This document shows, piece by piece, positions 1-64,000 of a DNA stretch of 64,000 nt. Origin of the DNA: an uncultured Flavobacteriales bacterium (GTDB taxonomy: Bacteria > Bacteroidota > Bacteroidia > Flavobacteriales > Schleiferiaceae); NCBI GenBank assembly GCA_913055685.1, contig CAJXKC010000003.1, positions 124,001-188,000 of the forward strand, in the 5' to 3' direction. The translations under genes and the position numbers were made by a program. Positions within the stretch are counted from its first letter, which is position 1. Each line of letters opens with the position of its first letter. The notes beneath the pieces are model-generated. The model searched no databases and was not told where the DNA came from. It was given only the letters and a program-made list of their open reading frames with translations.

Positions 1-143
1 CCGCGACACTGTAATCCGCAAATAAGCTAGTACTCGGGTGTTTGTTCCCAGGTCCTAGTCGAAAATCGAATAACAAAATAAGCATGTAGAAAGCCTTCCG
101 TTTCCTTGTTTGCACCGGGGTTCGACTCCCCGCAGCTCCACCT
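1..143 (+). ncRNA. ssrA: tmRNA (transfer-messenger RNA), 3' part only
   Basis: This is the 3' end of tmRNA, which with SmpB rescues ribosomes stalled on broken mRNAs. The last 40 bases show a T arm (stem CGGGG/CCCCG around TTCGACT, about 117-132) followed by the acceptor 3' strand CAGCTCC and discriminator A at 140. The segment AAGCATGTAGAAAGCC just upstream (about 82-97) is typical of the conserved 3' region of bacterial tmRNAs. The sequence after the discriminator is CCT, so the 3' CCA is only partly encoded and its last base must be added after transcription. The 5' half, including the tag-peptide reading frame, lies outside the window, so the tag cannot be read. A plain tRNA is unlikely because the sequence before the T arm does not fold as D and anticodon arms. 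Confidence 0.88.
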
Positions 144-145
144 TC

Positions 146-199
146 GCTTGCCGAAGCTCTCGAACACCGTGAGAGAGCGAAGGCAAGCTTTTTTATTTT
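146..199 (+). terminator. rho-independent terminator of ssrA
   Basis: A long hairpin begins six bases after the tmRNA discriminator. GCTTGCC (146-152) pairs with GGCAAGC (182-188), and GCTCTC (156-161) pairs with GAGAGC (173-178). The two helices are separated by a symmetric GAA/GAA internal loop and closed by an 11-base loop. A T-rich run follows (189-199). This is also the best-preserved copy of the decayed repeat family described for 146-650. Confidence 0.85.
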
Positions 200-650
200 G
201 GACATACCGATATTCATCATTCAAACCTTTCGGCAAGATTCGGTGGAGACACTCCACTTCTTCCATATCAAGCATTGTTCGGCGAAGCTCTCGATCCTTG
301 AGAGAGAGCGGAGGCAAGTTTTTTATTTTTAGACCCCTTACATACCCTAACCTCAACTCGGCAAGCCTTGATTACCGAAGCTCTCTAACGTAGTGTAAGA
401 GTGCAGAAAACCTTCGGTGGAGACACTCCACTTCTTCCATTCCAAAATATCAATCGTATAAGCCAGCGAACAAAGTGTGTGAAAGTAGGCAGGCCCTTTT
501 TTTGCATCTACGACCATTACATATCAAAGGTTATTGCCGCAAGCCATGCTTGCTGAAGCTCCCAAACGAAGAGAGGGATCAAAGGCGAGAATTACTCGTA
601 AAAGCTCTAGGACATAGTGAGCCCCGAGAACATTTTAATTATTTGAAAAG
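146..650. repeat. degenerate hairpin repeat array between ssrA and the GIY-YIG gene
   Basis: This stretch of about 500 bases holds no convincing gene. It carries about six decaying copies of a terminator-like unit whose approximate form is GAAGCTCTCGAAC, a few bases, GTGAGAGAGCGAAGG, then CAAGC and a T run. Copies begin near 153, 284, 376, 462, 552 and 602. The first two are clearest, and the second ends in a T run at about 318-330. A 26-base segment with a perfect GTGGAG/CTCCAC hairpin occurs identically at 241-266 and 415-440, giving a longer period of 174 bases. Short open frames exist here on both strands, but they only follow the repeat. Copy assignment beyond the first two was made by eye. 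Confidence 0.65.
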
Positions 651-694
651 TCGTTAAAATGCTTTCCTAGGCAAATTTCTCCTTACCATCCCAC

Positions 695-937
695 ATGGAG
701 AAACATTTTGTTTATATCGCTAGGTGCAGTGACGACTCTGTCTACGTTGGATGTACCAAAGATCTTCAACGACGCATCAAGGATCATAATTCTGGAAAGG
801 TTAAATCGACCTCCTACCGCAGACCCATTACTATTTTGAGCTACCTAGTATTTACTGAAAAGTATAAAGCGTTCTATTTTGAGAAGTACCTAAAGACAGG
901 TTCAGGAAGGGCCTTTCTTAATAAAATGCTGGTTTAA
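695..937 (+). CDS. small stand-alone GIY-YIG nuclease family protein
   Basis: The 80-residue product is a single GIY-YIG nuclease domain, the fold used in UvrC and in some homing endonucleases. The two hallmark tyrosine segments are VYI (6-8) and YVG (17-19). They are followed by Arg26/Arg27 in the expected helix, and the metal-binding glutamate is probably Glu63 in FEKYLKTGSG. The C-terminal KTGSGRAFL resembles the KTGxGR segment of the many short UvrC-like proteins of Bacteroidota. Length is normal for that group. Their cellular role is unknown to me; the nuclease fold is seen and activity is inferred. The gene sits at the far end of the hairpin array that follows ssrA, which suggests the array and the gene share a history. 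Confidence 0.82.
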   Translation: MEKHFVYIARCSDDSVYVGCTKDLQRRIKDHNSGKVKSTSYRRPITILSYLVFTEKYKAFYFEKYLKTGSGRAFLNKMLV

Positions 938-1055
938 GAATTGGGCCCGCTTTATCAAAAACCCTCCATCGTCTGGGAAGTTTCCCTTCATTGCCAAAAC
1001 CATCATTCAAAAGTTTCACTACCTTTCATCCACCTATTAAGCATTCTCTTCGCTC

Positions 1056-1712
1056 ATGAAAACCTTCACCTTTTTACCCAACTACTTTGGAGCATTGCTT
1101 TTTCTCATCTTTTTTAGCGCCTGTAATAAAGCTGGTCCCGAGACTATTACCACAACTGTAAGTGGTAAACTAACTGCGGCTAATTCTAATAGGGTGTTGC
1201 CGAATGCAAAAATCGACTTAGTTAAAGTAGTTGGTGTGGGGCATACCCTTCAAGACAGAATTCTGGACTCCATCCGCAGCGATGCTTTCGGTAACTACTC
1301 CTTTACCTTTGATGAAAGTTCCTATGAGGCTTACAATAGATTTCAGATAGTATGTTACTATCCCGACTATTACTCCGCCCGCGATTTAACGGGTCCATAC
1401 CCTAGAGACCGACACTTTGAACTGGGAGGCAATCAGGTCTACAACCCTGAATTACACCCCTATGCTTGGGTTAAGATTCAATGTGATCTGGATAAGAAAT
1501 ATACCCGCGTAGAAATCAATTCCACCTTTGGAGAGAATGACGCAGTAGTAATAACAAACCCTGATGGGAAATCAGTTATCCTTAAAACAAAGGGTAATGC
1601 ATGGAATAAAATCAATCATTTTATCTTCCTAGACAATGGAAACTATTATCCCGTGTCTGATTCAGTTTACTGTGGAAATAATGACACGACAACTTTTATA
1701 ATTAAACGTTAA
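1056..1712 (+). CDS. putative lipoprotein with carboxypeptidase-regulatory-like beta-sandwich
   Basis: The 218-residue product begins with a hydrophobic signal ending in the lipobox-like FFSAC, with Cys at about residue 23, so it is probably a lipid-anchored envelope protein. Residues of about 34-90 (TVSGKLT...NAKIDLV...DAFGNYSFTF) match the pattern of carboxypeptidase regulatory-like or transthyretin-like domains: a strand, a variable loop, then a D-x-x-G-x-Y-x-F strand. The rest looks all-beta and I do not recognise it. Two cysteines in the second half (QCDL and YCGN) could form a disulfide. There is no operon partner: the upstream gap is about 120 bases and lplA follows after 60. Function unknown. 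Confidence 0.75.
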   Translation: MKTFTFLPNYFGALLFLIFFSACNKAGPETITTTVSGKLTAANSNRVLPNAKIDLVKVVGVGHTLQDRILDSIRSDAFGNYSFTFDESSYEAYNRFQIVCYYPDYYSARDLTGPYPRDRHFELGGNQVYNPELHPYAWVKIQCDLDKKYTRVEINSTFGENDAVVITNPDGKSVILKTKGNAWNKINHFIFLDNGNYYPVSDSVYCGNNDTTTFIIKR

Positions 1713-1772
1713 GAATTACTGGCGATTCTTTATTTTCAAGCTTCTTCTTTTTAATATTCTAAACCACCCAAC

Positions 1773-2756
1773 ATGCTCTGCATCAAACACCGCAGTACCG
1801 ACCCTTTTTTCAATATCGCCACCGACGAATACATTTTTAAGCATCTAAAAGAAGATTGTTTCATGCTTTGGCAAAACGACAATGCCATTATCGTGGGGAA
1901 GCACCAAAATGCCTTGGCCGAAATAAACTTAGACTACGTTAAAGCGCATGATATTAAAGTGGTGCGTCGCTTAAGTGGTGGCGGAGCGGTTTACCACGAC
2001 ATGGGCAACCTCAACTTTACCTTCACGCGCACTAGTGAAAGTGAAGAGGACTTGGTCGATTTTAAACGCTATACCGCACCCATTATCGCGGTCCTGCAAG
2101 AAATGGGGGTTAATGCCGAGTTTAGTGGTCGCAATGATATCATGATCGAGGGAAAGAAATTTTCGGGCAATGCCGAGCATGTCTTTAAGAATAAAGTGAT
2201 GCATCACGGCACCTTACTATTTTCCAGTGATATGCCCAATATCAGCGGAGCCCTAAAGATCAATCCACTTAAATACAAAGACCGGGCGGTGAAATCAGTA
2301 CCCAAAAGGGTAACTAATATTCAGGATCACCTAAAAGAGAAAATGTCGGTGGAAGAGTTTGCCGACCGCATTATGGAATATATCCTGCGGAACTATGAAG
2401 ATTGCAAACTTTATGAATTCAGTGCCGAAGACCTCGCTAAAATTGAGCAGATCAAAAAAGAGAAATACGAAACTTGGGATTGGAATTTTGGCTACTCGCC
2501 CAATTACGATTTTAAACAAGGGGTAAAAACCAGCGGAGGCGTCATTGAAATGAATATGAATGTCTCCAAAGGCATTATTCAAGAAGTGAAAATCTTAGGC
2601 GACTTCTTCCATATCCGTGACATTGGTGAAATCGAAGAAGCACTAAAAGACACCCCCCATGAAGAAAGTAAAATTCGGGAGAAACTAGGGCAATTTAATC
2701 TAAGCCAATACTTTAAAGACATCAGCGCAGACGACCTTATTGCCGCTATGTTTTAA
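1773..2756 (+). CDS. lplA: lipoate-protein ligase
   Basis: This enzyme activates lipoate with ATP and attaches it to lysines of lipoyl domains in 2-oxoacid dehydrogenases and the glycine cleavage H protein. The 327-residue length fits LplA with its C-terminal accessory domain. The lipoate/ATP-binding signature RRLSGGGAVYHD is at residues 65-76. GRND (119-122) and GKKFSG (127-132) follow, where Lys129 corresponds to the conserved catalytic lysine. The C-terminal part from about 235 is the small domain. The gene stands alone and converges on the GH16 gene with an 8-base gap. A strictly octanoate- or biotin-specific relative is less likely given the motif set. Confidence 0.93.
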   Translation: MLCIKHRSTDPFFNIATDEYIFKHLKEDCFMLWQNDNAIIVGKHQNALAEINLDYVKAHDIKVVRRLSGGGAVYHDMGNLNFTFTRTSESEEDLVDFKRYTAPIIAVLQEMGVNAEFSGRNDIMIEGKKFSGNAEHVFKNKVMHHGTLLFSSDMPNISGALKINPLKYKDRAVKSVPKRVTNIQDHLKEKMSVEEFADRIMEYILRNYEDCKLYEFSAEDLAKIEQIKKEKYETWDWNFGYSPNYDFKQGVKTSGGVIEMNMNVSKGIIQEVKILGDFFHIRDIGEIEEALKDTPHEESKIREKLGQFNLSQYFKDISADDLIAAMF

Positions 2757-2764
2757 AGGAAAGC

Positions 2765-4399
2765 TTAACGCTTGATGAATCGCAGGCTGTGCTGCGCCTC
2801 CTGTCCTTTAAGCTTAATGAAATAAACCCCAGGCTCTAAGTCATCCAAGCCTTCCACTTTTAGGATGGCTTCATTTCGCTTAAAGTGCTCTCTACGCAGT
2901 ACATGACCATTCGATGCCACGAGTTCCAAATCCATTTCACCAAGCAGGTCGTTAGGCAATTCAATGTGCAGTTCATTGGTGCATGGATTGGGGAAGGCTT
3001 TAAGTTCGGTCCGCTCTATTCCATCAATTAAAGCCATACTTGGATCTTGGTAAATCCGTACATAATCAATCTCTAAGGTATCTTCTTGCCAAGTGGGATC
3101 AATCCCAGGCTCAATCGCGATATTTAAAAGAATATACTGCGGATCGTCAAAAGGCCAGGTGCTCGCATCTCGCGTAGCCGGTTCGTAGATATAATGCACT
3201 ACCGAGTCTACGCTAAAAATCATTTTGCTGGGAGTCCATTCCAGAGCATAAGTATGGAAGGTGTTGGAAACCCCAGGTATCATGCGTCCCCCTTTATTAA
3301 TGGTTCCTCCAAAGGAGGATGGGGTATGCATGGCACTTTGCACAAAGTTTTGATTGGTTCCCCAATGTTCCATAATATCAATTTCACCACAGGCCGGCCA
3401 TGAAGTAGTGCCAAAACCCTGTTGCTGCCAGTAAGCTCCCGGCTCACTGATATTTTTACCAAGCATCCAGATGGCAGGCCAAGTACCTGCGCCTTGTGGT
3501 AAAATAGCGCGCACTTCTATTCTGCCGTAGGTAAAAGCAAACTTTGAATTTAAACGGGCCGAGGTGTATTGCTTCGTAACTCCCTGGTCACTAAAAGTTT
3601 CCTTTTTTGCGATTAATTTCATCGTGCCATTAGAGACCTGAGTATTGGCCGTGCGATCGGTATAATGCTGAATCTCGCCATTGTACCAAGAATTTCCATT
3701 CGGTAATTGGGTTTGATGAAACCATTTTGAAGTATCAATCATGCCATTGCCATTGAATTCATCGGCCCAGACCAATTGGGTGAAAGAATAATTTCCACCA
3801 GAACCTCCGCCGGAATTGTTCGTGGTGTCGACGTAAATGAAATCATCCAGATAGGCCAAAACCTCATCATTGTTATTCTCCCCATTCAATTGGAATAAAA
3901 CGCGTGTGAAGTCAGTTCTTTGGGTAGGTGGTAAGGAACTAGGGTCTAAATTGATGTAAGGATCATTTGCAAAGTCAAAAGTGATCGTTTGCCATTGATC
4001 CAAAACGATAGGCTTAATCACCTCCGACTGGGTTTGCCAGGGACTACCCTGAGTCCCGTCCTGCAATTTGCATGAAATCTGATTGGGCTGGTTTCCGGTT
4101 ATGCCAGAAGAAGGCACATAAACCTTTACTGAAAAAACGGCATGATTTGGTAAATCCAAAGGACCAGGAGCGTCAAAACGCAAGTTAGCATACTGCCCGC
4201 CTTGATCATGGTATTCCATGACCGTTGCTGAAGTATTTATTCCCTGACTGTAAGGATTGGCCTTGGCGATATCAATTGTACAAGCGTCACCAAACCAAGT
4301 GTTTATGTTTCCATTACCTTCAAAATCATCTTGTAGAGTTTGGGCCTGTAAGGCTAGAAAGGAAGTGCTTAACAGTACTAGAAATAATCTTTTCAGCAT
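2765..4399 (-). CDS. secreted GH16 beta-glucanase (laminarinase-like) with T9SS sorting domain
   Basis: This is an exported glycoside hydrolase family 16 enzyme of 544 residues. Residues 1-19 are a signal peptide ending LQAQ. About 21-192 form a beta-rich, carbohydrate-binding-like module. A GGGSGG linker follows, then the GH16 catalytic domain at about 205-455. The catalytic motif EIDIME has nucleophile Glu339, Asp341 and acid/base Glu344, and is followed by HWG, as in bacterial laminarinases. The C-terminal portion from about 465 is a T9SS type A sorting domain (AFPNPCTNELHI...GVYFIKL), so the enzyme should cross the outer membrane by type IX secretion. Substrate is inferred to be a beta-1,3-glucan such as laminarin; agarase or carrageenase activity cannot be excluded from motifs alone. 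The gene is divergent from a secreted SGNH hydrolase. Confidence 0.9.
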   Translation of the reverse strand: MLKRLFLVLLSTSFLALQAQTLQDDFEGNGNINTWFGDACTIDIAKANPYSQGINTSATVMEYHDQGGQYANLRFDAPGPLDLPNHAVFSVKVYVPSSGITGNQPNQISCKLQDGTQGSPWQTQSEVIKPIVLDQWQTITFDFANDPYINLDPSSLPPTQRTDFTRVLFQLNGENNNDEVLAYLDDFIYVDTTNNSGGGSGGNYSFTQLVWADEFNGNGMIDTSKWFHQTQLPNGNSWYNGEIQHYTDRTANTQVSNGTMKLIAKKETFSDQGVTKQYTSARLNSKFAFTYGRIEVRAILPQGAGTWPAIWMLGKNISEPGAYWQQQGFGTTSWPACGEIDIMEHWGTNQNFVQSAMHTPSSFGGTINKGGRMIPGVSNTFHTYALEWTPSKMIFSVDSVVHYIYEPATRDASTWPFDDPQYILLNIAIEPGIDPTWQEDTLEIDYVRIYQDPSMALIDGIERTELKAFPNPCTNELHIELPNDLLGEMDLELVASNGHVLRREHFKRNEAILKVEGLDDLEPGVYFIKLKGQEAQHSLRFIKR

Positions 4400-4517
4400 G
4401 GTTTTAAATTTCGCTCAAGATAATAAGGTATTTTTTACCATAAGTCCTTTTAAACTGATTTCTAAGCCATTCGACGAATTGCTGCCTTAAATGGAAAAGA
4501 AATTCTAATTTCCTCTA

Positions 4518-6752
4518 ATGAAAAAAGCCTTAGTTAGTTTCCTCTTTTTATTTGTCTCCATTAGTATTTCGGCTCAATCGCCTTGTTTAGCCAATGACAC
4601 TTTAAAGATTGTGGTGATCGGTTCCTCCACCGCCGCAGGAGCTGGTGCTAGTCCGAGTGACAGTGCTTGGGTAAACCGCTATCGAGATTACATGCAATCC
4701 TTAAACCCGGCCAACTCCCTTATAAACTTGGCCCAAGGGGGTTATAATACCTGGCGGCTAATGCCCGATTACTTCGTTCCACCGGGCAGCAGACCTCAAC
4801 CCGATACCCTACGAAACATAAGCCATGCCCTCCGTCAGAATCCAGACGCGATAATCATTAATCTCCCATCCAATGATGCGGCCATTGGCACTGGGCTGAA
4901 CGAACAAATGAGCAATTTCATTCACATGGATAGCTTAGCGGCCACGCAGGGGGTACCGGTATGGGTTTGTACTACTCAGCCTCGAAATTTCAATGCCACC
5001 TATATTCAAGTTCAATTAGATGTAAGAGATTCTATAAATCGGTATTTTGGAAATCGAGCCATTGATTTCTGGTCTGGCTTAGCCAATGCCCAAAACACCA
5101 TCGACAGCTTATACAATTCTGGCGATGGGGTGCATGTTAATAACCGCGGGCACCGCTTGCTCTTTAATCGGGTACGCCAAAAGCAGATTGCCGATTCTCT
5201 AGTTAGTGCCCTACCGGGAATTGACTTGTGGCCCAAATCCATCGAGTGGCTAAATCCCAGCCGCTGTGGAAGTCCCCAGTCTATTTTCAGAGTACAAATT
5301 GCTAACCTTAGAATGGACAGCTTAAGCAGTCCTGCTCAAGTGCACTTAGTAAGAGAAGACCTTAGCACAGGTATAATTGATACGCTAAGTCAGGCGCTAA
5401 GCAGCATTAAAGCTTGCGATTACCAGTATTTAAACTTTAGCTTGAACACCAGTACCGCACAAGCTTGGCGCTTATGGGCAGTTAGCAGTAGTAATTTGGA
5501 TCTAAACTCCGCTAACAATATTGGTCCCAGCATTACCGTGCGTAGTACAAACCTGCCCAGCTTAAACAATTCTGACTCCACTTTTTGTGCCGGCGATAGT
5601 TTAAACCTTCAGGCCAGTACTACCGACTCCCTTTTCTGGTTTGCAGATTCTTCCTTACAGAATTTAATTAATGCTGGTCCTAATTACAATTATGGCTTAG
5701 GTCAGGATGACACGCTTTACCTTCAAGCACGCCGCGGTCCCTTCGTCTACCTAGACCAGGTATCCGCCGCACAAAGCAGCAATATAACTTGGAACGGAGC
5801 CATGTTTAACCTCATCGCTGGGACTCAGAGTCTAATTCTCGACAGCATTCGCTTTTATGCCGGCAGCACCACAGATTTACAGGTAAACCTCCGCACCAAA
5901 AACGGCAGCTATCAAGGTTTTGAAAATACTGCCACCGCCTGGTCGGCTCCCCTATCGGACAGTGTTTATAATGCTCAAACCGACTCGGCCTATTTCTTAG
6001 ACTTTGGATCCATTAGCCTCAATCCCGGAGACACCTTGGGTTGCTATTTATATCTCGAAAATGCCAGCCATCGATTGCGCTATCAGTCCAGCAGTGCCCT
6101 ATTTACCTATCAAGGTGCAGCGCTTGCAGTGGAAGCGGGCAGCGGTATTGCTCACACCTTTGGCAGCATTTACCATCCACGCCATATCAATGCAGACTTC
6201 TATTATCACTACGGGCAAAACCCCTTGGGTCAGTGCCAGAGTGAAGTACAAAGCCTAATCCTAAAAGAATCAGAGATCAGCCTGGACCTTGGCGGTGACA
6301 CCATCCATGACAATAGTCTGGATCTAGTTTTAAAGCTACCAAGCGGATTCCGCAATGCCTATTGGTGGATCTCACCCCAATCAGGTGACAGCCTTGTAAT
6401 TCCTGCCTTTAGCTACAATGATTCGGATAGCCTGTGGATTGTACTTAGTGCCGAAGATAGTTTGGGATGTTCCCACACCGATAGTTTATTGGTTCGCTTT
6501 AGCCAAACTTTTAAATTGGATGAAGCTGAAACGCAATTGGTAAACATTTACCCCAACCCAGCCAAGAATAAGCTTTGGGTAGAGCAGAAGCAAACTCGAT
6601 TTAAAGACCTTTTTATATATAGCTCGCAGGGGCAATTAGTAGTGCGGTCCGAACTAGGATCGGGCCCCTCCCTTATACACTTAAAGCTAAAGCCCGGCAT
6701 CTATTATCTCTACCTAGACCAAAGCTATAGTCGAAAATTAATTATAAACTAA
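4518..6752 (+). CDS. secreted SGNH/GDSL-type hydrolase with T9SS sorting domain
   Basis: The 744-residue product has a signal peptide (1-20, ending ISAQ) and an SGNH hydrolase domain at about 28-235. Block I reads VIGSSTAAGAG with likely nucleophile Ser37. Block V reads GDGVHVNNRGH with Asp203 and His206 of the catalytic dyad or triad. SLPSND-type residues at about 116-119 fit the block III asparagine region. The remaining 500 residues are beta-sandwich modules ending in a T9SS type A domain (IYPNPAKNKLWV, then GIYYLYL). Such enzymes remove acetyl or other acyl groups from polysaccharides or lipids. With the divergent GH16 gene 118 bases away, a role in algal polysaccharide use is plausible but unproven. 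Confidence 0.85.
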   Translation: MKKALVSFLFLFVSISISAQSPCLANDTLKIVVIGSSTAAGAGASPSDSAWVNRYRDYMQSLNPANSLINLAQGGYNTWRLMPDYFVPPGSRPQPDTLRNISHALRQNPDAIIINLPSNDAAIGTGLNEQMSNFIHMDSLAATQGVPVWVCTTQPRNFNATYIQVQLDVRDSINRYFGNRAIDFWSGLANAQNTIDSLYNSGDGVHVNNRGHRLLFNRVRQKQIADSLVSALPGIDLWPKSIEWLNPSRCGSPQSIFRVQIANLRMDSLSSPAQVHLVREDLSTGIIDTLSQALSSIKACDYQYLNFSLNTSTAQAWRLWAVSSSNLDLNSANNIGPSITVRSTNLPSLNNSDSTFCAGDSLNLQASTTDSLFWFADSSLQNLINAGPNYNYGLGQDDTLYLQARRGPFVYLDQVSAAQSSNITWNGAMFNLIAGTQSLILDSIRFYAGSTTDLQVNLRTKNGSYQGFENTATAWSAPLSDSVYNAQTDSAYFLDFGSISLNPGDTLGCYLYLENASHRLRYQSSSALFTYQGAALAVEAGSGIAHTFGSIYHPRHINADFYYHYGQNPLGQCQSEVQSLILKESEISLDLGGDTIHDNSLDLVLKLPSGFRNAYWWISPQSGDSLVIPAFSYNDSDSLWIVLSAEDSLGCSHTDSLLVRFSQTFKLDEAETQLVNIYPNPAKNKLWVEQKQTRFKDLFIYSSQGQLVVRSELGSGPSLIHLKLKPGIYYLYLDQSYSRKLIIN

Positions 6753-6783
6753 AAAGCCCCTGATCCAAGAGGACCAGAGGCTT
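6751..6783 (-). terminator. terminator of the yceI-family gene
   Basis: Read on the minus strand, GCCTCTGGTCC and GGATCAGGGGC form an 11-bp imperfect stem with two mismatches around a TCTT loop. TTTTT follows at 6755-6751. It lies between the convergent SGNH hydrolase gene and the yceI gene, and its T run favours minus-strand use. Confidence 0.65.
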
Positions 6784-6809
6784 AAACCAATCTGAGAGAA
6801 AAGATAATC

Positions 6810-7358
6810 TTAAGCTTCTACAGCTGCTTCAACTGCTGCGAGCTGAACTTCGCCTTCTAATTTAATTTCGTCGGAAACTAATAAGTTACCCGCTTCATTA
6901 ACCACGTGGAATTTCAATCCGAAATCTTTACGGTTTAATTTACCTTTAAAAGAGAATCCCGCTTTTAGGTTGCCCCAAGGGTCTTTCGCTACTCCACCAA
7001 TTTCTACCTTAAGGGTAATAGGCTGAGTTACGTCGCGAATGGTCATGTTACCTTCCAATTCGAACTCATCACCGTCGATATTTTTAACCGCTGTGCTTTC
7101 GAAAGTTAATTTTGGGAATTGCTCCGCATTAAAGAAGTCATCGCTCTTTAAGTGATTATCGCGGTCTTCGCTTCCGGTAGTAACCGTATTTACGTCTGCG
7201 CTAAAGCTAAATTTACCGGTAGTAAAATCTTCACCTTCGGTTTCTACGCTACCCTCAAAACCAGCAAAAGATCCGGTTACGGTAGTAATCATTAAGTGCT
7301 TTGCCTTGAAGTGAATGTTGGTATGCGCATTATCGAGCGCCCATTTTTGAAGTGACAT
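6810..7358 (-). CDS. YceI family protein
   Basis: The 182-residue product is a YceI-like lipocalin-shaped beta-barrel. This family binds polyisoprenoid or similar amphiphilic molecules. Visible family features are the N-terminal WALDNAHTNIHFKAKHLMIT segment, the DRDNHLKSDDFFNAEQFPKLTFES signature in the middle (about 80-103), and the C-terminal FKGKLNRKDFGL. No signal peptide is present, unlike E. coli YceI, so this copy is probably cytoplasmic. The last residues (AAVEAAVEA) are a short alanine/glutamate tail. The gene is monocistronic: a terminator follows and a cluster of palindromes precedes it, pointing to a dedicated repressor. The natural ligand is unknown. Confidence 0.9.
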   Translation of the reverse strand: MSLQKWALDNAHTNIHFKAKHLMITTVTGSFAGFEGSVETEGEDFTTGKFSFSADVNTVTTGSEDRDNHLKSDDFFNAEQFPKLTFESTAVKNIDGDEFELEGNMTIRDVTQPITLKVEIGGVAKDPWGNLKAGFSFKGKLNRKDFGLKFHVVNEAGNLLVSDEIKLEGEVQLAAVEAAVEA

Positions 7359-7379
7359 ATTCTTTCGTTTTTATTATTG

Positions 7380-7429
7380 ATGTTCAAACATTGACAAGGC
7401 AAATGTATACATTAATGTTTAAACATTGA
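7380..7429 (-). promoter_or_regulatory. palindromic operator cluster upstream of yceI
   Basis: Two near-identical palindromes flank a third. ATGTTCAAACAT (7380-7391) and ATGTTTAAACAT (7415-7426) are both followed by TGA. ATGTATACAT (7403-7412) lies between them. The outer centres are 35 bases apart. On the minus strand the middle palindrome overlaps TACATTTG (7407-7400), a match to the Bacteroidota -7 element TAnnTTTG, so a bound protein would block the promoter. A MarR- or TetR-type repressor is the natural guess. No such regulator is encoded nearby. Confidence 0.6.
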
Positions 7430-7473
7430 TATAAATAATTTATAAGGGGATAGACAGGTCCACCCCCTTAGCT

Positions 7474-8586
7474 TTAAGATTTTAAATGAGCGGCCAAAGG
7501 ATATTGATAGTCTCCCTTCTCCATTTGCGCAATCACCTTTTTTAAACGCTCCTTAAAGAATTCGGGCACATCGGGCAAAAGCTCTTGAAGGCTCTTTACC
7601 CCTTTTTTGGTTTTACCCATATGATAAACGGCTACGCCAAAATCGAGGCGAAATACCCAGTCAGCCTTTAGTTCCTTCGGTCGTGATTCCAAATACCTGT
7701 AAGCTTCAGTGTAAAGACCGTTTTGTAATAATCCAGAGGCAAGGCTTAAACTAGCATTACGGTCTGCGCTTAGTTTTTGGGCCTCCTCAAAAGCTTGTTT
7801 CTGTTCCTTTTGATTCCCTAAAGCCCCAAGAATGTAAATTTTAGTCGTGTAATTATAGGGATTCGGATTGGCACCAAAGCCGCCATAGCCCCCCTCAATG
7901 GAATGGTTTACCCAAGCCAAGGCTTCCTGCAAATCCCCACCATGATCGTAAGACCAACGCGCGGCATCATTCCAGGCTTCCCAGCGATAGGTATCCGCTC
8001 CGCGCAGTTGGGAACGAAAGCTTGCCAAAACTGTTCTCTTTAGGTCTACTTTAATCTCGATTGGTATCTGGCGATCCGCCCATTCCAGAGCTAAGATTAA
8101 GCTAGAGTCATTAAGATGGTAGAATTCATAGTCCAATTTTTCGGAATAGGATGCAGTAGTGTCTTGCACTGCCACTTTTAAAGTGACATCATTAATCGTA
8201 TCCAAATAATAGCTGCCCCACATATTCCAAGTAGGTGAAAGTAAAACTTGATGTTGATGACCATTCGGCAAAAGGTGAAGCGAATATTTGCCCGCTTTAA
8301 GGGGCTTCCCTTCTATGTATACATCGGTATCAAAACTTAAAGTTGTGGCGAGATTGGCCCCAGCTCGCCAAGGAATAGGCTTTCCATTTTGTGGTATAGT
8401 TCGACCATCTTCCCAAACCTTTCTGCCCCTCGCCGAAGGACTTGAATACTCTAGGCTAATAGTAGTCACCGCCAATTGCTGACTTTCTTTAACCAAGGGT
8501 GAAGCCTGGGGCATTTTTAAATTGTGGAATTGCGCCTCGGCATTAAAGCCAAAAAAGAGGACGCTGCTAAGTACTAGATATTTCAT
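7474..8586 (-). CDS. exported DUF2911 domain protein
   Basis: The 370-residue product has a signal peptide (1-18, ending AEAQ). An N-terminal DUF2911 domain spans about 30-180, recognisable from SLEYSSPSARGRKVW, the PWRAGANLATTLSFDTDV segment and the AGKYSLHLLP strand. The second half (about 200-365) is helical with TPR-like spacing (ARWSYDHGGDLQEALAWVNHSIEGG; ASGLLQNGLYTEAYRYLE). DUF2911 proteins are common in Bacteroidota and have no established function known to me. The gene is followed after about 115 bases by the yceI promoter region in the same orientation. No operon partner is evident. Confidence 0.85.
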   Translation of the reverse strand: MKYLVLSSVLFFGFNAEAQFHNLKMPQASPLVKESQQLAVTTISLEYSSPSARGRKVWEDGRTIPQNGKPIPWRAGANLATTLSFDTDVYIEGKPLKAGKYSLHLLPNGHQHQVLLSPTWNMWGSYYLDTINDVTLKVAVQDTTASYSEKLDYEFYHLNDSSLILALEWADRQIPIEIKVDLKRTVLASFRSQLRGADTYRWEAWNDAARWSYDHGGDLQEALAWVNHSIEGGYGGFGANPNPYNYTTKIYILGALGNQKEQKQAFEEAQKLSADRNASLSLASGLLQNGLYTEAYRYLESRPKELKADWVFRLDFGVAVYHMGKTKKGVKSLQELLPDVPEFFKERLKKVIAQMEKGDYQYPLAAHLKS

Positions 8587-8771
8587 GTGCTTTCTTTCTA
8601 AAAGCAGCAGAATCGCGGAACCGGTCTTCTAAAATAACAATTCGAAAAAGCTTAGAAAGAGGTTCTATCGTTAAAATCAACTTAAAAACTTCAGACACAA
8701 ACCCATTGAATATCAGCTTACTTTATAATAAAAATGTAACTTTATGCACCATCCTCTTAAAACCAATCAAC

Positions 8772-11114
8772 ATGAAAAAAATTATCCCTCTAATTTTTAC
8801 TTTATTCTGCAGTCTCAACTCCTCTGGTCAGGGGCTTAGCGCACCGGTAGCCGAAGGCGTTTACGGAGGTTTAGCTGGCGATATAGAAACCTGGTCTTTT
8901 CACAGCGATTCGATTTACTGCGTGGTAAGCACCTTTAGCCCTAATTCCATTTTTTGGGCCAAGGCTAGTCGCAATGCTAGCCGCTCTAACTTGCCTTGGG
9001 AACCTTTAGCTTCCGCTGATGCGGATGACGGCTTCGGCAGCAGTATCTCAAACATCGAAATACACCAAGCTTCCAATACCATTTTCTTTCTTTCTATGGG
9101 AACGGTTTACAGCACCAGCTTTGGAGCCAGTTCCGCCACCGCTGTAGACTCCCTAGTTAAAGACTTTTTGATTTCTGGCGACACCATGGCCTTGGTAAAA
9201 AACAATCCTAGTCCGGGTGGCCAAGATGTGCTCGACTTCGGTGCCATTAGCAGCAGTGGCGTTTACAGTAAGTCTGGCTCGATCAGCTTGCTTAAAAATT
9301 ACACCGAGCCTCCCCAGATGATTTTGGATCCGGCCGACCAGCACCTTCACCTTTTGGAGCGTGGTGCTAGTCCGCATATATACCGTATCGTCGCTCCCTT
9401 CTACAATATGAGTTCAACGATGTCCCTTAGCTCATTACTAAATGCCGCCCCCTCTATCCCTAATATCGAATGGCGTGTGATGGGTTTTGCTCCCAATGGC
9501 GACCGTTATATGGGCGGACAACCACCGCTTAATAATCCAACTGTACGCGACCGGCATATCGCCTGGACCAGCGACAATGGCATCACTTGGGGAGACACCG
9601 CTATTAATACACCCGGACCAATAGGGGGTATCGTGGGACCCAATATGCTCTTTAATACCCATTCTGGCTCTACCGCTCTATTTTTAGGTAATGCTATAGA
9701 AGACGATATTAGTCTCCTGGATAACTGGTATAATCCAGGGCGCCTTTATATCGAGGAATTAAATCGCGCCAATGATGGCGTCGTAAAACAAGATCCGATT
9801 GATGGTGATATTGTTTATCATACCACCAATATTGGCATGGGTTATTCCACCGCCACTGGTGACTCCATTTTCGCTTGGAATGAAGGACTTACCGCAGTGC
9901 AAGTGAATGATATTGATATGAACCGCTCCTTTAGCACTGGTTGGGTAGCCTCTAAATCTGGAGTGCGACAGGTAACGGATTACAAGACGAGTCCGGTTTG
10001 GTCGGAACCGAAATTCCCGCAGTTTGACGGCGCACCGTATACTGCAGTCGCCATGACACCTGGTGCCGACGACACGGTGTTTGTTGGAAACCAGAGAATT
10101 TATCGAACTCAGAACGGGGGAACCTTTACCGGTCCTGGTCCGATGGACGATGGTTGGAGCCAAGTTTTTACACCCGAAATTGCCCCCTGGAACTTTAATC
10201 GCATTAATGCCCATTGCACCAGTATTGCAGTAGCACCCGACAGTGCTAATATCATAATGGCTGGCTATAGCATTGACTTTGGCGACAAAGGCGGCTGCTT
10301 TTACAGTTTAGATGGCGGAAATACCTGGGCCCAGTTAATGCTAAATGCCAGCGCAATGGGTCAAGATGCTGATGTGAACGATGTAGTACTTACTCGAGAA
10401 GCCGGAAATATTGTGGCCTACATTGGTCTAGCCTCCGACCCAGTAAGCACAGGTCAATACGGCCTTTTTAGGGCCGAATTAAGCGGAAGTACCTGGACCT
10501 TAGCTCGCGATGGAAGCTTTGGTGCTACCGATGCCATCATTGATCTGGAACTAAATGAGAGTGGCGATAGCTTATTTGTGTTGAACTACGATCCCGGCCT
10601 GGTTCCGGTTAGCAATGTATTTATTAAAGACCTTTCTAGTGGTAGCTGGACCAATTTCCCCGGACCAAATGCCAGTGGAGAAGCGAGCGCTATTACCGAT
10701 GGAGATGGCTTTGTATTTATCTCATTAGATGAAAAAATATACATCAATAGTGTTGATGGCACTCTGGGATGGAGCCTCGGTTATGCTTATCCGGTAGGTA
10801 CCGAAATAAACGTGCTATTTTACGATGAGTTGCTCGTAGGTACCGGTACCGGCTTATACGCCCATGACCTTGATCCTAATTTTAGCATCGATGAAAATAC
10901 AGCAAGCAAGCCCTGGCAACTATACCCTAATCCCGTTAGGTCTACCCTCCGCCTTAATAAAGCAATTGACTTTAAAATCTATGATTTATTTGGGAGGATC
11001 GTTTATCAATCTAAAGGGCCGCAAAAGCAAATAAACCTAGCCCACTGGCAAGAAGGCCTATACATTTTACGCAGCTCAACCGGCGAAAGCCAACGCTTCC
11101 TAATTAAACACTAG
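8772..11114 (+). CDS. T9SS-secreted beta-propeller-like protein
   Basis: I place the start at the ATG at 8772 because the following residues (MKKIIPLIFTLF..., ending SSGQG) form a clear signal peptide. An in-frame ATG at 8706 would bury it. The 780-residue product contains scattered repeat motifs of the BNR/sortilin kind (TSDNGITWGD, SLDGGNTWAQ) and is probably a beta-propeller. The last 75 residues are a T9SS type A sorting domain (LYPNPVRSTLRL...GLYILRSSTGE). It is presumably a cell-surface or released protein; ligand or activity is unknown. The stop codon overlaps the GTG start of the next gene by one base, so the two are probably co-transcribed. Confidence 0.8.
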   Translation: MKKIIPLIFTLFCSLNSSGQGLSAPVAEGVYGGLAGDIETWSFHSDSIYCVVSTFSPNSIFWAKASRNASRSNLPWEPLASADADDGFGSSISNIEIHQASNTIFFLSMGTVYSTSFGASSATAVDSLVKDFLISGDTMALVKNNPSPGGQDVLDFGAISSSGVYSKSGSISLLKNYTEPPQMILDPADQHLHLLERGASPHIYRIVAPFYNMSSTMSLSSLLNAAPSIPNIEWRVMGFAPNGDRYMGGQPPLNNPTVRDRHIAWTSDNGITWGDTAINTPGPIGGIVGPNMLFNTHSGSTALFLGNAIEDDISLLDNWYNPGRLYIEELNRANDGVVKQDPIDGDIVYHTTNIGMGYSTATGDSIFAWNEGLTAVQVNDIDMNRSFSTGWVASKSGVRQVTDYKTSPVWSEPKFPQFDGAPYTAVAMTPGADDTVFVGNQRIYRTQNGGTFTGPGPMDDGWSQVFTPEIAPWNFNRINAHCTSIAVAPDSANIIMAGYSIDFGDKGGCFYSLDGGNTWAQLMLNASAMGQDADVNDVVLTREAGNIVAYIGLASDPVSTGQYGLFRAELSGSTWTLARDGSFGATDAIIDLELNESGDSLFVLNYDPGLVPVSNVFIKDLSSGSWTNFPGPNASGEASAITDGDGFVFISLDEKIYINSVDGTLGWSLGYAYPVGTEINVLFYDELLVGTGTGLYAHDLDPNFSIDENTASKPWQLYPNPVRSTLRLNKAIDFKIYDLFGRIVYQSKGPQKQINLAHWQEGLYILRSSTGESQRFLIKH

Positions 11115-11458
11115 TGAAGGCAGTTGAAGAATTTATTTTGAATTACCCAGGACCTCAAAAAGAGGTGCTGGGTTTTTTACATCAGCATTTTGAGGCGGCA
11201 GGGCTGAAGGCGAAAATCGCCTATGGTCTACCCTTCTACGATGGCCGTAAATGGATTTGCTATTTACACCCTTTGAAAAACAGCTCGCAAACTGAACTTT
11301 GTTTCACCCGGGCCCATCAATTTGAGGATCCTAGCGGCTTGTTAAAAGCAAGGAATAGAAAACAGATAAAAGGGCTTATCATCGAGGACCTAGAATCTAT
11401 CCCCCTAGAAGAAATTAACCGCATCTTGGAAGCGGCAATTGCGCTTGACAATTCTTAA
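11114..11458 (+). CDS. DUF1801 (YdhG-like) domain protein
   Basis: The 114-residue product resembles the DUF1801/YdhG fold. It has an N-terminal helix with VEEFILNYPGPQKEVLGFLH, then KAKIAYGLPFYDGRKWICYLHP, matching the family pattern of a strand with I-x-Y-G-x-P-F. The start is GTG at 11114, sharing its first base with the preceding TAG stop. There is no internal ATG that would keep the N-terminal helix. The family is cytoplasmic and of uncertain function. Coupling to a T9SS-secreted protein is probably a matter of gene packing. Confidence 0.78.
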   Translation: MKAVEEFILNYPGPQKEVLGFLHQHFEAAGLKAKIAYGLPFYDGRKWICYLHPLKNSSQTELCFTRAHQFEDPSGLLKARNRKQIKGLIIEDLESIPLEEINRILEAAIALDNS

Positions 11459-11478
11459 TCAAACTGACAAATATCATT

Positions 11479-11507
11479 TTTGACTAAGGCTAGTGACCTT
11501 ACATTTG
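11479..11507 (+). promoter_or_regulatory. Bacteroidota-type promoter of a candidate small RNA
   Basis: TTTG (11479-11482) is followed after exactly 17 bases by TACATTTG (11500-11507), an exact match to the Bacteroidota sigma-factor consensus TTTG-N17-20-TAnnTTTG. No coding region on the plus strand follows. The transcript would begin near 11512-11514. Confidence 0.65.
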
Positions 11508-11512
11508 AATTG

Positions 11513-11610
11513 TCATTAGTAGTAGTTCTTTCAAACCTTAACTACTAACAGCCTTGCGCTGTTACATGTTTTGTTTTTCGTATTGACCTTCCAATGTCAA
11601 TACTTTTTTT
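11513..11610 (+). ncRNA. candidate small structured RNA (about 100 nt), new
   Basis: Between a strong promoter and a strong terminator lies a non-coding stretch with three consecutive hairpins. TAGTAGTT (11520-11527) pairs with AACTACTA (11540-11547). AACAGC (11547-11552) pairs with GCTGTT (11558-11563) over a CTTGC loop. GTATTGAC (11580-11587) pairs with GTCAATAC (11596-11603), followed by seven Ts. The only open frame inside is six codons without a ribosome site. It does not look like 6S RNA (no long bulged rod), a tRNA or a riboswitch, because no gene follows on that strand. The start is inferred from the promoter; the end comes from the terminator. Confidence 0.55.
11580..11610 (+). terminator. 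rho-independent terminator of the candidate small RNA
   Basis: A perfect 8-bp stem, GTATTGAC/GTCAATAC (11580-11587 and 11596-11603), has an 8-base loop and is followed by TTTTTTT (11604-11610). Confidence 0.8.
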
Positions 11611-11627
11611 GGTGTTTTTTTGGAATG

Positions 11628-11655
11628 AAAAAGCCGCGTCCCCCCGCGGCTTTTT
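11628..11655 (-). terminator. terminator of typA (bidirectional shape)
   Basis: GCCGCG (11633-11638) pairs with CGCGGC (11645-11650). There is AAAAA on one side and TTTTT on the other, so it can stop transcription from either strand. It lies 8 bases beyond the typA stop codon and is assigned mainly to typA. It also backs up the small-RNA terminator. Confidence 0.85.
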
Positions 11656-11662
11656 CCTTTTT

Positions 11663-13465
11663 CTAGTAGTTTATCTTTTCACCTCTTTTTCGTTCCGTTT
11701 CCTTTAGAAACACCTTTCTTAAGCGAATGCTTTCGGGTGTAACCTCCACGTACTCATCGCCCTGAATGTATTCCAAAGCTTCTTCCAGAGAGAATTCGAT
11801 ATGCGGTGCAATACGCATTTTATCATCGGCACCAGCCGAACGCATATTGCTCAGTTTTTTTGTCTTGGTAATATTAATGGTAAGATCACCTGGACGATTG
11901 TTCTCGCCAATAACTTGACCTTCGTAGATTTCCTGGTTTGGCGGCACGAAGAAACGGCCGCGATCTTGCAGGTTATTGATAGAATAAGGAATGGCCTTTC
12001 CGGTTTCCAAAGAAATCAAAGATCCATTCTGGCGGCCGGGCAACTCACCCTTATAGGGCTGATACTCTTTATAACGATGCGACATTACCGCCTCTCCTGC
12101 CGTTGCCGTCATCAAATAGTTTCGCAAACCTATGATTCCGCGTGAGGGAATAATAAACTCCAAGTGCATGCGGTCTCCCTTAGGCACCATTTCGGTTAGC
12201 TCCCCTTTTCTTTGAGTTACAGCCTCAATAGCTTTACCGTGAATTGATTCGGGTAAATCGATGCTCAATTCCTCAACCGGCTCGGACTTTTTACCGTCAA
12301 TCTCGCGGAAAATCACTTGCGGCTGACCAATTTGAAGCTCGTAGCCTTCACGACGCATGGTTTCAATTAATACGGACAAGTGCAATACACCACGACCATA
12401 AACCTTAAAGCTATCGGCAGAGTCTGTCTCCTCAACTTTCAGAGCCAGGTTCTTTTCCAATTCTTTATCTAAACGATCTTTCAAGTGACGAGAAGTAACA
12501 AACTTCCCTTCCTTACCAAAGAAAGGCGAATCGTTGATCGTGAATAGCATACTCATTGTAGGCTCGTCGATCTTAATCGTTTCTAAAGCCTCTGGATTTT
12601 CAAGATCCGCTACGGTATCGCCGATATCAAAACCTTCGATTCCGGTTAGGGCACAAATCTCACCGCTACTTACCTCATCTACCTTACGCTTTTCGAAACC
12701 GTCGAATACGAAGACTTCTTTAATGCGGCTTTTTACAATGCTGCCATCGCGCTTAACCAAGCTAACCGGCATATTGGGTTTTAAACTACCGCGTTGTACT
12801 CTACCGATGGCAATTCGACCGATGTAGGAAGAGTAATCTAAACTGGTAATCAACAACTGAGGCGTACCTTCTTGCACTTTAGGCGCAGGAATATGCTCTA
12901 CAATGGTATCTAAAAGCGGATTGATATTATCGGTTGGCTTTTGCCAATCCTCACTCATCCAGCCATTTTTAGCCGAGCCATAAATGGTTGGGAAATCCAA
13001 TTGCTCCTCGGTGGCTTCCAAGGCAAACATTAAGTCGAAAACCATTTCATGTACCTCATCGGGTGTACAATTAGGTTTATCGACCTTATTGATAACTACG
13101 ATAGGTTTTAAACCTAAATCAAGGGCTTTGGCTAAAACAAAACGGGTTTGGGGCATCGGACCTTCAAAGGCATCTACTAAAAGAACGACGCCATCGGCCA
13201 TATTTAAAACACGCTCTACTTCTCCACCGAAATCGGAGTGACCGGGGGTATCGAGAATGTTAATTTTGGTGTCTTTGTATTGTACGGAAACATTCTTGGA
13301 AAGAATGGTAATTCCGCGTTCGCGCTCGAGGTCATTGCTATCCATGATCAACTCACCCGGAGTTTCGTGATCAGCGAAAGCTTTACAAGCAATTAGCATT
13401 TTGTCTACCAAGGTAGTTTTACCGTGGTCTACGTGAGCAATGATAGCGACGTTACGCAAGTTCAT
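11663..13465 (-). CDS. typA: ribosome-associated GTPase TypA/BipA
   Basis: TypA is a translational GTPase related to EF-G and LepA. It binds the ribosome and helps 50S assembly and stress adaptation. The start is placed at the ATG at 13465 (MNLRNVAIIAHVDHGKTT), giving 600 residues, the family length. An upstream in-frame ATG would add 15 residues outside the family pattern. P-loop AHVDHGKT is at 10-17; DTPGHSDFGGEVER (G3) and NKVDK (G4) follow. The C-terminal half carries the BipA-specific RGIIGLRNYLMTATAGEAVMSH region. The gene is monocistronic, with a terminator close behind. Confidence 0.95.
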   Translation of the reverse strand: MNLRNVAIIAHVDHGKTTLVDKMLIACKAFADHETPGELIMDSNDLERERGITILSKNVSVQYKDTKINILDTPGHSDFGGEVERVLNMADGVVLLVDAFEGPMPQTRFVLAKALDLGLKPIVVINKVDKPNCTPDEVHEMVFDLMFALEATEEQLDFPTIYGSAKNGWMSEDWQKPTDNINPLLDTIVEHIPAPKVQEGTPQLLITSLDYSSYIGRIAIGRVQRGSLKPNMPVSLVKRDGSIVKSRIKEVFVFDGFEKRKVDEVSSGEICALTGIEGFDIGDTVADLENPEALETIKIDEPTMSMLFTINDSPFFGKEGKFVTSRHLKDRLDKELEKNLALKVEETDSADSFKVYGRGVLHLSVLIETMRREGYELQIGQPQVIFREIDGKKSEPVEELSIDLPESIHGKAIEAVTQRKGELTEMVPKGDRMHLEFIIPSRGIIGLRNYLMTATAGEAVMSHRYKEYQPYKGELPGRQNGSLISLETGKAIPYSINNLQDRGRFFVPPNQEIYEGQVIGENNRPGDLTINITKTKKLSNMRSAGADDKMRIAPHIEFSLEEALEYIQGDEYVEVTPESIRLRKVFLKETERKRGEKINY

Positions 13466-13519
13466 AAGCATATAAAAATTGGCCGGCAAAGCTACGGCCT
13501 TGAAAAACAATAAGTCCTA

Positions 13520-14236
13520 TTATGAGATAACTATTTTTCGAGTAAATGCAGAATTAGCATTACTCATCCTAAGCAGGTAGATTCCCTTAGGCAAGTCACT
13601 GATGTTGAAAACCTTATGATCCTTGCGGAGCTGGAAGCTTTTCTCCTTTTTCCCAGCCAGATTATAAACCTCGATTCTGGTATTTCCTTCGGGTACATTT
13701 CGGAAATTTAATTGCCCCCTAGACTGAATGTAATCCAGGTCTTCTAGACCAAATTTTTGATTAGTCAAATTTACCTGAGAAGCAGCCAGTGCTGTGCTTC
13801 GCGCCTGACTCTCACTGGCGCCACTGTATATCAAAGTACTATCCTTGGGATCGTAAACCAAATAACGAGGGGTTCCCGATTGAAAGTAATACTCGGCACT
13901 ATCGATAAAAGTGAAAACATCCGTCCAGCCATAATTAGCCACCCAATTACTTATGGAGCTGCAGGACGGTATATTACTGCTGTAGGTATAGGTCATTGCC
14001 CCCCATACGGCAACCTGAGTTTTATTAAGCTTGGCCCAATTGCCCCACCCCGGAGCCTTGGATGCACAGATGGAACAGTCAATTCCTTGGGACGAGATAA
14101 TCAAAGCCTTGCCTGAGCCCAAGACAGCATGCAAAGTTTGTTGTTGGCCACTGCAGTTTTGCTCGTTACGATCACTTATTTGAGCGCTTGAATAGAGCCC
14201 TAACAGGCAAAAAATGATCAGGTAAAATCTCTTCAT
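13520..14236 (-). CDS. secreted Cys-x-x-Cys (thioredoxin-like?) protein with T9SS-type C-terminus
   Basis: The 238-residue product starts with a signal peptide (ending LYSSAQ). It contains DCSICASKAPGWGNW (about 53-67), a Cys-x-x-Cys placed after a beta strand (GKALIISSQGI), then AVWGAMTYTY and a helix. This is reminiscent of thioredoxin or AhpC/TSA folds, but the usual WCxxC tryptophan is replaced. The last 70 residues resemble a T9SS type A sorting domain (VYNLAGKKEKSFQL...LPKGIYLLRMSN), although its first strand lacks the YPNP motif. Surface-exposed redox or metal-binding activity is a guess. It lies between typA and hemH on the same strand, with gaps of about 50 bases on either side. Confidence 0.7.
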   Translation of the reverse strand: MKRFYLIIFCLLGLYSSAQISDRNEQNCSGQQQTLHAVLGSGKALIISSQGIDCSICASKAPGWGNWAKLNKTQVAVWGAMTYTYSSNIPSCSSISNWVANYGWTDVFTFIDSAEYYFQSGTPRYLVYDPKDSTLIYSGASESQARSTALAASQVNLTNQKFGLEDLDYIQSRGQLNFRNVPEGNTRIEVYNLAGKKEKSFQLRKDHKVFNISDLPKGIYLLRMSNANSAFTRKIVIS

Positions 14237-14281
14237 ATTGATAGGCTTAAGATAGGAAATTATTTCTCCCTTTTCTTAATC

Positions 14282-15298
14282 CTATAATTCCGTGCCAAAG
14301 TCAGCTAGAAGTTTTGCCCAAGGCTGTTGATCATTTAAACAAGGAATCAAAAGGAAGTCCTCCCCTCCATTCTCCTTAAAGATTTCCATGGCTTCTTCGC
14401 CAATTTCCTCAATAGTTTCCAGACAATCTGAAACAAAGGCTGGGCATACTACTGCTAATTTCTTAACCCCCTTTTTCGCCAGGTCAGCGATCGTTTTATC
14501 GGTGTATGGATCTAACCATTTAATGGGTCCCAGTCTACTTTGGAAGGAGCTGGAATATTTACCCTCTTCTAATCCAAGTTCTTTGGCTACCAATTCGGTG
14601 GTTTTTAAGGTTTGATGTCGGTAGCAAAAATGTTGCACAGGCGAATCTTTAGCGCAGCAATTGTCCACTTTTAAACAGTGGCCTTTAGACACATCGCTTT
14701 TGCGAATCTGTTGTTCGGGAACCCCGTGGTAGCTAAACAATACATAGTCGGGCTGCTCAGATTCTATGTAAGAGCGCATAGAATCGGCCAAAACTTTAAT
14801 GTAGCGCGAATCATTATAAAAAGGTCCTTTCACCTTAAGCTCAAGCTGAGGGAAAAACTCTTCAAATACCTCACGGCTCTTTACAACCACCGTCTCGTAG
14901 CTACTCATAGCATAATGCGGGTAAAGTGGAATGAGATTAACCTTCTTGAGATCGGGGTGAGCCTTCACTAGTTCGCGCATACTATGTTCGATGGAAGGGT
15001 TTCCATAACGCATTGCTAATGCAACTGGTTGTTTGGTTTCCTTTTGCACCGCTTCTTGCAATCTACGAGAAAGAACAATTAAGGGTGAGCCCTCATCCCA
15101 CCAAATGCTTTGATAGGCAGCAGCTGATTTTTTTGGTCGCGTATTTAGAATTATCCCTTTAATTAAAAAGGTACGGAGCCATTTTGGAAAATCAATCACC
15201 CGTTCATCCATCAAAAATTCGCCCAGGTAACGACGAACATCGGCGACGGCATAGGAATCTGGTGAACCCAGATTAACAATCAAAGTTGCTTCTTGCAT
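14282..15298 (-). CDS. hemH: ferrochelatase
   Basis: This enzyme inserts ferrous iron into protoporphyrin IX, the last step of protoheme synthesis. At 338 residues the length is typical. Family features are NLGSPDS at the N-terminus, the YGNPSI segment, LIPLYPHYAMSSYETV, the active-site FSYHGVPEQQ with its conserved histidine (about 195), and CPAFVSDCLETIEEI (about 285-299) with the conserved glutamates. KVDNCCAKDS adds several cysteines that in some ferrochelatases hold an iron-sulfur cluster; I would not claim that here. Its start codon directly abuts the stop of the upstream AraC-type gene, so they are one transcription unit, divergent from hemA. Confidence 0.95.
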   Translation of the reverse strand: MQEATLIVNLGSPDSYAVADVRRYLGEFLMDERVIDFPKWLRTFLIKGIILNTRPKKSAAAYQSIWWDEGSPLIVLSRRLQEAVQKETKQPVALAMRYGNPSIEHSMRELVKAHPDLKKVNLIPLYPHYAMSSYETVVVKSREVFEEFFPQLELKVKGPFYNDSRYIKVLADSMRSYIESEQPDYVLFSYHGVPEQQIRKSDVSKGHCLKVDNCCAKDSPVQHFCYRHQTLKTTELVAKELGLEEGKYSSSFQSRLGPIKWLDPYTDKTIADLAKKGVKKLAVVCPAFVSDCLETIEEIGEEAMEIFKENGGEDFLLIPCLNDQQPWAKLLADFGTEL

Positions 15299-16204
15299 TT
15301 AGCGATTCATTAAATATTTTTTCGGGGTTACCCCAAATTTCTTTTTGAAGGCAGCTATAAAATGGCTGGGATTATGGTAACCAATATGATAGGCCGCTTC
15401 GTTTACTTTAACCTTTCCCTCGTCTAAAAGTTGACGCGCCACATCTAATCGATAGTCATTTAAAAATTTGAAAACGGTAGTGCCGTAAATATTTTTAAAA
15501 CCTTCTTTAAGTCGGTATTCATTAAGACCAATTTCGAGAGCCAATTCAGGGATAGTTGGGGGATCGGTCATTCTCTCCACTAAAATATTCTTGGCCAGTC
15601 GAATCTTCTTCACATTATCCTCATCCTCTAAAAAAGGACAAGACTCTACATCAGTATCCTCGCTGCGATTAAAATAATGAGCCAATAACTCATAAACCTT
15701 AGCCTGTTCAAAGATTCGCTGCGCCGGACCGTGAATTGGCATTTGGAAAAGCTGACTGAGGCTAACCATTACCGCCGGAGACAGCCCATTTTCATTGTAA
15801 AACTTTTTATTCACGTTCTCCGGGTTGATAAAAGCCAATTCCTCTGAACCTTCAACAAATAGTCGGTGTAAGTTTTCTACGGTGATGTATAGAAATAAGA
15901 GCTTCGACTTTGGAGCCACTTCAATTTCCAGGGGGAGTGCGGCCAAAGGATTATAGAACAGCAAGCAACGACTAGGCTCTAAACGCAATTGATAGGACCC
16001 TTGGTGAAACAGAAACTGGGCTCCCCCTTCAAAGGCAAAATAAAACTGAATTAAACTCTGGTCTATTTCCCTCTTTAAGCCAACTGACTTAGAATCAAGG
16101 TTCTCCACAATAGTCATGTGCAGACCTTCACTAATCGAGGTATTTTTCACTCGACTTTTTTGGGTATTTATATCCTCTCCCTGTAGCTCAAAATTTAATT
16201 CCAT
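15299..16204 (-). CDS. AraC-family transcriptional regulator of the heme locus
   Basis: The 301-residue product has a divergent N-terminal beta-rich sensing domain (about 1-190) and a C-terminal AraC/XylS double helix-turn-helix (about 200-301). The first recognition helix region is PTIPELALEIGLNEYRLKEG. The second is VNEAAYHIGYHNPSHFIAAF, followed by KKFGVTPKKYL. The gene is head-to-head with hemA (187 bases) and immediately precedes hemH, so it probably controls one or both. The inducer is unknown; heme, a porphyrin or iron status are the obvious candidates. The N-terminal domain contains no CxxC or CP motif that would prove heme binding. A 16-base palindrome lies just before its start. Confidence 0.88.
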   Translation of the reverse strand: MELNFELQGEDINTQKSRVKNTSISEGLHMTIVENLDSKSVGLKREIDQSLIQFYFAFEGGAQFLFHQGSYQLRLEPSRCLLFYNPLAALPLEIEVAPKSKLLFLYITVENLHRLFVEGSEELAFINPENVNKKFYNENGLSPAVMVSLSQLFQMPIHGPAQRIFEQAKVYELLAHYFNRSEDTDVESCPFLEDEDNVKKIRLAKNILVERMTDPPTIPELALEIGLNEYRLKEGFKNIYGTTVFKFLNDYRLDVARQLLDEGKVKVNEAAYHIGYHNPSHFIAAFKKKFGVTPKKYLMNR

Positions 16205-16208
16205 TCAG

Positions 16209-16236
16209 CAAAAATAGAAATATGACATTAGTCATA
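16209..16236 (-). promoter_or_regulatory. AraC-type gene promoter region with palindrome
   Basis: On the minus strand TATTTTTG (16216-16209) fits the -7 consensus TAnnTTTG and ends only 4 bases before the start codon at 16204. The transcript may therefore be leaderless or nearly so. A perfect two-fold element, TATGAC-ATTA-GTCATA (16221-16236), sits in the spacer just upstream and could be an operator for autoregulation. No clear -33 TTTG is visible. Confidence 0.4.
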
Positions 16237-16373
16237 GACTGTAAATACCTATTTATTGTAGACTTGCAGCATGATAGAACTAATCTATTAAGAATGACTC
16301 TAAATAAACCCCACACAACTTTTTCGGTTACTTTTCATACTTATAGGGGTAGAATTACTCCTATCAATCGGGA

Positions 16374-16381
16374 TATTTTTG
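16374..16381 (+). promoter_or_regulatory. possible -7 element of the hem operon
   Basis: TATTTTTG (16374-16381) matches TAnnTTTG and ends 10 bases before the hemA ATG, implying a very short leader. The same octamer precedes the divergent AraC-type gene. The expected -33 TTTG is not evident about 17-20 bases upstream, so the promoter may need an activator. Confidence 0.35.
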
Positions 16382-16391
16382 CCGACATCTT

Positions 16392-17630
16392 ATGAAAGAA
16401 TTCGAAGTCAGTCGTTTTGCCAACTTTTTTATGATCGGAATCGATCATAGCACCAGCGATGTATCGATACGCGAGCAATTCAGCCTTAGCGAAGAAAAAG
16501 CCCAGGAATTAATTGCCGAATATCAAGCTGCGGGTGGTGATGGGATTATGGTTCTTTCTACTTGCAACCGAACCGAGTTGTATGCCTTTGCCTCTTGTCC
16601 ACGCGATCTTATCGCTCTATTCTGCAAACATAGCGGCAATGAGCGTTCCCTTTTTGAGGCGCATCAGCAAATAAAGCAAAACCGTGAGGCTATCGACCAT
16701 TTGTTTCGAGTTGGCTCAGGTTTAGAATCAAAAATATTAGGTGACTTTGAAATTATTGGTCAGGTTAAAAAAGCCTATCAAATTTCCAAGGAACTGGAGG
16801 CTCATAACGCCTTCCTAGACCGTTTGGTAAATAATGCAGTGCAGTGCAGCAAGAGGGTTAAGAATGAAACAAAGCTAAGTACAGGAGCTGCTTCGGTAGC
16901 CTTTGCAGCAGTCCTTCAGTTAAAGGACTATTTAAAAACCAAATCGGCTCCCATGGTTTTACTCTACGGGATGGGAAAAATGGGGCGCACCACTTGCGAA
17001 AACTTGGTGAACCAAACCGGGATTAAGGACATCACCCTCATTAATAGAACGGAAGAAAAGGCCATTCGCCTTGCCGATAAATTTGGCTTAAAGCACCTCG
17101 ACCTTGGACATTTGGCCGATGGCTTAGATGCCGCCGATGTTGTAATTGTGGCAACCGGAGCAGATAAGCCTACCGTGCATTTATCAGATTTCAAAAGCAC
17201 TAAGCCGCGTCTTATTTTGGACTTAAGTATGCCCCGAAATGTAAATAAGGATCTTTACCAAGACCCTCATTATAAGGTTATTGATATCGACCACCTTTCG
17301 GAAGTAGCAGAGGAGAGCATTCGCAATCGCCAAAGTCAGATACCTTTAGCGGAAAACATCATTAACGAAAAAATTGGGGACTTTTACGAATGGCTAGAAA
17401 GTCGACGTGTGGCCCCTACCCTTCAGGCGCTCCGCACCAAAATGGACAGCTGGAAGGAAAAGGAAATTAAAAATATCCAGAAGAAGTATCCGGAAATGCC
17501 TTTAGAGCAGGCTGAGGAATTCGCAGCCCAGATTTTAAATCGCATTACTGGTCAGTTTGCACGCCAATTGAAGAGTGGTCAGAATCTCAATAGCGACTTA
17601 CGTACCATTCATCATATCTTTGAGCTTTAA
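16392..17630 (+). CDS. hemA: glutamyl-tRNA reductase
   Basis: This enzyme reduces glutamyl-tRNA(Glu) with NADPH to glutamate-1-semialdehyde, the first committed step of the C5 route to heme. The 412-residue length is normal. STCNRTELYA carries the catalytic Cys58. GSGLESKILGDFEIIGQVK follows at about 115. The NADPH-binding fold has the variant glycine motif LYGMGKMGRTTCENL, and LILDLSMPRN is conserved. The C-terminal helical dimerisation domain closes the protein. It is first in the seven-gene plus-strand hem cluster, and hemC follows after 6 bases. The enzyme is usually a control point, which fits its position next to a regulator. Confidence 0.96.
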   Translation: MKEFEVSRFANFFMIGIDHSTSDVSIREQFSLSEEKAQELIAEYQAAGGDGIMVLSTCNRTELYAFASCPRDLIALFCKHSGNERSLFEAHQQIKQNREAIDHLFRVGSGLESKILGDFEIIGQVKKAYQISKELEAHNAFLDRLVNNAVQCSKRVKNETKLSTGAASVAFAAVLQLKDYLKTKSAPMVLLYGMGKMGRTTCENLVNQTGIKDITLINRTEEKAIRLADKFGLKHLDLGHLADGLDAADVVIVATGADKPTVHLSDFKSTKPRLILDLSMPRNVNKDLYQDPHYKVIDIDHLSEVAEESIRNRQSQIPLAENIINEKIGDFYEWLESRRVAPTLQALRTKMDSWKEKEIKNIQKKYPEMPLEQAEEFAAQILNRITGQFARQLKSGQNLNSDLRTIHHIFEL

Positions 17631-17636
17631 GCTTTT

Positions 17637-18557
17637 ATGAAAACAATTCGAATTGGGACGCGCGACTCCAAATTAGCCTTGTGGCAGGCCAATTTGGTTA
17701 AATCTCGCCTTGAAGCTCAGGGATATACCTGTGTGTTAGTAGCGGTTAAATCTGCTGGGGATATCGATCTAAGCACTCCTCTTAATCAATTTGGTGGCAC
17801 TGGTGTATTCACTAAAATACTGGACGATGCCTTATTTGAAAACAAGGTCGACATTGCCGTACATTCTCTAAAAGATTATCCTACCCAAGCGCCACATGGC
17901 ATCCAAATGGCGGCCGTTTTAGAGCGTGGTTCGGTCGAAGACATTTTAGTTTACCGCGAAAATCCCGCTTTCTTAGATGCCAGCAAGGCCTTGGTTGCAA
18001 CGGGTAGCATCCGCCGTAAGGCTCAGTGGAAAAGTCGCTTTCCCGAGCATGAAAACCCAAACTTGAGGGGTAATGTGCAAACCCGTTTAAATAAATTAAC
18101 TCAAGGAAATTGGGACGGAGCCATTTTTGCCAAAGCAGGTTTGGAGCGGATTGGAATTTTACCCGATAACCACCTTAGCTTAGATTGGATGATACCGGCA
18201 CCGGCACAAGGCATAGTTGGTATTACCTGTCGTGAAGGCGAAGAGGGCGTTTATGAAGGTCTTCGTGCCATCAATCATGAGGAAACCGAGCTAAGAGCTA
18301 AAGTCGAGCGAGACTTCCTTCGCGCGGTTGAAGGAGGTTGTTCGGCACCGGTGGGCGCTTTTGCTCAAATAAAAGGCGATAAACTATTACTCAAGGCAGG
18401 TGTTTTTAGTTTAGATGGTCGCCAAAAGGTAATCCTTGAAAATGAGGTACCTTTGCAAGAGTCTAAATCCCTTGGAATTAGTCTTGCCGAAGAAGCGCTC
18501 TATCAAGGCGCTAAAGCCATCATGGAAAATATTAAGAATGAGTCTGGAGAATCCTAA
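17637..18557 (+). CDS. hemC: porphobilinogen deaminase (hydroxymethylbilane synthase)
   Basis: HemC condenses four porphobilinogens into linear hydroxymethylbilane. The 306-residue protein shows IGTRDSKLALWQ at the N-terminus and GVFTKILDDALF. AVHSLKDYPTQ contains the catalytic aspartate, and GSIRRKAQ and LRGNVQTRLNKL are conserved. VEGGCSAPVGA holds Cys235, which carries the dipyrromethane cofactor. It starts 6 bases after hemA, and its last 20 bases overlap the start of hemD in another frame, indicating translational coupling. Confidence 0.96.
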   Translation: MKTIRIGTRDSKLALWQANLVKSRLEAQGYTCVLVAVKSAGDIDLSTPLNQFGGTGVFTKILDDALFENKVDIAVHSLKDYPTQAPHGIQMAAVLERGSVEDILVYRENPAFLDASKALVATGSIRRKAQWKSRFPEHENPNLRGNVQTRLNKLTQGNWDGAIFAKAGLERIGILPDNHLSLDWMIPAPAQGIVGITCREGEEGVYEGLRAINHEETELRAKVERDFLRAVEGGCSAPVGAFAQIKGDKLLLKAGVFSLDGRQKVILENEVPLQESKSLGISLAEEALYQGAKAIMENIKNESGES

Positions 18558-19260
18558 GGAAGCCATCATATTCGCTACCCGTAGCCTGCCCGAAAATGAA
18601 GCTCAGCGCCTTCAAGAAGCTGGATTTCAATTGGAGCAAAAGGATTTTATTCGGGTCGAAAATAACTTTGATCTTGACTCATTTAAAGATCGCCTCTTAA
18701 ATTCCGAGAGTCAGGCGCGCATCTTTACCAGTAAAAACGCGGTTCGGAGTTTAAAAAAGCTGATTAAAGAAACCCCTCTAGAGATCCCTCCTAAAAAAAC
18801 TTTTACGGTAGGAATAAAGGCTACCGAGATGCTGGCGGAATTGGGAATCAAAAGCAATGTACGGGCCGACAATGCCATAATATTGGCTCAGATTATTGCT
18901 CGTAACGCCGATGTTCGTGAGGTTGACTTTTTCTGCGGCGACAAAGCCTTAGACGACCTCCCCGAATATCTTGAAAGTAAAAATGTGAAGGTAAACAAGG
19001 AGATTGTTTACCATACGGAGCTGAGCCATGAGCAAGTAAACACGGAAAATTTTCAGGGAATTATTTTCTTGAGCCCGACCGCTGCCTTCAGCTTTTTCAA
19101 GAAAAACAAAATTGACCCTAAAATCCCCGCTTTTTGCATTGGCGCGACCACTGCAGAAGCCGTTCGACTACGATGTGAAAATCCGCGCATCTGCGCAGAT
19201 GACCCCTCCATTGCCGGGGTAGTCAGCAAAATAATTAATCATTTTCGAGACAAGGCCTAA
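18538..19260 (+). CDS. hemD: uroporphyrinogen-III synthase
   Basis: HemD closes hydroxymethylbilane to uroporphyrinogen III with inversion of ring D. I place the start at the ATG at 18538 (MSLENPKEAIIFATRSLP), giving 240 residues. An earlier in-frame ATG lies deep inside hemC. HemD is poorly conserved in sequence. Visible features are the two Rossmann-like halves, the IFTSKNAVRSL motif of the first half, and FLSPTAAFSFFKKN plus CIGATTAEAV of the second. Position between hemC and hemE supports the call strongly. Confidence 0.9.
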   Translation: MSLENPKEAIIFATRSLPENEAQRLQEAGFQLEQKDFIRVENNFDLDSFKDRLLNSESQARIFTSKNAVRSLKKLIKETPLEIPPKKTFTVGIKATEMLAELGIKSNVRADNAIILAQIIARNADVREVDFFCGDKALDDLPEYLESKNVKVNKEIVYHTELSHEQVNTENFQGIIFLSPTAAFSFFKKNKIDPKIPAFCIGATTAEAVRLRCENPRICADDPSIAGVVSKIINHFRDKA

Positions 19261-19263
19261 AAC

Positions 19264-20292
19264 ATGAACATGCCTAAAAACGACTTATTTCTACGTGCCT
19301 TAAAAGGAGAAAAAGTAGAACGCCCTCCGGTATGGATGATGCGTCAAGCTGGAAGGTACCTGCCTGACTTCATGAAGCTTAAGGAAAAATATTCCTTCTT
19401 CGAAAGAGCGGAAACCCCCGAATTGGCAACCGAAATTACGGTAATGCCGATTCACCAAGTAGGACCTGATGCGGCTATCCTTTTCAGTGATATTTTGGTG
19501 ATCCCCCAAGCTCTAGATGTAGAGGTGCAAATGGTTCCTGGTAAAGGACCTTATTTACCAAATCCCATTCGCACACCAGAGCAAGTGGATGCCTTGCCAG
19601 ACATCGATGTTAAAGATCGTTTACACTATGTGTATTCAGCCATTGATATGACTTTGGAAGCCCTGGAGAATGAGGTACCATTAATTGGCTTTGCCGGCTC
19701 TCCGTGGACCATCCTTTGTTATATGGTAGAAGGTCAGGGCTCTAAGACCTTTGATAAGGCCAAAGAGTTTTGTTACCGATACCCAGATGCAGCCCATAAA
19801 TTGCTTCAGAAAATTACCGATGTAACCATCAAGTACTTGCGCCATAAGCAAGAACGTGGATGTCATGCCATTCAGGTTTTTGATAGTTGGGGCGGTTTAC
19901 TTTCTCCAAGCGATTACCGCGAATTTTCATTACCCTACATTAAGCAGATTACCGAAGCCTTGCATGAGCACACGCCAGTGATTGCCTTTGCCAAAGGTTG
20001 CTGGTTTGCCTTAGATGAAATGGCCAAAATGCCCGTATCCGCTTTGGGTGTAGATTGGACCATAACTCCCCAAATGGCTCGTGAGTTTACTTCCTTCCAA
20101 ACCACTTTACAGGGCAACTTCGATCCGGCGCGTTTGTTATCACCAATCCCAGAAATTGAACGGCTCACCAAGCAGATGATCGACGACTTTGGCACCTATA
20201 AATACATTGCTAACCTTGGTCATGGTATCTTACCCAATATCCCGGTAGATCACGCCAAGGCCTTCATCAATACGGTTAAAAACTATGGCTAA
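19264..20292 (+). CDS. hemE: uroporphyrinogen decarboxylase
   Basis: HemE removes four carboxyl groups from the acetate side chains of uroporphyrinogen III to give coproporphyrinogen III. The signature [16 protein letters not shown] is at about residues 21-36, with the substrate-binding arginines. [24 protein letters not shown] and [10 protein letters not shown] are further family blocks, and LGHGILP lies near the end. At 342 residues it is of normal length. Its last 8 bases overlap the hemF start. Confidence 0.97.
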
Positions 20293-21202
20293 CTTGAAAG
20301 AACGCTTTGTTGATTTCATTCGCAGCCTGCAAGACGAAATCTGCTCGGCGGTAGAAGTAATAGACGGCCAAGCGAAGTTTCAAGAAGACCATTGGGAAAG
20401 GCCGGGCGGAGGTGGCGGACGTTCGCGAGTACTTAGTAATGGTAAGGTTTTCGAAAAGGCAGGAGTAAGTACTTCTATCGTACACGGTGAAATGCCCGAA
20501 GCCCTGAAAAAGAACATGAAAACTGATGGTCATTCCTTTTTTGCCTGCGGTATTTCCTTGGTGATCCACCCTGAGAACCCGATGGTACCTACCACTCATG
20601 CCAACTTCCGCTATTTCGAAATGTATGATGCCGAGGGAGAACGGATAGACGCTTGGTTTGGTGGCGGTTCGGACTTGACCCCCTATTATTTGTTTGATGA
20701 AGACGCGCGTCATTTTCACGCGGAACAAAAAAAGGCAGCTGATTCGCATGGAAAGGATCTCTATCCGAAGTATAAAAAGGCTTGCGACACCTATTTCCGC
20801 AATCACCACCGGCAAGAAGGCCGTGGTATTGGTGGGACCTTCTTTGACTATCTAAAAGCCAATGAAGAGCGTAGCTTAGAAGACTGGTTTAATTACACTA
20901 CCGATATGGGGCGCAGCTTTTTGCCCTCCTACCTCCCTATCGTTGAAAAACGCAAAGACCTTCCCTATAACGACGACCAACGCTATTGGCAAGAACTAAG
21001 AAGAGGCCGTTACGTAGAATTCAATTTAGTGCATGACCGAGGCACTCTTTTTGGCCTTAAAACCAATGGTCGTACGGAAAGTATTTTAATGAGTTTACCC
21101 CCAAGGGTACGCTGGGATTATAATGTAGAACCCGAATCCGGAAGCGAAGAAGCACGTTTAGTAGAAGTGCTTCGCAATCCGGTAGAATGGATAAAAGACT
21201 AG
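20285..21202 (+). CDS. hemF: oxygen-dependent coproporphyrinogen III oxidase
   Basis: HemF uses molecular oxygen to decarboxylate two propionates of coproporphyrinogen III to vinyl groups, giving protoporphyrinogen IX. The 305-residue product carries [40 protein letters not shown] and the [16 protein letters not shown] signature. No radical-SAM cysteine motif is present, so this is the aerobic enzyme and not HemN. It implies that the organism makes heme under oxic conditions. It overlaps hemE by 8 bases; hemB follows after 2 bases. Confidence 0.97.
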
Positions 21203-21204
21203 CT

Positions 21205-22191
21205 ATGTTACAAAGACCTCGACGTTTAAGACAGAATGCTGCCATTCGTGGCATTGCTCAAGAAACGCGTCTACACCCTTCTGACTTTATCGCACCACTC
21301 TTTGCCGTGGAAGGAGAGGGCATTAAAAGCGAGATTAGCTCAATGCCGGGTTATTATCGCTATAGCTTAGACCTGCTTGAAAAAGAAGTGCTAGAATTAG
21401 AGGCAATGGGTTGTACCGCCTTACTCCTATTTGTAAAGGTGGACGATAGTTTGAAAGATAATGATGGTTCAGAGGCGATTAATCCGGATGGCTTAATGCA
21501 AAGAGCCATTCGCATGATAAAGGAAACTGTTCCTAATCTCCTATTGATGACCGACGTGGCCCTGGATCCTTATTCCAGTGTAGGTCATGATGGCATAGTT
21601 GAAGATGGGGAAATTATTAATGATGCATCAGTAGGAGCCTTGGCTGAAATGGCGATTAGCCACGCTCAAGCGGGCGCTGATTTTGTGGCACCTTCAGATA
21701 TGATGGATGGCCGAATTGAAGCCTTGCGCATTGCCTTAGACACCGCCGGTTTCGAAAATGTTGGCATTATGTCCTACAGCGCCAAATATGCTTCTTGTTT
21801 TTACGGTCCCTTCAGGGATGCTTTAGATTCCGCACCAGTGGATATGAAGGATGTGCCTAAAGACAAAAAGACCTATCAAATGAACCCTGCTAATGCCATC
21901 GAGGCGAGGCGGGAGGTTGAACTTGATTTACAAGAAGGAGCAGATATGGTCATGGTAAAACCAGCCATGGCTTACTTAGACATTATTCGTCAAACCAAAG
22001 AAATATCAACGGTTCCGGTAAGCGCTTATCACGTAAGCGGTGAATACGCCATGATTAAAGCGGCCGCGGCCAATGGTTGGTTAAATGAGGAAGAAGCGAT
22101 GGTTGAATCCCTAACTGCGATAAAACGTGCCGGGGCAGATTTAATCGCTACCTATTTCGTCAAAGACATAATCGCTTACTTAAAGAAATAA
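21205..22191 (+). CDS. hemB: delta-aminolevulinic acid dehydratase (porphobilinogen synthase)
   Basis: HemB joins two 5-aminolevulinates into porphobilinogen. I prefer the ATG at 21205 ([10 protein letters not shown]), which gives the family N-terminus and avoids overlap with hemF; an ATG at 21187 is also in frame. With this start, the Schiff-base lysines are Lys194 (SYSAKYAS) and Lys252 ([10 protein letters not shown]). The metal loop reads [14 protein letters not shown] (117-130). Its three zinc-ligand cysteine positions are Ala119, Asp121 and Asp129, so the enzyme belongs to the zinc-independent, magnesium-type class. The product has 328 residues. Confidence 0.96.
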
Positions 22192-22193
22192 TC

Positions 22194-23477
22194 ATGTACG
22201 ATAAGAGCAAGAATCTATTTCAAGAAGCGTCACGATACATTCCGGGCGGAGTAAATTCACCCGTAAGGGCCTTTAAATCGGTGGGTGGCGACCCCATTTT
22301 CATGGAAAGAGCCAAGGGTTCCTACCTCTACGATGCAGATGGCAATCAATACATCGATTACATTGCGTCATGGGGTCCCATGATTATGGGTCACGCCTGG
22401 GAGCCGGTTATAGAAGCGGTTCAAAAAGCAACCGAATTAAGCACCTCTTTTGGTGCCCCTACCGAGAAGGAAATAGAACTTGCCAAACTTATTGTCGAAA
22501 ACATCCCTAATGTAGACCGGGTGCGCATGGTAAACTCGGGCACCGAAGCTACCATGAGTGCAATTCGCTTAGCGCGCGGTTTTACAGGAAAAAATAAGTT
22601 CATCAAATTCGCCGGAAACTATCATGGACACGGCGATAGTTTCCTCATAAAAGCGGGTAGTGGCGCGGTTACACTAGGTCATCCGTCCAGCCCAGGGGTT
22701 ACTCCGGGTACAGCACAAGACACCTTACTGGCCGAGTACAATGACCTTGAAGGGGTAAAGACTTTAGTAGAAGCCAACAAAGGTGAAATCGCCGCGATTA
22801 TCATCGAGCCCATCCCTGGAAATATGGGTTGCATTCTTCCAGAAGCAGGCTTTATTGAAGGCCTCAGAGAACTTTGTAATCAGGAAGAAATCCTTTTAAT
22901 CTTCGACGAAGTTATGACCGGTTTCCGCCTTGGTTTTGGTGGCGCTCAAGCTACTTTAGGCGTTGAAGCAGATTTGGTTACTTATGGTAAGGTGATTGGC
23001 GCCGGTCTGCCGGTTGGTGCCTATGCTGGACGCGAAGACATCATGGAGTATGTAGCGCCAAATGGCCCCGTTTATCAGGCGGGAACCCTATCGGGGAACC
23101 CAATAGCTATGACGGCCGGCTATACCCTATTAAAACACCTACTAGAAAATCCACAAGTCTACACTGAATTGGCCGAAAAGTGCGCCGAAATTGAAAAAGG
23201 CTTGCATCCCATGCTTCAAGCCAAAGGAATTGACTACCGGATAAACCGCAAAGGTTCCATGATCAGCTTACACTTCACCGATCAGGATATTCGAGATTTC
23301 GAAAGCGCTAAAACGGGGGATAACCAACACTTTAAAAACTTTTTCCACGGCATGCTTAAGCGGGGGGTTTATTTACCGCCAAGCGCCTATGAAAGTTGGT
23401 TCTTAAATGCTGCGCTAAGCGACCAAGATATAGATCGAACTTTAGAGGCTGCCAAGGCATCCTTAGCTGAACTCTAG
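22194..23477 (+). CDS. hemL: glutamate-1-semialdehyde 2,1-aminomutase
   Basis: HemL is a PLP enzyme that turns glutamate-1-semialdehyde into 5-aminolevulinate. The 427-residue protein has [18 protein letters not shown] near the N-terminus, [22 protein letters not shown] and FDEVMTGFR (237-245). The PLP lysine is Lys266 in [18 protein letters not shown]. It starts 2 bases after hemB and is followed by a strong terminator, so it closes the hemACDEFBL unit. With hemA it makes the C5 pathway complete. Confidence 0.97.
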
Positions 23478-23497
23478 GAAATCGAAATTCTAAAAAG

Positions 23498-23536
23498 AAA
23501 AACCCGACTCAAGCTTCTGCTTTTGTCGGGTTTTTT
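23498..23536 (+). terminator. terminator of the hemACDEFBL operon
   Basis: AACCCGAC (23501-23508) pairs with GTCGGGTT (23525-23532). An inner AAGC/GCTT helix lies within the loop, and T run 23531-23536 follows. It is 20 bases after the hemL stop. Confidence 0.88.
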
Positions 23537-23687
23537 CAACCAACCAACATGAACTATCAAGAGAGGATAGTCCTCCTTCTGAAATAATAACCTTGAAGCT
23601 TAAAATTTGTTTTCATGGCTTTTTGCAAAGGCACCATCCACTCCTCCTCTTTCATTTCCTTTTCCGACCTTTGGTAAAAATTCTGAC

Positions 23688-25475
23688 ATGCGCTATTTAC
23701 TCACCCTCACCGCGATATCCCTTTTTAGCTTTAATGCCTTTAGTCAGGGTCTGCCAGTAGTTCGAACCTACAGCTACCACACCCTACAGTTTAATGCTGG
23801 CGGATCTCAGAACAGCTCCTACGAACCCCTTTCTCAAAGGTTATTTAGTGTAAATGCCGCCGAGAATAAGGTTGAAATCTTAAAAATTTCTGATTTAGAA
23901 AAGTCATATCGGGTGGGACGTATTGATGTTTCCTCTTACGGAGCGAAAGTTAATTCGGTTAGCACCCACGACAATTTGGTGGCGGTTACCATGAGTAATA
24001 ATTTCCCCCAGGCTTCGGGTAAAATTGTATTCTTCGACACCTTAGGAAATTACCTCAATCAGCTTACCGTGGGCCCCAATCCTATTAAAGTACGCTTCAG
24101 CCCCAGCTTACAACATTTTGTAACTGTAAATGAGGGTAACCCTAGCGACGATTATAGTTCTGATCCAATGGGAAGCTTATCGGTAATTAACTTTGTTTCT
24201 GGGAATGCGCAAAACTTAACCCAGGCTGATGTAACTACCATCGATTTTTCACGCTATGATACCACCGCCTACGACCCACTAATTAGGGTTTTTGGGAATA
24301 ATGGACAAGCTAGCTTTTCAGCTGATATGGAACCACAGGGCATTGGCTTTAACAGCAATGGCTCTAAAGCTTTTGTGAGTCTTCAAGAAAACAATGCCTT
24401 GGCGATTATTAATCTTTTCCCGCCTAGCCTCGATACTATTGTGGCACTCGGCTTTAAAGATCATAACCTCAGTGGTCAAGGATTAGATGCCTCCGATCAA
24501 AAGGCGAGCATCGACATTGCTCAGCAATTTAATCTTTTTGGGATGTATCAACCCGATGAACTGGCTTGCTATGAAGTAAATGGGAGCACCTATATTCTTA
24601 GTGCCAATGAAGGAAGTGCCCGCGATTACAGCGGCTACAGCGAGGTAGAACGGATTAATAATGTAAACCTGAGTCCGTTTACTTTCAATAATTCCTCGCA
24701 ATTGCAAAACGATACCGTTTTAGGCCGACTAAAAGTGACCACTACCCTAGGCAACAAAACCAATGGCATCCAACACGATAGCCTGTTTAGTTTTGGAACG
24801 CGGTCCTTTAGTGTTTGGGATGAAAACGGGCAATTAGTGTGGGACTCGGGCGATGAGTTCGAGCAAAACTTAGCTTTGTTACAGGCTGCTAATTTCAACT
24901 CCGACTACGATAATAATAGCTCCTTTAAAAATCGGAGCGACGACATGGGACCTCAACCAAAAGCAATAGCCGTAGGGGAAGTAGATGGTAATTGGTATGC
25001 TTTTATCGGCTTAAACCGGATGGGAGGTATTATGATTTACAATGTGAACAATCCTCAAGCTCCTAGTTTTGATTCCTATATTTTGGACCGTGATTTCTCC
25101 AAATCGGCAAACGATACTGCCTCTGGAGATTTAGGACCTAAGCACATCCTCTTTATCCCGGCAACGGAAAGCCCAAATGGAATTGCTCTATTAGCGGTTT
25201 CAAATGAGGTAAGTGGAAACATCAGTTTGTATCAAATTGGTCAGGGTATTGGCCTTAGCCAATTTAATGATGAGCAACTTTTGGAAGTCTACCCCAATCC
25301 GAGTAAAGGCATTTTCCACCTAAGTAAAGCCGCTAGTCTTAAAGTATATAGGGCCGATGGTACTTTAGTGGGCACCTTTTCTGGTCAAGATAAAATAGAC
25401 CTGAGTCAAGAGGCAAGCGGACTCTACTTAATTAAGGATGCTTCTGGGAAAGCCTTGAGAATTATCAAGAAATAA
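23688..25475 (+). CDS. choice-of-anchor I family secreted protein with T9SS sorting domain
   Basis: The start is placed at the ATG at 23688 because it opens a signal peptide (MRYLLTLTAISLFSFNAFSQ); an upstream in-frame ATG at 23607 would precede it by 27 residues. The 595-residue product matches the choice-of-anchor I family, beta-propeller proteins often annotated as alkaline-phosphatase-like. Visible motifs are QGIGFNSNGSKAFVSLQENNA, ILSANEGSARDYSGYSEV, MGPQPKAIAVG and GPKHILFIP. The C-terminus from about 525 is a T9SS type A domain (VYPNPSKGIFHL...GLYLIKDASG). Substrate or activity is not established from sequence. Its stop shares a base with the next start (TAATG). Confidence 0.85.
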   Translation: MRYLLTLTAISLFSFNAFSQGLPVVRTYSYHTLQFNAGGSQNSSYEPLSQRLFSVNAAENKVEILKISDLEKSYRVGRIDVSSYGAKVNSVSTHDNLVAVTMSNNFPQASGKIVFFDTLGNYLNQLTVGPNPIKVRFSPSLQHFVTVNEGNPSDDYSSDPMGSLSVINFVSGNAQNLTQADVTTIDFSRYDTTAYDPLIRVFGNNGQASFSADMEPQGIGFNSNGSKAFVSLQENNALAIINLFPPSLDTIVALGFKDHNLSGQGLDASDQKASIDIAQQFNLFGMYQPDELACYEVNGSTYILSANEGSARDYSGYSEVERINNVNLSPFTFNNSSQLQNDTVLGRLKVTTTLGNKTNGIQHDSLFSFGTRSFSVWDENGQLVWDSGDEFEQNLALLQAANFNSDYDNNSSFKNRSDDMGPQPKAIAVGEVDGNWYAFIGLNRMGGIMIYNVNNPQAPSFDSYILDRDFSKSANDTASGDLGPKHILFIPATESPNGIALLAVSNEVSGNISLYQIGQGIGLSQFNDEQLLEVYPNPSKGIFHLSKAASLKVYRADGTLVGTFSGQDKIDLSQEASGLYLIKDASGKALRIIKK

Positions 25476-26185
25476 TGCTTTATAAAGACATACTAAGCTT
25501 TTATGAGCAGCTTAACTTAAGTGAAGGGCTAATGCCGAAAAGGGTCAAGATTATGAACCCTTATCAAGATCCGGAGACCAAGGATGAAGTATGGCGCCTC
25601 CTAAAGCTATTTCACGAAAAGTATTTTAAGGACGAGCAGCCACGCGGACTTATTCTAGGAATTAATCCCGGCCGGAAAGGCGCCGGTTTAACAGGAATCC
25701 CCTTTACCGATAGTCCCGCTTTAAAAGAAGTCTGTAAGATTGATACCGACATGGACACGCGAGAAACCTCATCTGAGTTTGTTTATAAATTGGTGCAATC
25801 TTACGGTGGGCCTGAAAAGTTTTATGGTGACTGGTTTATTGGTGCTGCTTGCCCCTTGGGTTTTCTTCATTTGAATGAACGTGGAAACTGGGTCAACTGG
25901 AATTATTACGACCAGGAAGAACTGTATGAAGCGCTAAAGCCCTTCATGATAGAACAGCTTAAAAAACAACAAGCGCTTTGTGGAGGGGTCAAAACCGCCC
26001 TTGTTTGGGGCACCGGGAAAAACCTCAAATACCTAAAAAAACTCAATAAGGAGGCTGGCATTTTTGAAAGCCTTATTCCCTTAGAACATCCACGCTTCGT
26101 GATGCAGTACCGACGCAAAAGGGTCGATGAATATCTCGCTAAGTTTAATGAGGTTCTTGCTGCCCATTTATCGAAGGCATCATAA
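25475..26185 (+). CDS. uracil-DNA glycosylase superfamily protein (DUF4918/SMUG2-like)
   Basis: The 236-residue product resembles the SMUG2-like branch of the uracil-DNA glycosylase superfamily. The first motif is LILGINPGRKGAGLTGIPFTD, with GINPG at 62-66 forming the water-activating and substrate loop. The second is LEHPRF, with His205 at the place of the DNA-intercalating HP(S/R) motif. GAACPLGFL in the middle corresponds to the pocket-wall segment. These enzymes excise uracil or damaged pyrimidines. Activity of this subgroup is inferred. It overlaps the preceding secreted-protein gene by one base and its 3' end overlaps a convergent lipoprotein gene by 41 bases. Confidence 0.78.
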   Translation: MLYKDILSFYEQLNLSEGLMPKRVKIMNPYQDPETKDEVWRLLKLFHEKYFKDEQPRGLILGINPGRKGAGLTGIPFTDSPALKEVCKIDTDMDTRETSSEFVYKLVQSYGGPEKFYGDWFIGAACPLGFLHLNERGNWVNWNYYDQEELYEALKPFMIEQLKKQQALCGGVKTALVWGTGKNLKYLKKLNKEAGIFESLIPLEHPRFVMQYRRKRVDEYLAKFNEVLAAHLSKAS

Positions 26186-26567
26186 TCGAAGCTTTTTCTG
26201 GGATATTTTCTAAAGGAACAAAAAACACACAATCTCCCTTGTGGAGATAAAGTTTTGCTTGCTTAAATTTTATTTGGGAGGCTTGGTCATTACTCATTAA
26301 TTCGGTGGTCATGGTATAAAGGCCCTGCTTTTTCGATTCGGCTTTTAGCGTAGACAAACCCTCCACTACCAAGCTATCTACTTGCGCTTCGGAATCCGCT
26401 TCCATTCGAATGAAATAAACCGCATTTATACCACTAGCCTCGGTCCCCCCGATATATTTTTGAAAGTAATAATCGCTTAGTCCAGATTCTTCAAGGCCCA
26501 TCTTCTTCAAGCCCGAACATGCACCTAAAGTGATAATTGCTAAGGCTATTAATGTCTTTACTTTCAT
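26145..26567 (-). CDS. small putative lipoprotein
   Basis: The 140-residue product has a short signal peptide with lipobox LGAC (Cys17), so it is probably anchored in a membrane facing the periplasm. The rest shows no domain I recognise. It begins one base after the stop of the upstream 1081-residue secreted protein, so the two are co-transcribed. Its final 41 bases lie inside the convergent glycosylase gene. Function unknown. Confidence 0.65.
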   Translation of the reverse strand: MKVKTLIALAIITLGACSGLKKMGLEESGLSDYYFQKYIGGTEASGINAVYFIRMEADSEAQVDSLVVEGLSTLKAESKKQGLYTMTTELMSNDQASQIKFKQAKLYLHKGDCVFFVPLENIPEKASIMMPSINGQQEPH

Positions 26568-26568
26568 C

Positions 26569-29500
26569 CTATTCTTTTATAAAGCTTTGCGTTATGGTAG
26601 TTGCTCCATTTCCAATCCTTAGGGAGTAAAGTCCTTTAGCTAAAAAACTAATGTCTATATCCGCTTGGAGCTGATTTAAATCTTTAGCCGAATATATGAC
26701 CTTTCCCCTGAGATCGCTAATCTCCAATTCATGGATACGCTCTCCACTTAAAGCTTGGATATGTAAAACCTTCTTAGCGGGATTTGGATAAACTTGCCAA
26801 TTCGCAAGCTTTGACTCATCGAGTGAAACACCAGAACCGCTTATAATTACGGTATAATCCTCTACTTCGCCAGTATGGGTGCCGCAAGGATCGGGGCCTC
26901 CGTTCCAATAGCGGCTGCGGACGCGCATCCGGGTAGTATCTATTCCGATTGTCGGCGGCACAGTAAATGTTCCGGTGGCTTCATGGTTAACATCTATCGC
27001 CGAAAACTGAATAAGCTCATGGGGTTCAAAGTCTCTATCCTTATCATAATCTATCCAGGCATAAATAGTATCCTGATCGAAGTGGTAGTTCATACCCACC
27101 AAAATGGTATAAGTCTGATTATGCTGCAAATTGGCGCTTAAATGGGTAAAGTTTCCATAACCGTCTTTTCCACTATTATTTTGCAGATTGCTTAATACTA
27201 CCTCATCGATGTAATCTACAGTAGTATTACTCGCACCTGCCGCGGCGCAGTATTCATAAGGCCTTACGCGATAATTGAAACGGTAAGATTCGGTGGTATC
27301 TCCAGCACTACCTACTGCATATACTTTGAAATATACCATACTACCTTCTGCCGCATTAGGCAAGGGTAGACTAGATTCCCATTCTTGGTTGTTGGTATAC
27401 GTCAAAGGAATTATGCTATCCAGGCTTAAATCATCTACCGAACAACGCACAAATACGGAGCTTAGGTTTCCTGTATAATCGATGCTAGCCCTTAGCCATT
27501 GATCTACCTGTTCTTTCGGCGCATTCAATGTAGGAGGATTCGAAATTGCAATGCGCTTCATCTTGGGAAAATCGGCCCTTCCCTGTAAGCTCACTTCCCA
27601 TAATCCACGACCCCAAGTTGCTGCCCTTAAAGTGTTGGTGGCCCAATTAATTTCAAGATCCTTAACCCGCATATTAGGTAAGCCAGCATTAAATAGGAAC
27701 CAGTTGGAAGCATTTAAATCTTTCACATAAACCCCTATTTCTGCTCCTAAGTAGATTTTATTATCCGGACCAATAACCGCAGACAGGATGGGCATATCTC
27801 CTAGGTTTCCGGTGATATTTTGCCAAGTAAGGCCTAAATCATTGGTCAAGAAAACCTTAGCATTATCATTTTGATGATTCCCATAACACACGATCAGAGT
27901 GGAGTCTTTAAAGGGGTGAAAGGCAATTTCTTGGATGGTTTTCCCCGAAGGCAGGCCAATAGTTCTGCGGCGGAAAGAGCTCCCCCCATTAAATGAAACT
28001 TCGAAGAGATCACCATTAGCCACAGCTATAATCTGATCATTATTTGGAGCTATTGCCGCCCGATTAATAGCGCTGGAAAACAGTGGTGAACCTAATTGGG
28101 TCCAATTCGTGCCGAAATCATTACTCTCATGAACATCATTCGCCAAATGGTAAATTTTAAAATGGTCTATAGGGGACATCAATAAAGGGGCCTCCCAGGC
28201 ACCAGAGGCATTGCTTGGACTGGCTCCAGTCTGACTAAAACCTCCGTCGGTTGTTAAGCGTCGTGTACCATACTGTACGCTACCCATCATCCAGTTCGGA
28301 TTTAAGGGGTGAATAATCGCTTCCATGCCATCTGCCCCATAAAACTCCAACCAGTGGTCGCCTTTATAGATTGAGGTACCATTATCCTGAGAGCCAACCA
28401 TGGCAAAATCTTGATCACTCTGACTCAAGCCTAGATCATAATTCTCACGGATGCCATTATTGATGGAAAGCTTATGCCAAGATTGGCCCTTATCCCAACT
28501 TTTGCATAAAAAACCGTCTGTGCCGATATAATAGGTGCCATTTATACAAGCAATCTCCCTTAAATCGGCATGCACATATTGTGAGCCCTCGTAGGGTCGA
28601 TTGCTATTAATCGCCCACCAGGTAACCTGATTAAAGGAGGTCCCGCCATTATTGGAAGCGAAAATATCGAGCATCCCATAAATCATATTGCTGGTATCGG
28701 TCTCATGAACGGCGAAACCATCACAAACCCCAGAAGGATTTGTCATGAAGCTGAAAGTGGCACCAAGGTTGGTGCTTTTCCAAACCCCATTGCGATCGGC
28801 GGCATATACACAATCGGGGCAAGCCGGACTCACTGCAATTTGCACATTAATGGCGTTTCCATTGTTGCCTAGGGTATCAGATACCACGAAGCTAGCGCCC
28901 GCATCTTGCGAGACTAATATCTGAGTGGGGGTCGAGGTGAAGTAGTAATTATCGTAGATATATAAAATGGAATCCTTAGTAGGATGAAAGACGATTTGGC
29001 TTATTGCAGAATTAGGATTAGGATTAATATTCACCCATGTTTGAAGATCATCATCAGAAATATAGAGTCCCTTGGAAGTTCCTACATAAATCTTATTGGG
29101 AATTCGGGGATGATAAGCCACTTTATAAATCTCTCCTTTATTGTTTCCCAATCCACCCCAGCCGAGATTGCTTGGATTAAAAGGTGTCACAGTCCAGCTT
29201 AGTCCACCGTCTACCGATCGATACAGGCCATGACTTGCGCCATTACCGGCATTGCGTACATTAATAATCACCGTATCACTTTGTCCGGGTTTTACCGTCA
29301 TAGTATTTACCCCACTGGCAACTAAAAAGTCGGTCGTAGAACTCGACCAGGTTTGCCCACCATCCAAACTGCGCCAAAAACCACCACTCCTGGAGCCTAA
29401 ATACAAGCGGTTGGTATCGCTGGGATCGACATAAAAACACTCCACCCGACCTAATCCAGGTGAATAATGACCAGAAATGGAATCAACTGAATAAGGTCCT

Positions 29501-29814
29501 AGGTCGGCCCATGTAGCACTAGCCTCCGCTTCTTGCATAGAAGTCTGGATACCCTCCCACTCTTTGGCAGTGAAATAAGGGTCTATTTGGCTACGATCTC
29601 CATTAAGGGGAAATTGATAAGCCGTTTCCGATAACCAACGCTGGTAGCCCTTGAAGCCTGAGCCTTCATCGCGTCCGTTTAGCTCAAAGTAAAGCTGGGC
29701 GGCGGAGTCGATTTCTTTTAAACTGTAACGATAATCGTTTAGCATGTATTTAAAGTCTTGGGCCGAAAGTCCAAAACCAGCCAGAAAAATGCAGAGAAAA
29801 ATGCGCTTAAGCAT
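26569..29814 (-). CDS. large T9SS-secreted sortilin-like beta-propeller with GEVED domain
   Basis: The 1081-residue product begins with a signal peptide (ending FGLSAQD). Residues of about 95-750 hold many BNR/sortilin-type repeats (SLDGGQTWSSS, SVDGGLSWT, SQDAGASF, SNNGGTSFN, LTNDLGLTWQN), which indicates one or two large beta-propellers. A GEVED domain follows, ending CGTHTGEVEDYTVIISG at about 1000. A T9SS type A sorting domain closes the protein (VYPNPAKKVLHIQ...GLYSLRIGNG). Proteins of this architecture are surface adhesins or proteases' partners in Bacteroidota, but no catalytic motif is visible here. It is transcribed with the small lipoprotein downstream. Confidence 0.85.
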   Translation of the reverse strand: MLKRIFLCIFLAGFGLSAQDFKYMLNDYRYSLKEIDSAAQLYFELNGRDEGSGFKGYQRWLSETAYQFPLNGDRSQIDPYFTAKEWEGIQTSMQEAEASATWADLGPYSVDSISGHYSPGLGRVECFYVDPSDTNRLYLGSRSGGFWRSLDGGQTWSSSTTDFLVASGVNTMTVKPGQSDTVIINVRNAGNGASHGLYRSVDGGLSWTVTPFNPSNLGWGGLGNNKGEIYKVAYHPRIPNKIYVGTSKGLYISDDDLQTWVNINPNPNSAISQIVFHPTKDSILYIYDNYYFTSTPTQILVSQDAGASFVVSDTLGNNGNAINVQIAVSPACPDCVYAADRNGVWKSTNLGATFSFMTNPSGVCDGFAVHETDTSNMIYGMLDIFASNNGGTSFNQVTWWAINSNRPYEGSQYVHADLREIACINGTYYIGTDGFLCKSWDKGQSWHKLSINNGIRENYDLGLSQSDQDFAMVGSQDNGTSIYKGDHWLEFYGADGMEAIIHPLNPNWMMGSVQYGTRRLTTDGGFSQTGASPSNASGAWEAPLLMSPIDHFKIYHLANDVHESNDFGTNWTQLGSPLFSSAINRAAIAPNNDQIIAVANGDLFEVSFNGGSSFRRRTIGLPSGKTIQEIAFHPFKDSTLIVCYGNHQNDNAKVFLTNDLGLTWQNITGNLGDMPILSAVIGPDNKIYLGAEIGVYVKDLNASNWFLFNAGLPNMRVKDLEINWATNTLRAATWGRGLWEVSLQGRADFPKMKRIAISNPPTLNAPKEQVDQWLRASIDYTGNLSSVFVRCSVDDLSLDSIIPLTYTNNQEWESSLPLPNAAEGSMVYFKVYAVGSAGDTTESYRFNYRVRPYEYCAAAGASNTTVDYIDEVVLSNLQNNSGKDGYGNFTHLSANLQHNQTYTILVGMNYHFDQDTIYAWIDYDKDRDFEPHELIQFSAIDVNHEATGTFTVPPTIGIDTTRMRVRSRYWNGGPDPCGTHTGEVEDYTVIISGSGVSLDESKLANWQVYPNPAKKVLHIQALSGERIHELEISDLRGKVIYSAKDLNQLQADIDISFLAKGLYSLRIGNGATTITQSFIKE

Positions 29815-29943
29815 AGGGTCAATAATTTGAAAGCAAGATAAGTAGGAAGTTCTTAATCAAAAATTTTAATTTGAATACCCGCTAAGCCTGCGGCTTGGGA
29901 ATTATGCCACAAACAACTATTTTTAATTTCTTATTTATCAATC

Positions 29944-30774
29944 ATGAAAGTTCTAAGCAGGGCATCTTGGTACCAATACCTCTTCATTCTTATCGGCTTT
30001 ACCTTAATCAGCAGCTGCGATGACTGGGATGATGATTATGAGGAACCCGATAATCCGGATGTACCTTCCTTAATTGCCAATTACAATGGCACATTAATCC
30101 AAAGCTCCCATTCTGGGTCAGCTTACCATGGCGCGGGGCAGCGCTACAATCACTTTAATATTAGCTATTTGGGCGATGATGTTTATGAAGTGCATGATGT
30201 ACGAGGATATCGAATTCGCTTCCGCTTCTACTTAGACCAAAGCGGTAATTACTACTACATCGAAAATGTGAATTTTGTGTCAGGAATCGGTACACCGCGC
30301 ATTCCTCCAGGGGGGCAGGTACCCATTGAAATAAGCTTCGACGCCAATGGAGACGTAAGTTCCCTATATATTTATTACAATGATCATAACAATGATCAAA
30401 TCGCTTTATTGGGAATCCGCGACAATAGAGTAGCCGTACCTACTGCCACACATCAGTTGGTACAAGGTCAGTATTCGCGCGCCAAGCCAGGTTGCGCCGG
30501 GAGAACCCCGCACTATTTCTATTTCTTTCCTGATGGCACGGGCTACTTCAAAGACCCAAATCGCTGTGTGGCGCCCGACTGTTACTACAATGATTATTTC
30601 TATTGGTCGATAATCTCACCCGGCACCTTAATGATTGAGCAAACCGCCTATACCGAATGTGGGGTACCTAAATCCTTTAACCCAATCCAAGAGGTAATCT
30701 ATGTTTCGGAAGATACCCAAGGTAATTTGGTAATGAATCGTTCGGGCCAAACCCAATATTGGACTCCTTTCTAA
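29944..30774 (+). CDS. putative lipoprotein
   Basis: The 276-residue product has a signal peptide and lipobox-like ISSC (about Cys25). An acidic stretch follows directly (DDWDDDYEEPDNPD), typical of surface-exposed lipoproteins of Bacteroidota. The mature part is all-beta by composition. Its second half contains several cysteines (KPGCAG, NRCVAPDCYY, TECGVP), perhaps disulfides. No family is recognised. The stop is directly followed by the GTG of dinB, so both may be on one transcript. Confidence 0.7.
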   Translation: MKVLSRASWYQYLFILIGFTLISSCDDWDDDYEEPDNPDVPSLIANYNGTLIQSSHSGSAYHGAGQRYNHFNISYLGDDVYEVHDVRGYRIRFRFYLDQSGNYYYIENVNFVSGIGTPRIPPGGQVPIEISFDANGDVSSLYIYYNDHNNDQIALLGIRDNRVAVPTATHQLVQGQYSRAKPGCAGRTPHYFYFFPDGTGYFKDPNRCVAPDCYYNDYFYWSIISPGTLMIEQTAYTECGVPKSFNPIQEVIYVSEDTQGNLVMNRSGQTQYWTPF

Positions 30775-31860
30775 GTGCAGGAAATCCCCTCAGAATACAT
30801 TCGTAAAATCATCCATATTGATATGGATGCCTTTTACGCCTCGGTGGAGCAACGAGATAACCCCGAGCTTCGGGGAAAACCGCTTGCAGTAGGTGGCTCT
30901 AAAGAACGTGGCGTGGTAGCTGCCGCCAGCTATGAGGCCCGAGAATATGGGGTGCGGTCGGCAATGCCCTCCCGTACCGCTTACCGCCGCTGTCCGCACT
31001 TAGTTTTCGTAAAACCTAATTTCGATAAATACCGTAAGGTATCCCATCAAATCCGTGAGATCTTTTACCGCTACACCGATTTAGTAGAGCCTCTTTCTTT
31101 AGACGAAGCCTACCTAGATGTGAGTCACAATAAGAAAGGTATTACCAGCGCCTCCAAAATTGCCCGTCAAATTAGGGAAGAAATAAAGGCGGAGACTGGC
31201 CTAAATGCCTCGGCCGGAATTTCCATCAATAAGTTCTTGGCCAAGGTTGCGTCCGACATCAACAAGCCCAATGGACAAAAAACCATCATGCCAGAAGAGG
31301 TAATTTCCTTCCTTGAGGAATTAGCCATTGCCAAATTCTACGGCATCGGCACTAAGACGGCTGAGAAGATGAAAAGCTTGGGGATACACTACGGCCGGGA
31401 TTTAAAGACCTGGGATTTAGCCTTGCTGCAACAAGAATTTGGGAAGGCCGGTAGTCACTTTTACAATATTGTCCGCGGCCTGCAAAAATCACCGGTCAAA
31501 CCAGAACGAGAAAGAAAATCACTGGGAGCGGAGCGCACATTTAGTGAAGATATTCGAGGAATTGCGGCCGCCGAAAAGGCCCTAAAAGAAATCTTTGAAA
31601 TTTGGATTAGCAGAATTCAGGCTAGCGGTTTAAAAGGGCGCACCATCAGCTTAAAGCTGAAGAGTCAAAATTTTGAAGTTTTATCGAGAAGCCATAGTCT
31701 GGACCAGCCGAGTAATTCTCCGGAAGTGCTTTGGCATTGGGCGCAGGACTTGCTCCATCAAGATTATAAAGGTGAGGCTTTACGCCTGATTGGACTTTCC
31801 CTATCAAATTTCTCCGAGCTTAAAGCTTCTTCCAGTACTCAACTCACCCTGGATTTTTAG
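30775..31860 (+). CDS. dinB: DNA polymerase IV (Y-family translesion polymerase)
   Basis: DinB copies past damaged bases at low fidelity. HIDMDAFYASVEQ (14-26) carries the first metal aspartates (Asp16), and SLDEAYLD (108-115) carries Asp110 and Glu111. The little-finger domain covers about 240-345. The C-terminus ends QLTLDF, a good beta-clamp binding peptide; the clamp gene dnaN is also in this window. The start is a GTG right after the preceding TAA; the next ATG would remove the first metal-binding strand. At 361 residues the length is normal. Confidence 0.95.
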   Translation: MQEIPSEYIRKIIHIDMDAFYASVEQRDNPELRGKPLAVGGSKERGVVAAASYEAREYGVRSAMPSRTAYRRCPHLVFVKPNFDKYRKVSHQIREIFYRYTDLVEPLSLDEAYLDVSHNKKGITSASKIARQIREEIKAETGLNASAGISINKFLAKVASDINKPNGQKTIMPEEVISFLEELAIAKFYGIGTKTAEKMKSLGIHYGRDLKTWDLALLQQEFGKAGSHFYNIVRGLQKSPVKPERERKSLGAERTFSEDIRGIAAAEKALKEIFEIWISRIQASGLKGRTISLKLKSQNFEVLSRSHSLDQPSNSPEVLWHWAQDLLHQDYKGEALRLIGLSLSNFSELKASSSTQLTLDF

Positions 31861-31870
31861 CTTTGCCGCT

Positions 31871-32314
31871 ATGAAAATTCGTATTTACATTTTTCTTTTC
31901 TGCTTAAGTAGCATTTGGCTGAGTGCTCAGAGTAATGTCCGCTACAGCGATGAAGATCTTAAAACGTATATCGAAGTAACGAATGCGGTAAATTACTATC
32001 GAATGCAGACTCAAGGTAAAGCCGATAGTATGCGTATTGCCCAAGAACTTTCAGAACAAGACTTTTTTGAAATCATCAGCCAACTTAAAAAGGGGGAGGT
32101 TTATGATAGCATTAAAACGCGCTATCCAAGTGAAACGATTCTTGCCTTCGACCGCACTATGCAATATCGAAATTTCCTTAGGCAAGGGATACAGAATTAT
32201 TTGGCGGCTGAGCTTGAAAGAGTTGGTTGGGATATGGATTTTTATCAGCATCTTGCATTGAGTATTGAAGCGATTCCAGAGCTTCGACAACGATTAACAG
32301 CACTGAGTAAATGA
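31871..32314 (+). CDS. secreted DUF4168-like hypothetical protein
   Basis: The start at 31871 opens a signal peptide (MKIRIYIFLFCLSSIWLSAQ); upstream in-frame ATGs fall inside dinB. The mature part of about 127 residues is helical and recalls DUF4168 proteins: a SDEDLKTYIEV segment, a heptad-like central region, and a terminal LSIEAIPELRQRL helix. Assignment to that family is tentative. The stop overlaps the ddl start (ATGA), suggesting translational coupling, although a shared function is not obvious. Confidence 0.65.
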   Translation: MKIRIYIFLFCLSSIWLSAQSNVRYSDEDLKTYIEVTNAVNYYRMQTQGKADSMRIAQELSEQDFFEIISQLKKGEVYDSIKTRYPSETILAFDRTMQYRNFLRQGIQNYLAAELERVGWDMDFYQHLALSIEAIPELRQRLTALSK

Positions 32315-33285
32315 AAATCATTGGCATTGTGATGGGTGGCTACTCGGCCGAATACGAAGTATCCATCGGCTCCGGAAATGTGGTGTACAACAATATTAAA
32401 GACAGCGGCTACGAAGTTTACCGCTTAGAATTGACCGCCACTGCCTGGGAGGCCATCGACGAAGATGAAAAACGCTTTCCCATTCAAAAAGATGACTTTA
32501 GCTTTAGTCGGGATAATCGAAAAATAACCTTCGATGCCATTTTTAACGCAATACATGGCCATCCGGGCGAAGACGGACCACTAGCTGGATATTTCGATAT
32601 GCTCAATATTGCCTATACCAGCTCTGGGCAGTTCGCCTCTGCCCTAACCTTTAACAAAGCCGAATGCAATATACTATTGGGACACTATGGCTTTAAGGTT
32701 CCTAAATCCATTTTTCTGCACTTCGAAGAACGCAGTCCCGAGAGCATTATTGAAAGCCTTGGCCTACCCTGTTTTGTAAAACCCTGTCGCAGTGGTTCTT
32801 CTATCGGTGTAAGCAAGGTAAAAACCGCCGAGGAACTTGCTCCGGCCATTGCTAAAGCCAAGGAGATTGACCACAAGGTATTAGTTGAATCGATGGTTAG
32901 TGGTTTAGAACTAGCTTGTGGGGTAAGTGATCATGAAGGCAAAGCAAAGGCCTTAGCGGTTACTCACATCGAACCATCGAACGACTTTTTCGACTATGAA
33001 GCCAAGTACAGCGGTGGCTCTAAGGAAATAACGCCGGCGGCCATTCCCCAAGCGACCTACGATTTGGTAATGGAGAGTAGCGAAAAGGTTTATGCGCTTT
33101 TGGAACTTAAAGGACTGGCTCGAATCGACTACATCTTAGACGATGAAGGAGCTCCCATTTTAATTGAAGTGAATACAGTGCCTGGCTTAAGTGAACAGAG
33201 TATTTTACCCCGCCAAGCTAAGTATATTGGCATTGGCTTGGATCAGCTTTTTAAAGCAAGCATCGAAAAAGTCCTAAATTCGTAA
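32311..33285 (+). CDS. ddl: D-alanine--D-alanine ligase
   Basis: Ddl makes the D-Ala-D-Ala dipeptide for peptidoglycan. The 324-residue product has the N-terminal GGYSAEYEVSIGSG block, HGHPGEDG, the ATP-grasp loop PCRSGSSIGVSKV, and LIEVNTVPGLSEQSILP at the active-site end. Length is slightly below the 340-360 of many homologues but all motifs are present. It precedes coaD by one base. Confidence 0.95.
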   Translation: MKIIGIVMGGYSAEYEVSIGSGNVVYNNIKDSGYEVYRLELTATAWEAIDEDEKRFPIQKDDFSFSRDNRKITFDAIFNAIHGHPGEDGPLAGYFDMLNIAYTSSGQFASALTFNKAECNILLGHYGFKVPKSIFLHFEERSPESIIESLGLPCFVKPCRSGSSIGVSKVKTAEELAPAIAKAKEIDHKVLVESMVSGLELACGVSDHEGKAKALAVTHIEPSNDFFDYEAKYSGGSKEITPAAIPQATYDLVMESSEKVYALLELKGLARIDYILDDEGAPILIEVNTVPGLSEQSILPRQAKYIGIGLDQLFKASIEKVLNS

Positions 33286-33286
33286 G

Positions 33287-33742
33287 ATGAGAATTGCCGT
33301 TTTTCCAGGGTCCTTCGATCCCATAACATTAGGCCATTACGATATCGTAAGTAGAGCTATCCCTCTTTTTGATAAAATTATCGTTGCGGTGGGCACCAAT
33401 GCCAACAAAAACTACATGTTTAGTCTAGAGCAACGTACCGCCTGGATTAAGGAAACGTTTAAGGAAGAAGATAAAGTCTCGGTCGACACCTACAGCGGTT
33501 TAACAGTGGAGTATTGTAATTCGGTGGGGGCTCAGTTTATTTTAAGAGGTTTAAGGAATCCGTCTGACTTCGAATTTGAAAAGGCCATTGCTCAAACCAA
33601 TCGAAAATTGAAAGGTGATTTAGAAACAATCTTCCTTCTTACAGCTTCAGGCCTCAGCTCTATTAGCAGCAGTATAGTTCGAGATGTGATTCGCAATAAT
33701 GGAGATTACGCCCAATTTGTTCCAGCTGCGGTTAGACTTTAG
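33287..33742 (+). CDS. coaD: phosphopantetheine adenylyltransferase
   Basis: CoaD transfers AMP from ATP to 4'-phosphopantetheine, the penultimate step of coenzyme A synthesis. The 151-residue protein shows FPGSFDPITLGHYDIV, with the T-x-GH nucleotide motif, and LRGLRNPSDFEFE. SISSSIVRDV is the variant of the ISSTxVR signature. Its stop overlaps the stop of the convergent Nudix gene by 4 bases. Confidence 0.96.
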   Translation: MRIAVFPGSFDPITLGHYDIVSRAIPLFDKIIVAVGTNANKNYMFSLEQRTAWIKETFKEEDKVSVDTYSGLTVEYCNSVGAQFILRGLRNPSDFEFEKAIAQTNRKLKGDLETIFLLTASGLSSISSSIVRDVIRNNGDYAQFVPAAVRL

Positions 33743-34338
33743 TACTCCCCTTTTACCATTGCATCCAGCACAATGGCAATGTTGCCATAGGTGTTTTTCA
33801 GGTTTTCCTCCACCTCAGCACGACTACACCAAACGGCGTCTAAAATAGATTCTTCCAATTGAGGAACTAAAAAATCAAAGTCATGGGCAATGGCCATCGT
33901 GTACCAATAGGTACGCTTTAAAATGCGTTTACCTTCCATTTCGTAGACATGGTAGGTGGTAGGCAATACGCCAACAATCTCCGGTTTAGAAACTCCAGTT
34001 TCCTCCTCAACTTCGCGTACCGCAGCCATTTCTTTAGGCTCACCAAACTCAATCTTTCCTTTCGGTAAATCCCATTTACCGAGGCGGTAGATCATTAAAA
34101 TCTGACCATTGGGATTTATTACCGCACCGCCAGCTGCCTCAATAATCTTGAATTTGGATTTAAAAAGAGACCAGGTTTCATTGAGATTACGGACCAAAAG
34201 GTGAACCTCCCGCTGGGGGCCCTCCAACATAGATTTAATCAGATTATCGAGCTGTGCTTCGCCAAGGTAATTAACCGCCTCTTCACTCGGTTTATCAGAG
34301 AGAATTAGCAGTGATTCCTTGATGAAAACTTTATACAT
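33739..34338 (-). CDS. Nudix hydrolase
   Basis: The 199-residue product (start MYKVFIKESLL at 34338; an ATG at 34347 is also possible) has an N-terminal domain of about 60 residues typical of a Bacteroidota Nudix group. A Nudix domain follows with a complete box: G-x5-E-x7-REVEEETGV, read from GKIEFGEPKEMAAVREV. Nudix enzymes cleave nucleoside diphosphates linked to another moiety. The substrate is not predictable. The start lies only 7 bases from the divergent pyrE start, so its promoter must lie within pyrE, or the two overlap. Confidence 0.88.
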   Translation of the reverse strand: MYKVFIKESLLILSDKPSEEAVNYLGEAQLDNLIKSMLEGPQREVHLLVRNLNETWSLFKSKFKIIEAAGGAVINPNGQILMIYRLGKWDLPKGKIEFGEPKEMAAVREVEEETGVSKPEIVGVLPTTYHVYEMEGKRILKRTYWYTMAIAHDFDFLVPQLEESILDAVWCSRAEVEENLKNTYGNIAIVLDAMVKGEY

Positions 34339-34345
34339 TTGACCC

Positions 34346-34990
34346 ATGATTTTAAATGCTCAAACCGCGCATGAGACGGCTCAAAAACTCATGCAAATAA
34401 AGGCAATAAAACTTCAACCTCAAGCACCTTTTACTTGGGCTAGTGGCTGGAAGTCTCCGATTTATTGCGATAACCGCATCACCTTGAGTTATCCCGAGAT
34501 GCGCGATTACCTAAAAACTAAACTGGCTGCTACCTTAAAAGAGCTATATCCAGAAGCCGAAATGGTTGTTGGGGTAGCGACGGGTGCCATTGCTATAGGC
34601 GCCTTAGTAGCCGATGCCTTGGAATTGCCCTTCATTTACGTACGACCAGAACCGAAGAAGCACGGTCGCCAAAACCAAATTGAAGGCGAATTAGCGCCGG
34701 GAGCAAAAGTGGTCGTAATTGAAGACCTCATTTCTACGGGAGGAAGCAGTTTAAAAGTAGTTGATGTACTACGTAAGAATGGCGCTCAGGTGATGGGAAT
34801 GCTAGCCTTATTCACTTATGCCTTTAAAATAGCAGAAGAAAACTTTGCTCAGGCTGAGCTCGAATTACACACCCTAAGCGATTATCCACACCTTTTGGAA
34901 GGCTTGCTAGATAGCGGTAATTTAGACGAGCAAAGTCATCAAACATTACTCACCTGGCGCGAAGATCCCGCCAACTGGAAAAAAGACTAA
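34346..34990 (+). CDS. pyrE: orotate phosphoribosyltransferase
   Basis: PyrE joins orotate to PRPP, giving orotidine 5'-phosphate in UMP synthesis. The 214-residue protein contains FTWASGWKSPIYCDNR, VVGVATGAIAIGALVA, YVRPEPKKHGRQNQIEG and the PRPP-binding signature VVVIEDLISTGGSS. It is followed after one base by an SRPBCC protein. The start codon is almost shared with the divergent Nudix gene. Confidence 0.95.
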   Translation: MILNAQTAHETAQKLMQIKAIKLQPQAPFTWASGWKSPIYCDNRITLSYPEMRDYLKTKLAATLKELYPEAEMVVGVATGAIAIGALVADALELPFIYVRPEPKKHGRQNQIEGELAPGAKVVVIEDLISTGGSSLKVVDVLRKNGAQVMGMLALFTYAFKIAEENFAQAELELHTLSDYPHLLEGLLDSGNLDEQSHQTLLTWREDPANWKKD

Positions 34991-34991
34991 A

Positions 34992-35378
34992 ATGAATATT
35001 ACTTCAGACAAAGTTCAAATTTCAAAAAAGCCCTCGGAGTTTTTTGCCCTTATGGCCGATTTGAACAATATGAAAATGGTTATGCCCGAGTCAGTAATTC
35101 GCTTTGAAGCGGATGAGAATACCTTTGTATTCGGACTCAAAGGCATGCCCGACGTGCGACTACTTATCGAAGAAATTCGTGAACCTGAACTATTAAAATT
35201 CAAAGCCGCTAGCTCTAAACTTGATTTCACTTTAAGCTGTGTTTTAGCGGAGAATGAAGGGGGAGCTGAAATTCAATATTTATTTGAGGGTAATTTTAAC
35301 CCGATGATGAAAATGATGGTTGAACGTCCCATAACGCGATTCATCGAAGACTTAGCAGCGAGCACTGCTAAACTCTAA
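34992..35378 (+). CDS. SRPBCC (START-like) family protein
   Basis: The 128-residue product fits the SRPBCC fold: an N-terminal strand and helix (KPSEFFALMADLNNMKMVMP), a seven-strand sheet, and a long C-terminal helix (FIEDLAAS). Such proteins bind hydrophobic ligands. No ligand is apparent. It starts one base after pyrE and overlaps the convergent birA by 4 bases. Orthologues next to pyrE would support a conserved pairing, which I cannot check here. Confidence 0.78.
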   Translation: MNITSDKVQISKKPSEFFALMADLNNMKMVMPESVIRFEADENTFVFGLKGMPDVRLLIEEIREPELLKFKAASSKLDFTLSCVLAENEGGAEIQYLFEGNFNPMMKMMVERPITRFIEDLAASTAKL

Positions 35379-36121
35379 TCCATTATAAATTCAATTTCTC
35401 GATGGCGAAATTTGCGGATTTCGCCATTGTTGAATTGAAGAAGTAAATCACCGCCGGGCTCTACTCCTAAACAAATGCCCCGCTGCCTTTCCCCTTCCAC
35501 TAAGACGGGAATACTAAGCTTTGAACCCCAAAGCATTTCTTGAAATTCCTGATGCTGCAAATCGAGTAGGCCCATTTTCAACTGACGGTAACGATGATCA
35601 AGAGCCTCGCAGATATTCACCAGTACATCGTCCCGATTTAAATTTCTTTGCGCCGCTTCCTCAAGACCGATCGCCTTTAGATCGCCAAAGGTTCTTTGTT
35701 TCACATTAATGCCAATCCCTATTACACAGGATTGAATTCTCCCCTTCTGCAGACTAGCCTCAATTAATACCCCCGCTAATTTGTGTTTCCCATAATACCA
35801 ATCGTTGGGCCATTTAAACTGAGTTTTAAGGTCTAATTCTTGCCCCATATCCGCTAAGGCAAGACAAACTGACATAGTTAAACGGTAAGCTTGATCCGGA
35901 GGAAGAAAACTGGGCTTCAAATAGACACTCATTAGCAGGTTTTGCCCTGGATCCGACTGCCATTCTTTCCCATATTGGCCGCGGCCCGCTTTTTGGTAAT
36001 CGGTATAAAGGCAAAAACCTTCGCTTAGGTTTTTTTGCGCAACCATCTCTTTGAGTGCGCTATTGGTACTATCTGTTTCCTTCAAATGAAGCAATTCTTT
36101 AGCTACCAATTCAGTATTCAT
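35375..36121 (-). CDS. birA: biotin--[acetyl-CoA-carboxylase] ligase
   Basis: BirA biotinylates the carrier domain of biotin-dependent carboxylases. The 248-residue product is the short form without an N-terminal DNA-binding domain, so it should not act as a repressor. The biotin/ATP loop reads AGRGQYGKEWQSD. FKWPNDWYYGKHKLAGVLIEA is the catalytic-site block, and CVIGIGINV follows. It is divergent from rsfS with about 70 bases between starts. Confidence 0.94.
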   Translation of the reverse strand: MNTELVAKELLHLKETDSTNSALKEMVAQKNLSEGFCLYTDYQKAGRGQYGKEWQSDPGQNLLMSVYLKPSFLPPDQAYRLTMSVCLALADMGQELDLKTQFKWPNDWYYGKHKLAGVLIEASLQKGRIQSCVIGIGINVKQRTFGDLKAIGLEEAAQRNLNRDDVLVNICEALDHRYRQLKMGLLDLQHQEFQEMLWGSKLSIPVLVEGERQRGICLGVEPGGDLLLQFNNGEIRKFRHREIEFIMD

Positions 36122-36193
36122 ACATGGAAATTAAGGATAATACAGGGCAGCTAGGCGACATTGCTTAATTTTGTGCTCAAATTAAATGAATTA

Positions 36194-36559
36194 ATGACGC
36201 AATCGAAATTTTCGAATCTTGTAAATGAGATCATCGAAGGAATGGAAGATCTGAAAGCAAAAAAGATCACCGTTCTAGATTTACGCAATATTGAAAACTC
36301 TATCTGCTCTTTCTTTGTTATCTGCGAAGGAACATCCAATACCCAGGTTAAAGCCATAGCCAACTCGGTTGAAAAACGAGTACGTGAACAACTAAAAGAT
36401 AAGCCTTGGCATATTGAGGGTATGGATAATGCCGAATGGATTTTAATGGACTATGTAGACACCGTTGTACACATATTCCAACCTCAATTTCGTTCTTTCT
36501 ATGACCTAGAAAGTCTGTGGGGCGATGCCGAGGTAAGCGAATTAGAAGACAAATTTTAG
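36194..36559 (+). CDS. rsfS: ribosomal silencing factor
   Basis: RsfS (Iojap/YbeB family) binds ribosomal protein L14 and blocks subunit joining during starvation. The start at 36194 (MTQSKFSNLVNEI) gives 121 residues, in keeping with the family. KKITVLDLRNIENSICSFFVICEGTSNTQVKAIA and WILMDYVDTVVHIFQPQFRSFYDLESLW are the family blocks (split here at about 24-57 and 86-113). It is followed 17 bases later by ftsH, a common arrangement in Bacteroidota. Confidence 0.94.
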   Translation: MTQSKFSNLVNEIIEGMEDLKAKKITVLDLRNIENSICSFFVICEGTSNTQVKAIANSVEKRVREQLKDKPWHIEGMDNAEWILMDYVDTVVHIFQPQFRSFYDLESLWGDAEVSELEDKF

Positions 36560-36576
36560 ACGGAACTAAGATTAGA

Positions 36577-38697
36577 ATGGAAAACGAAAAGGAAAACAAA
36601 GAGCAGCTCAAAAAATTGAAAGAACAGTTCTCTCGTGGCTCTGGAAATAAACAGCCAGGAGGGAATCCCGGTGGCCCAGGAGATCCGCGCAAGCGTTTCA
36701 ATTACCTGTGGATTTACGCGGCCATTGCCCTTGTATTTATCGCTATTCAGGTGGTAGGTAGCTTTGGTAACAGCTTGGCTCGCACCAATTTCAATGATTT
36801 CACTAAGATGATTGAGCGCGGTGATGTAAAAGAAGTGCGCATCATCAATGAAAAACAAATTCAAATTTACCTCACCGAGGAAGCTTTAACTCGGGACGAC
36901 GTTTACAAAGAACTTCAAGATCGTCCCATAGGAGGTTTTGGTGGTGGCCCACAGTACACCTTCGAAATGCCTTATGAGGCTTATAAAGATAACCTCGATT
37001 ATTTCTACCAGCAACATCCCGACCTGGCCAATGACCGTATTGTGGCTAGTCACGAGGAACGCAAAGATTACTGGGGTGATGTAATTGCTTGGACCTTCCC
37101 TTTCATTTTAATGATTGCCATTTGGATCTTTATCATGCGCCGAATGAGTGGTGGTGGCAGTGGTCCAGGAGCACAGATTTTCAATATTGGAAAATCGAAA
37201 GCGCAGCTATTCGATCAGAACACCAATGTAAAGGTGACCTTTAAAAATGTAGCTGGTCTCGAAGGGGCAAAAGAAGAGGTGCAAGAAATTGTTTCCTTCC
37301 TAAAAGACCCCGATCGTTATACTTCTTTGGGTGGTAAAATACCTAAAGGTGCATTATTGGTGGGCCCTCCCGGAACAGGTAAGACTTTACTTGCCAAGGC
37401 GGTTGCCGGTGAAGCTAAAGTTCCTTTCTTCTCACTATCCGGCTCGGATTTCGTGGAGATGTTTGTGGGGGTTGGTGCTTCAAGGGTACGCGATTTGTTT
37501 AAGCAAGCCAAAGAGAAATCGCCAGCAATTATCTTTATTGATGAGATTGATGCGATTGGCAGAGCGCGTGGTAAAAACGCCATTTCCGGTGGCAATGATG
37601 AAAGGGAAAATACCCTTAATCAATTATTGACCGAAATGGATGGTTTTGGTACCAATGAGCATGTGATTGTTCTTGCTGCTACCAACCGTGCCGATATTTT
37701 GGATAAAGCTCTGATGCGCGCTGGTCGTTTCGATCGCCAAATCTTTGTGGACTTGCCAGACCTACACGAACGAAAAGAAATCTTTGAGGTCCATCTGGCA
37801 CCATTAAAATTGGCCAATGCTCTAGATAAAGATTTTCTAGCACGCCAAACCCCAGGTTTTAGCGGAGCCGATATTGCCAATGTTTGTAATGAAGCCGCTC
37901 TTATTGCCGCCCGTAAAAACAAAAAGGCGATTGAGCAGCAAGACTTCTTGGATGCGGTAGACCGTATTATTGGTGGTTTAGAAAAGAAAAATAAGATCAT
38001 CTCGCACGAAGAGAAAAAGATTATTGCGCATCATGAAGCAGGACACGCTGCGGTAAGCTGGCTCTTGGAGCATGCACACCCTTTGGTAAAAGTTACCATT
38101 ATCCCTAGGGGCCGTTCTCTAGGTGCTGCTTGGTACTTACCCGAAGAGCGTCAGCTCACGAATACCGATCAAATATTAGATGAGATGTGTGCCGCTCTGG
38201 GCGGAAGAGCTGCCGAAGAAATCATGTTCGGAAAAATATCAACTGGTGCCCTAAGTGATTTGGAAAAAGTAACCAAGCAAGCAAGAGCCATGGTTACCAT
38301 TTATGGCCTTAATGAAAAGTTAGGCAACATCACTTATTACGACTCGCAAAATGGCAACGATATGGGCTTCACCAAGCCTTACAGCGAGCGCACCGCACAG
38401 ATTATTGATGAAGAAATCTCTAAAATAATTGAGGCTCAGTACGAAAGGGCTAAACAAATATTAACAGAGCATAAGGAAAAACTTGTGGCCTTAGCCGAAA
38501 TTCTACTTGAAAAAGAAGTTATTTTTAAGGAGAATTTGGAAGGAATCTTCGGAAAACGCCAGTGGCAATCACGGGAAGAAATTTTGCATGCAGAAAATCA
38601 TTCCGTAAGCGATACCGAAGAACAAGCAAAGGTCGAAGAGCCAGGAAACTCTAACAGCGAATTAGAAGCAAAAGGAGAGGATACTGCTCAGGCCTAA
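36577..38697 (+). CDS. ftsH: ATP-dependent zinc metalloprotease FtsH
   Basis: FtsH is a membrane-bound AAA+ protease that degrades damaged or regulatory membrane and cytosolic proteins. The start at 36577 ([10 protein letters not shown]) gives 706 residues. Two membrane segments lie at about 47-65 and 170-190 and flank a periplasmic domain. Walker A GPPGTGKT is at 263-270, Walker [12 protein letters not shown] follows, and the [24 protein letters not shown] is intact. The zinc motif is HEAGH (486-490). The C-terminal tail is acidic. It follows rsfS and precedes a LUD gene. Confidence 0.97.
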
Positions 38698-38720
38698 AGA
38701 AATTAGCTAGCATAGCGCTT

Positions 38721-39359
38721 ATGGCAGAGCAAAAAAGTAAAAAAGGCTTATTGGGTAGGTTTATGGACATCCTCAGCGGGAAACCGGAAGAGGATAATGA
38801 AACCACCACTAATCCCACGCCAAGTTCCTTTGCTCCTCAAGAATCGGAACCTACAGATTTATCATTTGTAAAGAAGTTTACCTCCTCGGGAGGTAAATTT
38901 CTTTATTGTGAAGACGAAGGTGAGGCCTATAATTACATCCGGCTTATTATGGAAGAGTCGGGTCTTCATAAAGTATATTGCAAAGACGCTAACCTTATTT
39001 CCATATTGCGTAAAGCTGGAGTAGAGGTACAGGACCAATTAGCTAACTGTGATTCTTTTTGCTCGGATTGCGAATACTTAGTTTCTTTTAATGGCGGCAT
39101 TATGATTAGCGCCAATCAATTGCAAGGGAAGAAACTCGACGAATTACCAGACACCTTCATCACCATTGGAAAGACATCTCAGATTACCGATAATTTACGC
39201 TCGGCCTTAGCGGGGATTCGTATAAAGTATCAAAACAATCTCCCCTCTCAAATTACTACGATCAAAGGACCTAAGAAGGTAGAGGAAATTGAAGAAAACG
39301 ACCTCGGAAAAATCTGCAATAAAGAAATCTACCTGCTTCTTTTGGAAGACCAATTATAG
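38721..39359 (+). CDS. LUD domain protein
   Basis: The 212-residue product has a charged, low-complexity N-terminus (about 1-50). A LUD (lactate-utilisation, LutC/YkgG-like) domain follows; recognisable parts are CDSFCSDCEYLVSFNGGIMISANQ and DTFITIGKTSQIT. No lutA or lutB genes are near, so a lactate role should not be assumed. It lies between ftsH and cdsA, with the cdsA start directly abutting its stop, so it belongs to the membrane/phospholipid block in position. Confidence 0.85.
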   Translation: MAEQKSKKGLLGRFMDILSGKPEEDNETTTNPTPSSFAPQESEPTDLSFVKKFTSSGGKFLYCEDEGEAYNYIRLIMEESGLHKVYCKDANLISILRKAGVEVQDQLANCDSFCSDCEYLVSFNGGIMISANQLQGKKLDELPDTFITIGKTSQITDNLRSALAGIRIKYQNNLPSQITTIKGPKKVEEIEENDLGKICNKEIYLLLLEDQL

Positions 39360-40175
39360 ATGCAAAACTTAATTGTAAGAGCCATCAGCGGAAGCGTATA
39401 CGTTGCGCTTATTATCCTCGGAATCTTTTACGTTCCTTCAGGTACCTTATTCTTAGCGGCCCTCTTAGGTAGTTTTGCTTTGGTAGAATGGCAATTCTTT
39501 AACCCCAGCAAGGACGGCTCGGTACAAGTGGCCTTTTCAGTTTCGCAGCTATTATTAGCACTTTACATTTTCGCCCACGATTTTATTAGCCCTCAAAACA
39601 GTGCTATTCTTTTGGCCCTGAGTTTAATCCTCGTGGTCTGGCAATTTTCACGCAGTCTTTATAGCGACAATGAAGAGGAGGATGCGCTAAGAAACTTATT
39701 CCATAGTGCCTTTGGCCTGGTTTACATAATTCCCGCCTTGGTGGTAATGGCCTGGCTTGGCGCAGAAGCTTGGCTCTTGATGAGTATCTTTATTCTAATC
39801 TGGAGCAATGACAGCTTTGCCTACCTGGTCGGTCGATTTTTAGGACGCAATAAACTAGCGCCAAAACTTTCTCCGAAAAAAACCTGGGAAGGTTTTATGG
39901 GCGGACTAGTATTCACCGTGGTGGCGGCCTTAATATTAGACCACCTCCTGCAACTTTCGAGCCTCAACCAATTACAATGGATTGGACTCGCGGTTTTGGT
40001 AGTAATATCTGCTACCTTGGGCGACCTATTTGAGTCGGCCCTTAAACGAAAACACCATTTAAAGGATAGCGGCAACTTTATGCCCGGACACGGCGGAATT
40101 CTTGATCGAATAGACAGCCTTTTGCTAGTAATGCCGGTTGCCTATCTTTACTTAAAATTAATAGCCTCATTATGA
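39360..40175 (+). CDS. cdsA: phosphatidate cytidylyltransferase
   Basis: CdsA makes CDP-diacylglycerol from CTP and phosphatidate, the branch point of phospholipid synthesis. The 271-residue protein has about seven hydrophobic segments. SPKKTWEGFMGG is conserved. The family signature near the C-terminus reads SALKRKHHLKDSGN, then PGHGGILDRIDS. It overlaps the psd start by 4 bases, so both are translationally coupled and act in the same pathway. Confidence 0.95.
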   Translation: MQNLIVRAISGSVYVALIILGIFYVPSGTLFLAALLGSFALVEWQFFNPSKDGSVQVAFSVSQLLLALYIFAHDFISPQNSAILLALSLILVVWQFSRSLYSDNEEEDALRNLFHSAFGLVYIIPALVVMAWLGAEAWLLMSIFILIWSNDSFAYLVGRFLGRNKLAPKLSPKKTWEGFMGGLVFTVVAALILDHLLQLSSLNQLQWIGLAVLVVISATLGDLFESALKRKHHLKDSGNFMPGHGGILDRIDSLLLVMPVAYLYLKLIASL

Positions 40176-40831
40176 TTCGTATTCACCACGAAGGCTTTAA
40201 AATCCTTTTGCAATTTCTAATTGGCCTTGGCCTTATCAATGCTTTGGTTATTTGGTTAAGCGATATTGCTTGGCTCGAGAATGCGGTTTTGATTATATCA
40301 TTAATCATCTACCTTTTGGTTTTACAGTTTTTCCGTAATCCGAAGCGCTATACTCCTCAAACCGAAAATGTAGTTATTGCCCCGGCCGATGGGAAAATTG
40401 TGGCCATCGAAGAAATTGAGGAACCAGAATATTTTAAAAAGAAAATGCTGCAAATCAGTGTTTTCATGTCGCCTCTTAATGTGCACGTCAATCGTTATCC
40501 CATCAGCGGAAGCGTAAAATATGCCCAATACCACGCTGGTGCTTATCTAGTTGCCTGGCATCCTAAAAGTAGTACCCTTAACGAAAGAACCGCGATTGTA
40601 GTTGAGAGTCCGGCTGGAGTCGAGGTAATGTACAAGCAAATTGCTGGTGCCCTAGCTAGACGCATTATTTCCTACGCCAAACCAGGCACCAAAGTGGTGC
40701 AAGGAACCGACTGCGGATTTATTAGATTTGGTTCGCGAGTAGACATTGTCTTACCTTTAGATGCCAATATCCTGGTAAAGGTGGGTGATAAAGCCCGTGG
40801 CGGCGAGCAGATTTTAGCAGAACTGAAATAA
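40172..40831 (+). CDS. psd: phosphatidylserine decarboxylase (short type)
   Basis: Psd forms phosphatidylethanolamine from phosphatidylserine using a pyruvoyl group made by self-cleavage. The 219-residue protein has two N-terminal membrane segments (about 10-50), then the catalytic domain with FRNPKR, APADGKI, MSPLNVHVNRYP and the cleavage site FGSRVDIVLP near residue 190. The GS pair is the point of cleavage. The enzyme is of the short archaeal/bacterial type. It follows cdsA. Confidence 0.93.
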   Translation: MIRIHHEGFKILLQFLIGLGLINALVIWLSDIAWLENAVLIISLIIYLLVLQFFRNPKRYTPQTENVVIAPADGKIVAIEEIEEPEYFKKKMLQISVFMSPLNVHVNRYPISGSVKYAQYHAGAYLVAWHPKSSTLNERTAIVVESPAGVEVMYKQIAGALARRIISYAKPGTKVVQGTDCGFIRFGSRVDIVLPLDANILVKVGDKARGGEQILAELK

Positions 40832-40834
40832 TTT

Positions 40835-41119
40835 ATGACAGCTTCAGAACTGGATAAAGAATTCGAAAAATACGTGGAACTGGGTAACAACATGCCCCCA
40901 CAGGCTGCCGATGATATGCTTATTGCCTACGCCTACTTTAAACAGGCTACGGTAGGAGACAACGATACTCCTAGGCCTACCGAATCCAGTAATGTGGTTC
41001 AAACCTTTAAATACGATGCCTGGAAACGTCTAATTGGTATGCCGAAAGAGGAGGCCAAAAGACGTTACATTCAGACTATAATTGAACTATTGGATCGTAA
41101 CGGAGAGAAAAAAGCCTAA
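40835..41119 (+). CDS. acyl-CoA-binding protein
   Basis: The 94-residue product is a four-helix acyl-CoA-binding protein. Visible motifs are LDKEFEKYVELGNNMP, LLIAYAYFKQATVGD-like residues (LIAYAYFKQATVGD) and YDAWKRLIGMPKEEAKRRYI, with the conserved Tyr/Lys that hold the CoA phosphate. It buffers fatty acyl-CoA esters and stands right behind cdsA and psd (3-base gap), which fits a lipid-metabolism unit. It converges on cmk with a 6-base gap. Confidence 0.93.
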   Translation: MTASELDKEFEKYVELGNNMPPQAADDMLIAYAYFKQATVGDNDTPRPTESSNVVQTFKYDAWKRLIGMPKEEAKRRYIQTIIELLDRNGEKKA

Positions 41120-41125
41120 GTGCGA

Positions 41126-41809
41126 TTAATGGCCTTCGATTTCACGTACCCAAGAAAGGGCCAGCTTTAATTGTTCCTGGGGATTAATCTCTGAATTATC
41201 TAAAACCTTAGCGTCTTCTACTTGTACCAATGGGGAATCAGCCCGACTGGTATCCATCTCATCCCGCATTTTTAGGTTTTGCCTTACGGCGGATAGGGTT
41301 TCAGGCATGCCTTTCGACTGCAGTTCTTCGAATCGACGCTGGGCTCTAATCTCGGGATCAGCAGTCATAAATATCTTTAAATCTGCATCGGGCAAAACTA
41401 CCGAGCCAATGTCTCTGCCATCCATCACCACGGCACCATCCTTGGCCATAGCCTGCTGCTGCTCTACTAAAAATCGACGTACTTCACTTATCGTTGCCAC
41501 TTCGGAAACTCGGTCTGCTACCTTAGAACTACGGATTTCATTCTCCACCATTTCATCATTTAGAAATAGTACAGACTGACCCTGATCGCGGTCGTATTTA
41601 AAGTTTAAGCGGAGCTCAGAAAGCGATTCAATTAAGCCTGCCACATCTAACTTCTTTTCAAACAATCCTTGTCGAATCGCCCATAAAGTTACCCCACGGT
41701 ACATCGCTCCGGTGTCGATATAGCGGTAATTTAATTCTCTAGCTAATTGCCGAGCCATGGTGCTTTTACCAGTGGAAGAATAACCGTCTATCGCGATGGT
41801 AATGGGCAT
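41126..41809 (-). CDS. cmk: cytidylate kinase
   Basis: Cmk phosphorylates CMP and dCMP. I place the start at 41809 (MPITIAIDGYSSTGKST), giving 227 residues; an upstream in-frame ATG lies within porQ. The P-loop variant GYSSTGKST is at about 8-16, RYIDTGAMYRG follows, and VVMDGRDIGSVVLPDADLKI and the LID region RAQRRFEEL are present. It lies 1 base after porQ; this porQ-cmk neighbourhood is familiar in Bacteroidota. Confidence 0.95.
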   Translation of the reverse strand: MPITIAIDGYSSTGKSTMARQLARELNYRYIDTGAMYRGVTLWAIRQGLFEKKLDVAGLIESLSELRLNFKYDRDQGQSVLFLNDEMVENEIRSSKVADRVSEVATISEVRRFLVEQQQAMAKDGAVVMDGRDIGSVVLPDADLKIFMTADPEIRAQRRFEELQSKGMPETLSAVRQNLKMRDEMDTSRADSPLVQVEDAKVLDNSEINPQEQLKLALSWVREIEGH

Positions 41810-41810
41810 A

Positions 41811-42836
41811 CTACTTCGATTTAAATTCTTCAAAGTTAGTCCGCAAGGTAATCTGATTGGCACTACCGGCGATATGGTACATATTGCGACTGTAATGCAA
41901 GTAGAACTTGTAGATTTTAAGTCCCCCTCCTACCGAAAAGCCGGCGACGGTTCTGCGGGTACTTAAGTTTAATTCTTGGCGGCGTCGGAAACTATATCCA
42001 AATTGAAGATTAAAGGATTCAGAGGGCGCGAATTCTACTCCCACCACAACATGTCGAAGAAGATTATTCCAAATAGAAGGGTAATTCTCTTCCACCTCAC
42101 CCGTAAACTGATTTAAGGTAAAGCGATTCGGATCAGTATAACGCAAATCGAAGGTCTCCAGTTGCTCTAAAGTTATTTGCCATCGCAAGGGCATATGCTC
42201 GAATCGATTACTAATTCCGAATTGTAATTCAAAAGGCAATGGTTCCGATTCATCCGCATACGGATTTAATTGAAAGCCCGCGTTTTTCATCAATAATGAC
42301 ATCACAATCCGGCGATGCGGAATCTGGTAATTAACTCCGGCGTTCCAGGCTAAGCCCCAAGAAGACCAAGTATCGTAAACCGAGTTAATAATTCGCATAC
42401 TGGCTCCAAAACTCCAATTGCTATCTAACTGGTAACCGTAGCCAAAATTGATGGCCAAGTCACTCCCGGTAAAAGTCCCTTGCTTTATACCAATAACATT
42501 GGTACGATCAAATTCACCGTAGTCAAAGAACTGCACCTGCGCACTAAAGGTCCCAACACTATCCCAGTGATGCGCATAGGCCATATCTAAAAATGAAATA
42601 TCGCTAAGGAAATCAACGTAGCTAAAGCTGAATTGCCCCGACATATCTGGAATCAATAGCGCGGGATTGTATAAGCCAAAGTTGATATCATTGGCGGTAT
42701 TGGCAATTGCATTACCACCCTGTCCTGCTACCCTTGCCGAAGAAACTTGATTTAGGAAAGAATAAGTAGAACTCCCCCCTACTTGCGACCAAGCGAGGCA
42801 GGGCAAAAACATAAGAATCAAATACAGCTTTCTCAT
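41811..42836 (-). CDS. porQ: type IX secretion system protein PorQ
   Basis: PorQ is an outer-membrane beta-barrel of the PorP/SprF-like fold that works with PorU/PorZ in the T9SS attachment complex. The start at 42836 (MRKLYLILMFLPCLAWSQ) gives a signal peptide and 341 residues. The family N-terminus GGSSTYSFLNQVSSARVAGQGG is followed by NDINFGLYNPALL; alternating hydrophobic strands fill the rest. It is the only T9SS component in the window, though six proteins here carry the sorting domain it helps to process. Confidence 0.92.
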   Translation of the reverse strand: MRKLYLILMFLPCLAWSQVGGSSTYSFLNQVSSARVAGQGGNAIANTANDINFGLYNPALLIPDMSGQFSFSYVDFLSDISFLDMAYAHHWDSVGTFSAQVQFFDYGEFDRTNVIGIKQGTFTGSDLAINFGYGYQLDSNWSFGASMRIINSVYDTWSSWGLAWNAGVNYQIPHRRIVMSLLMKNAGFQLNPYADESEPLPFELQFGISNRFEHMPLRWQITLEQLETFDLRYTDPNRFTLNQFTGEVEENYPSIWNNLLRHVVVGVEFAPSESFNLQFGYSFRRRQELNLSTRRTVAGFSVGGGLKIYKFYLHYSRNMYHIAGSANQITLRTNFEEFKSK

Positions 42837-42890
42837 CAAGGCGGTGAAGTTAAGACTAAGAACGCGCATTAACCAGAAATATTGAAGCCT

Positions 42891-42914
42891 AAAAAAGAAA
42901 GGGGCCGAAGCCCC
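42891..42914 (-). terminator. terminator of lon
   Basis: On the minus strand GGGGC-TTCG-GCCCC (42914-42901) forms a stable tetraloop hairpin followed by TTTCTTTTTT (42900-42891), 5 bases after the lon stop codon. Confidence 0.85.
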
Positions 42915-42919
42915 TTATT

Positions 42920-45415
42920 TTATTTTGATCCAAAGCCAATTGCTTTGTGATCGACTTTTAAGTTTTTAGCGTTTTCCACTAAGTCATCACTGAGGGCATA
43001 ATCTATCACCTGCATCATGCGGTCTACATAGTGGAATTCCAATCCCTCTAGATAGTCTTCCCGAATTTCTTCGATATCCTTTTGATTCTTAGTAGAGAGA
43101 ATGATGTGTTTAATATCTGCTCGCTTAGCAGCCAGAATCTTCTCTTTGATACCTCCTACTGGCAAGACCTCTCCCCTTAAAGTAATCTCGCCGGTCATTG
43201 CCAAACGGGATTTGACTTTACGCTGACTAAACAAGGAGGCCAAAGAGGTTAAAATGCTAATCCCCGCCGAAGGCCCGTCTTTAGGAGTTGCTCCTTCTGG
43301 AAAGTGAATATGTACATCGTAGGCATCGAATAAGCGGTAATCTACGCCAAACTCTTCTGCATTCGACTTAAGGTAAGCCATGGCTATTGCAGCCGATTCT
43401 TTCATTACATCACCCAAATTACCGGTCACACTTAAACGACCTTTACCTTTAGCGATGGATGATTCAATGTAAAGAATATCGCCGCCTACCGGAGTCCAAG
43501 CCAAACCAGTAACCAAACCAGCAATGGATCGCTCCTCATATTTTTCCTTGGTAAAACGAGGCGCTCCTAGGATGTCCTTCACCTCCGAAACCTTAGGTTT
43601 TAAATGGTATTCTTGCTCCATGGCGATGCTCTTAGCGGCATAACGAACCATTTTAGCAATCACCTTATCCAAGCCACGAACTCCTGATTCGCGGGTATAA
43701 CTTTCAACTACATGCTCCAAGACTTTCTTACTAAGACTAAGCTGACCTTTTTCTAGACCATGCTCTTTAAGCTGCTTAGGCAAGAGGTGCTTGGCGGCAA
43801 TTTGCACTTTTTCCTCTACGGTATAACCGTTGATCTCAATGATCTCCATACGATCGCGCAAGGCCGGGTGAATGGTTCCCAGATTATTAGCGGTAGCCAC
43901 AAACAAGACCTTACTTAAATCGTAACCGACCTCTAAATAGTTATCGTAGAAGCTATTATTCTGTTCTGGGTCTAAAACTTCTAGCATGGCCGAAGCAGGA
44001 TCACCGTGACCACGACCAGCGGAAAGTTTATCGATCTCGTCTAAAACAAAAACGGGGTTAGAGGTTTCTGCCTTCTTAATGTTCTGTAATAAGCGGCCTG
44101 GCATAGCCCCGATATAGGTTTTCCGGTGTCCGCGAATTTCTGACTCATCGCCTAAACCGCCCAATGACATACGTACATAAGGTCGACCTAAAGCCTCGGC
44201 TACCGATTTACCCAAACTTGTTTTACCCACCCCGGGAGGTCCGTATAAACAGAGAATTGGTGCCTTTAAATCCCCCTTTAATTTTAGTACGGCTAAGTAC
44301 TCAAGCAGGCGCTCTTTTACCTTTTCTAATCCGTAATGATCACGGTTTAAAATGCGTTCCGCGCGTTTTAGATTGAAATTATCCTTACTAACCTTATTCC
44401 AGGGCAAATCCAGCATAAATTCCAGGTAATTACGCTGTATGCTGAATTCAGGCACTTGTGGATTTACCCGCTGTAATTTGCTTAGTTCTTTATCAAAAAG
44501 CTCCTTTACTTTCTCCGGCCAATCTTTCTTACGACCCTTAGCGCGCATCTCTTCAATTTCCGATTCGGTACTCGAACCCCCGAGTTCCTCTTGGATTTGT
44601 CGTAGCTGCTGCTGAAGGAAATACTCTCTTTGTTGCTTGTCAAAGTCGGAGCGCACCTTATCCTGAATCTCGTTCTTCATCTCAAGCATCTTAGCTTCGA
44701 GATTCAGTAATTTCAAGACTTCATTGGCTCTATTATTTAGGTCGTCGATCTCCAGCAAATGTTGCTTCTTATCAACCTCTGCATTCATGTTATTACTCAC
44801 GAAATTGAGCAAGAAAGTGTCACTATCAATGCTTTTGATAGTCATGGCCGCTTCATTAGGAATCTCCACCGACTTGTCGATAATCTCAAGCGCAACGTCT
44901 TTTATCGACTCCATTACAGCCTTAAACTTTTGATTGTCTTCAGCTGGCTTTAGCTCATCCGATTTATGTACTCGAGCGTAAATGTGTGGTTCAGCCTGAG
45001 TAAAATCTTCTATGACAAATCGTCTTAGACCTTGGAGAATAACCGCTGTGTGGCCATTTGGAAGTTTGAAAGAGCGAATTATTCGCGCCACCGTACCGGT
45101 GCGATAAAGGTCCTCCGGTTTGGGATCTTCCTCACTACCATCACGTTGTGAAACCACCCCTAAAAGGCCTTGCTTCTTATTTACTTCATTAAGCAGTTTT
45201 ATGGATTTATCGCGACCGGCAGTAATCGGGATTACAACCCCTGGAAACAATACGGTATTTCGTAAAGGCAAGATGGGCAGCTCCTCAGGAAGATCCTCAT
45301 TTTTAAGGCTCTCTTCGTCTTCCTTACTCATCAAGGGAATGTACTCCCCTTCATCGCGCATAACGCCCATATGTAAACTATCTATATCTGAAAAGTCGAT
45401 AATACTCATGTACAA
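42920..45415 (-). CDS. lon: ATP-dependent protease Lon
   Basis: Lon is a soluble AAA+ protease for misfolded and regulatory proteins. The 831-residue product has the N-terminal LON domain ([19 protein letters not shown]), coiled-coil segments at about 215-300, Walker A GPPGVGKT, and the protease domain with the catalytic pair Ser716 ([10 protein letters not shown]) and Lys759 ([13 protein letters not shown]). An alternative start two codons in (45409) is equally possible. A terminator follows it and a promoter-like element precedes it. Confidence 0.97.
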
Positions 45416-45437
45416 GAAATTTGTCCACCCGCGTGGG

Positions 45438-45465
45438 CAGAGCTAGGTTCAATCCCTATGCCAAA
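45438..45465 (-). promoter_or_regulatory. possible lon promoter
   Basis: On the minus strand TTTG (45465-45462), 16 bases, then TAGCTCTG (45445-45438) resembles TTTG-N-TAnnTTTG with one mismatch in the -7 element and a slightly short spacer. It would start transcription about 15-20 bases before the lon start codon. Confidence 0.4.
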
Positions 45466-45471
45466 GCAATT

Positions 45472-46644
45472 TTACTTCCGGTAGCTAGCCGTTTTGTCAA
45501 AGATTACCTGCAAAATGTCACGCTCCACTTCGTCGAGTTCGACATTACGTCTGGACATGACCAATTCGGCAGTTTTCATCGCTTTCTCGAACTTGTATTC
45601 ACTAAAGCCCGAGGCGCCACCCCAAGAATAAGAAGCAATAAAATTACGGGGGAATCCGGAACCAAAAATATTGGCACTCACACCAACTACCGTCCCGGTA
45701 TTAAACATGGTATTAATGCCACATTTTGAATGGTCGCCCATTATTAAGCCGCAGAATTGCAATCCCGTGCGAGCAAAGCCTCCCCTTGGGTAATCCCAAA
45801 GTTTCACTTCTTCGTAATTATTCTTCAAATTCGAATTATTACTGTCGGCTCCAATATTACACCACTCTCCTAAAACCGAATTACCTAAAAAGCCATCGTG
45901 ACCTTTATTGGAATAGCCTAGAATCACAGAGTTATTTACTTCACCACCTACTTTACTATGTGGTCCTACCGTAGTAGGCCCATAAATTTTGGAGGCCAAT
46001 TTTAAAACGGAATGCTCGCATAAAGCGAAGGGCCCGCGTACTACCGAAGCTTCCATAACTTCCGCATCCTTAGCAATGTAAATAGGCCCCGAACTACTAT
46101 TTAGAATGGCCGCTTCCACCTTCGCTCCTTCCTCTAGAAATATGCGGTCACCAATAAGGGTATTGGTTTTGGAAACTGGAGCCGACTCCCGTCCTGCGGT
46201 GATAAGGTCAAAATCAACTTCGAGCTCAGCGCCATTTAGGCTAAAGAGGTGATAGGGTCTTGAGATATAATTAAGCTCACCTTCGAAGTCCAAAACCTCG
46301 GTGTCCAATTCTTCATCTTCATTAAAATGACGGGAATCGCGGGTAGCAATAAGTAAATCATCTTTCATCAATGATTGGTGATCTTCCAGCGATTGCAAGG
46401 CCTCAACTAACTCTTCGGTCGGACAAACACAGGGATTAATAAACCAGTCATCGCCCGTTTCCTTTATGGGGAATTTCTTCTGCAAATAATCTTGGCTTAG
46501 GTAAGAAGCTTCCGTTTCTCCTAATCGCTTTAGCCACTTTTCCTCTAAAGTTAAGATACCGCAACGCAGCTTTGCGCTAGGTCTAGTAAAGGTTAAGGGT
46601 AAAAGATGGTCTCTATTTTCGTCGTCAAAGAAGATGATATTCAT
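45472..46644 (-). CDS. GlmU-like sugar nucleotidyltransferase/acyltransferase
   Basis: The 390-residue product is the Bacteroidota-specific GlmU-like protein. It has an N-terminal nucleotidyltransferase-like part (MNIIFFDDENRDHLLPLTFTRP, with RCGILTLEEKW) and a C-terminal left-handed beta-helix with hexapeptide repeats (about 180-345: SGPIYIAKDAEVMEASVV, then HSKVGGEVNNSVILGYS). It is thought to stand in for GlmU in making UDP-N-acetylglucosamine for peptidoglycan and lipopolysaccharide; that role is inferred. It lies upstream of lon on the same strand with a 56-base gap. Confidence 0.88.
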   Translation of the reverse strand: MNIIFFDDENRDHLLPLTFTRPSAKLRCGILTLEEKWLKRLGETEASYLSQDYLQKKFPIKETGDDWFINPCVCPTEELVEALQSLEDHQSLMKDDLLIATRDSRHFNEDEELDTEVLDFEGELNYISRPYHLFSLNGAELEVDFDLITAGRESAPVSKTNTLIGDRIFLEEGAKVEAAILNSSSGPIYIAKDAEVMEASVVRGPFALCEHSVLKLASKIYGPTTVGPHSKVGGEVNNSVILGYSNKGHDGFLGNSVLGEWCNIGADSNNSNLKNNYEEVKLWDYPRGGFARTGLQFCGLIMGDHSKCGINTMFNTGTVVGVSANIFGSGFPRNFIASYSWGGASGFSEYKFEKAMKTAELVMSRRNVELDEVERDILQVIFDKTASYRK

Positions 46645-46682
46645 AGTCGAAGATTTGGTAAGGCAAGATAAGTCATGGACAT

Positions 46683-46718
46683 AAAAAAACCCTGACGCAA
46701 ATCAATTTGGTCAGGGTT
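46683..46718 (-). terminator. terminator of rpmE2
   Basis: On the minus strand AACCCTGAC (46718-46710) pairs with GTCAGGGTT (46696-46688), followed by a T run (46689-46683). It lies 22 bases after the rpmE2 stop and before the GlmU-like gene. Confidence 0.85.
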
Positions 46719-46740
46719 AAATATTCTGAGCGTTATTCGC

Positions 46741-46992
46741 TTATTTCTTGCGATTCGCGTAACGACTGCGGAATTTATCAACACGACCAGCGGTATCAAC
46801 CAATTTAACCTTACCGGTATAGAATGGGTGAGACGCAGCTGAGATTTCCATTTTGATTAATGGGTATTCCACGCCATCAATTTCGATGGTGTCGCGAGTG
46901 TCAGCGCATGAACGGGTAATGAAATAATCTTCTGTACCCATATCCTTGAATACACAAGGACGATAGTTTTCTGGATGAATGTCTTTTTGCAT
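46741..46992 (-). CDS. rpmE2: 50S ribosomal protein L31 type B
   Basis: The 83-residue product starts [18 protein letters not shown] and contains [24 protein letters not shown], the type B L31 pattern. The CxxC zinc ligands of classical L31 are absent, so it is the zinc-independent form. It has its own promoter and terminator and is therefore monocistronic. Confidence 0.96.
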
Positions 46993-47038
46993 AACTTAAA
47001 TTTAGGTTTAGGATTTTGCCCAAGCCAAAAAAGGGCTG

Positions 47039-47069
47039 CAAAGCTAAAAATAAATTAATTGGACACCAA
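47039..47069 (-). promoter_or_regulatory. promoter of rpmE2
   Basis: On the minus strand TTGG (47069-47066), 19 bases, then TAGCTTTG (47046-47039) is an exact TAnnTTTG -7 element with a near-consensus -33. It predicts a 5' leader of about 40 bases. Confidence 0.6.
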
Positions 47070-47159
47070 GACCTTAGGCCTTAAAAATTGAAATCTTCTT
47101 TCCCATCGGGAATTCAAAGATAGAAAGTACTTTTGAAGCCTCATTCTCGTTAGTAGTCC

Positions 47160-48650
47160 ATGTATAAAAAACTTCTGTTTTTTGGCTTTTTGCTTGCCCT
47201 TAGTATCGGCGCCTGTAGAAAAGAAGACAATATTATTATTGCCTCTTCAGAGTTGCGTTTCTCTACTGATACCATTTTCCTAGATACGGTTTTTGAGACC
47301 ATTGGCTCTAGCACCTACGAGCTTAAGGTTTACAATGACAGTAAAGACAATATTAGCATCCCCAACATTCGTTTGGCGGACCCAAACAGCCCTTACCGAT
47401 TAAATATTAATGGTACTGCAACCAATAATGCCACTAATGTTGAGATCTTGCCGGAAGACAGTATTTACATTTTTGTAGAAGTAAATGCGGGCGAAATAAA
47501 TAATAGCCCCGAGATGGTGGTTAGCGACCAAATCCTTTTTGAACTGAATGGAAAGTCTCAAAATGTCGAGTTGGTTACTCTAGCTAAGCAAGCTATTTTT
47601 CACTTTCCTACCAATTTTATTGTACTTGGCGAAGGCGCCAATTCCATTGTCATTCCCTACTCAATAATTAATTGCAATAGTACCTGGGATGCCACTTTAC
47701 CGCATGTCGTTTATGGCTATGCAGTAGTAGATAGCGGCTGCACACTTACCATAGACGAAGGTACCGATGTGCACTTTCATGAAAACAGTGGCTTGTGGGT
47801 ATTTGATGAAGGTCAGTTGCGCATTGCCCCTGGAGCGAATCCTGGTCAGGGTGACTCGGTTACATTTAGCAGTGATCGCCTAGAACCTTTTTATGAAAAT
47901 GTACCCGGACAATGGGGTGGCGTTTTAGGCGGACTCTATATTGGTCAGGCTGCAAAAGCGGAAATAAATAATTTAGTACTTAAGAATGCGGTAAATGGTT
48001 TGCGCACCGACAGTGCGGTGTACAGCGACCAGCTAGTAATCCGCAACAGCTACATATTAAACAGTTCGCGCACCGGCCTCTATGCTGGCTACAGCAGTAT
48101 TGATGCCCAAAATTTGGTGATCGCCAATCAAGGATTATACGGACTCTACGCTTTCGGCGGAAATTACAGTTTCCGTCATTGTAGTTTTGTTAACTATTGG
48201 ACCCAGGGCACACGTCAAGACCCAAGCGTTTTCCTCACCAATTTTGTAGACTTCCAGACTGAGAATGGTGTCTTACGGGTAAGTCGTGACCTCGAATCCG
48301 CCTATTTTGGCAATTGTATTATCGATGGCAATAATCGCCAAGAACTCGCTCTGGCGGATGACGAAGTTGCGCTTTTCAATTACAACTTCAACCATGTGGC
48401 TTTAAAATTAGATCCCGACGAAGAAGATCGAGGCTTCGACGTGAATGATGCACGCTTTAGCCAAATATTTATTAATCGCAATAATGCCTTTGTGAGTCCA
48501 GGGACTAATTATTTCCAATTGGACACTGCTTCGCAAGCGGTAGATCAAGGAAATACTACGGATGGCTTCTTAGTGCCAACCGATATCTTAGGAAAGATTC
48601 GAAACTTCAATGGATTACCCGATTTGGGTGCCTATGAACGCCAGTTCTAA
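47160..48650 (+). CDS. putative lipoprotein with right-handed beta-helix
   Basis: The 496-residue product has a signal peptide with lipobox GAC (Cys19, followed by RKED). About 25-150 look like an Ig-like beta-sandwich (DTIFLDTVFETIGSSTYELKVYN). About 180-400 show repeats of short strands and turns (LRIAPGANPGQGDSVTF, LVIRNSYILNSSRTGLYAG, LVIANQGLYGLYAFGGNY) typical of a parallel beta-helix. The C-terminus has FNGLPDLGAYE, a motif often closing such proteins. It is presumably surface-exposed; function unknown. Its stop overlaps the convergent DUF6089 gene by 4 bases. Confidence 0.8.
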   Translation: MYKKLLFFGFLLALSIGACRKEDNIIIASSELRFSTDTIFLDTVFETIGSSTYELKVYNDSKDNISIPNIRLADPNSPYRLNINGTATNNATNVEILPEDSIYIFVEVNAGEINNSPEMVVSDQILFELNGKSQNVELVTLAKQAIFHFPTNFIVLGEGANSIVIPYSIINCNSTWDATLPHVVYGYAVVDSGCTLTIDEGTDVHFHENSGLWVFDEGQLRIAPGANPGQGDSVTFSSDRLEPFYENVPGQWGGVLGGLYIGQAAKAEINNLVLKNAVNGLRTDSAVYSDQLVIRNSYILNSSRTGLYAGYSSIDAQNLVIANQGLYGLYAFGGNYSFRHCSFVNYWTQGTRQDPSVFLTNFVDFQTENGVLRVSRDLESAYFGNCIIDGNNRQELALADDEVALFNYNFNHVALKLDPDEEDRGFDVNDARFSQIFINRNNAFVSPGTNYFQLDTASQAVDQGNTTDGFLVPTDILGKIRNFNGLPDLGAYERQF

Positions 48651-49327
48651 AGAATCGCGTAAGAATAACCAAAATTAAAGCCCCAGACCTTGTCATTGGG
48701 GTTAGTCGCCTCCGGAGCCATATCAATAAAGCCGTCGGTGGTATTACCATTAATATTGGTATAGCGGAATTCGAAGGTTAAAATGCTATGATATCCCAAA
48801 CGGTACTTGGCTCCGATGCCATAGAAGCTTGTCATCCCATTATAGGCATTGGTCTCAATATCCAAAGTGCTGGGCACCAAATCATCGAAAGTCAATTCTG
48901 GGTTCCAACCAGCAAATCCAAGCCCTGCTTTCACAAAAACCGTGTATTTATCTTCTAAATGGTATTTACCAAAACGGATAAAGTGAATTTCAGTAAAAGC
49001 ATTAGCATGCGCCATACTGGTGGTAACCGACAAGCCGCGATTGGCATTTTCATGGTTTATATCCGCCGCTTTTAAATTGGCATAGCTTACGTCAAAACCA
49101 ATTCCAAACCAATCATTAAAATGATACTTGGCGAAGACACTTAAATTTGGCGCCGCCTCCGCAAAGAAGGCATTTACCCGGTTCGAATTAGCAATACCAT
49201 TCGACATGTTCAGGGTCCCCAAACTTGCACCAAACTCATAATATTTGGTGTATTTGGTTTGGGCACTTAAACCTAAACTAAGAAGCATCACTAGGCTCAA
49301 GGCCGATAATTTGAGAGGTCTGTTCAT
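48647..49327 (-). CDS. DUF6089 outer-membrane beta-barrel protein
   Basis: The 226-residue product has a signal peptide (ending LSAQT). An eight-strand-like outer-membrane barrel of the DUF6089 kind follows (TKYYEFGASLGTLNMSN at the N-terminus, SFYGIGAKYRLGYHSILTFEFRY before the end). It ends in an aromatic strand (VWGFNFGYSYAIL). The yaaA stop overlaps its start by 4 bases, so it is co-transcribed with the peroxide-stress gene upstream. Function unknown. Confidence 0.82.
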   Translation of the reverse strand: MNRPLKLSALSLVMLLSLGLSAQTKYTKYYEFGASLGTLNMSNGIANSNRVNAFFAEAAPNLSVFAKYHFNDWFGIGFDVSYANLKAADINHENANRGLSVTTSMAHANAFTEIHFIRFGKYHLEDKYTVFVKAGLGFAGWNPELTFDDLVPSTLDIETNAYNGMTSFYGIGAKYRLGYHSILTFEFRYTNINGNTTDGFIDMAPEATNPNDKVWGFNFGYSYAIL

Positions 49328-50088
49328 TGTTTGTCTCTTAAAAATACCATTTTCGTCTCCGTCGATTGGGCAGCGTCATAATAGTATCCTGCTAAGTTAA
49401 AATCTTTTAGTTCTCGCCAATCATCAATACGGTTTTGGATAACATAATTTGCCATCATACCGCGTGCTTTCTTTGCAAAAAAGGAAATCACCTTGTACTT
49501 ACCATTCGAGAAATCACGGAAATCCACATCAATAACGGGATTGGGAAGCTTCAATTGCTTCACCACCTTAAAGTACTCATTGCTGGCTAAATTGAGAATC
49601 GGCTCCTCGGCTTTTAGCTCTTCCTTTAAAAAGGCCCCTAAATCAGCTTTCCAAAACTCGTATAAGTTCTTCTTGCGACCTACATTCATGGCCGTACCCA
49701 TTTCTAGGCGATAGGGACTTATTAAAGAATTGGGTTTTAGGATACCATAATATCCCGATAAGATAAAGAGTTTCTGCTGGGCATAGTCCATATCAGAGCT
49801 GGTCCATTGCTCCGCTTCCATCCCTAAATAAACATCACCTTTAAAGGCAAGCACCGCCTGCTTCTTGGCTCCTGTTTCGCCTGCAGCCAAAGCCTGATTC
49901 CGTTCAAAGTTCACATTGGCTAAAGCCTTGCTTATACCTTGTAATTTCATCAAGGCTCCAGGTTTATAGCTCGCTAGTTTCTTGGCTACCTTGGCCCTCG
50001 AATCGGGAAATAAGGGCTCAGAAATCGACCCGATTTGCAGTTCACTTTCAAAGTCCAGCGTCTTGGCTGGCGATACCATCATTCGCAT
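49324..50088 (-). CDS. yaaA: peroxide stress protein YaaA (DUF328)
   Basis: The 254-residue product starts MRMMVSPAKTLDFE, the YaaA/UPF0246 signature, and has LQGISKALANVNFERNQ, FKGDVYLGMEA and VISFFAKKARGMMANYVI. In E. coli YaaA lowers intracellular iron during peroxide stress. The start may be the first or third Met. It overlaps the DUF6089 start by 4 bases. Confidence 0.93.
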   Translation of the reverse strand: MRMMVSPAKTLDFESELQIGSISEPLFPDSRAKVAKKLASYKPGALMKLQGISKALANVNFERNQALAAGETGAKKQAVLAFKGDVYLGMEAEQWTSSDMDYAQQKLFILSGYYGILKPNSLISPYRLEMGTAMNVGRKKNLYEFWKADLGAFLKEELKAEEPILNLASNEYFKVVKQLKLPNPVIDVDFRDFSNGKYKVISFFAKKARGMMANYVIQNRIDDWRELKDFNLAGYYYDAAQSTETKMVFLRDKQ

Positions 50089-50098
50089 AGGACAAATA

Positions 50099-50130
50099 TA
50101 AAAAAGGCGCGATGTAGAAACACCGCGCCT
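50099..50130 (-). terminator. terminator of the MORN-type gene
   Basis: GGCGCG (50106-50111) pairs with CGCGCC (50124-50129). On the minus strand the hairpin is followed by TTTTTT (50105-50100). It lies between the MORN-type gene and yaaA. Confidence 0.8.
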
Positions 50131-50154
50131 TTTCCTAATTTATTCTCCAATAAA

Positions 50155-50520
50155 TTATTTTTCTACGTGTAAATTACGCTGATCTAGAGACCACTCTCGG
50201 TGCTCTACCATACGGTTATCTTCGTATACACATTCAAATAGTTTAGTGCGATCGTCGGCCCATACAAACCAAGTTCCTTCTTTCTCACCATTAATGTAAG
50301 TTGCTTCAATTCGAATATCACCTTCACGCGTGAACTCAGTCCACTGTCCGTGAGATTTACCTTCTTTAAAATAGCCTACTTCTTTAACTTGATCGGTGCC
50401 GGCAAAATAGCGTGTCATCTTAATCTGATCATCTTGCTTTTCCCACTTAACGTCAGATTGCGCTTTTGCTGTAGTCACCATGAACAAGCCTACCACAATA
50501 AGTCCTAATATCTTTTTCAT
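50155..50520 (-). CDS. small secreted MORN-repeat-like protein
   Basis: The 121-residue product has a signal peptide (ending TAKAQS). About three MORN/YwqK-type repeats follow: GYFKEGKSHGQWTEF, TYINGEKEGTWFVW and VYEDNRMVEHREW. It is probably periplasmic. These repeats are short beta-hairpins; the YwqK 'antitoxin' label given to relatives is not supported by any toxin here. Its promoter region contains three GTTAAC boxes. Confidence 0.75.
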   Translation of the reverse strand: MKKILGLIVVGLFMVTTAKAQSDVKWEKQDDQIKMTRYFAGTDQVKEVGYFKEGKSHGQWTEFTREGDIRIEATYINGEKEGTWFVWADDRTKLFECVYEDNRMVEHREWSLDQRNLHVEK

Positions 50521-50548
50521 GACTACAGAGATTTTTAGTTCAACACTT

Positions 50549-50592
50549 CAAAGATATAAAAAATATTTACACTGAGTTAACATTGGGTTAAC
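50549..50592 (-). promoter_or_regulatory. promoter of the MORN-type gene with GTTAAC boxes
   Basis: On the minus strand TATCTTTG (50556-50549) is an exact TAnnTTTG -7 element, 28 bases before the start codon. The -33 position, 19 bases further up, is occupied by GTTAAC (50576-50581) instead of TTTG. A second GTTAAC (50587-50592) lies exactly 11 bases away and a third lies at 50642-50647. The pattern suggests a protein binding the same DNA face at the -33 region. Confidence 0.45.
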
Positions 50593-50648
50593 ATTAGAAC
50601 TTAAAATATATGCTAAGTGCTGATTATCAAATACATTTAATGTTAACT

Positions 50649-50680
50649 TAAAATAAAAAAGCCACCTCTCGCGAGGTGGC
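50649..50680 (-). terminator. terminator of pruA
   Basis: GCCACCTC (50661-50668) pairs perfectly with GAGGTGGC (50673-50680) over a 4-base loop. On the minus strand TTTTTTATTTT follows. Confidence 0.88.
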
Positions 50681-50704
50681 TTAATATTAATTTAACCTAA
50701 ATCA

Positions 50705-52342
50705 TTAGTCTTTAGCTAAGAATGGGTATTTGTAATCCTCGGGGGTAACCAAAGTTTCCTTGATTAATCGAGGACTGACCCAGCGGTATAAGTTCTGTTT
50801 AGAACCAGCCTTATCATTGGTACCCGATGCACGAGCACCGCCAAATGGTTGTTGGCCAACTACCGCTCCGGTAGGCTTATCATTAATATAGAAGTTACCA
50901 GCGGCATTGCGCAGCTTATGCATGCCGTACTCTAAGGCATAACGATCCTCCGAGAATAAACTTCCAGTTAGTGCATAAGGAGAAGTCTCATCCACCAAAG
51001 TTAATGTCTCTTCGAATTGATCGGCCGGATACACATAAATGGTTAAAACCGGACCAAAGAGCTCGGTTTCCATCGTCACATACTTAGGATCGGTAGTTAC
51101 CACCACCGTAGGCTCTACGAAGTAACCTTTCGACTTATCGTAATTTCCACCAGCGATGATTTCCGCATCCTTATCCGCTTTAGCGCGATCGATGTAAGAA
51201 GCCAGCTTATCAAAGGCACCTTCATGAATTACTGCCGTAATAAAGTTTTCAAAGTCACGGGGACTACCCATTTTAAGCTCGGCCATGGTATTTACCAAAC
51301 CTTGCTTCACCTCAGGCCATAGATTATCGGGAATGTAGGCGCGTGAAGCAGCCGAACATTTTTGCCCCTGGAATTCAAAAGCACCACGAATGAGAGCCGT
51401 AATTACCTGCTGAGCTTTAGATGACTTATGAACCATCACAAAGTCCTTACCACCGGTTTCCCCTACAATTCGAGGATAAGTGCGGTATTTTTTAATGTTG
51501 GCACCAATAACGGTCCAAATATTCTGGAATACTTCGGTAGAACCGGTGTAATGTAAACCGGCAAAATCGGGATGTGAGAATACGATGTCGGCCGTTTCCT
51601 GAGGATCGGTAGCAATCATATTAATAACCCCGGGAGGCATACCTGCTTCTTCAAAGATTTCCATTACGATGTGGGCGGAGTACATCTGACTCAAGCTTGG
51701 CTTCCAAACCACTGTATTACCCATCATCGCCATACTTGTAGGAAGGTTTCCTGCAATAGCCGTAAAGTTAAAAGGGGTAATTGCAAAGGTGAAACCTTCA
51801 AGCGGACGATAATCTACCCGATTCCAAATAGTAGAATGGGAATGTGTGTAGGGCTGCTCATTGTAAATCTCCGTTGCATACTGCACGTTAAAACGCAAGA
51901 AATCCGCTAGCTCACAAGCCGAATCAATCTCTGCTTGGAAAATAGTTTTGGATTGCTGAATCATGGTAGCCGCATTGATGCGAGCACGGTAAGGACCGGC
52001 TACTAAATCGGCGGCTTTTAAGAAAATTGCCGAGCGATTGGCCCAAGACATATTCTCCCAAGCTTCCTTAGCCTCTAATGCGGCATTAATTGCATCGTGA
52101 ACGTGTTTGGCTTCACCAAAGTGGAAAGAGCCTACATTATGGCCATGATCATGTGGAGGTAATACGCGCATGGTATTATTGGTACGAACCTTCTCCCCAT
52201 TAATGACCATGGGAATATCTAGAGTTTCATTCCACATTTTATCATATGCAGCCTGAACTTCTTTACGCTCTTTAGAACCGGGAGCATAAGACAATATGGG
52301 CTCATTAATAGCCTGTGGAACATGATAAAAACCTTTATCCAT
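50705..52342 (-). CDS. pruA: L-glutamate gamma-semialdehyde dehydrogenase
   Basis: This NAD-dependent enzyme oxidises pyrroline-5-carboxylate/glutamate semialdehyde to glutamate, the second step of proline breakdown. The 545-residue protein belongs to the aldehyde dehydrogenase superfamily. It shows FTFAITPFNFTAIAGNLP, TGSTEVFQNIW and VGETGGKDFVMVH with the general-base glutamate. GQKCSAASR carries catalytic Cys329. ETELFGPVLTIYVYP and FGGARASGTNDKAG lie near the end. The proline dehydrogenase partner is not in the window. It is monocistronic, with its own terminator. Confidence 0.95.
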   Translation of the reverse strand: MDKGFYHVPQAINEPILSYAPGSKERKEVQAAYDKMWNETLDIPMVINGEKVRTNNTMRVLPPHDHGHNVGSFHFGEAKHVHDAINAALEAKEAWENMSWANRSAIFLKAADLVAGPYRARINAATMIQQSKTIFQAEIDSACELADFLRFNVQYATEIYNEQPYTHSHSTIWNRVDYRPLEGFTFAITPFNFTAIAGNLPTSMAMMGNTVVWKPSLSQMYSAHIVMEIFEEAGMPPGVINMIATDPQETADIVFSHPDFAGLHYTGSTEVFQNIWTVIGANIKKYRTYPRIVGETGGKDFVMVHKSSKAQQVITALIRGAFEFQGQKCSAASRAYIPDNLWPEVKQGLVNTMAELKMGSPRDFENFITAVIHEGAFDKLASYIDRAKADKDAEIIAGGNYDKSKGYFVEPTVVVTTDPKYVTMETELFGPVLTIYVYPADQFEETLTLVDETSPYALTGSLFSEDRYALEYGMHKLRNAAGNFYINDKPTGAVVGQQPFGGARASGTNDKAGSKQNLYRWVSPRLIKETLVTPEDYKYPFLAKD

Positions 52343-52412
52343 TTTCTTGATTTTAAGAGGTTATAAAATGGGCTACCAAAGGTACAATAAAGGCAAGGGG
52401 CAAAAAAATAAC

Positions 52413-53072
52413 TTAGTCACCGATTGGTGTCGCCTCATCACGCGCATCACGAGGCACGCGAATGACCTTTGGTTTATGGGGATTATCGGTAAAAAGTAAT
52501 GCGCTAAGAAAGCGGCCCGTCCAAGCACCTGTATCAATTAACCAAGCATTCTCTTGGGTCTTAAACAAGGGCTTATCGCTTTCCAAAATTTGATGGCCGC
52601 ATACCTGAACCTTCGCCAGAGCCTTCAATTTCTTGCGGTTCTCCAACAAATTATGCGCACGGTTAATATTAAAGGGATCCTGACTAGCGGCAGAAAATCC
52701 AGCGTGACTCACATAGATATCTTCATTTTCCCAATGCAGGGGCAAACCGGCAATTTGAGCAGCAACATCATTTGCTGTAAGTCCCTTACGATTAAAGCCC
52801 GCCACTAAATCAATAAATTGCTTTGAAGGCTTATTTTTTCGAAAATGCTTTAGGAACCATTGCTCGTGATTGCCCCGAATTAGAATCACCTTATTGGGGT
52901 ATTTAGCACTCAATTTTAACCAATAACGCCAAGTTTTTACGCTATGCGCCCCCTTGTTTAATAGGTCACCAACAAACACTAGCAAATCCTCCTCAGGCTG
53001 CCAATGCTCTTGCACCAATTTCTTTAAGGTGTAATAACATGCGTGAACGTCGCCTATAACCAGTACGCCCAC
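52413..53072 (-). CDS. metallophosphoesterase (PPP-type phosphatase-like)
   Basis: The 219-residue product carries the calcineurin-like motifs GDVHACYYTL, VFVGDLLNKG, IRGNHEQW and, near the C-terminus, VCGHQILES with WLIDTGAWTG. These are the metal ligands of bacterial PPP-type serine/threonine phosphatases or diadenosine-polyphosphatases. Substrate unknown. It lies 8 bases after dnaN on the same strand and is likely co-transcribed. Confidence 0.88.
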   Translation of the reverse strand: MGVLVIGDVHACYYTLKKLVQEHWQPEEDLLVFVGDLLNKGAHSVKTWRYWLKLSAKYPNKVILIRGNHEQWFLKHFRKNKPSKQFIDLVAGFNRKGLTANDVAAQIAGLPLHWENEDIYVSHAGFSAASQDPFNINRAHNLLENRKKLKALAKVQVCGHQILESDKPLFKTQENAWLIDTGAWTGRFLSALLFTDNPHKPKVIRVPRDARDEATPIGD

Positions 53073-53080
53073 CGGGAATC

Positions 53081-54202
53081 TTATGAATTAAGCATCACTG
53101 GCATAACCAGCATCAATACATCTTCTCCTTCTTCAAGACTATCGGCGGGTAAAATAATACCGGCACGGTTAGGAGCAGACATCTCTAAATTGATTACATC
53201 CGACTCTAAATTGCTTAACATTTCGGTTAAGAAACGAGAGTTGAAACCAATCTCCATATCCTCTCCCTGATAGCTACAGTCTAAACGCTCATGCGCCTTG
53301 TTGGAAAAGTCTACGTCTTCGGCCATCATCTGTAATTCAGACCCAGCCATTTTTAAACGTACCTGATGGGTAGTTTTATTTGAGAAAATTGCCACTCGTT
53401 TTACTGAGCTTAAAAACTTAGTGCGCTCAATCTCCAAGACATTGGGATTGTCTTTAGGAATTACTGCCTCGTAATTGGGGTATTTACCATCAATGAGTCG
53501 ACAGCTTAAGACAATATTTTCAAACTCGAAACGAGCGTTGGTTTCATTGTAATGCACCTTTACCTCATCACCTACGCTTACCAAGGTAGACTTAAGGATA
53601 TTGAGCGGTTTACGCGGCATGATGAATTCGGCCGTATTATCACTCTTAAAATCATTGCGACGGTAGCGCACCAATTTATGGGCATCGGTAGCCACAAAAG
53701 TTAGACTCTCGGAACTAAACTGGAAGAATACACCCGACATCACCGGACGTAGGTCGTCATTTCCTGCTGCAAACAAAGTTTTGTTAATCGCGGTAGCCAA
53801 AATTTCGCCTGGTACAGTAGTAGTGCTCACATCTTCCATTTCGGGAAGCTTAGGAAACTCGTCTCCTTCTACAAAAGCCAAGCTGTAGCGACCATAATCC
53901 GAACTAATCTCTACGGTCATGCTGGAATCATCGGTTACAAAGGTAACTGGCTGCTCTGGCAAGGCTTTTAAACCATCCAATAGCAGACGGGCTGGCACTG
54001 CGGCTACCCCATCTTGATCACCTTGCACCTCAAGGGTAGCACTAATGGTCGATTCCAAATCGGAAGCTAAAATGCTTAATTGTGAACCTTCCAACTTTAA
54101 AAGGAAGTTATCTAAGATCGGTAGGGTGTTGTTGTTATTTAACACGCCACCAACAATTTGCAACTGCTTTAAAAGCGCACCACTTGAAACGATGAATTTC
54201 AT
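53081..54202 (-). CDS. dnaN: DNA polymerase III beta subunit (sliding clamp)
   Basis: The sliding clamp tethers DNA polymerases to DNA. The 373-residue protein has the three repeated clamp domains and begins MKFIVSSGALLKQLQIVGGVL. ILDNFLLKLEGSQLSILASDLE is in domain I, and FNSRFLTEMLSNLES in domain III; it ends DVLMLVMPVMLNS, close to the family PMR(L/S) tail. dnaA and a replication origin are not present here. The gene lies in the gldFG strand direction, upstream of the phosphatase. Confidence 0.96.
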   Translation of the reverse strand: MKFIVSSGALLKQLQIVGGVLNNNNTLPILDNFLLKLEGSQLSILASDLESTISATLEVQGDQDGVAAVPARLLLDGLKALPEQPVTFVTDDSSMTVEISSDYGRYSLAFVEGDEFPKLPEMEDVSTTTVPGEILATAINKTLFAAGNDDLRPVMSGVFFQFSSESLTFVATDAHKLVRYRRNDFKSDNTAEFIMPRKPLNILKSTLVSVGDEVKVHYNETNARFEFENIVLSCRLIDGKYPNYEAVIPKDNPNVLEIERTKFLSSVKRVAIFSNKTTHQVRLKMAGSELQMMAEDVDFSNKAHERLDCSYQGEDMEIGFNSRFLTEMLSNLESDVINLEMSAPNRAGIILPADSLEEGEDVLMLVMPVMLNS

Positions 54203-54278
54203 AAAACCGTGATTAATTAGAAATTAAGGAACAAATATAGCTAATAGCGCTCCCGACCTGCGCGGCATTTTTCAAAAA

Positions 54279-55304
54279 TTACAAGCTTTTATCCTCAAAA
54301 AGATAATAATCTAAAGGCCTGATTACCTTGCGTAAAGCATAATATTGAAGCAATACCATGCGCTCATCGTTAATAAATCCGTGTAAACGATCGGGATCAA
54401 AAAAGGTCTTTGGATCATCAAAATCGATGGTTTCGGGAGCGGCCTTAATCTTGAAGCCGCTAAAGCTCTGCACCCTTCCTTCCTTATCGCTAACACTAAT
54501 CTTAAAGACTGGTGTACTTGCTAAGAGGGAGTCACGGTCATCATAAATAGGATCACTGGGAATAATCTCCCCTTCATAACTCAATTTGGACATTGCCGAC
54601 AATAGTAATCGGGCTTTAACTTGGGAGGCACCTCGCATCACTTTACCATCGGAGGCTCTTTCGACATACAGGCTATCGGCGGAAAAGACTTTAACGCTAA
54701 AGCTCTGATCCAAAGAATCGGGAAACAATACATTAAGCTCCTTAATTGCTTGGGTATTGATATCCATTAACTCACGGCTGCGCCAGAGGTAATCATCCAC
54801 GATAAAGCGCGTATTTAAAAAACCATTAAAGCCAGGGATATGCACAGCATAAGGCAAGTCGGCACCCTCAATCTTCATATAAGTACCCATCTCATCGGTG
54901 GTGGGCAGACCTACATAAAGAACCTTGCTCAAGCTACCATCTTGATAGATTTCTACTTTTCGTCCTAAAGTGGCGAGGTTTTTCTCTACCACCGGCACCA
55001 TTCGCTGGGGAAGGAAATTACGCATCTCCATCCGCACGAGAGTTTCTAGAAGGACCGCTATTGCATCGCGACGTACCTTATGTTCATCATCCAATAACCA
55101 GCGCTTTCCTCTGCGGCTTAAGCTAACTTTTTTCGGGCTTTTATCGCTAATCACAATCTTGGTGATACTGGCAGTGTCCTTTACGGCAAAGGCATAATTT
55201 TCGGGACCACTTAAGGTAGTCTTGCCGCTGCTTTCGCTGAAAAGCCATCCGGCTACAGCCAATAGAACAAGGAAAACGATAAGATAAATGAGGTTCTTCT
55301 TCAT
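54279..55304 (-). CDS. DUF4340 domain protein of the gldFG operon
   Basis: The 341-residue product has an N-terminal membrane segment (about 5-22) and a DUF4340-like extracytoplasmic domain (ITKIVISDKSPKKVSLSRRGKRWLL, LLETLVRMEMRNFLPQR). The gene starts one base after gldG ends. DUF4340 proteins are often found next to ABC-transporter auxiliary proteins of the GldG type, so a structural or regulatory role with GldFG is a reasonable inference. No catalytic motif is seen. Confidence 0.82.
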   Translation of the reverse strand: MKKNLIYLIVFLVLLAVAGWLFSESSGKTTLSGPENYAFAVKDTASITKIVISDKSPKKVSLSRRGKRWLLDDEHKVRRDAIAVLLETLVRMEMRNFLPQRMVPVVEKNLATLGRKVEIYQDGSLSKVLYVGLPTTDEMGTYMKIEGADLPYAVHIPGFNGFLNTRFIVDDYLWRSRELMDINTQAIKELNVLFPDSLDQSFSVKVFSADSLYVERASDGKVMRGASQVKARLLLSAMSKLSYEGEIIPSDPIYDDRDSLLASTPVFKISVSDKEGRVQSFSGFKIKAAPETIDFDDPKTFFDPDRLHGFINDERMVLLQYYALRKVIRPLDYYLFEDKSL

Positions 55305-55305
55305 C

Positions 55306-57021
55306 TTAGGAAAGGTATTTTTTTCGACGCAGAATGTAATTAAGCACCGCTAATAGTAGAATAAGTAAAATTGGAATTAGGGTATTTACCAATTGCCAAG
55401 TGAGTCTTTCCTTTTTGGTGCGATTTAAATCGAGCAAACGGATTTTTAACTCACGGGAACGAATATCGATTAGACCACTATCGTCTAACATGTAGTCGAT
55501 GGCATTAATCAAGAAATCCTTATTTCCATATTGCATCCCGGTAAATTGATCATAGCCTAAGGGTAGTGGTGCACCTTTGGGTATGTCGCGATTTACCACA
55601 TTGGTTTGGTTGCGAATGATATCCCCATCCGAAACCACCAACATTTGGGTCTCCACACTTTCTTCAACCATTGGCAATTGCTCACCTCCCGCTTTTGGTT
55701 TCAGGCGGTTTTTGTAAAGAGATTGAAATTTACCTTCCAACAAGATAGCCAAGGGGATACCGCGTTCCCTAAATCGGTTTTGCGGAGGCGGATTGTAAAG
55801 TTCAGACAGGCTAACAATGGCTGGGGTTGCCCGACGAGCGGAGTAAGGGGAACTCCGCAATAATATATTCTTACGCACTCCTTCGGCAATGACCGTATCT
55901 AGACTAGAAGCAAATTGCAACCAAATAGCATTAAGATCTTTAGCTATCGGGTGATTGCTTTGTGGCATTACCATGGGGAAATATATCCAAGGCTGAATTT
56001 GCCGCTGATCATTAACTCCGGCCGCAACCATATCTACCACCATATCGGTATTTACTCGCACACCGTATTTAAAGAGGAGGTCATTTAAATTTAAGCGATC
56101 AAATAAGGGCAAGGCCATAAACTGTGACTTCTCGCTAAGACTATCCATTGAAGCTTGCACCGCATCCAGCAACCAAATCAATTTTCCGCCATTCATAGCA
56201 AATTGATCAATCATGTACTTATCCAAGTCATTAAAGGCCAGTTGCGGTTTCGCTATGATGATCGCATCGAAACGATTCATGCGCACCTGTTGCTGAGCGA
56301 TACTTAGAGTTTCTTTGGTGGAGTCGTTCTTAAACTCTCGGATATTGAATAAGTCGACTTGATAATTGGCATTGAGGGCCTTGGCTAAATCAGCCAATTC
56401 ACGCGGTCCAACTTCACCGTGCCCCTGTAAAAAACCTACCAGTGGCTTATTCGACTGTACCAAACTTCGAATGGCGTTGGCTAAGCTAAACTCGAGATTC
56501 TCTACCGAGGTGTTTATTTGCTGTTCGGGGGAAACACCTAACTGATCCTTTAATAATAAAGCCGGCTCTTCATTATCGCCATAGCTAAGAATCGCTCCAG
56601 GAAAAATAGTCTTTACTGAGGCTTCACCTTCGGTATTGACCGATAGCTGATACGGCTTTAAGCCCTTAAACTGCAGCTGTTGGAAAAGACTATTGGTCTC
56701 TTCTCTATCGCCCTGAGCATTAGGATTAATAAAGATGTATTGTAGATTGGGATTGTAGGCCCTAAACTCATCCAGCATTTGTCGGGTTTCCGACTGCAAG
56801 CGCTGGAATCCTGCGGGAAAATCACCATCTAGGTAGACTTTAACCAAAAGAACATCGTCGAAGCTTTCCAATAGTTGCACCGTAGCCTCCGAAAGGCTGT
56901 AACGCTTTTCTGAGGTAAGGTCAAGGCGGAAAAACTTCAGACTGCCTATGAAATTTAGTAGTACTAGAATCGCTAAGAAAATAACAAAGCGAAAGAGATC
57001 TCTTCTTTTCTTCATTACCAT
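55306..57021 (-). CDS. gldG: gliding motility-associated ABC transporter substrate-binding protein GldG
   Basis: GldG works with GldF and the ATPase GldA in a transporter needed for gliding in some Flavobacteriia. The 571-residue protein has a membrane segment at each end (about 12-29 and about 545-562). A large extracytoplasmic ABC-transporter-auxiliary domain lies between them (RLDLTSEKRYSLSEAT, VGFLQGHGEVGPREL, LIWLLDAVQASMDSL). It overlaps gldF by 7 bases. No gldA is visible in the window. Confidence 0.93.
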   Translation of the reverse strand: MVMKKRRDLFRFVIFLAILVLLNFIGSLKFFRLDLTSEKRYSLSEATVQLLESFDDVLLVKVYLDGDFPAGFQRLQSETRQMLDEFRAYNPNLQYIFINPNAQGDREETNSLFQQLQFKGLKPYQLSVNTEGEASVKTIFPGAILSYGDNEEPALLLKDQLGVSPEQQINTSVENLEFSLANAIRSLVQSNKPLVGFLQGHGEVGPRELADLAKALNANYQVDLFNIREFKNDSTKETLSIAQQQVRMNRFDAIIIAKPQLAFNDLDKYMIDQFAMNGGKLIWLLDAVQASMDSLSEKSQFMALPLFDRLNLNDLLFKYGVRVNTDMVVDMVAAGVNDQRQIQPWIYFPMVMPQSNHPIAKDLNAIWLQFASSLDTVIAEGVRKNILLRSSPYSARRATPAIVSLSELYNPPPQNRFRERGIPLAILLEGKFQSLYKNRLKPKAGGEQLPMVEESVETQMLVVSDGDIIRNQTNVVNRDIPKGAPLPLGYDQFTGMQYGNKDFLINAIDYMLDDSGLIDIRSRELKIRLLDLNRTKKERLTWQLVNTLIPILLILLLAVLNYILRRKKYLS

Positions 57022-57746
57022 TTGCGACTTTGAATTACTAATCGGGTGGCGGCCACGAAAGTGGCGATGAGACTCAGGAAGTATAAGACATCTCTACTAT
57101 CTATAACCCCCCTACTCATTGAAATATAATGTTCGTTAATCCCCAATTTTAGGATAAATAAATCGAGGGATCCGAAAAGCTCGAAACCGGCAATTTGATC
57201 AAATCCATAAAAAATGAAGAAACATAAAAACATAGCCAGTAAAAAAGCTACGATTTGATTATCGGTTAATGCCGAAGCAAATAAGCCAATGCTTAAAAAA
57301 GCCGCACCTAAAAATAGTAAACCGACATAAGAGCCAAAGGTGGCGCCGCTATCAATATTGCCCAAGGGATTACCTAATTGATAAACGGTATAATAGTAAA
57401 TGAGGGTCGGTAATAATGCGACCAGTAATAACAATAATCCCGCACTGTACTTAGCCAAAACTATCTGCAAATCGCTTAATGGTTTGGTAAGCAGTAATTC
57501 CATGGTACCAGCCTTTTTTTCATCTGCGAAAAGGCGCATGCTTAAAGCCGGAATTAGAAACAAAAAGACCCAAGGGCTTATGGTAAAGAGGTAACCTAAA
57601 CTGGCATAACCTCCATCGAGAAGGTTAAAACTCCCTGGGAATAACCAGAGAAAAACCGAATTAATAAGCAGGTATACCATCACTACTAAATAACCAATGA
57701 TGGATCCAAAGAAGGCTCGTATTTCCTTTTGGATTAATGCAAACAT
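57015..57746 (-). CDS. gldF: gliding motility-associated ABC transporter permease GldF
   Basis: The 243-residue product is an integral membrane permease with about six transmembrane segments. Its ABC-2 type pattern includes ALIQKEIRAFFGSIIGYLV at the N-terminus and the cytoplasmic FADEKKAGTMELLLTKPLSD loop. It overlaps gldG by 7 bases and shares one base with the preceding monooxygenase-like gene, so it is part of a tightly packed operon. Confidence 0.94.
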   Translation of the reverse strand: MFALIQKEIRAFFGSIIGYLVVMVYLLINSVFLWLFPGSFNLLDGGYASLGYLFTISPWVFLFLIPALSMRLFADEKKAGTMELLLTKPLSDLQIVLAKYSAGLLLLLVALLPTLIYYYTVYQLGNPLGNIDSGATFGSYVGLLFLGAAFLSIGLFASALTDNQIVAFLLAMFLCFFIFYGFDQIAGFELFGSLDLFILKLGINEHYISMSRGVIDSRDVLYFLSLIATFVAATRLVIQSRKW

Positions 57747-58039
57747 TACAACGATTCTATTTCATTTGTGCTCCAAGCTTCAGGCTTAGCCGCAAATAAG
57801 GTTTTGGTAAAAGCCCATACGCCTTGGAACAATTCAGATTGACGATAGTTTTCCAAATCTGTTGCCTCTTGCCACCAACTATAGGTGAAAAAAATATTCG
57901 GATCATTTACATCGCGCAGCAATTTCAACTTTTCACATCCGGGAAAATTTCGAATTTGATCCTTGTGTTTGTGAAAGTTGGCGAGAAAATCTTCAACCTT
58001 TTCTTCCTGAAAGGTCATTTTAACAATCCGACTGATCAT
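57746..58039 (-). CDS. antibiotic biosynthesis monooxygenase (ABM) family protein
   Basis: The 97-residue product has the dimeric alpha-beta ferredoxin-like ABM fold: VKMTFQEEKVEDFLANFHKHKDQI at the N-terminus, CEKLKLLRDVNDPNIFFTYSWW in the middle, and a final helix. Relatives include quinol monooxygenases and heme-degrading IsdG-like enzymes; the sequence does not decide between them. It overlaps the SAM-hydrolase gene by 4 bases and gldF by 1 base. Confidence 0.85.
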   Translation of the reverse strand: MISRIVKMTFQEEKVEDFLANFHKHKDQIRNFPGCEKLKLLRDVNDPNIFFTYSWWQEATDLENYRQSELFQGVWAFTKTLFAAKPEAWSTNEIESL

Positions 58040-58830
58040 TCGTAATTAATACTTATTTCATCCATTAAATTGAGACCCAAAAGGCTATTGGCCCCATTGT
58101 ACTCCTTACCAATTGCACCACGAAAGGCAATTTCCAGCAAACCTAAAGAATTAATTAGGGCTAACACGCCATCTTGGGCACTATCCTGATAGGAACGGGC
58201 AATCTTCGTAAGCGAGCGATTACGGGGTAAGTTTATTTCAAAGGTCTTGCCCTGTAATTCCTGCAATTGTCCTTTAGCAATATTGGTAATCAAATTTCCG
58301 TAGTGGTCGATGTAGATAATCTTTCCACTTATAATTTTACGCTCGCGATCAACCAAAGCTTGCGGGGCCTTTACCTGATTTATTGAATTCATAGGTTTCC
58401 CCAGGATCGAAAGGGCTCCCCCCTGCGCTAAATGCACAGCGGCCTTAGCGAGAAAATCTCTTCCTGGAAATAAACTATCTATACCCGCTCCGATTTCAAT
58501 CCGATGAATAGCCTTTGCCTTCTTAGCGCCTTGCAACAAGCTGAGCAAGCCATTATCGGCGGCAATAAAAAATTGTCCATCCATCTCCATCGCAAGAAAA
58601 ACTCCCTTACCATCAAGTTCTTGGTTTAAAATTAGATGCACCGAACCTTTGGGAAAGGAAGGGTAAGCCTGACCAATAATAAAAGCGGCTTCTAATAAAT
58701 TACCAGGAGCAATTTCATGACTGAGCTCCACCACTTTAAGTTGCGGTGCTAAATCGGCCAAGACCCCCAAGACTATCGCTCGGTAAGGATCTTTGTTTCC
58801 ATAATCACTGCTTAAACTTATTAATGGCAT
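58036..58830 (-). CDS. SAM hydroxide adenosyltransferase (DUF62) family protein
   Basis: The 264-residue product belongs to the fluorinase/chlorinase-like DUF62 family, whose common members hydrolyse S-adenosylmethionine to adenosine and methionine. SLSSDYGNKDPY at the N-terminus has Asp9 in the SAM pocket. AADNGLLSLL and YIDHYGNLITNI are the other family blocks. The halogenase-specific insert cannot be claimed, so hydrolase is the default call. It heads the gldFG operon and is divergent from phoH. Confidence 0.9.
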   Translation of the reverse strand: MPLISLSSDYGNKDPYRAIVLGVLADLAPQLKVVELSHEIAPGNLLEAAFIIGQAYPSFPKGSVHLILNQELDGKGVFLAMEMDGQFFIAADNGLLSLLQGAKKAKAIHRIEIGAGIDSLFPGRDFLAKAAVHLAQGGALSILGKPMNSINQVKAPQALVDRERKIISGKIIYIDHYGNLITNIAKGQLQELQGKTFEINLPRNRSLTKIARSYQDSAQDGVLALINSLGLLEIAFRGAIGKEYNGANSLLGLNLMDEISINYE

Positions 58831-58934
58831 ATCAGGGGAAAAGGTAATGGACGAATCGCCCTTTATTTGTTATTTTGTAACGACAAAAATATTCATTTAA
58901 AGCGCAAGCCTAAACTAAAGATTCCAAAGCAAAT

Positions 58935-59897
58935 TTGAGCGAGAAAACTCTTCATGTAGAAAGTGTAGATCCCAGAGAGATTTACGGCACCAATAATAAG
59001 TACCTAAACCTTATAAAAAACTATTTTCCAGAGCTTAAGATAACTGCTCGTGGAGGTACCATTAAGGTGAATGGCGAAGAATCCCAAATTATTCGATTTG
59101 AGGATAAGGTTAGTGAGATTGTCGAATATTTAAATCGCTACAATTCATTAAGTCTAAATCAGGTCGACCGTATTCTTAAGGATGAGATGATATTGGAAAA
59201 AGACGATAGTCCTGAAAGTGACATTATTTTATACGGCACCAATGGTCAGGCCGTAAAGGCCCGCACTCTTAATCAGCGCCGTATGCTTAAATCGATTAAG
59301 CATAATGATGTGATTTTTGCGGTTGGTCCGGCGGGTACGGGAAAAACCTATACCGCGGTGGCTTTAGCGGTACGTGCTTTAAAAAACAAGGAGATAAAAC
59401 GCATCATCCTCACTCGTCCCGCGGTAGAAGCAGGTGAAAACCTTGGCTTTTTACCGGGAGATCTCAAGGAAAAACTCGATCCCTATTTACAGCCTTTATA
59501 CGATGCCTTAAGGGATATGATTCCCCCTGAAAAGCTTGCCTACTACATGGAAAGTGGAACCATTCAGATTGCCCCACTAGCCTTTATGCGGGGACGTACC
59601 CTTGATCGGGCTTTTGTGATTTTAGATGAGGCTCAAAATACCACCCATGCTCAAATGAAAATGTTCTTAACCCGGATGGGGGCAAGTGCAAAGTTCATCG
59701 TTACCGGTGATGCTAGTCAGATCGACCTGCCCCGCAAACAGGTATCCGGACTCAAAGAAGCCTTGCGTATTTTAAAAGGCATTGAAGGCATTGACCAGAT
59801 TTACCTTGAAGAAAACGACGTTATTCGTCATCAACTGGTTAAGAATATTATCCGCGCTTACGATAAAGAAGAAAATGAAAGCACTGAAAGAAACTAA
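58935..59897 (+). CDS. phoH: PhoH family ATPase
   Basis: The 320-residue product has an N-terminal domain (about 1-110) and the PhoH P-loop domain. Walker A is [14 protein letters not shown], Walker B-like [10 protein letters not shown] follows, and [10 protein letters not shown] is conserved. The start must be TTG at 58935 because no ATG occurs before the conserved N-terminal segment [19 protein letters not shown]. PhoH proteins are linked to RNA metabolism. Its last 23 bases overlap purC. Confidence 0.93.
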
Positions 59898-60819
59898 TTT
59901 CCAATTACCCGGCCAGACCAATTTTTACCGTGGTAAGGTTCGCGATGTATACTTTTTAGAAAATGATTTATTGCTAATGGTAGCATCGGACCGAATCTCG
60001 GCCTTCGATGTGGTCTTACCCAAAGGCATTCCTGGTAAGGGGCAAGTGCTTAATCAGATTGCGAATTATTTCCTCGACGCTACCGCCGATATTGTTCCCA
60101 ACTGGAAAATTGAAATGGTGGACCCCAGCGCAACCTTAGGAAAGAAAGCCGATCCTTTTAAAGTGGAAATGGTTATTCGGGGCTATTTAACCGGTCACGC
60201 TTGGCGTACTTACAAAAGTGGTTTACGCAGTTTATGTGGAGTCGCTCTTCCGGAAGGAATGAAAGAAAACCAAGCTTTTCCCGAGCCCATAATCACCCCC
60301 ACTACTAAAGCAGACTTAGGCACGCACGACGAGGATATCAGCCGCGAGGAAATATTGGCCCAGGGAATTGTTTCGGAAGCCGACTACTTGCAACTGGAAA
60401 AATACACCCAGGCCTTATTCAAACGCGGTCAGGAGATGGCCCAGGCACGCGGACTAATCCTGGTAGACACTAAATATGAGTTTGGGAAAGATGCGGAAGG
60501 AAATATTGTGCTCATTGATGAAATCCACACCCCCGATTCCAGTCGCTATTTTTATGCGGATGGCTATGAAGAACGTCTCGAAAAAGGAGAAGCCCAAAAG
60601 CAATTGAGCAAAGAATTTGTTCGAGAGTGGTTAATGGCCAATGGCTTTCAAGGCAAGACTGGACAAGCAGTTCCAGAAATGACGGAAGCCTTCGTGAAGG
60701 AGGTAAGTGACCGATATGCAGAACTTTATGAGCAAATTACCGGTCAAAATTTTAAATTTGAGGAAGAAGAAGCGGCCGAAGAGCGCCTGCTTCGCAATAT
60801 CAACCAAGCATTAAAGTAG
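59875..60819 (+). CDS. purC: phosphoribosylaminoimidazole-succinocarboxamide synthase
   Basis: PurC joins aspartate to CAIR in purine synthesis. The start at 59875 ([13 protein letters not shown]) gives 314 residues, the long form seen in Bacteroidota. [32 protein letters not shown] is split over about 16-47. [16 protein letters not shown] and [14 protein letters not shown] are the other signatures. It overlaps phoH by 23 bases and is followed after 4 bases by an outer-membrane protein gene. Confidence 0.95.
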
Positions 60820-60823
60820 TCTC

Positions 60824-61438
60824 ATGAAAAGATTAGCCAGCCTCCTCCTTATCAGTTTTTTTAGCCTTTCTGCCCAGGCCCAATTGGATCTTGGAATCCG
60901 CGCCGGAGCAGGACTATCGAAAGCAAATATCTCCGACGTTCAAAGCGCGGTGAGCTCCATTCAGAGTATTGAGGATGCCGGACGAGAACTAAGTTTTCAT
61001 GCTGGTGGCTACATAAAAATTGGTCTTCCTTTGGTATTCCTTCAGGCGGAAGCAATTTTTAACCAATTGAGTCAGACGGCCACCGTAGACGCCGGCGGTG
61101 GTGATATCCGCGACATCGAATTGGATATGAGCCGCATTGACATTCCCATTTTAGTGGGAACTAAATTAGGTCCACTTCGCGCCATGTTAGGACCTGTTTA
61201 CAGCGCAAACCTCTCCGACCTAAGTGGAAAAATAGGGAGCGATATTGAAGCGGGAACTTGGGGCTACCAATTAGGGGTCGGCATAGAAATTAGCCGTCTA
61301 ATAATTGACCTCCGTTACGAAGGTGCTTTTAGTCCTTGGGCCTCCTCTTTAATCGTAAACAATGTTAGCGGCGCTACGATTAACACCGACCTACGCAGTA
61401 GCCAAATAATGCTGTGCTTAGGCTTCGAATTGTTCTAG
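60824..61438 (+). CDS. outer-membrane beta-barrel protein (porin-like)
   Basis: The 204-residue product has a signal peptide (ending SAQAQ). It is made of alternating strands of an eight-stranded OmpA/PorT-like barrel (LDLGIRAGAGLSKANIS, FHAGGYIKIGLPLVFLQAEA, GYQLGVGIEISRLIIDLRYEG), closing in an aromatic-ended strand (LCLGFELF). It is a typical Bacteroidota 'outer membrane beta-barrel protein'. Its stop overlaps the convergent exonuclease gene by 4 bases. Confidence 0.85.
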   Translation: MKRLASLLLISFFSLSAQAQLDLGIRAGAGLSKANISDVQSAVSSIQSIEDAGRELSFHAGGYIKIGLPLVFLQAEAIFNQLSQTATVDAGGGDIRDIELDMSRIDIPILVGTKLGPLRAMLGPVYSANLSDLSGKIGSDIEAGTWGYQLGVGIEISRLIIDLRYEGAFSPWASSLIVNNVSGATINTDLRSSQIMLCLGFELF

Positions 61439-62712
61439 GATTTACTTTCATCCATTAAACTAGGCACCGGCATGAGTTGAAAATCACCGGCTAGAATGCC
61501 TAATTTCAATAATTCCATATAGGATGGATCCTGATGCAATTCGGTCATTAGATGATGGACCCTATCCCAAGATTTGAACTTATCGCTCAGTTTGTAATAG
61601 AAGTAGCCTTTCAAAGTGCCTTCTTCCACTACAAAAACGGCGTGCTCACTCGAGTTTCTTCCTTTGGCTCTAAATAAGGCTTGCTGGGGAAAATCGGAAA
61701 GCAAATCACGAACTACTGGTCCGCGCTTACCCCTAGCAAAGCGCTTGTACATCCGCAATGCTCTTTGGGCTGCTTTTAAGTTTGGCGCCTGCGCCCAAGG
61801 CTTCTTGCGGCCCGCCTCTTTTAATTTAATAATCTGTAAGCTTGGCGGGTCCTCACGTTTATCGGCATAGATACCATAAAGCAATTCGCTATTAAGGGAT
61901 CCATTAAAAGGTGCTTTTACCTTTAGCAATTCTTCCTCACGCTTAATACGGGCAATCAGCCAATTCCCAACTGCTTCAACTTTTATGGAGTGCACCGATT
62001 CCGCTAATTTCTGAATGCGTTTAGTATCGCCCAAGAACATGCGGTTTACCGCCGCCTTTACATTATCGGAGGCCCCAATGTATAAAAGGCTCCCCTCGCG
62101 ATCGTGTAGGTAATAGATTCCACGATTGTATTTAATGGAGCGCAGTAAATCGTTGATCTTATCTTTTAAATATTCACCGGCGTGTATACTCTGCTCAAGG
62201 GAGTTAATCCCCTTGCGCTGATCCTTCTCTCTTAAAATCTCAAAGAGCTCTACCGTTGCCCGGGCGTCGGATTCGGCCCGATGTTTATGCGGGCGACTAA
62301 GACCCAATTCTTCGCACATGGCGTCTAAACCGTAGGACTTTAATCCGGGCATCAACTCCTCGGCTAATTTGATTGTATCCAGAGTCTTACGTTCAAATTG
62401 ATAACCCAAGCGTCCGTACTCCTGACGTAAAATACGGTAATCAAATTCTACATTATGCCCTACAATAACGGCATCCTCCGTTATTTCCAGAAGCCTTTTG
62501 GCAATTTCATGAAAACGCGGTGCGCGGAGTAACATCTTGGGAGTGATACCTGTCATCTTGGATACAAAAGGCTGTACCTCCCGATGTGGATGCACCAAAC
62601 TGATTAACTGATCTACAATTTCATCTCCATCGTAACGAAAGGCAGCAATTTCAATCATCGCCTCCTTCCCAAAGGCGCCACCACTCGATTCTATATCAAC
62701 TATACAGTACAT
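61435..62712 (-). CDS. DnaQ-like exonuclease fused to a GIY-YIG nuclease domain
   Basis: The 425-residue product (start MYCIVDIESSGG at 62712; 62730 is possible) has a DEDDh exonuclease domain at about 1-165. Exo I is VDIES (Asp6/Glu8), Exo II is GHNVEFDYRI, and Exo III is HRAESDARAT. A GIY-YIG domain follows from about 195 (GIYYLHDREGSLLYIGAS). The C-terminal 130 residues are UvrC/Cho-associated in appearance. Such fusions resemble an exonuclease joined to the UvrC N-terminal incision module and may act in DNA repair. It is divergent from the DUF5686 gene. Confidence 0.9.
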   Translation of the reverse strand: MYCIVDIESSGGAFGKEAMIEIAAFRYDGDEIVDQLISLVHPHREVQPFVSKMTGITPKMLLRAPRFHEIAKRLLEITEDAVIVGHNVEFDYRILRQEYGRLGYQFERKTLDTIKLAEELMPGLKSYGLDAMCEELGLSRPHKHRAESDARATVELFEILREKDQRKGINSLEQSIHAGEYLKDKINDLLRSIKYNRGIYYLHDREGSLLYIGASDNVKAAVNRMFLGDTKRIQKLAESVHSIKVEAVGNWLIARIKREEELLKVKAPFNGSLNSELLYGIYADKREDPPSLQIIKLKEAGRKKPWAQAPNLKAAQRALRMYKRFARGKRGPVVRDLLSDFPQQALFRAKGRNSSEHAVFVVEEGTLKGYFYYKLSDKFKSWDRVHHLMTELHQDPSYMELLKLGILAGDFQLMPVPSLMDESKS

Positions 62713-62785
62713 TGCCACGAAGATATCCAATATCTAAAGATTGAGCTCCGCTCTTTTAATGAATGTCTTTACTTTGTGCAGAGAA

Positions 62786-64000
62786 ATGAAAAAAACCATT
62801 CCGCACATAGCTTTCAGATTGCTTTTTGGATTAGGTTGCCTGCTCCTTTTTCTCCTGCCTCGCTTAAATGCCCAGTCGCTTGACAGCATTCTCCAAGACG
62901 CCTGGCGCCAGCGCGCCCAGCACTTAAAGCAATACCAAGCCTTTGAGACCACCTTCTTGGAAACTTGTGAGGCTAAAGTAGTGCAGGTGCCTTTTAATAT
63001 CTGGCCCGTTTCGGGGGTACTCATTCCTGCCGATAAGGACACCGGACTGGCCTATCGCAGTGAAGCGAAAATTAAGGCCAAGTATTTAGATCGCTTTCAT
63101 TACCAGCAAGACGTTATCATAAAACGAGAAGCTGGAACCCTACCTATCCCTAACTGGCATCAATTACCGGCTTATAACTTTAATTTACTCGAAAGAAGGA
63201 TTTATCTAAACGAAGCCTTCGATCGGGGTTTTGCCAGCCCCTTGCACGCCAGTGCAGCGCCCCTTTACGACTACCATCTAGTAAGTTCTAAGCTTCGCCA
63301 TGGGCTATTGGTACATCGCATTGCCTTTAAACCTAAAAAGGCCAAATATCCCGCCTTGTCGGGAACAGTGGACCTTATCGATAGTATTGGCCTACCCATA
63401 GCCGCCCATTTCTCCATTAGCTCCAACAACCAGCTAGAGCTGATGGATAGTATTTCAGTATTCCAGATTTTTAGTTACGCGGATGGTATTTATCGCGCCG
63501 AGGAGCAAAGCATAGAACTGCATTTAAATCTTTTCAATTTCCAAGGTTTCTACCGCATAAATCTAGACTATCAAGAATTCAAATACCATCGGAGTATTCC
63601 CGAGGAAGATTTTGATAAGCTCGTTTTCCATCAGGATAAAGAAGACTTCAAACCCGACACTTCCTATTGGAGAAGTCTGGGCAATTCAAAAGAAACCGAG
63701 AGCTATTTTAAAAAGCATTTGATTGATGCGAATCCCCAAAAGCAATTTCGAAGTTTTGGGACCTCACGTCTCGACCCTGGACCATTTATTTGGTATAAAA
63801 ATTTTTACCGCGGCTACACCCGTCGCTGGGGCGATTATTTTTTAGACCTCCCTCCTATTTACAAAGGACTAGGATTTAACCCGGTGGAGGGTGCCTACTG
63901 GCGAGGACAAGCGCTTATCGGCTACAGCCGACCTTATAACGAGCTTAGCCTGCGCGGGCAAGTGCGTTTTGGCACCGCCGATCAAAGGTGGAAAAACCTA
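62786..64000 (+). CDS. DUF5686 family protein (5' part, runs off the window)
   Basis: The open frame runs from the ATG at 62786 to the end of the window with 405 codons and no stop. The product has a signal peptide (hydrophobic stretch to NAQS, about 12-32). An extracytoplasmic domain with the DUF5686 pattern follows: PLYDYHLVSSKLRHGLLVHRIAFKPKK, GTVDLIDSIGLPIAAHFSIS and WYKNFYRGYTRRWGDYF. A beta-barrel probably continues beyond the window. Unlike many relatives it lacks the N-terminal carboxypeptidase regulatory domain. The gene is divergent from the exonuclease gene by 73 bases. Confidence 0.78.
   Translation, partial: MKKTIPHIAFRLLFGLGCLLLFLLPRLNAQSLDSILQDAWRQRAQHLKQYQAFETTFLETCEAKVVQVPFNIWPVSGVLIPADKDTGLAYRSEAKIKAKYLDRFHYQQDVIIKREAGTLPIPNWHQLPAYNFNLLERRIYLNEAFDRGFASPLHASAAPLYDYHLVSSKLRHGLLVHRIAFKPKKAKYPALSGTVDLIDSIGLPIAAHFSISSNNQLELMDSISVFQIFSYADGIYRAEEQSIELHLNLFNFQGFYRINLDYQEFKYHRSIPEEDFDKLVFHQDKEDFKPDTSYWRSLGNSKETESYFKKHLIDANPQKQFRSFGTSRLDPGPFIWYKNFYRGYTRRWGDYFLDLPPIYKGLGFNPVEGAYWRGQALIGYSRPYNELSLRGQVRFGTADQRWKNL

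Follow-up and report, generated by a model that had tools for sequence, protein, structure and literature searches.

The locus described here lies in a window of 64,000 nucleotides, which is the whole stretch of DNA that was analysed (G000, contig C3, positions 124,001-188,000; all coordinates below are those of the window unless a contig is named). The source genome is 2.96 Mb in size, and its close relatives with names are Flavobacteriales MAGs, including UBA7878 and ih4 (CP051243). A DUF1801 gene on the forward strand (11114-11458) is the upstream neighbour of the locus, while typA, on the reverse strand, converges on it with a stop codon at 11663. The gap between the two stop codons measures 204 bases, in agreement with the intergenic gap of about 200 bases described by the first-pass annotation. 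Elsewhere in the window, positions 1-143 hold part of a tmRNA gene (Rfam RF00023), the 5′ end of which is cut off.

Within the gap, a small RNA of ~99 nt is predicted on the forward strand (11512-11610), with its start placed from the position of the -7 promoter element and its end from the T-tract of a terminator. Upstream of it, on the same strand, are an FNR/CRP-type palindrome, TGACAAATATCA (11465-11476), predicted to be a class II activator site with its centre at -41.5; the tetramer TTTG (11479-11482), a proposed -33 element; and, after a spacer of 17 nt, the -7 element TACATTTG (11500-11507), with the consensus TAnnTTTG at -12 to -5. The palindrome falls just outside the stretch that had been delimited before and was overlooked there. 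The minimum-energy fold of 11512-11610 (-20.0 kcal/mol, z -4.35, matched by 0 of 200 shuffles) contains three hairpins of 8, 5 and 8 pairs, which bears out the earlier description of a ~100-base stretch with three hairpins. The first hairpin (11520-11547, 8 pairs) stands in for the separate P1 hairpin of relatives and includes part of a conserved 5′ leader, GUCAUUAGUAGUAGUUCUUU (11512-11531), which is a candidate seed for mRNA pairing, and the second (11548-11562) has 5 pairs in the fold and 7 in the scan. A U-rich linker (11563-11579) leads to the intrinsic terminator (11580-11610), in which an 8-pair stem (11580-11603) is followed by T7 (11604-11610), as had already been recognised. A second terminator-like hairpin is located 3′ of the T7 terminator on the forward strand (11627-11656), and the typA stop codon is ~50 bases past T7.

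A copy of the element is present between DUF1801 and typA in six of the seven genomes of the genus. A DNA search of 59 genomes returned clear matches confined to the genus, with E ≤ 2e-5 in four of the six congeners, and all four copies sit between the same two genes, as does a fifth congener copy (G004) that was located via its box. The seventh genome (G006, 89% complete) has no DUF1801 gene, extended box or T-rich stretch, and the element is missing from the ~450 bases past typA, a limit set by the contig. It can be noted that the DUF1801 gene (L136 here) and the small RNA occur together in six genomes and that both are missing in G006. At E ≤ 1 there was some match in 51 of the 59 genomes, but those outside the genus (the best at 0.003 over 18 bases) were taken as chance, and a distant DNA search of plasmids gave six short matches, none of which covers 80% of the query. 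A model built from six sequences (R2) and run with stricter filters against 246 genomes of the order gave five strong hits, all within the genus, with G002 and G006 not among the matches listed. Two weak hits, G230 (E 0.007) and G207 (E 0.048), have neither box nor leader, one of them lies inside a gene, and both were rejected, such that no convincing copy was found outside the genus among these 246 genomes. The typA flanks were also compared: from 30 loci, 19 were analysed (G006 and 18 others; six carriers and five distant loci were omitted) and 17 were located, and the 16 flanks from outside the genus held two box-like matches (L141 and L150), both without a -7 element or leader. Judged from the genomes compared, the small RNA family is young or fast-evolving.

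Four conserved blocks stand out in the alignment of the six copies: TGAYAAATRTCA followed by TTTT, the -7 element, the leader, and the terminator with TTTTTTTGGTGTTTTTTTGG. The box is conserved as TGAYAAATRTCA in all six, including the TGAC..GTCA of G002, which retains the symmetry. The leader block opens with RTCATWAG in six of six copies and extends to about +20, and the start predicted at 11512 is the exact point where this conserved leader begins. An exact Bacteroidota promoter had been claimed for the locus, and the claim stands in part: the -7 element is conserved (TACATTTG in five copies and TACCTTTA in G004), but the -33 TTTG belongs to the window copy only, is absent from the other five and is probably not needed. 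TAnnTTTG is found at -12 to -5 of mapped transcription starts in Flavobacterium psychrophilum (PMC9723704). In six of six copies 29 nt separate the box centre from the start of the -7 element (range scanned, 15-44 nt), and this spacing, combined with the -12 to -5 position of TAnnTTTG, puts the box centre at -41.5 and the predicted start at 11512.

The same geometry recurs at promoters elsewhere in the genus. Spacing is 29 nt in all seven genomes at the promoters on each side of fnr (14 promoters, with one mismatch in the -7 element), where the genes are a copper-type P-ATPase gene, ccoI-like by context, and a gene of 146 aa. It is also 29 nt, without a -7 mismatch, in two of two ccoS-ccoN promoters, such that the box centre is at -41.5 in 16 of the 16 promoters examined beside fnr and at ccoS-ccoN, and it is 30 nt in four of four hemA/AraC loci (CcoS, CcoN and HemA were identified by NCBIfam). 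In the window, TGAYNNNNRTCA with an exact TANNTTTG at a distance of 29 nt is seen a single time, at the small RNA gene, and 0 of 100 dinucleotide-shuffled windows contain this combination; 5 of 100 do when one -7 mismatch is allowed. An early search pattern, TTGAYNNNNRTCAN{20,24}TANNTTTG, was dropped, as it demands a T before the box where the small RNA gene has a C. Across the seven genomes TGAYAAATRTCA occurs 42 times versus 14 for the reversed control, so a background exists. Thirty exact boxes were placed in context, with 25 before genes and five within genes (the script marks three more as inside a frame, owing to a neighbouring frame extended at its 5′ end). The 25 consist of six at the small RNA, four at hemA/AraC, four at universal-stress-like/oxidoreductase genes, one other, and two each at the ccoI-like gene, the gene 3′ of fnr, ccoS, the dioxygenase and a lipoprotein-like gene. 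A -7 element with at most one mismatch is found at 29 or 30 nt for 19 of the 25, and no such element is found at either distance for the four universal-stress and two dioxygenase loci with exact boxes.

Two further observations concern these boxes. A second FNR-type box in the window, TGACATTAGTCA (16223-16234), is located in the space that separates an AraC-family/hemH operon from hemA; a -7-like element carrying one mismatch is found at 30 nt, and the same arrangement is seen in G002, G003, G004 and G006. Short genes of secreted or lipoprotein-like type (L101, L114 and L111; MRQFLTFFLL..., MKVLFASLIA...) likewise have an FNR-type box in front of them, with a -7 element at 29 nt, and are likely to belong to the regulon too.

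Two regulators are candidates for the protein that would act at the box. A gene for an FNR-like protein is present in seven of seven genomes of the genus; the protein of the window genome (232 aa) has Fnr as its best NCBIfam match (5.7e-32, below the curated cut-off) and FNR chains as its best matches among solved structures. Cys7, Cys10, Cys35 and Cys109 are among the residues invariant in all seven proteins, and Cys7, Cys10 and Cys109 align with FNR cysteines while Cys35 does not; that these residues include cluster ligands is a guess from the alignment. A second FNR/CRP-type regulator is likewise encoded in seven of seven genomes (C1:1142921 here, L045; L040-L044 and L046 in the others); the three copies that were read contain a TLNCCM stretch. 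The FNR-type genes are on contig C1, apart from the small RNA gene between DUF1801 and typA on contig C3. The second regulator is directly followed by a TGAYNNNNRTCA box in seven of seven loci, with a cysteine dioxygenase gene next in the six loci examined (all but that of G006) and rhodanese after it, and seven of seven loci have a GTGAYNNNNRTCAC-type box ahead of the rhodanese position. This regulator is possibly a sensor of sulfur or cysteine.

It is conceivable, though we consider it unlikely, that the same small RNA is controlled by this second regulator and answers to the sulfur or cysteine state of the cell and not to oxygen. The 29-nt spacing is found in six of seven dioxygenase promoters (with two -7 mismatches) and in seven of seven rhodanese promoters (one -7 mismatch in six, two in one), and since it also occurs near the second regulator, the spacing marks FNR-type activation and cannot name the protein. 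Further, in G004 the extended box CTGAYAAATRTCATTTTT is matched exactly just once, at the dioxygenase promoter. Against this, the dioxygenase promoters have at least two -7 mismatches in seven of seven genomes, and the base before the box points the other way: it is C in six of six small RNA copies, as in two of two ccoS promoters and six of seven promoters on the 3′ side of fnr, and G in four of seven dioxygenase and seven of seven rhodanese promoters. This base is a weak mark, because it is A in seven of seven boxes on the ccoI-like side of fnr. We clearly favour FNR over the second regulator.

In the middle of the RNA the letters vary and the hairpins are kept. Folded singly, the six copies have z values of -2.8 to -4.6, and the predicted length is 111-133 nt in the other copies versus ~99 nt in the window copy, the shortest. 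In the folds of G001, G002 and G005 the leader is single-stranded and a helix of ACAAAA with UUUUGU, the latter in the U-rich linker, closes P1 and P2 into a three-way junction that is followed by the terminator; this fold is seen in three of the six copies. The lowest-energy fold of G004 has a free leader and two hairpins without the closing helix, and in a fold of G004 that includes the second T-tract the leader is paired to it. The exact-transcript fold of G003 has a partly paired leader. The leader is predicted to be unpaired in four of the five other copies, whereas the window copy has lost the separate P1 hairpin and its leader pairs with AACUACUA. Lack of stem conservation in close relatives had been named by the first-pass annotation as a ground for refutation, and the small RNA passes this check, although the window copy has a local variant of stem 1.

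A covariance model built from G005 and G001 and run on 20.6 kb of loci recovered G002 (E 1e-12), G003 (2e-9), the window copy (9e-6) and G004 (2e-5), all at the correct places. The structure alignment obtained in this way has pairing in 96.5% of its 170 cells and changes on both sides in 18 of its 42 pairs, a count equalled by 0 of 500 shuffles and compared with at most four in slid versions, with the caveat that the alignment was fitted to the structure model and that G001 and G005 are nearly identical. The terminator stem has four of eight pairs altered on both sides and 100% of its cells paired, and helix 4, with letters in G001 and G005 only, carries no information. The promoter, the terminator, the presence in six of seven genomes and the hairpins kept despite sequence change make the independent small RNA gene that the first-pass annotation had predicted the best reading, and its view that the RNA matches none of the families it named (6S, SRP, RNase P, tmRNA, riboswitches) agrees with the Rfam covariance search, which found no family at the gathering score for the window locus or for L002-L005 and L097. 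Low-threshold Rfam hits (rli117, RNAI, the Phe leader and others) were rejected as all are far under the cut-off, the best being rli117 at 27.4 bits versus a cut-off of 87 and on the opposite strand.

The most conserved stretch of the locus, TTTTTTTGGTGTTTTTTTGG (T7GGTGT7GG, 11604-11623, forward strand), is near-invariant and spans the T-tract of the terminator and the bases beyond it. It occurs once per genome and at this locus only in six of the seven genomes of the genus (five exact, G004 with one mismatch), with 0 matches for a reversed-pattern control. That a stretch mostly past the terminator is conserved to this degree may relate to the second T-tract, to a longer RNA or to a shared reading frame. 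This stretch is also an argument for a quite improbable reading, in which a short FNR-driven transcript acts in cis on typA, by convergent transcription or read-through into its 3′ end, and the body of the RNA is unimportant. The typA gene is convergent, its stop codon is close behind T7, and the near-invariant stretch lies between two terminators and nowhere else in these genomes. However, two terminator-like hairpins stand in succession on the forward strand, mere transcription would not require the conservation of stems and a 5′ leader, and G006 retains typA without the element.

The reading frames of the gap offer another explanation. The first-pass annotation had reported no open frame in the gap, which was not fully accurate, as two frames (31 and 37 aa) overlap it. 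The terminator stem contains, in its 3′ arm, the ATG (11594) at which the 37-aa frame starts. Five of the five other copies have an ATG frame in register with this one, such that a shared frame, M..FLVFFWNEK, is open in six of six and includes the near-invariant T-rich stretch. It may be imagined that the RNA serves as leader to a tiny hydrophobic protein and that the putative terminator is an attenuator, where read-through allows translation from the ATG of the 3′ arm, and among the few changes within the frame AAT to AAC in G002 is silent. We regard this as less probable again than an action on typA. The shared frames stop anywhere from 23 to 94 aa past the ATG, running through the typA terminator into typA antisense; CTT to CAT and GCC to GTC in G004 alter the protein, and the changes are too few for a test; the conserved leader has no start codon; and the T-rich code is what chance would be expected to give from a double T-tract. 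A transcript that stops at T7 would be without the shared frame, and we read the frame as a probable by-product of the T-tracts. The last alternative, that there is no gene and a promoter-like site is paired by chance with the terminators that convergent genes require anyway (terminator-like sites are frequent in the window, with 12 seen versus 5.5 expected), was already disfavoured and is scarcely credible given the box, -7 element and leader conserved in six genomes, the exact spacing, the model recovery and the covariation.

The searches for targets made here found none. The leader begins with eight bases, GUCAUUAG, that complement CUAAUGAC, which would make start codons natural targets. 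Near-full complements of the leader (at most three mismatches) are not enriched, with 20 hits, three of which are the small RNA itself, versus 29 for the reversed control. In a duplex test on nine gene starts from the loci of fnr, the dioxygenase and typA, using the first ATG, pairing was not conserved (mean z -1.53 to 0.51), and a complement of the seed elsewhere in the window (61551) was rejected as a target as it lies inside a coding frame and not at a start. Alternatively, the leader may owe its conservation to a role at the DNA level, as the initially transcribed region. Enterobacteria and Neisseria have Hfq. In 36 of 36 relatives of the present genome a search for it (PF17209) gave no match; the control search matched five of 14 named genomes, E. 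coli included.

Taken together, the reading that we hold with moderate confidence is that of an FNR-activated, Hfq-independent small RNA gene that would be switched on at low oxygen and whose product would be paired to mRNA via its 5′ end. At low oxygen, FNR on the site centred at -41.5 would bring in RNA polymerase at a promoter with a good -7 element but without a conserved -33 element, in the manner of class II activation, and the RNA would end at its own intrinsic terminator. The sequence itself displays the conservation, the promoter geometry, the terminator, the covarying stems and the lack of an Hfq match; transcription, FNR binding and the low-oxygen signal are inferred. The exposed 5′ end would be the conserved pairing region and the hairpins behind it a stable body. 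Pairing with mRNAs and their repression are conjecture: without Hfq, the RNA may base-pair with mRNAs, for which start codons and their surroundings are the likeliest sites, and such pairing may lower the output of genes unwanted at low oxygen. A new small RNA family at the level of the genus, with a predicted oxygen switch, is well supported by the comparison of genomes.

FnrS of Escherichia coli and other enterobacteria is a free-standing small RNA of a size similar to the present RNA that works with Hfq and lowers the expression of target mRNAs by base pairing. The two are alike in that an FNR-type site is positioned at -41.5 of a short, terminator-ended gene, the start being a predicted one here. 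They differ in that the present RNA has no Rfam match, belongs to another phylum with another promoter consensus and has a host for which none of 36 relatives has an Hfq match; further, its conserved part is the 5′ end, and a three-way junction is seen in three of six copies. The best reading of these comparisons is that the present RNA would be an analogue, and not a homologue, of FnrS. The FNR site is at -41.5 for fnrS of both E. coli and the gonococcus, as described in PMC3032703, where the FnrS-like RNA of N. gonorrhoeae is given as a 108-nt, FNR-activated RNA with measured induction at low oxygen and as a likely functional equivalent of FnrS, with no fnrS homologue seen outside the Enterobacteriaceae. 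By that account, the gonococcal RNA shares with the present one FNR activation from a -41.5 site, and it is a precedent for independent origin; it differs in phylum and promoter consensus, and its induction was measured where that of the present RNA is predicted.

Within the Bacteroidota, SnoA of Bacteroides thetaiotaomicron lies between hcpR and hcp, its level is unchanged without hcpR, and it has been proposed to act with HcpR on promoter DNA (PMC13370916, preprint). As described there, it is similarly a regulatory RNA tied to a Crp-family regulator (HcpR), whereas the gene of the regulator predicted to drive the present RNA is not beside it but on another contig. Rfp18 and the other Rfp RNAs are structured small RNAs of Flavobacterium psychrophilum, where the main promoter motif is TAnnTTTG (PMC9723704); they come from the same order and share that motif, and are set beside the present RNA by description only. 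The main text of that paper makes no mention of Crp, typA, anaerob- or FNR. No report of an FNR-activated small RNA in the Bacteroidota was found in the literature searched, a search that had most subscription papers outside its scope.

The analysis suggests a compact code for FNR-type promoters in the genus, consisting of a box, 29 nt and TANNTTTG, which predicts that more members of the regulon can be recognised. FNR-controlled small RNAs are known from enterobacteria and Neisseria, according to PMC3032703, and the Bacteroidota are described as lacking classical RNA chaperones (PMC11697453). Whether the present RNA represents an independent FnrS-like circuit, with an FNR-activated RNA in a lineage without Hfq, a 5′ seed for start codons and a three-way-junction body in several copies, is close to an even call. 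If true, a circuit joining FNR to a small RNA would have evolved again in the Bacteroidota, with another type of promoter and without Hfq, and it would offer a simple, testable case of how small RNAs find mRNAs without classical chaperones. It is this independent evolution in a lineage without Hfq that would be the main interest of the locus.
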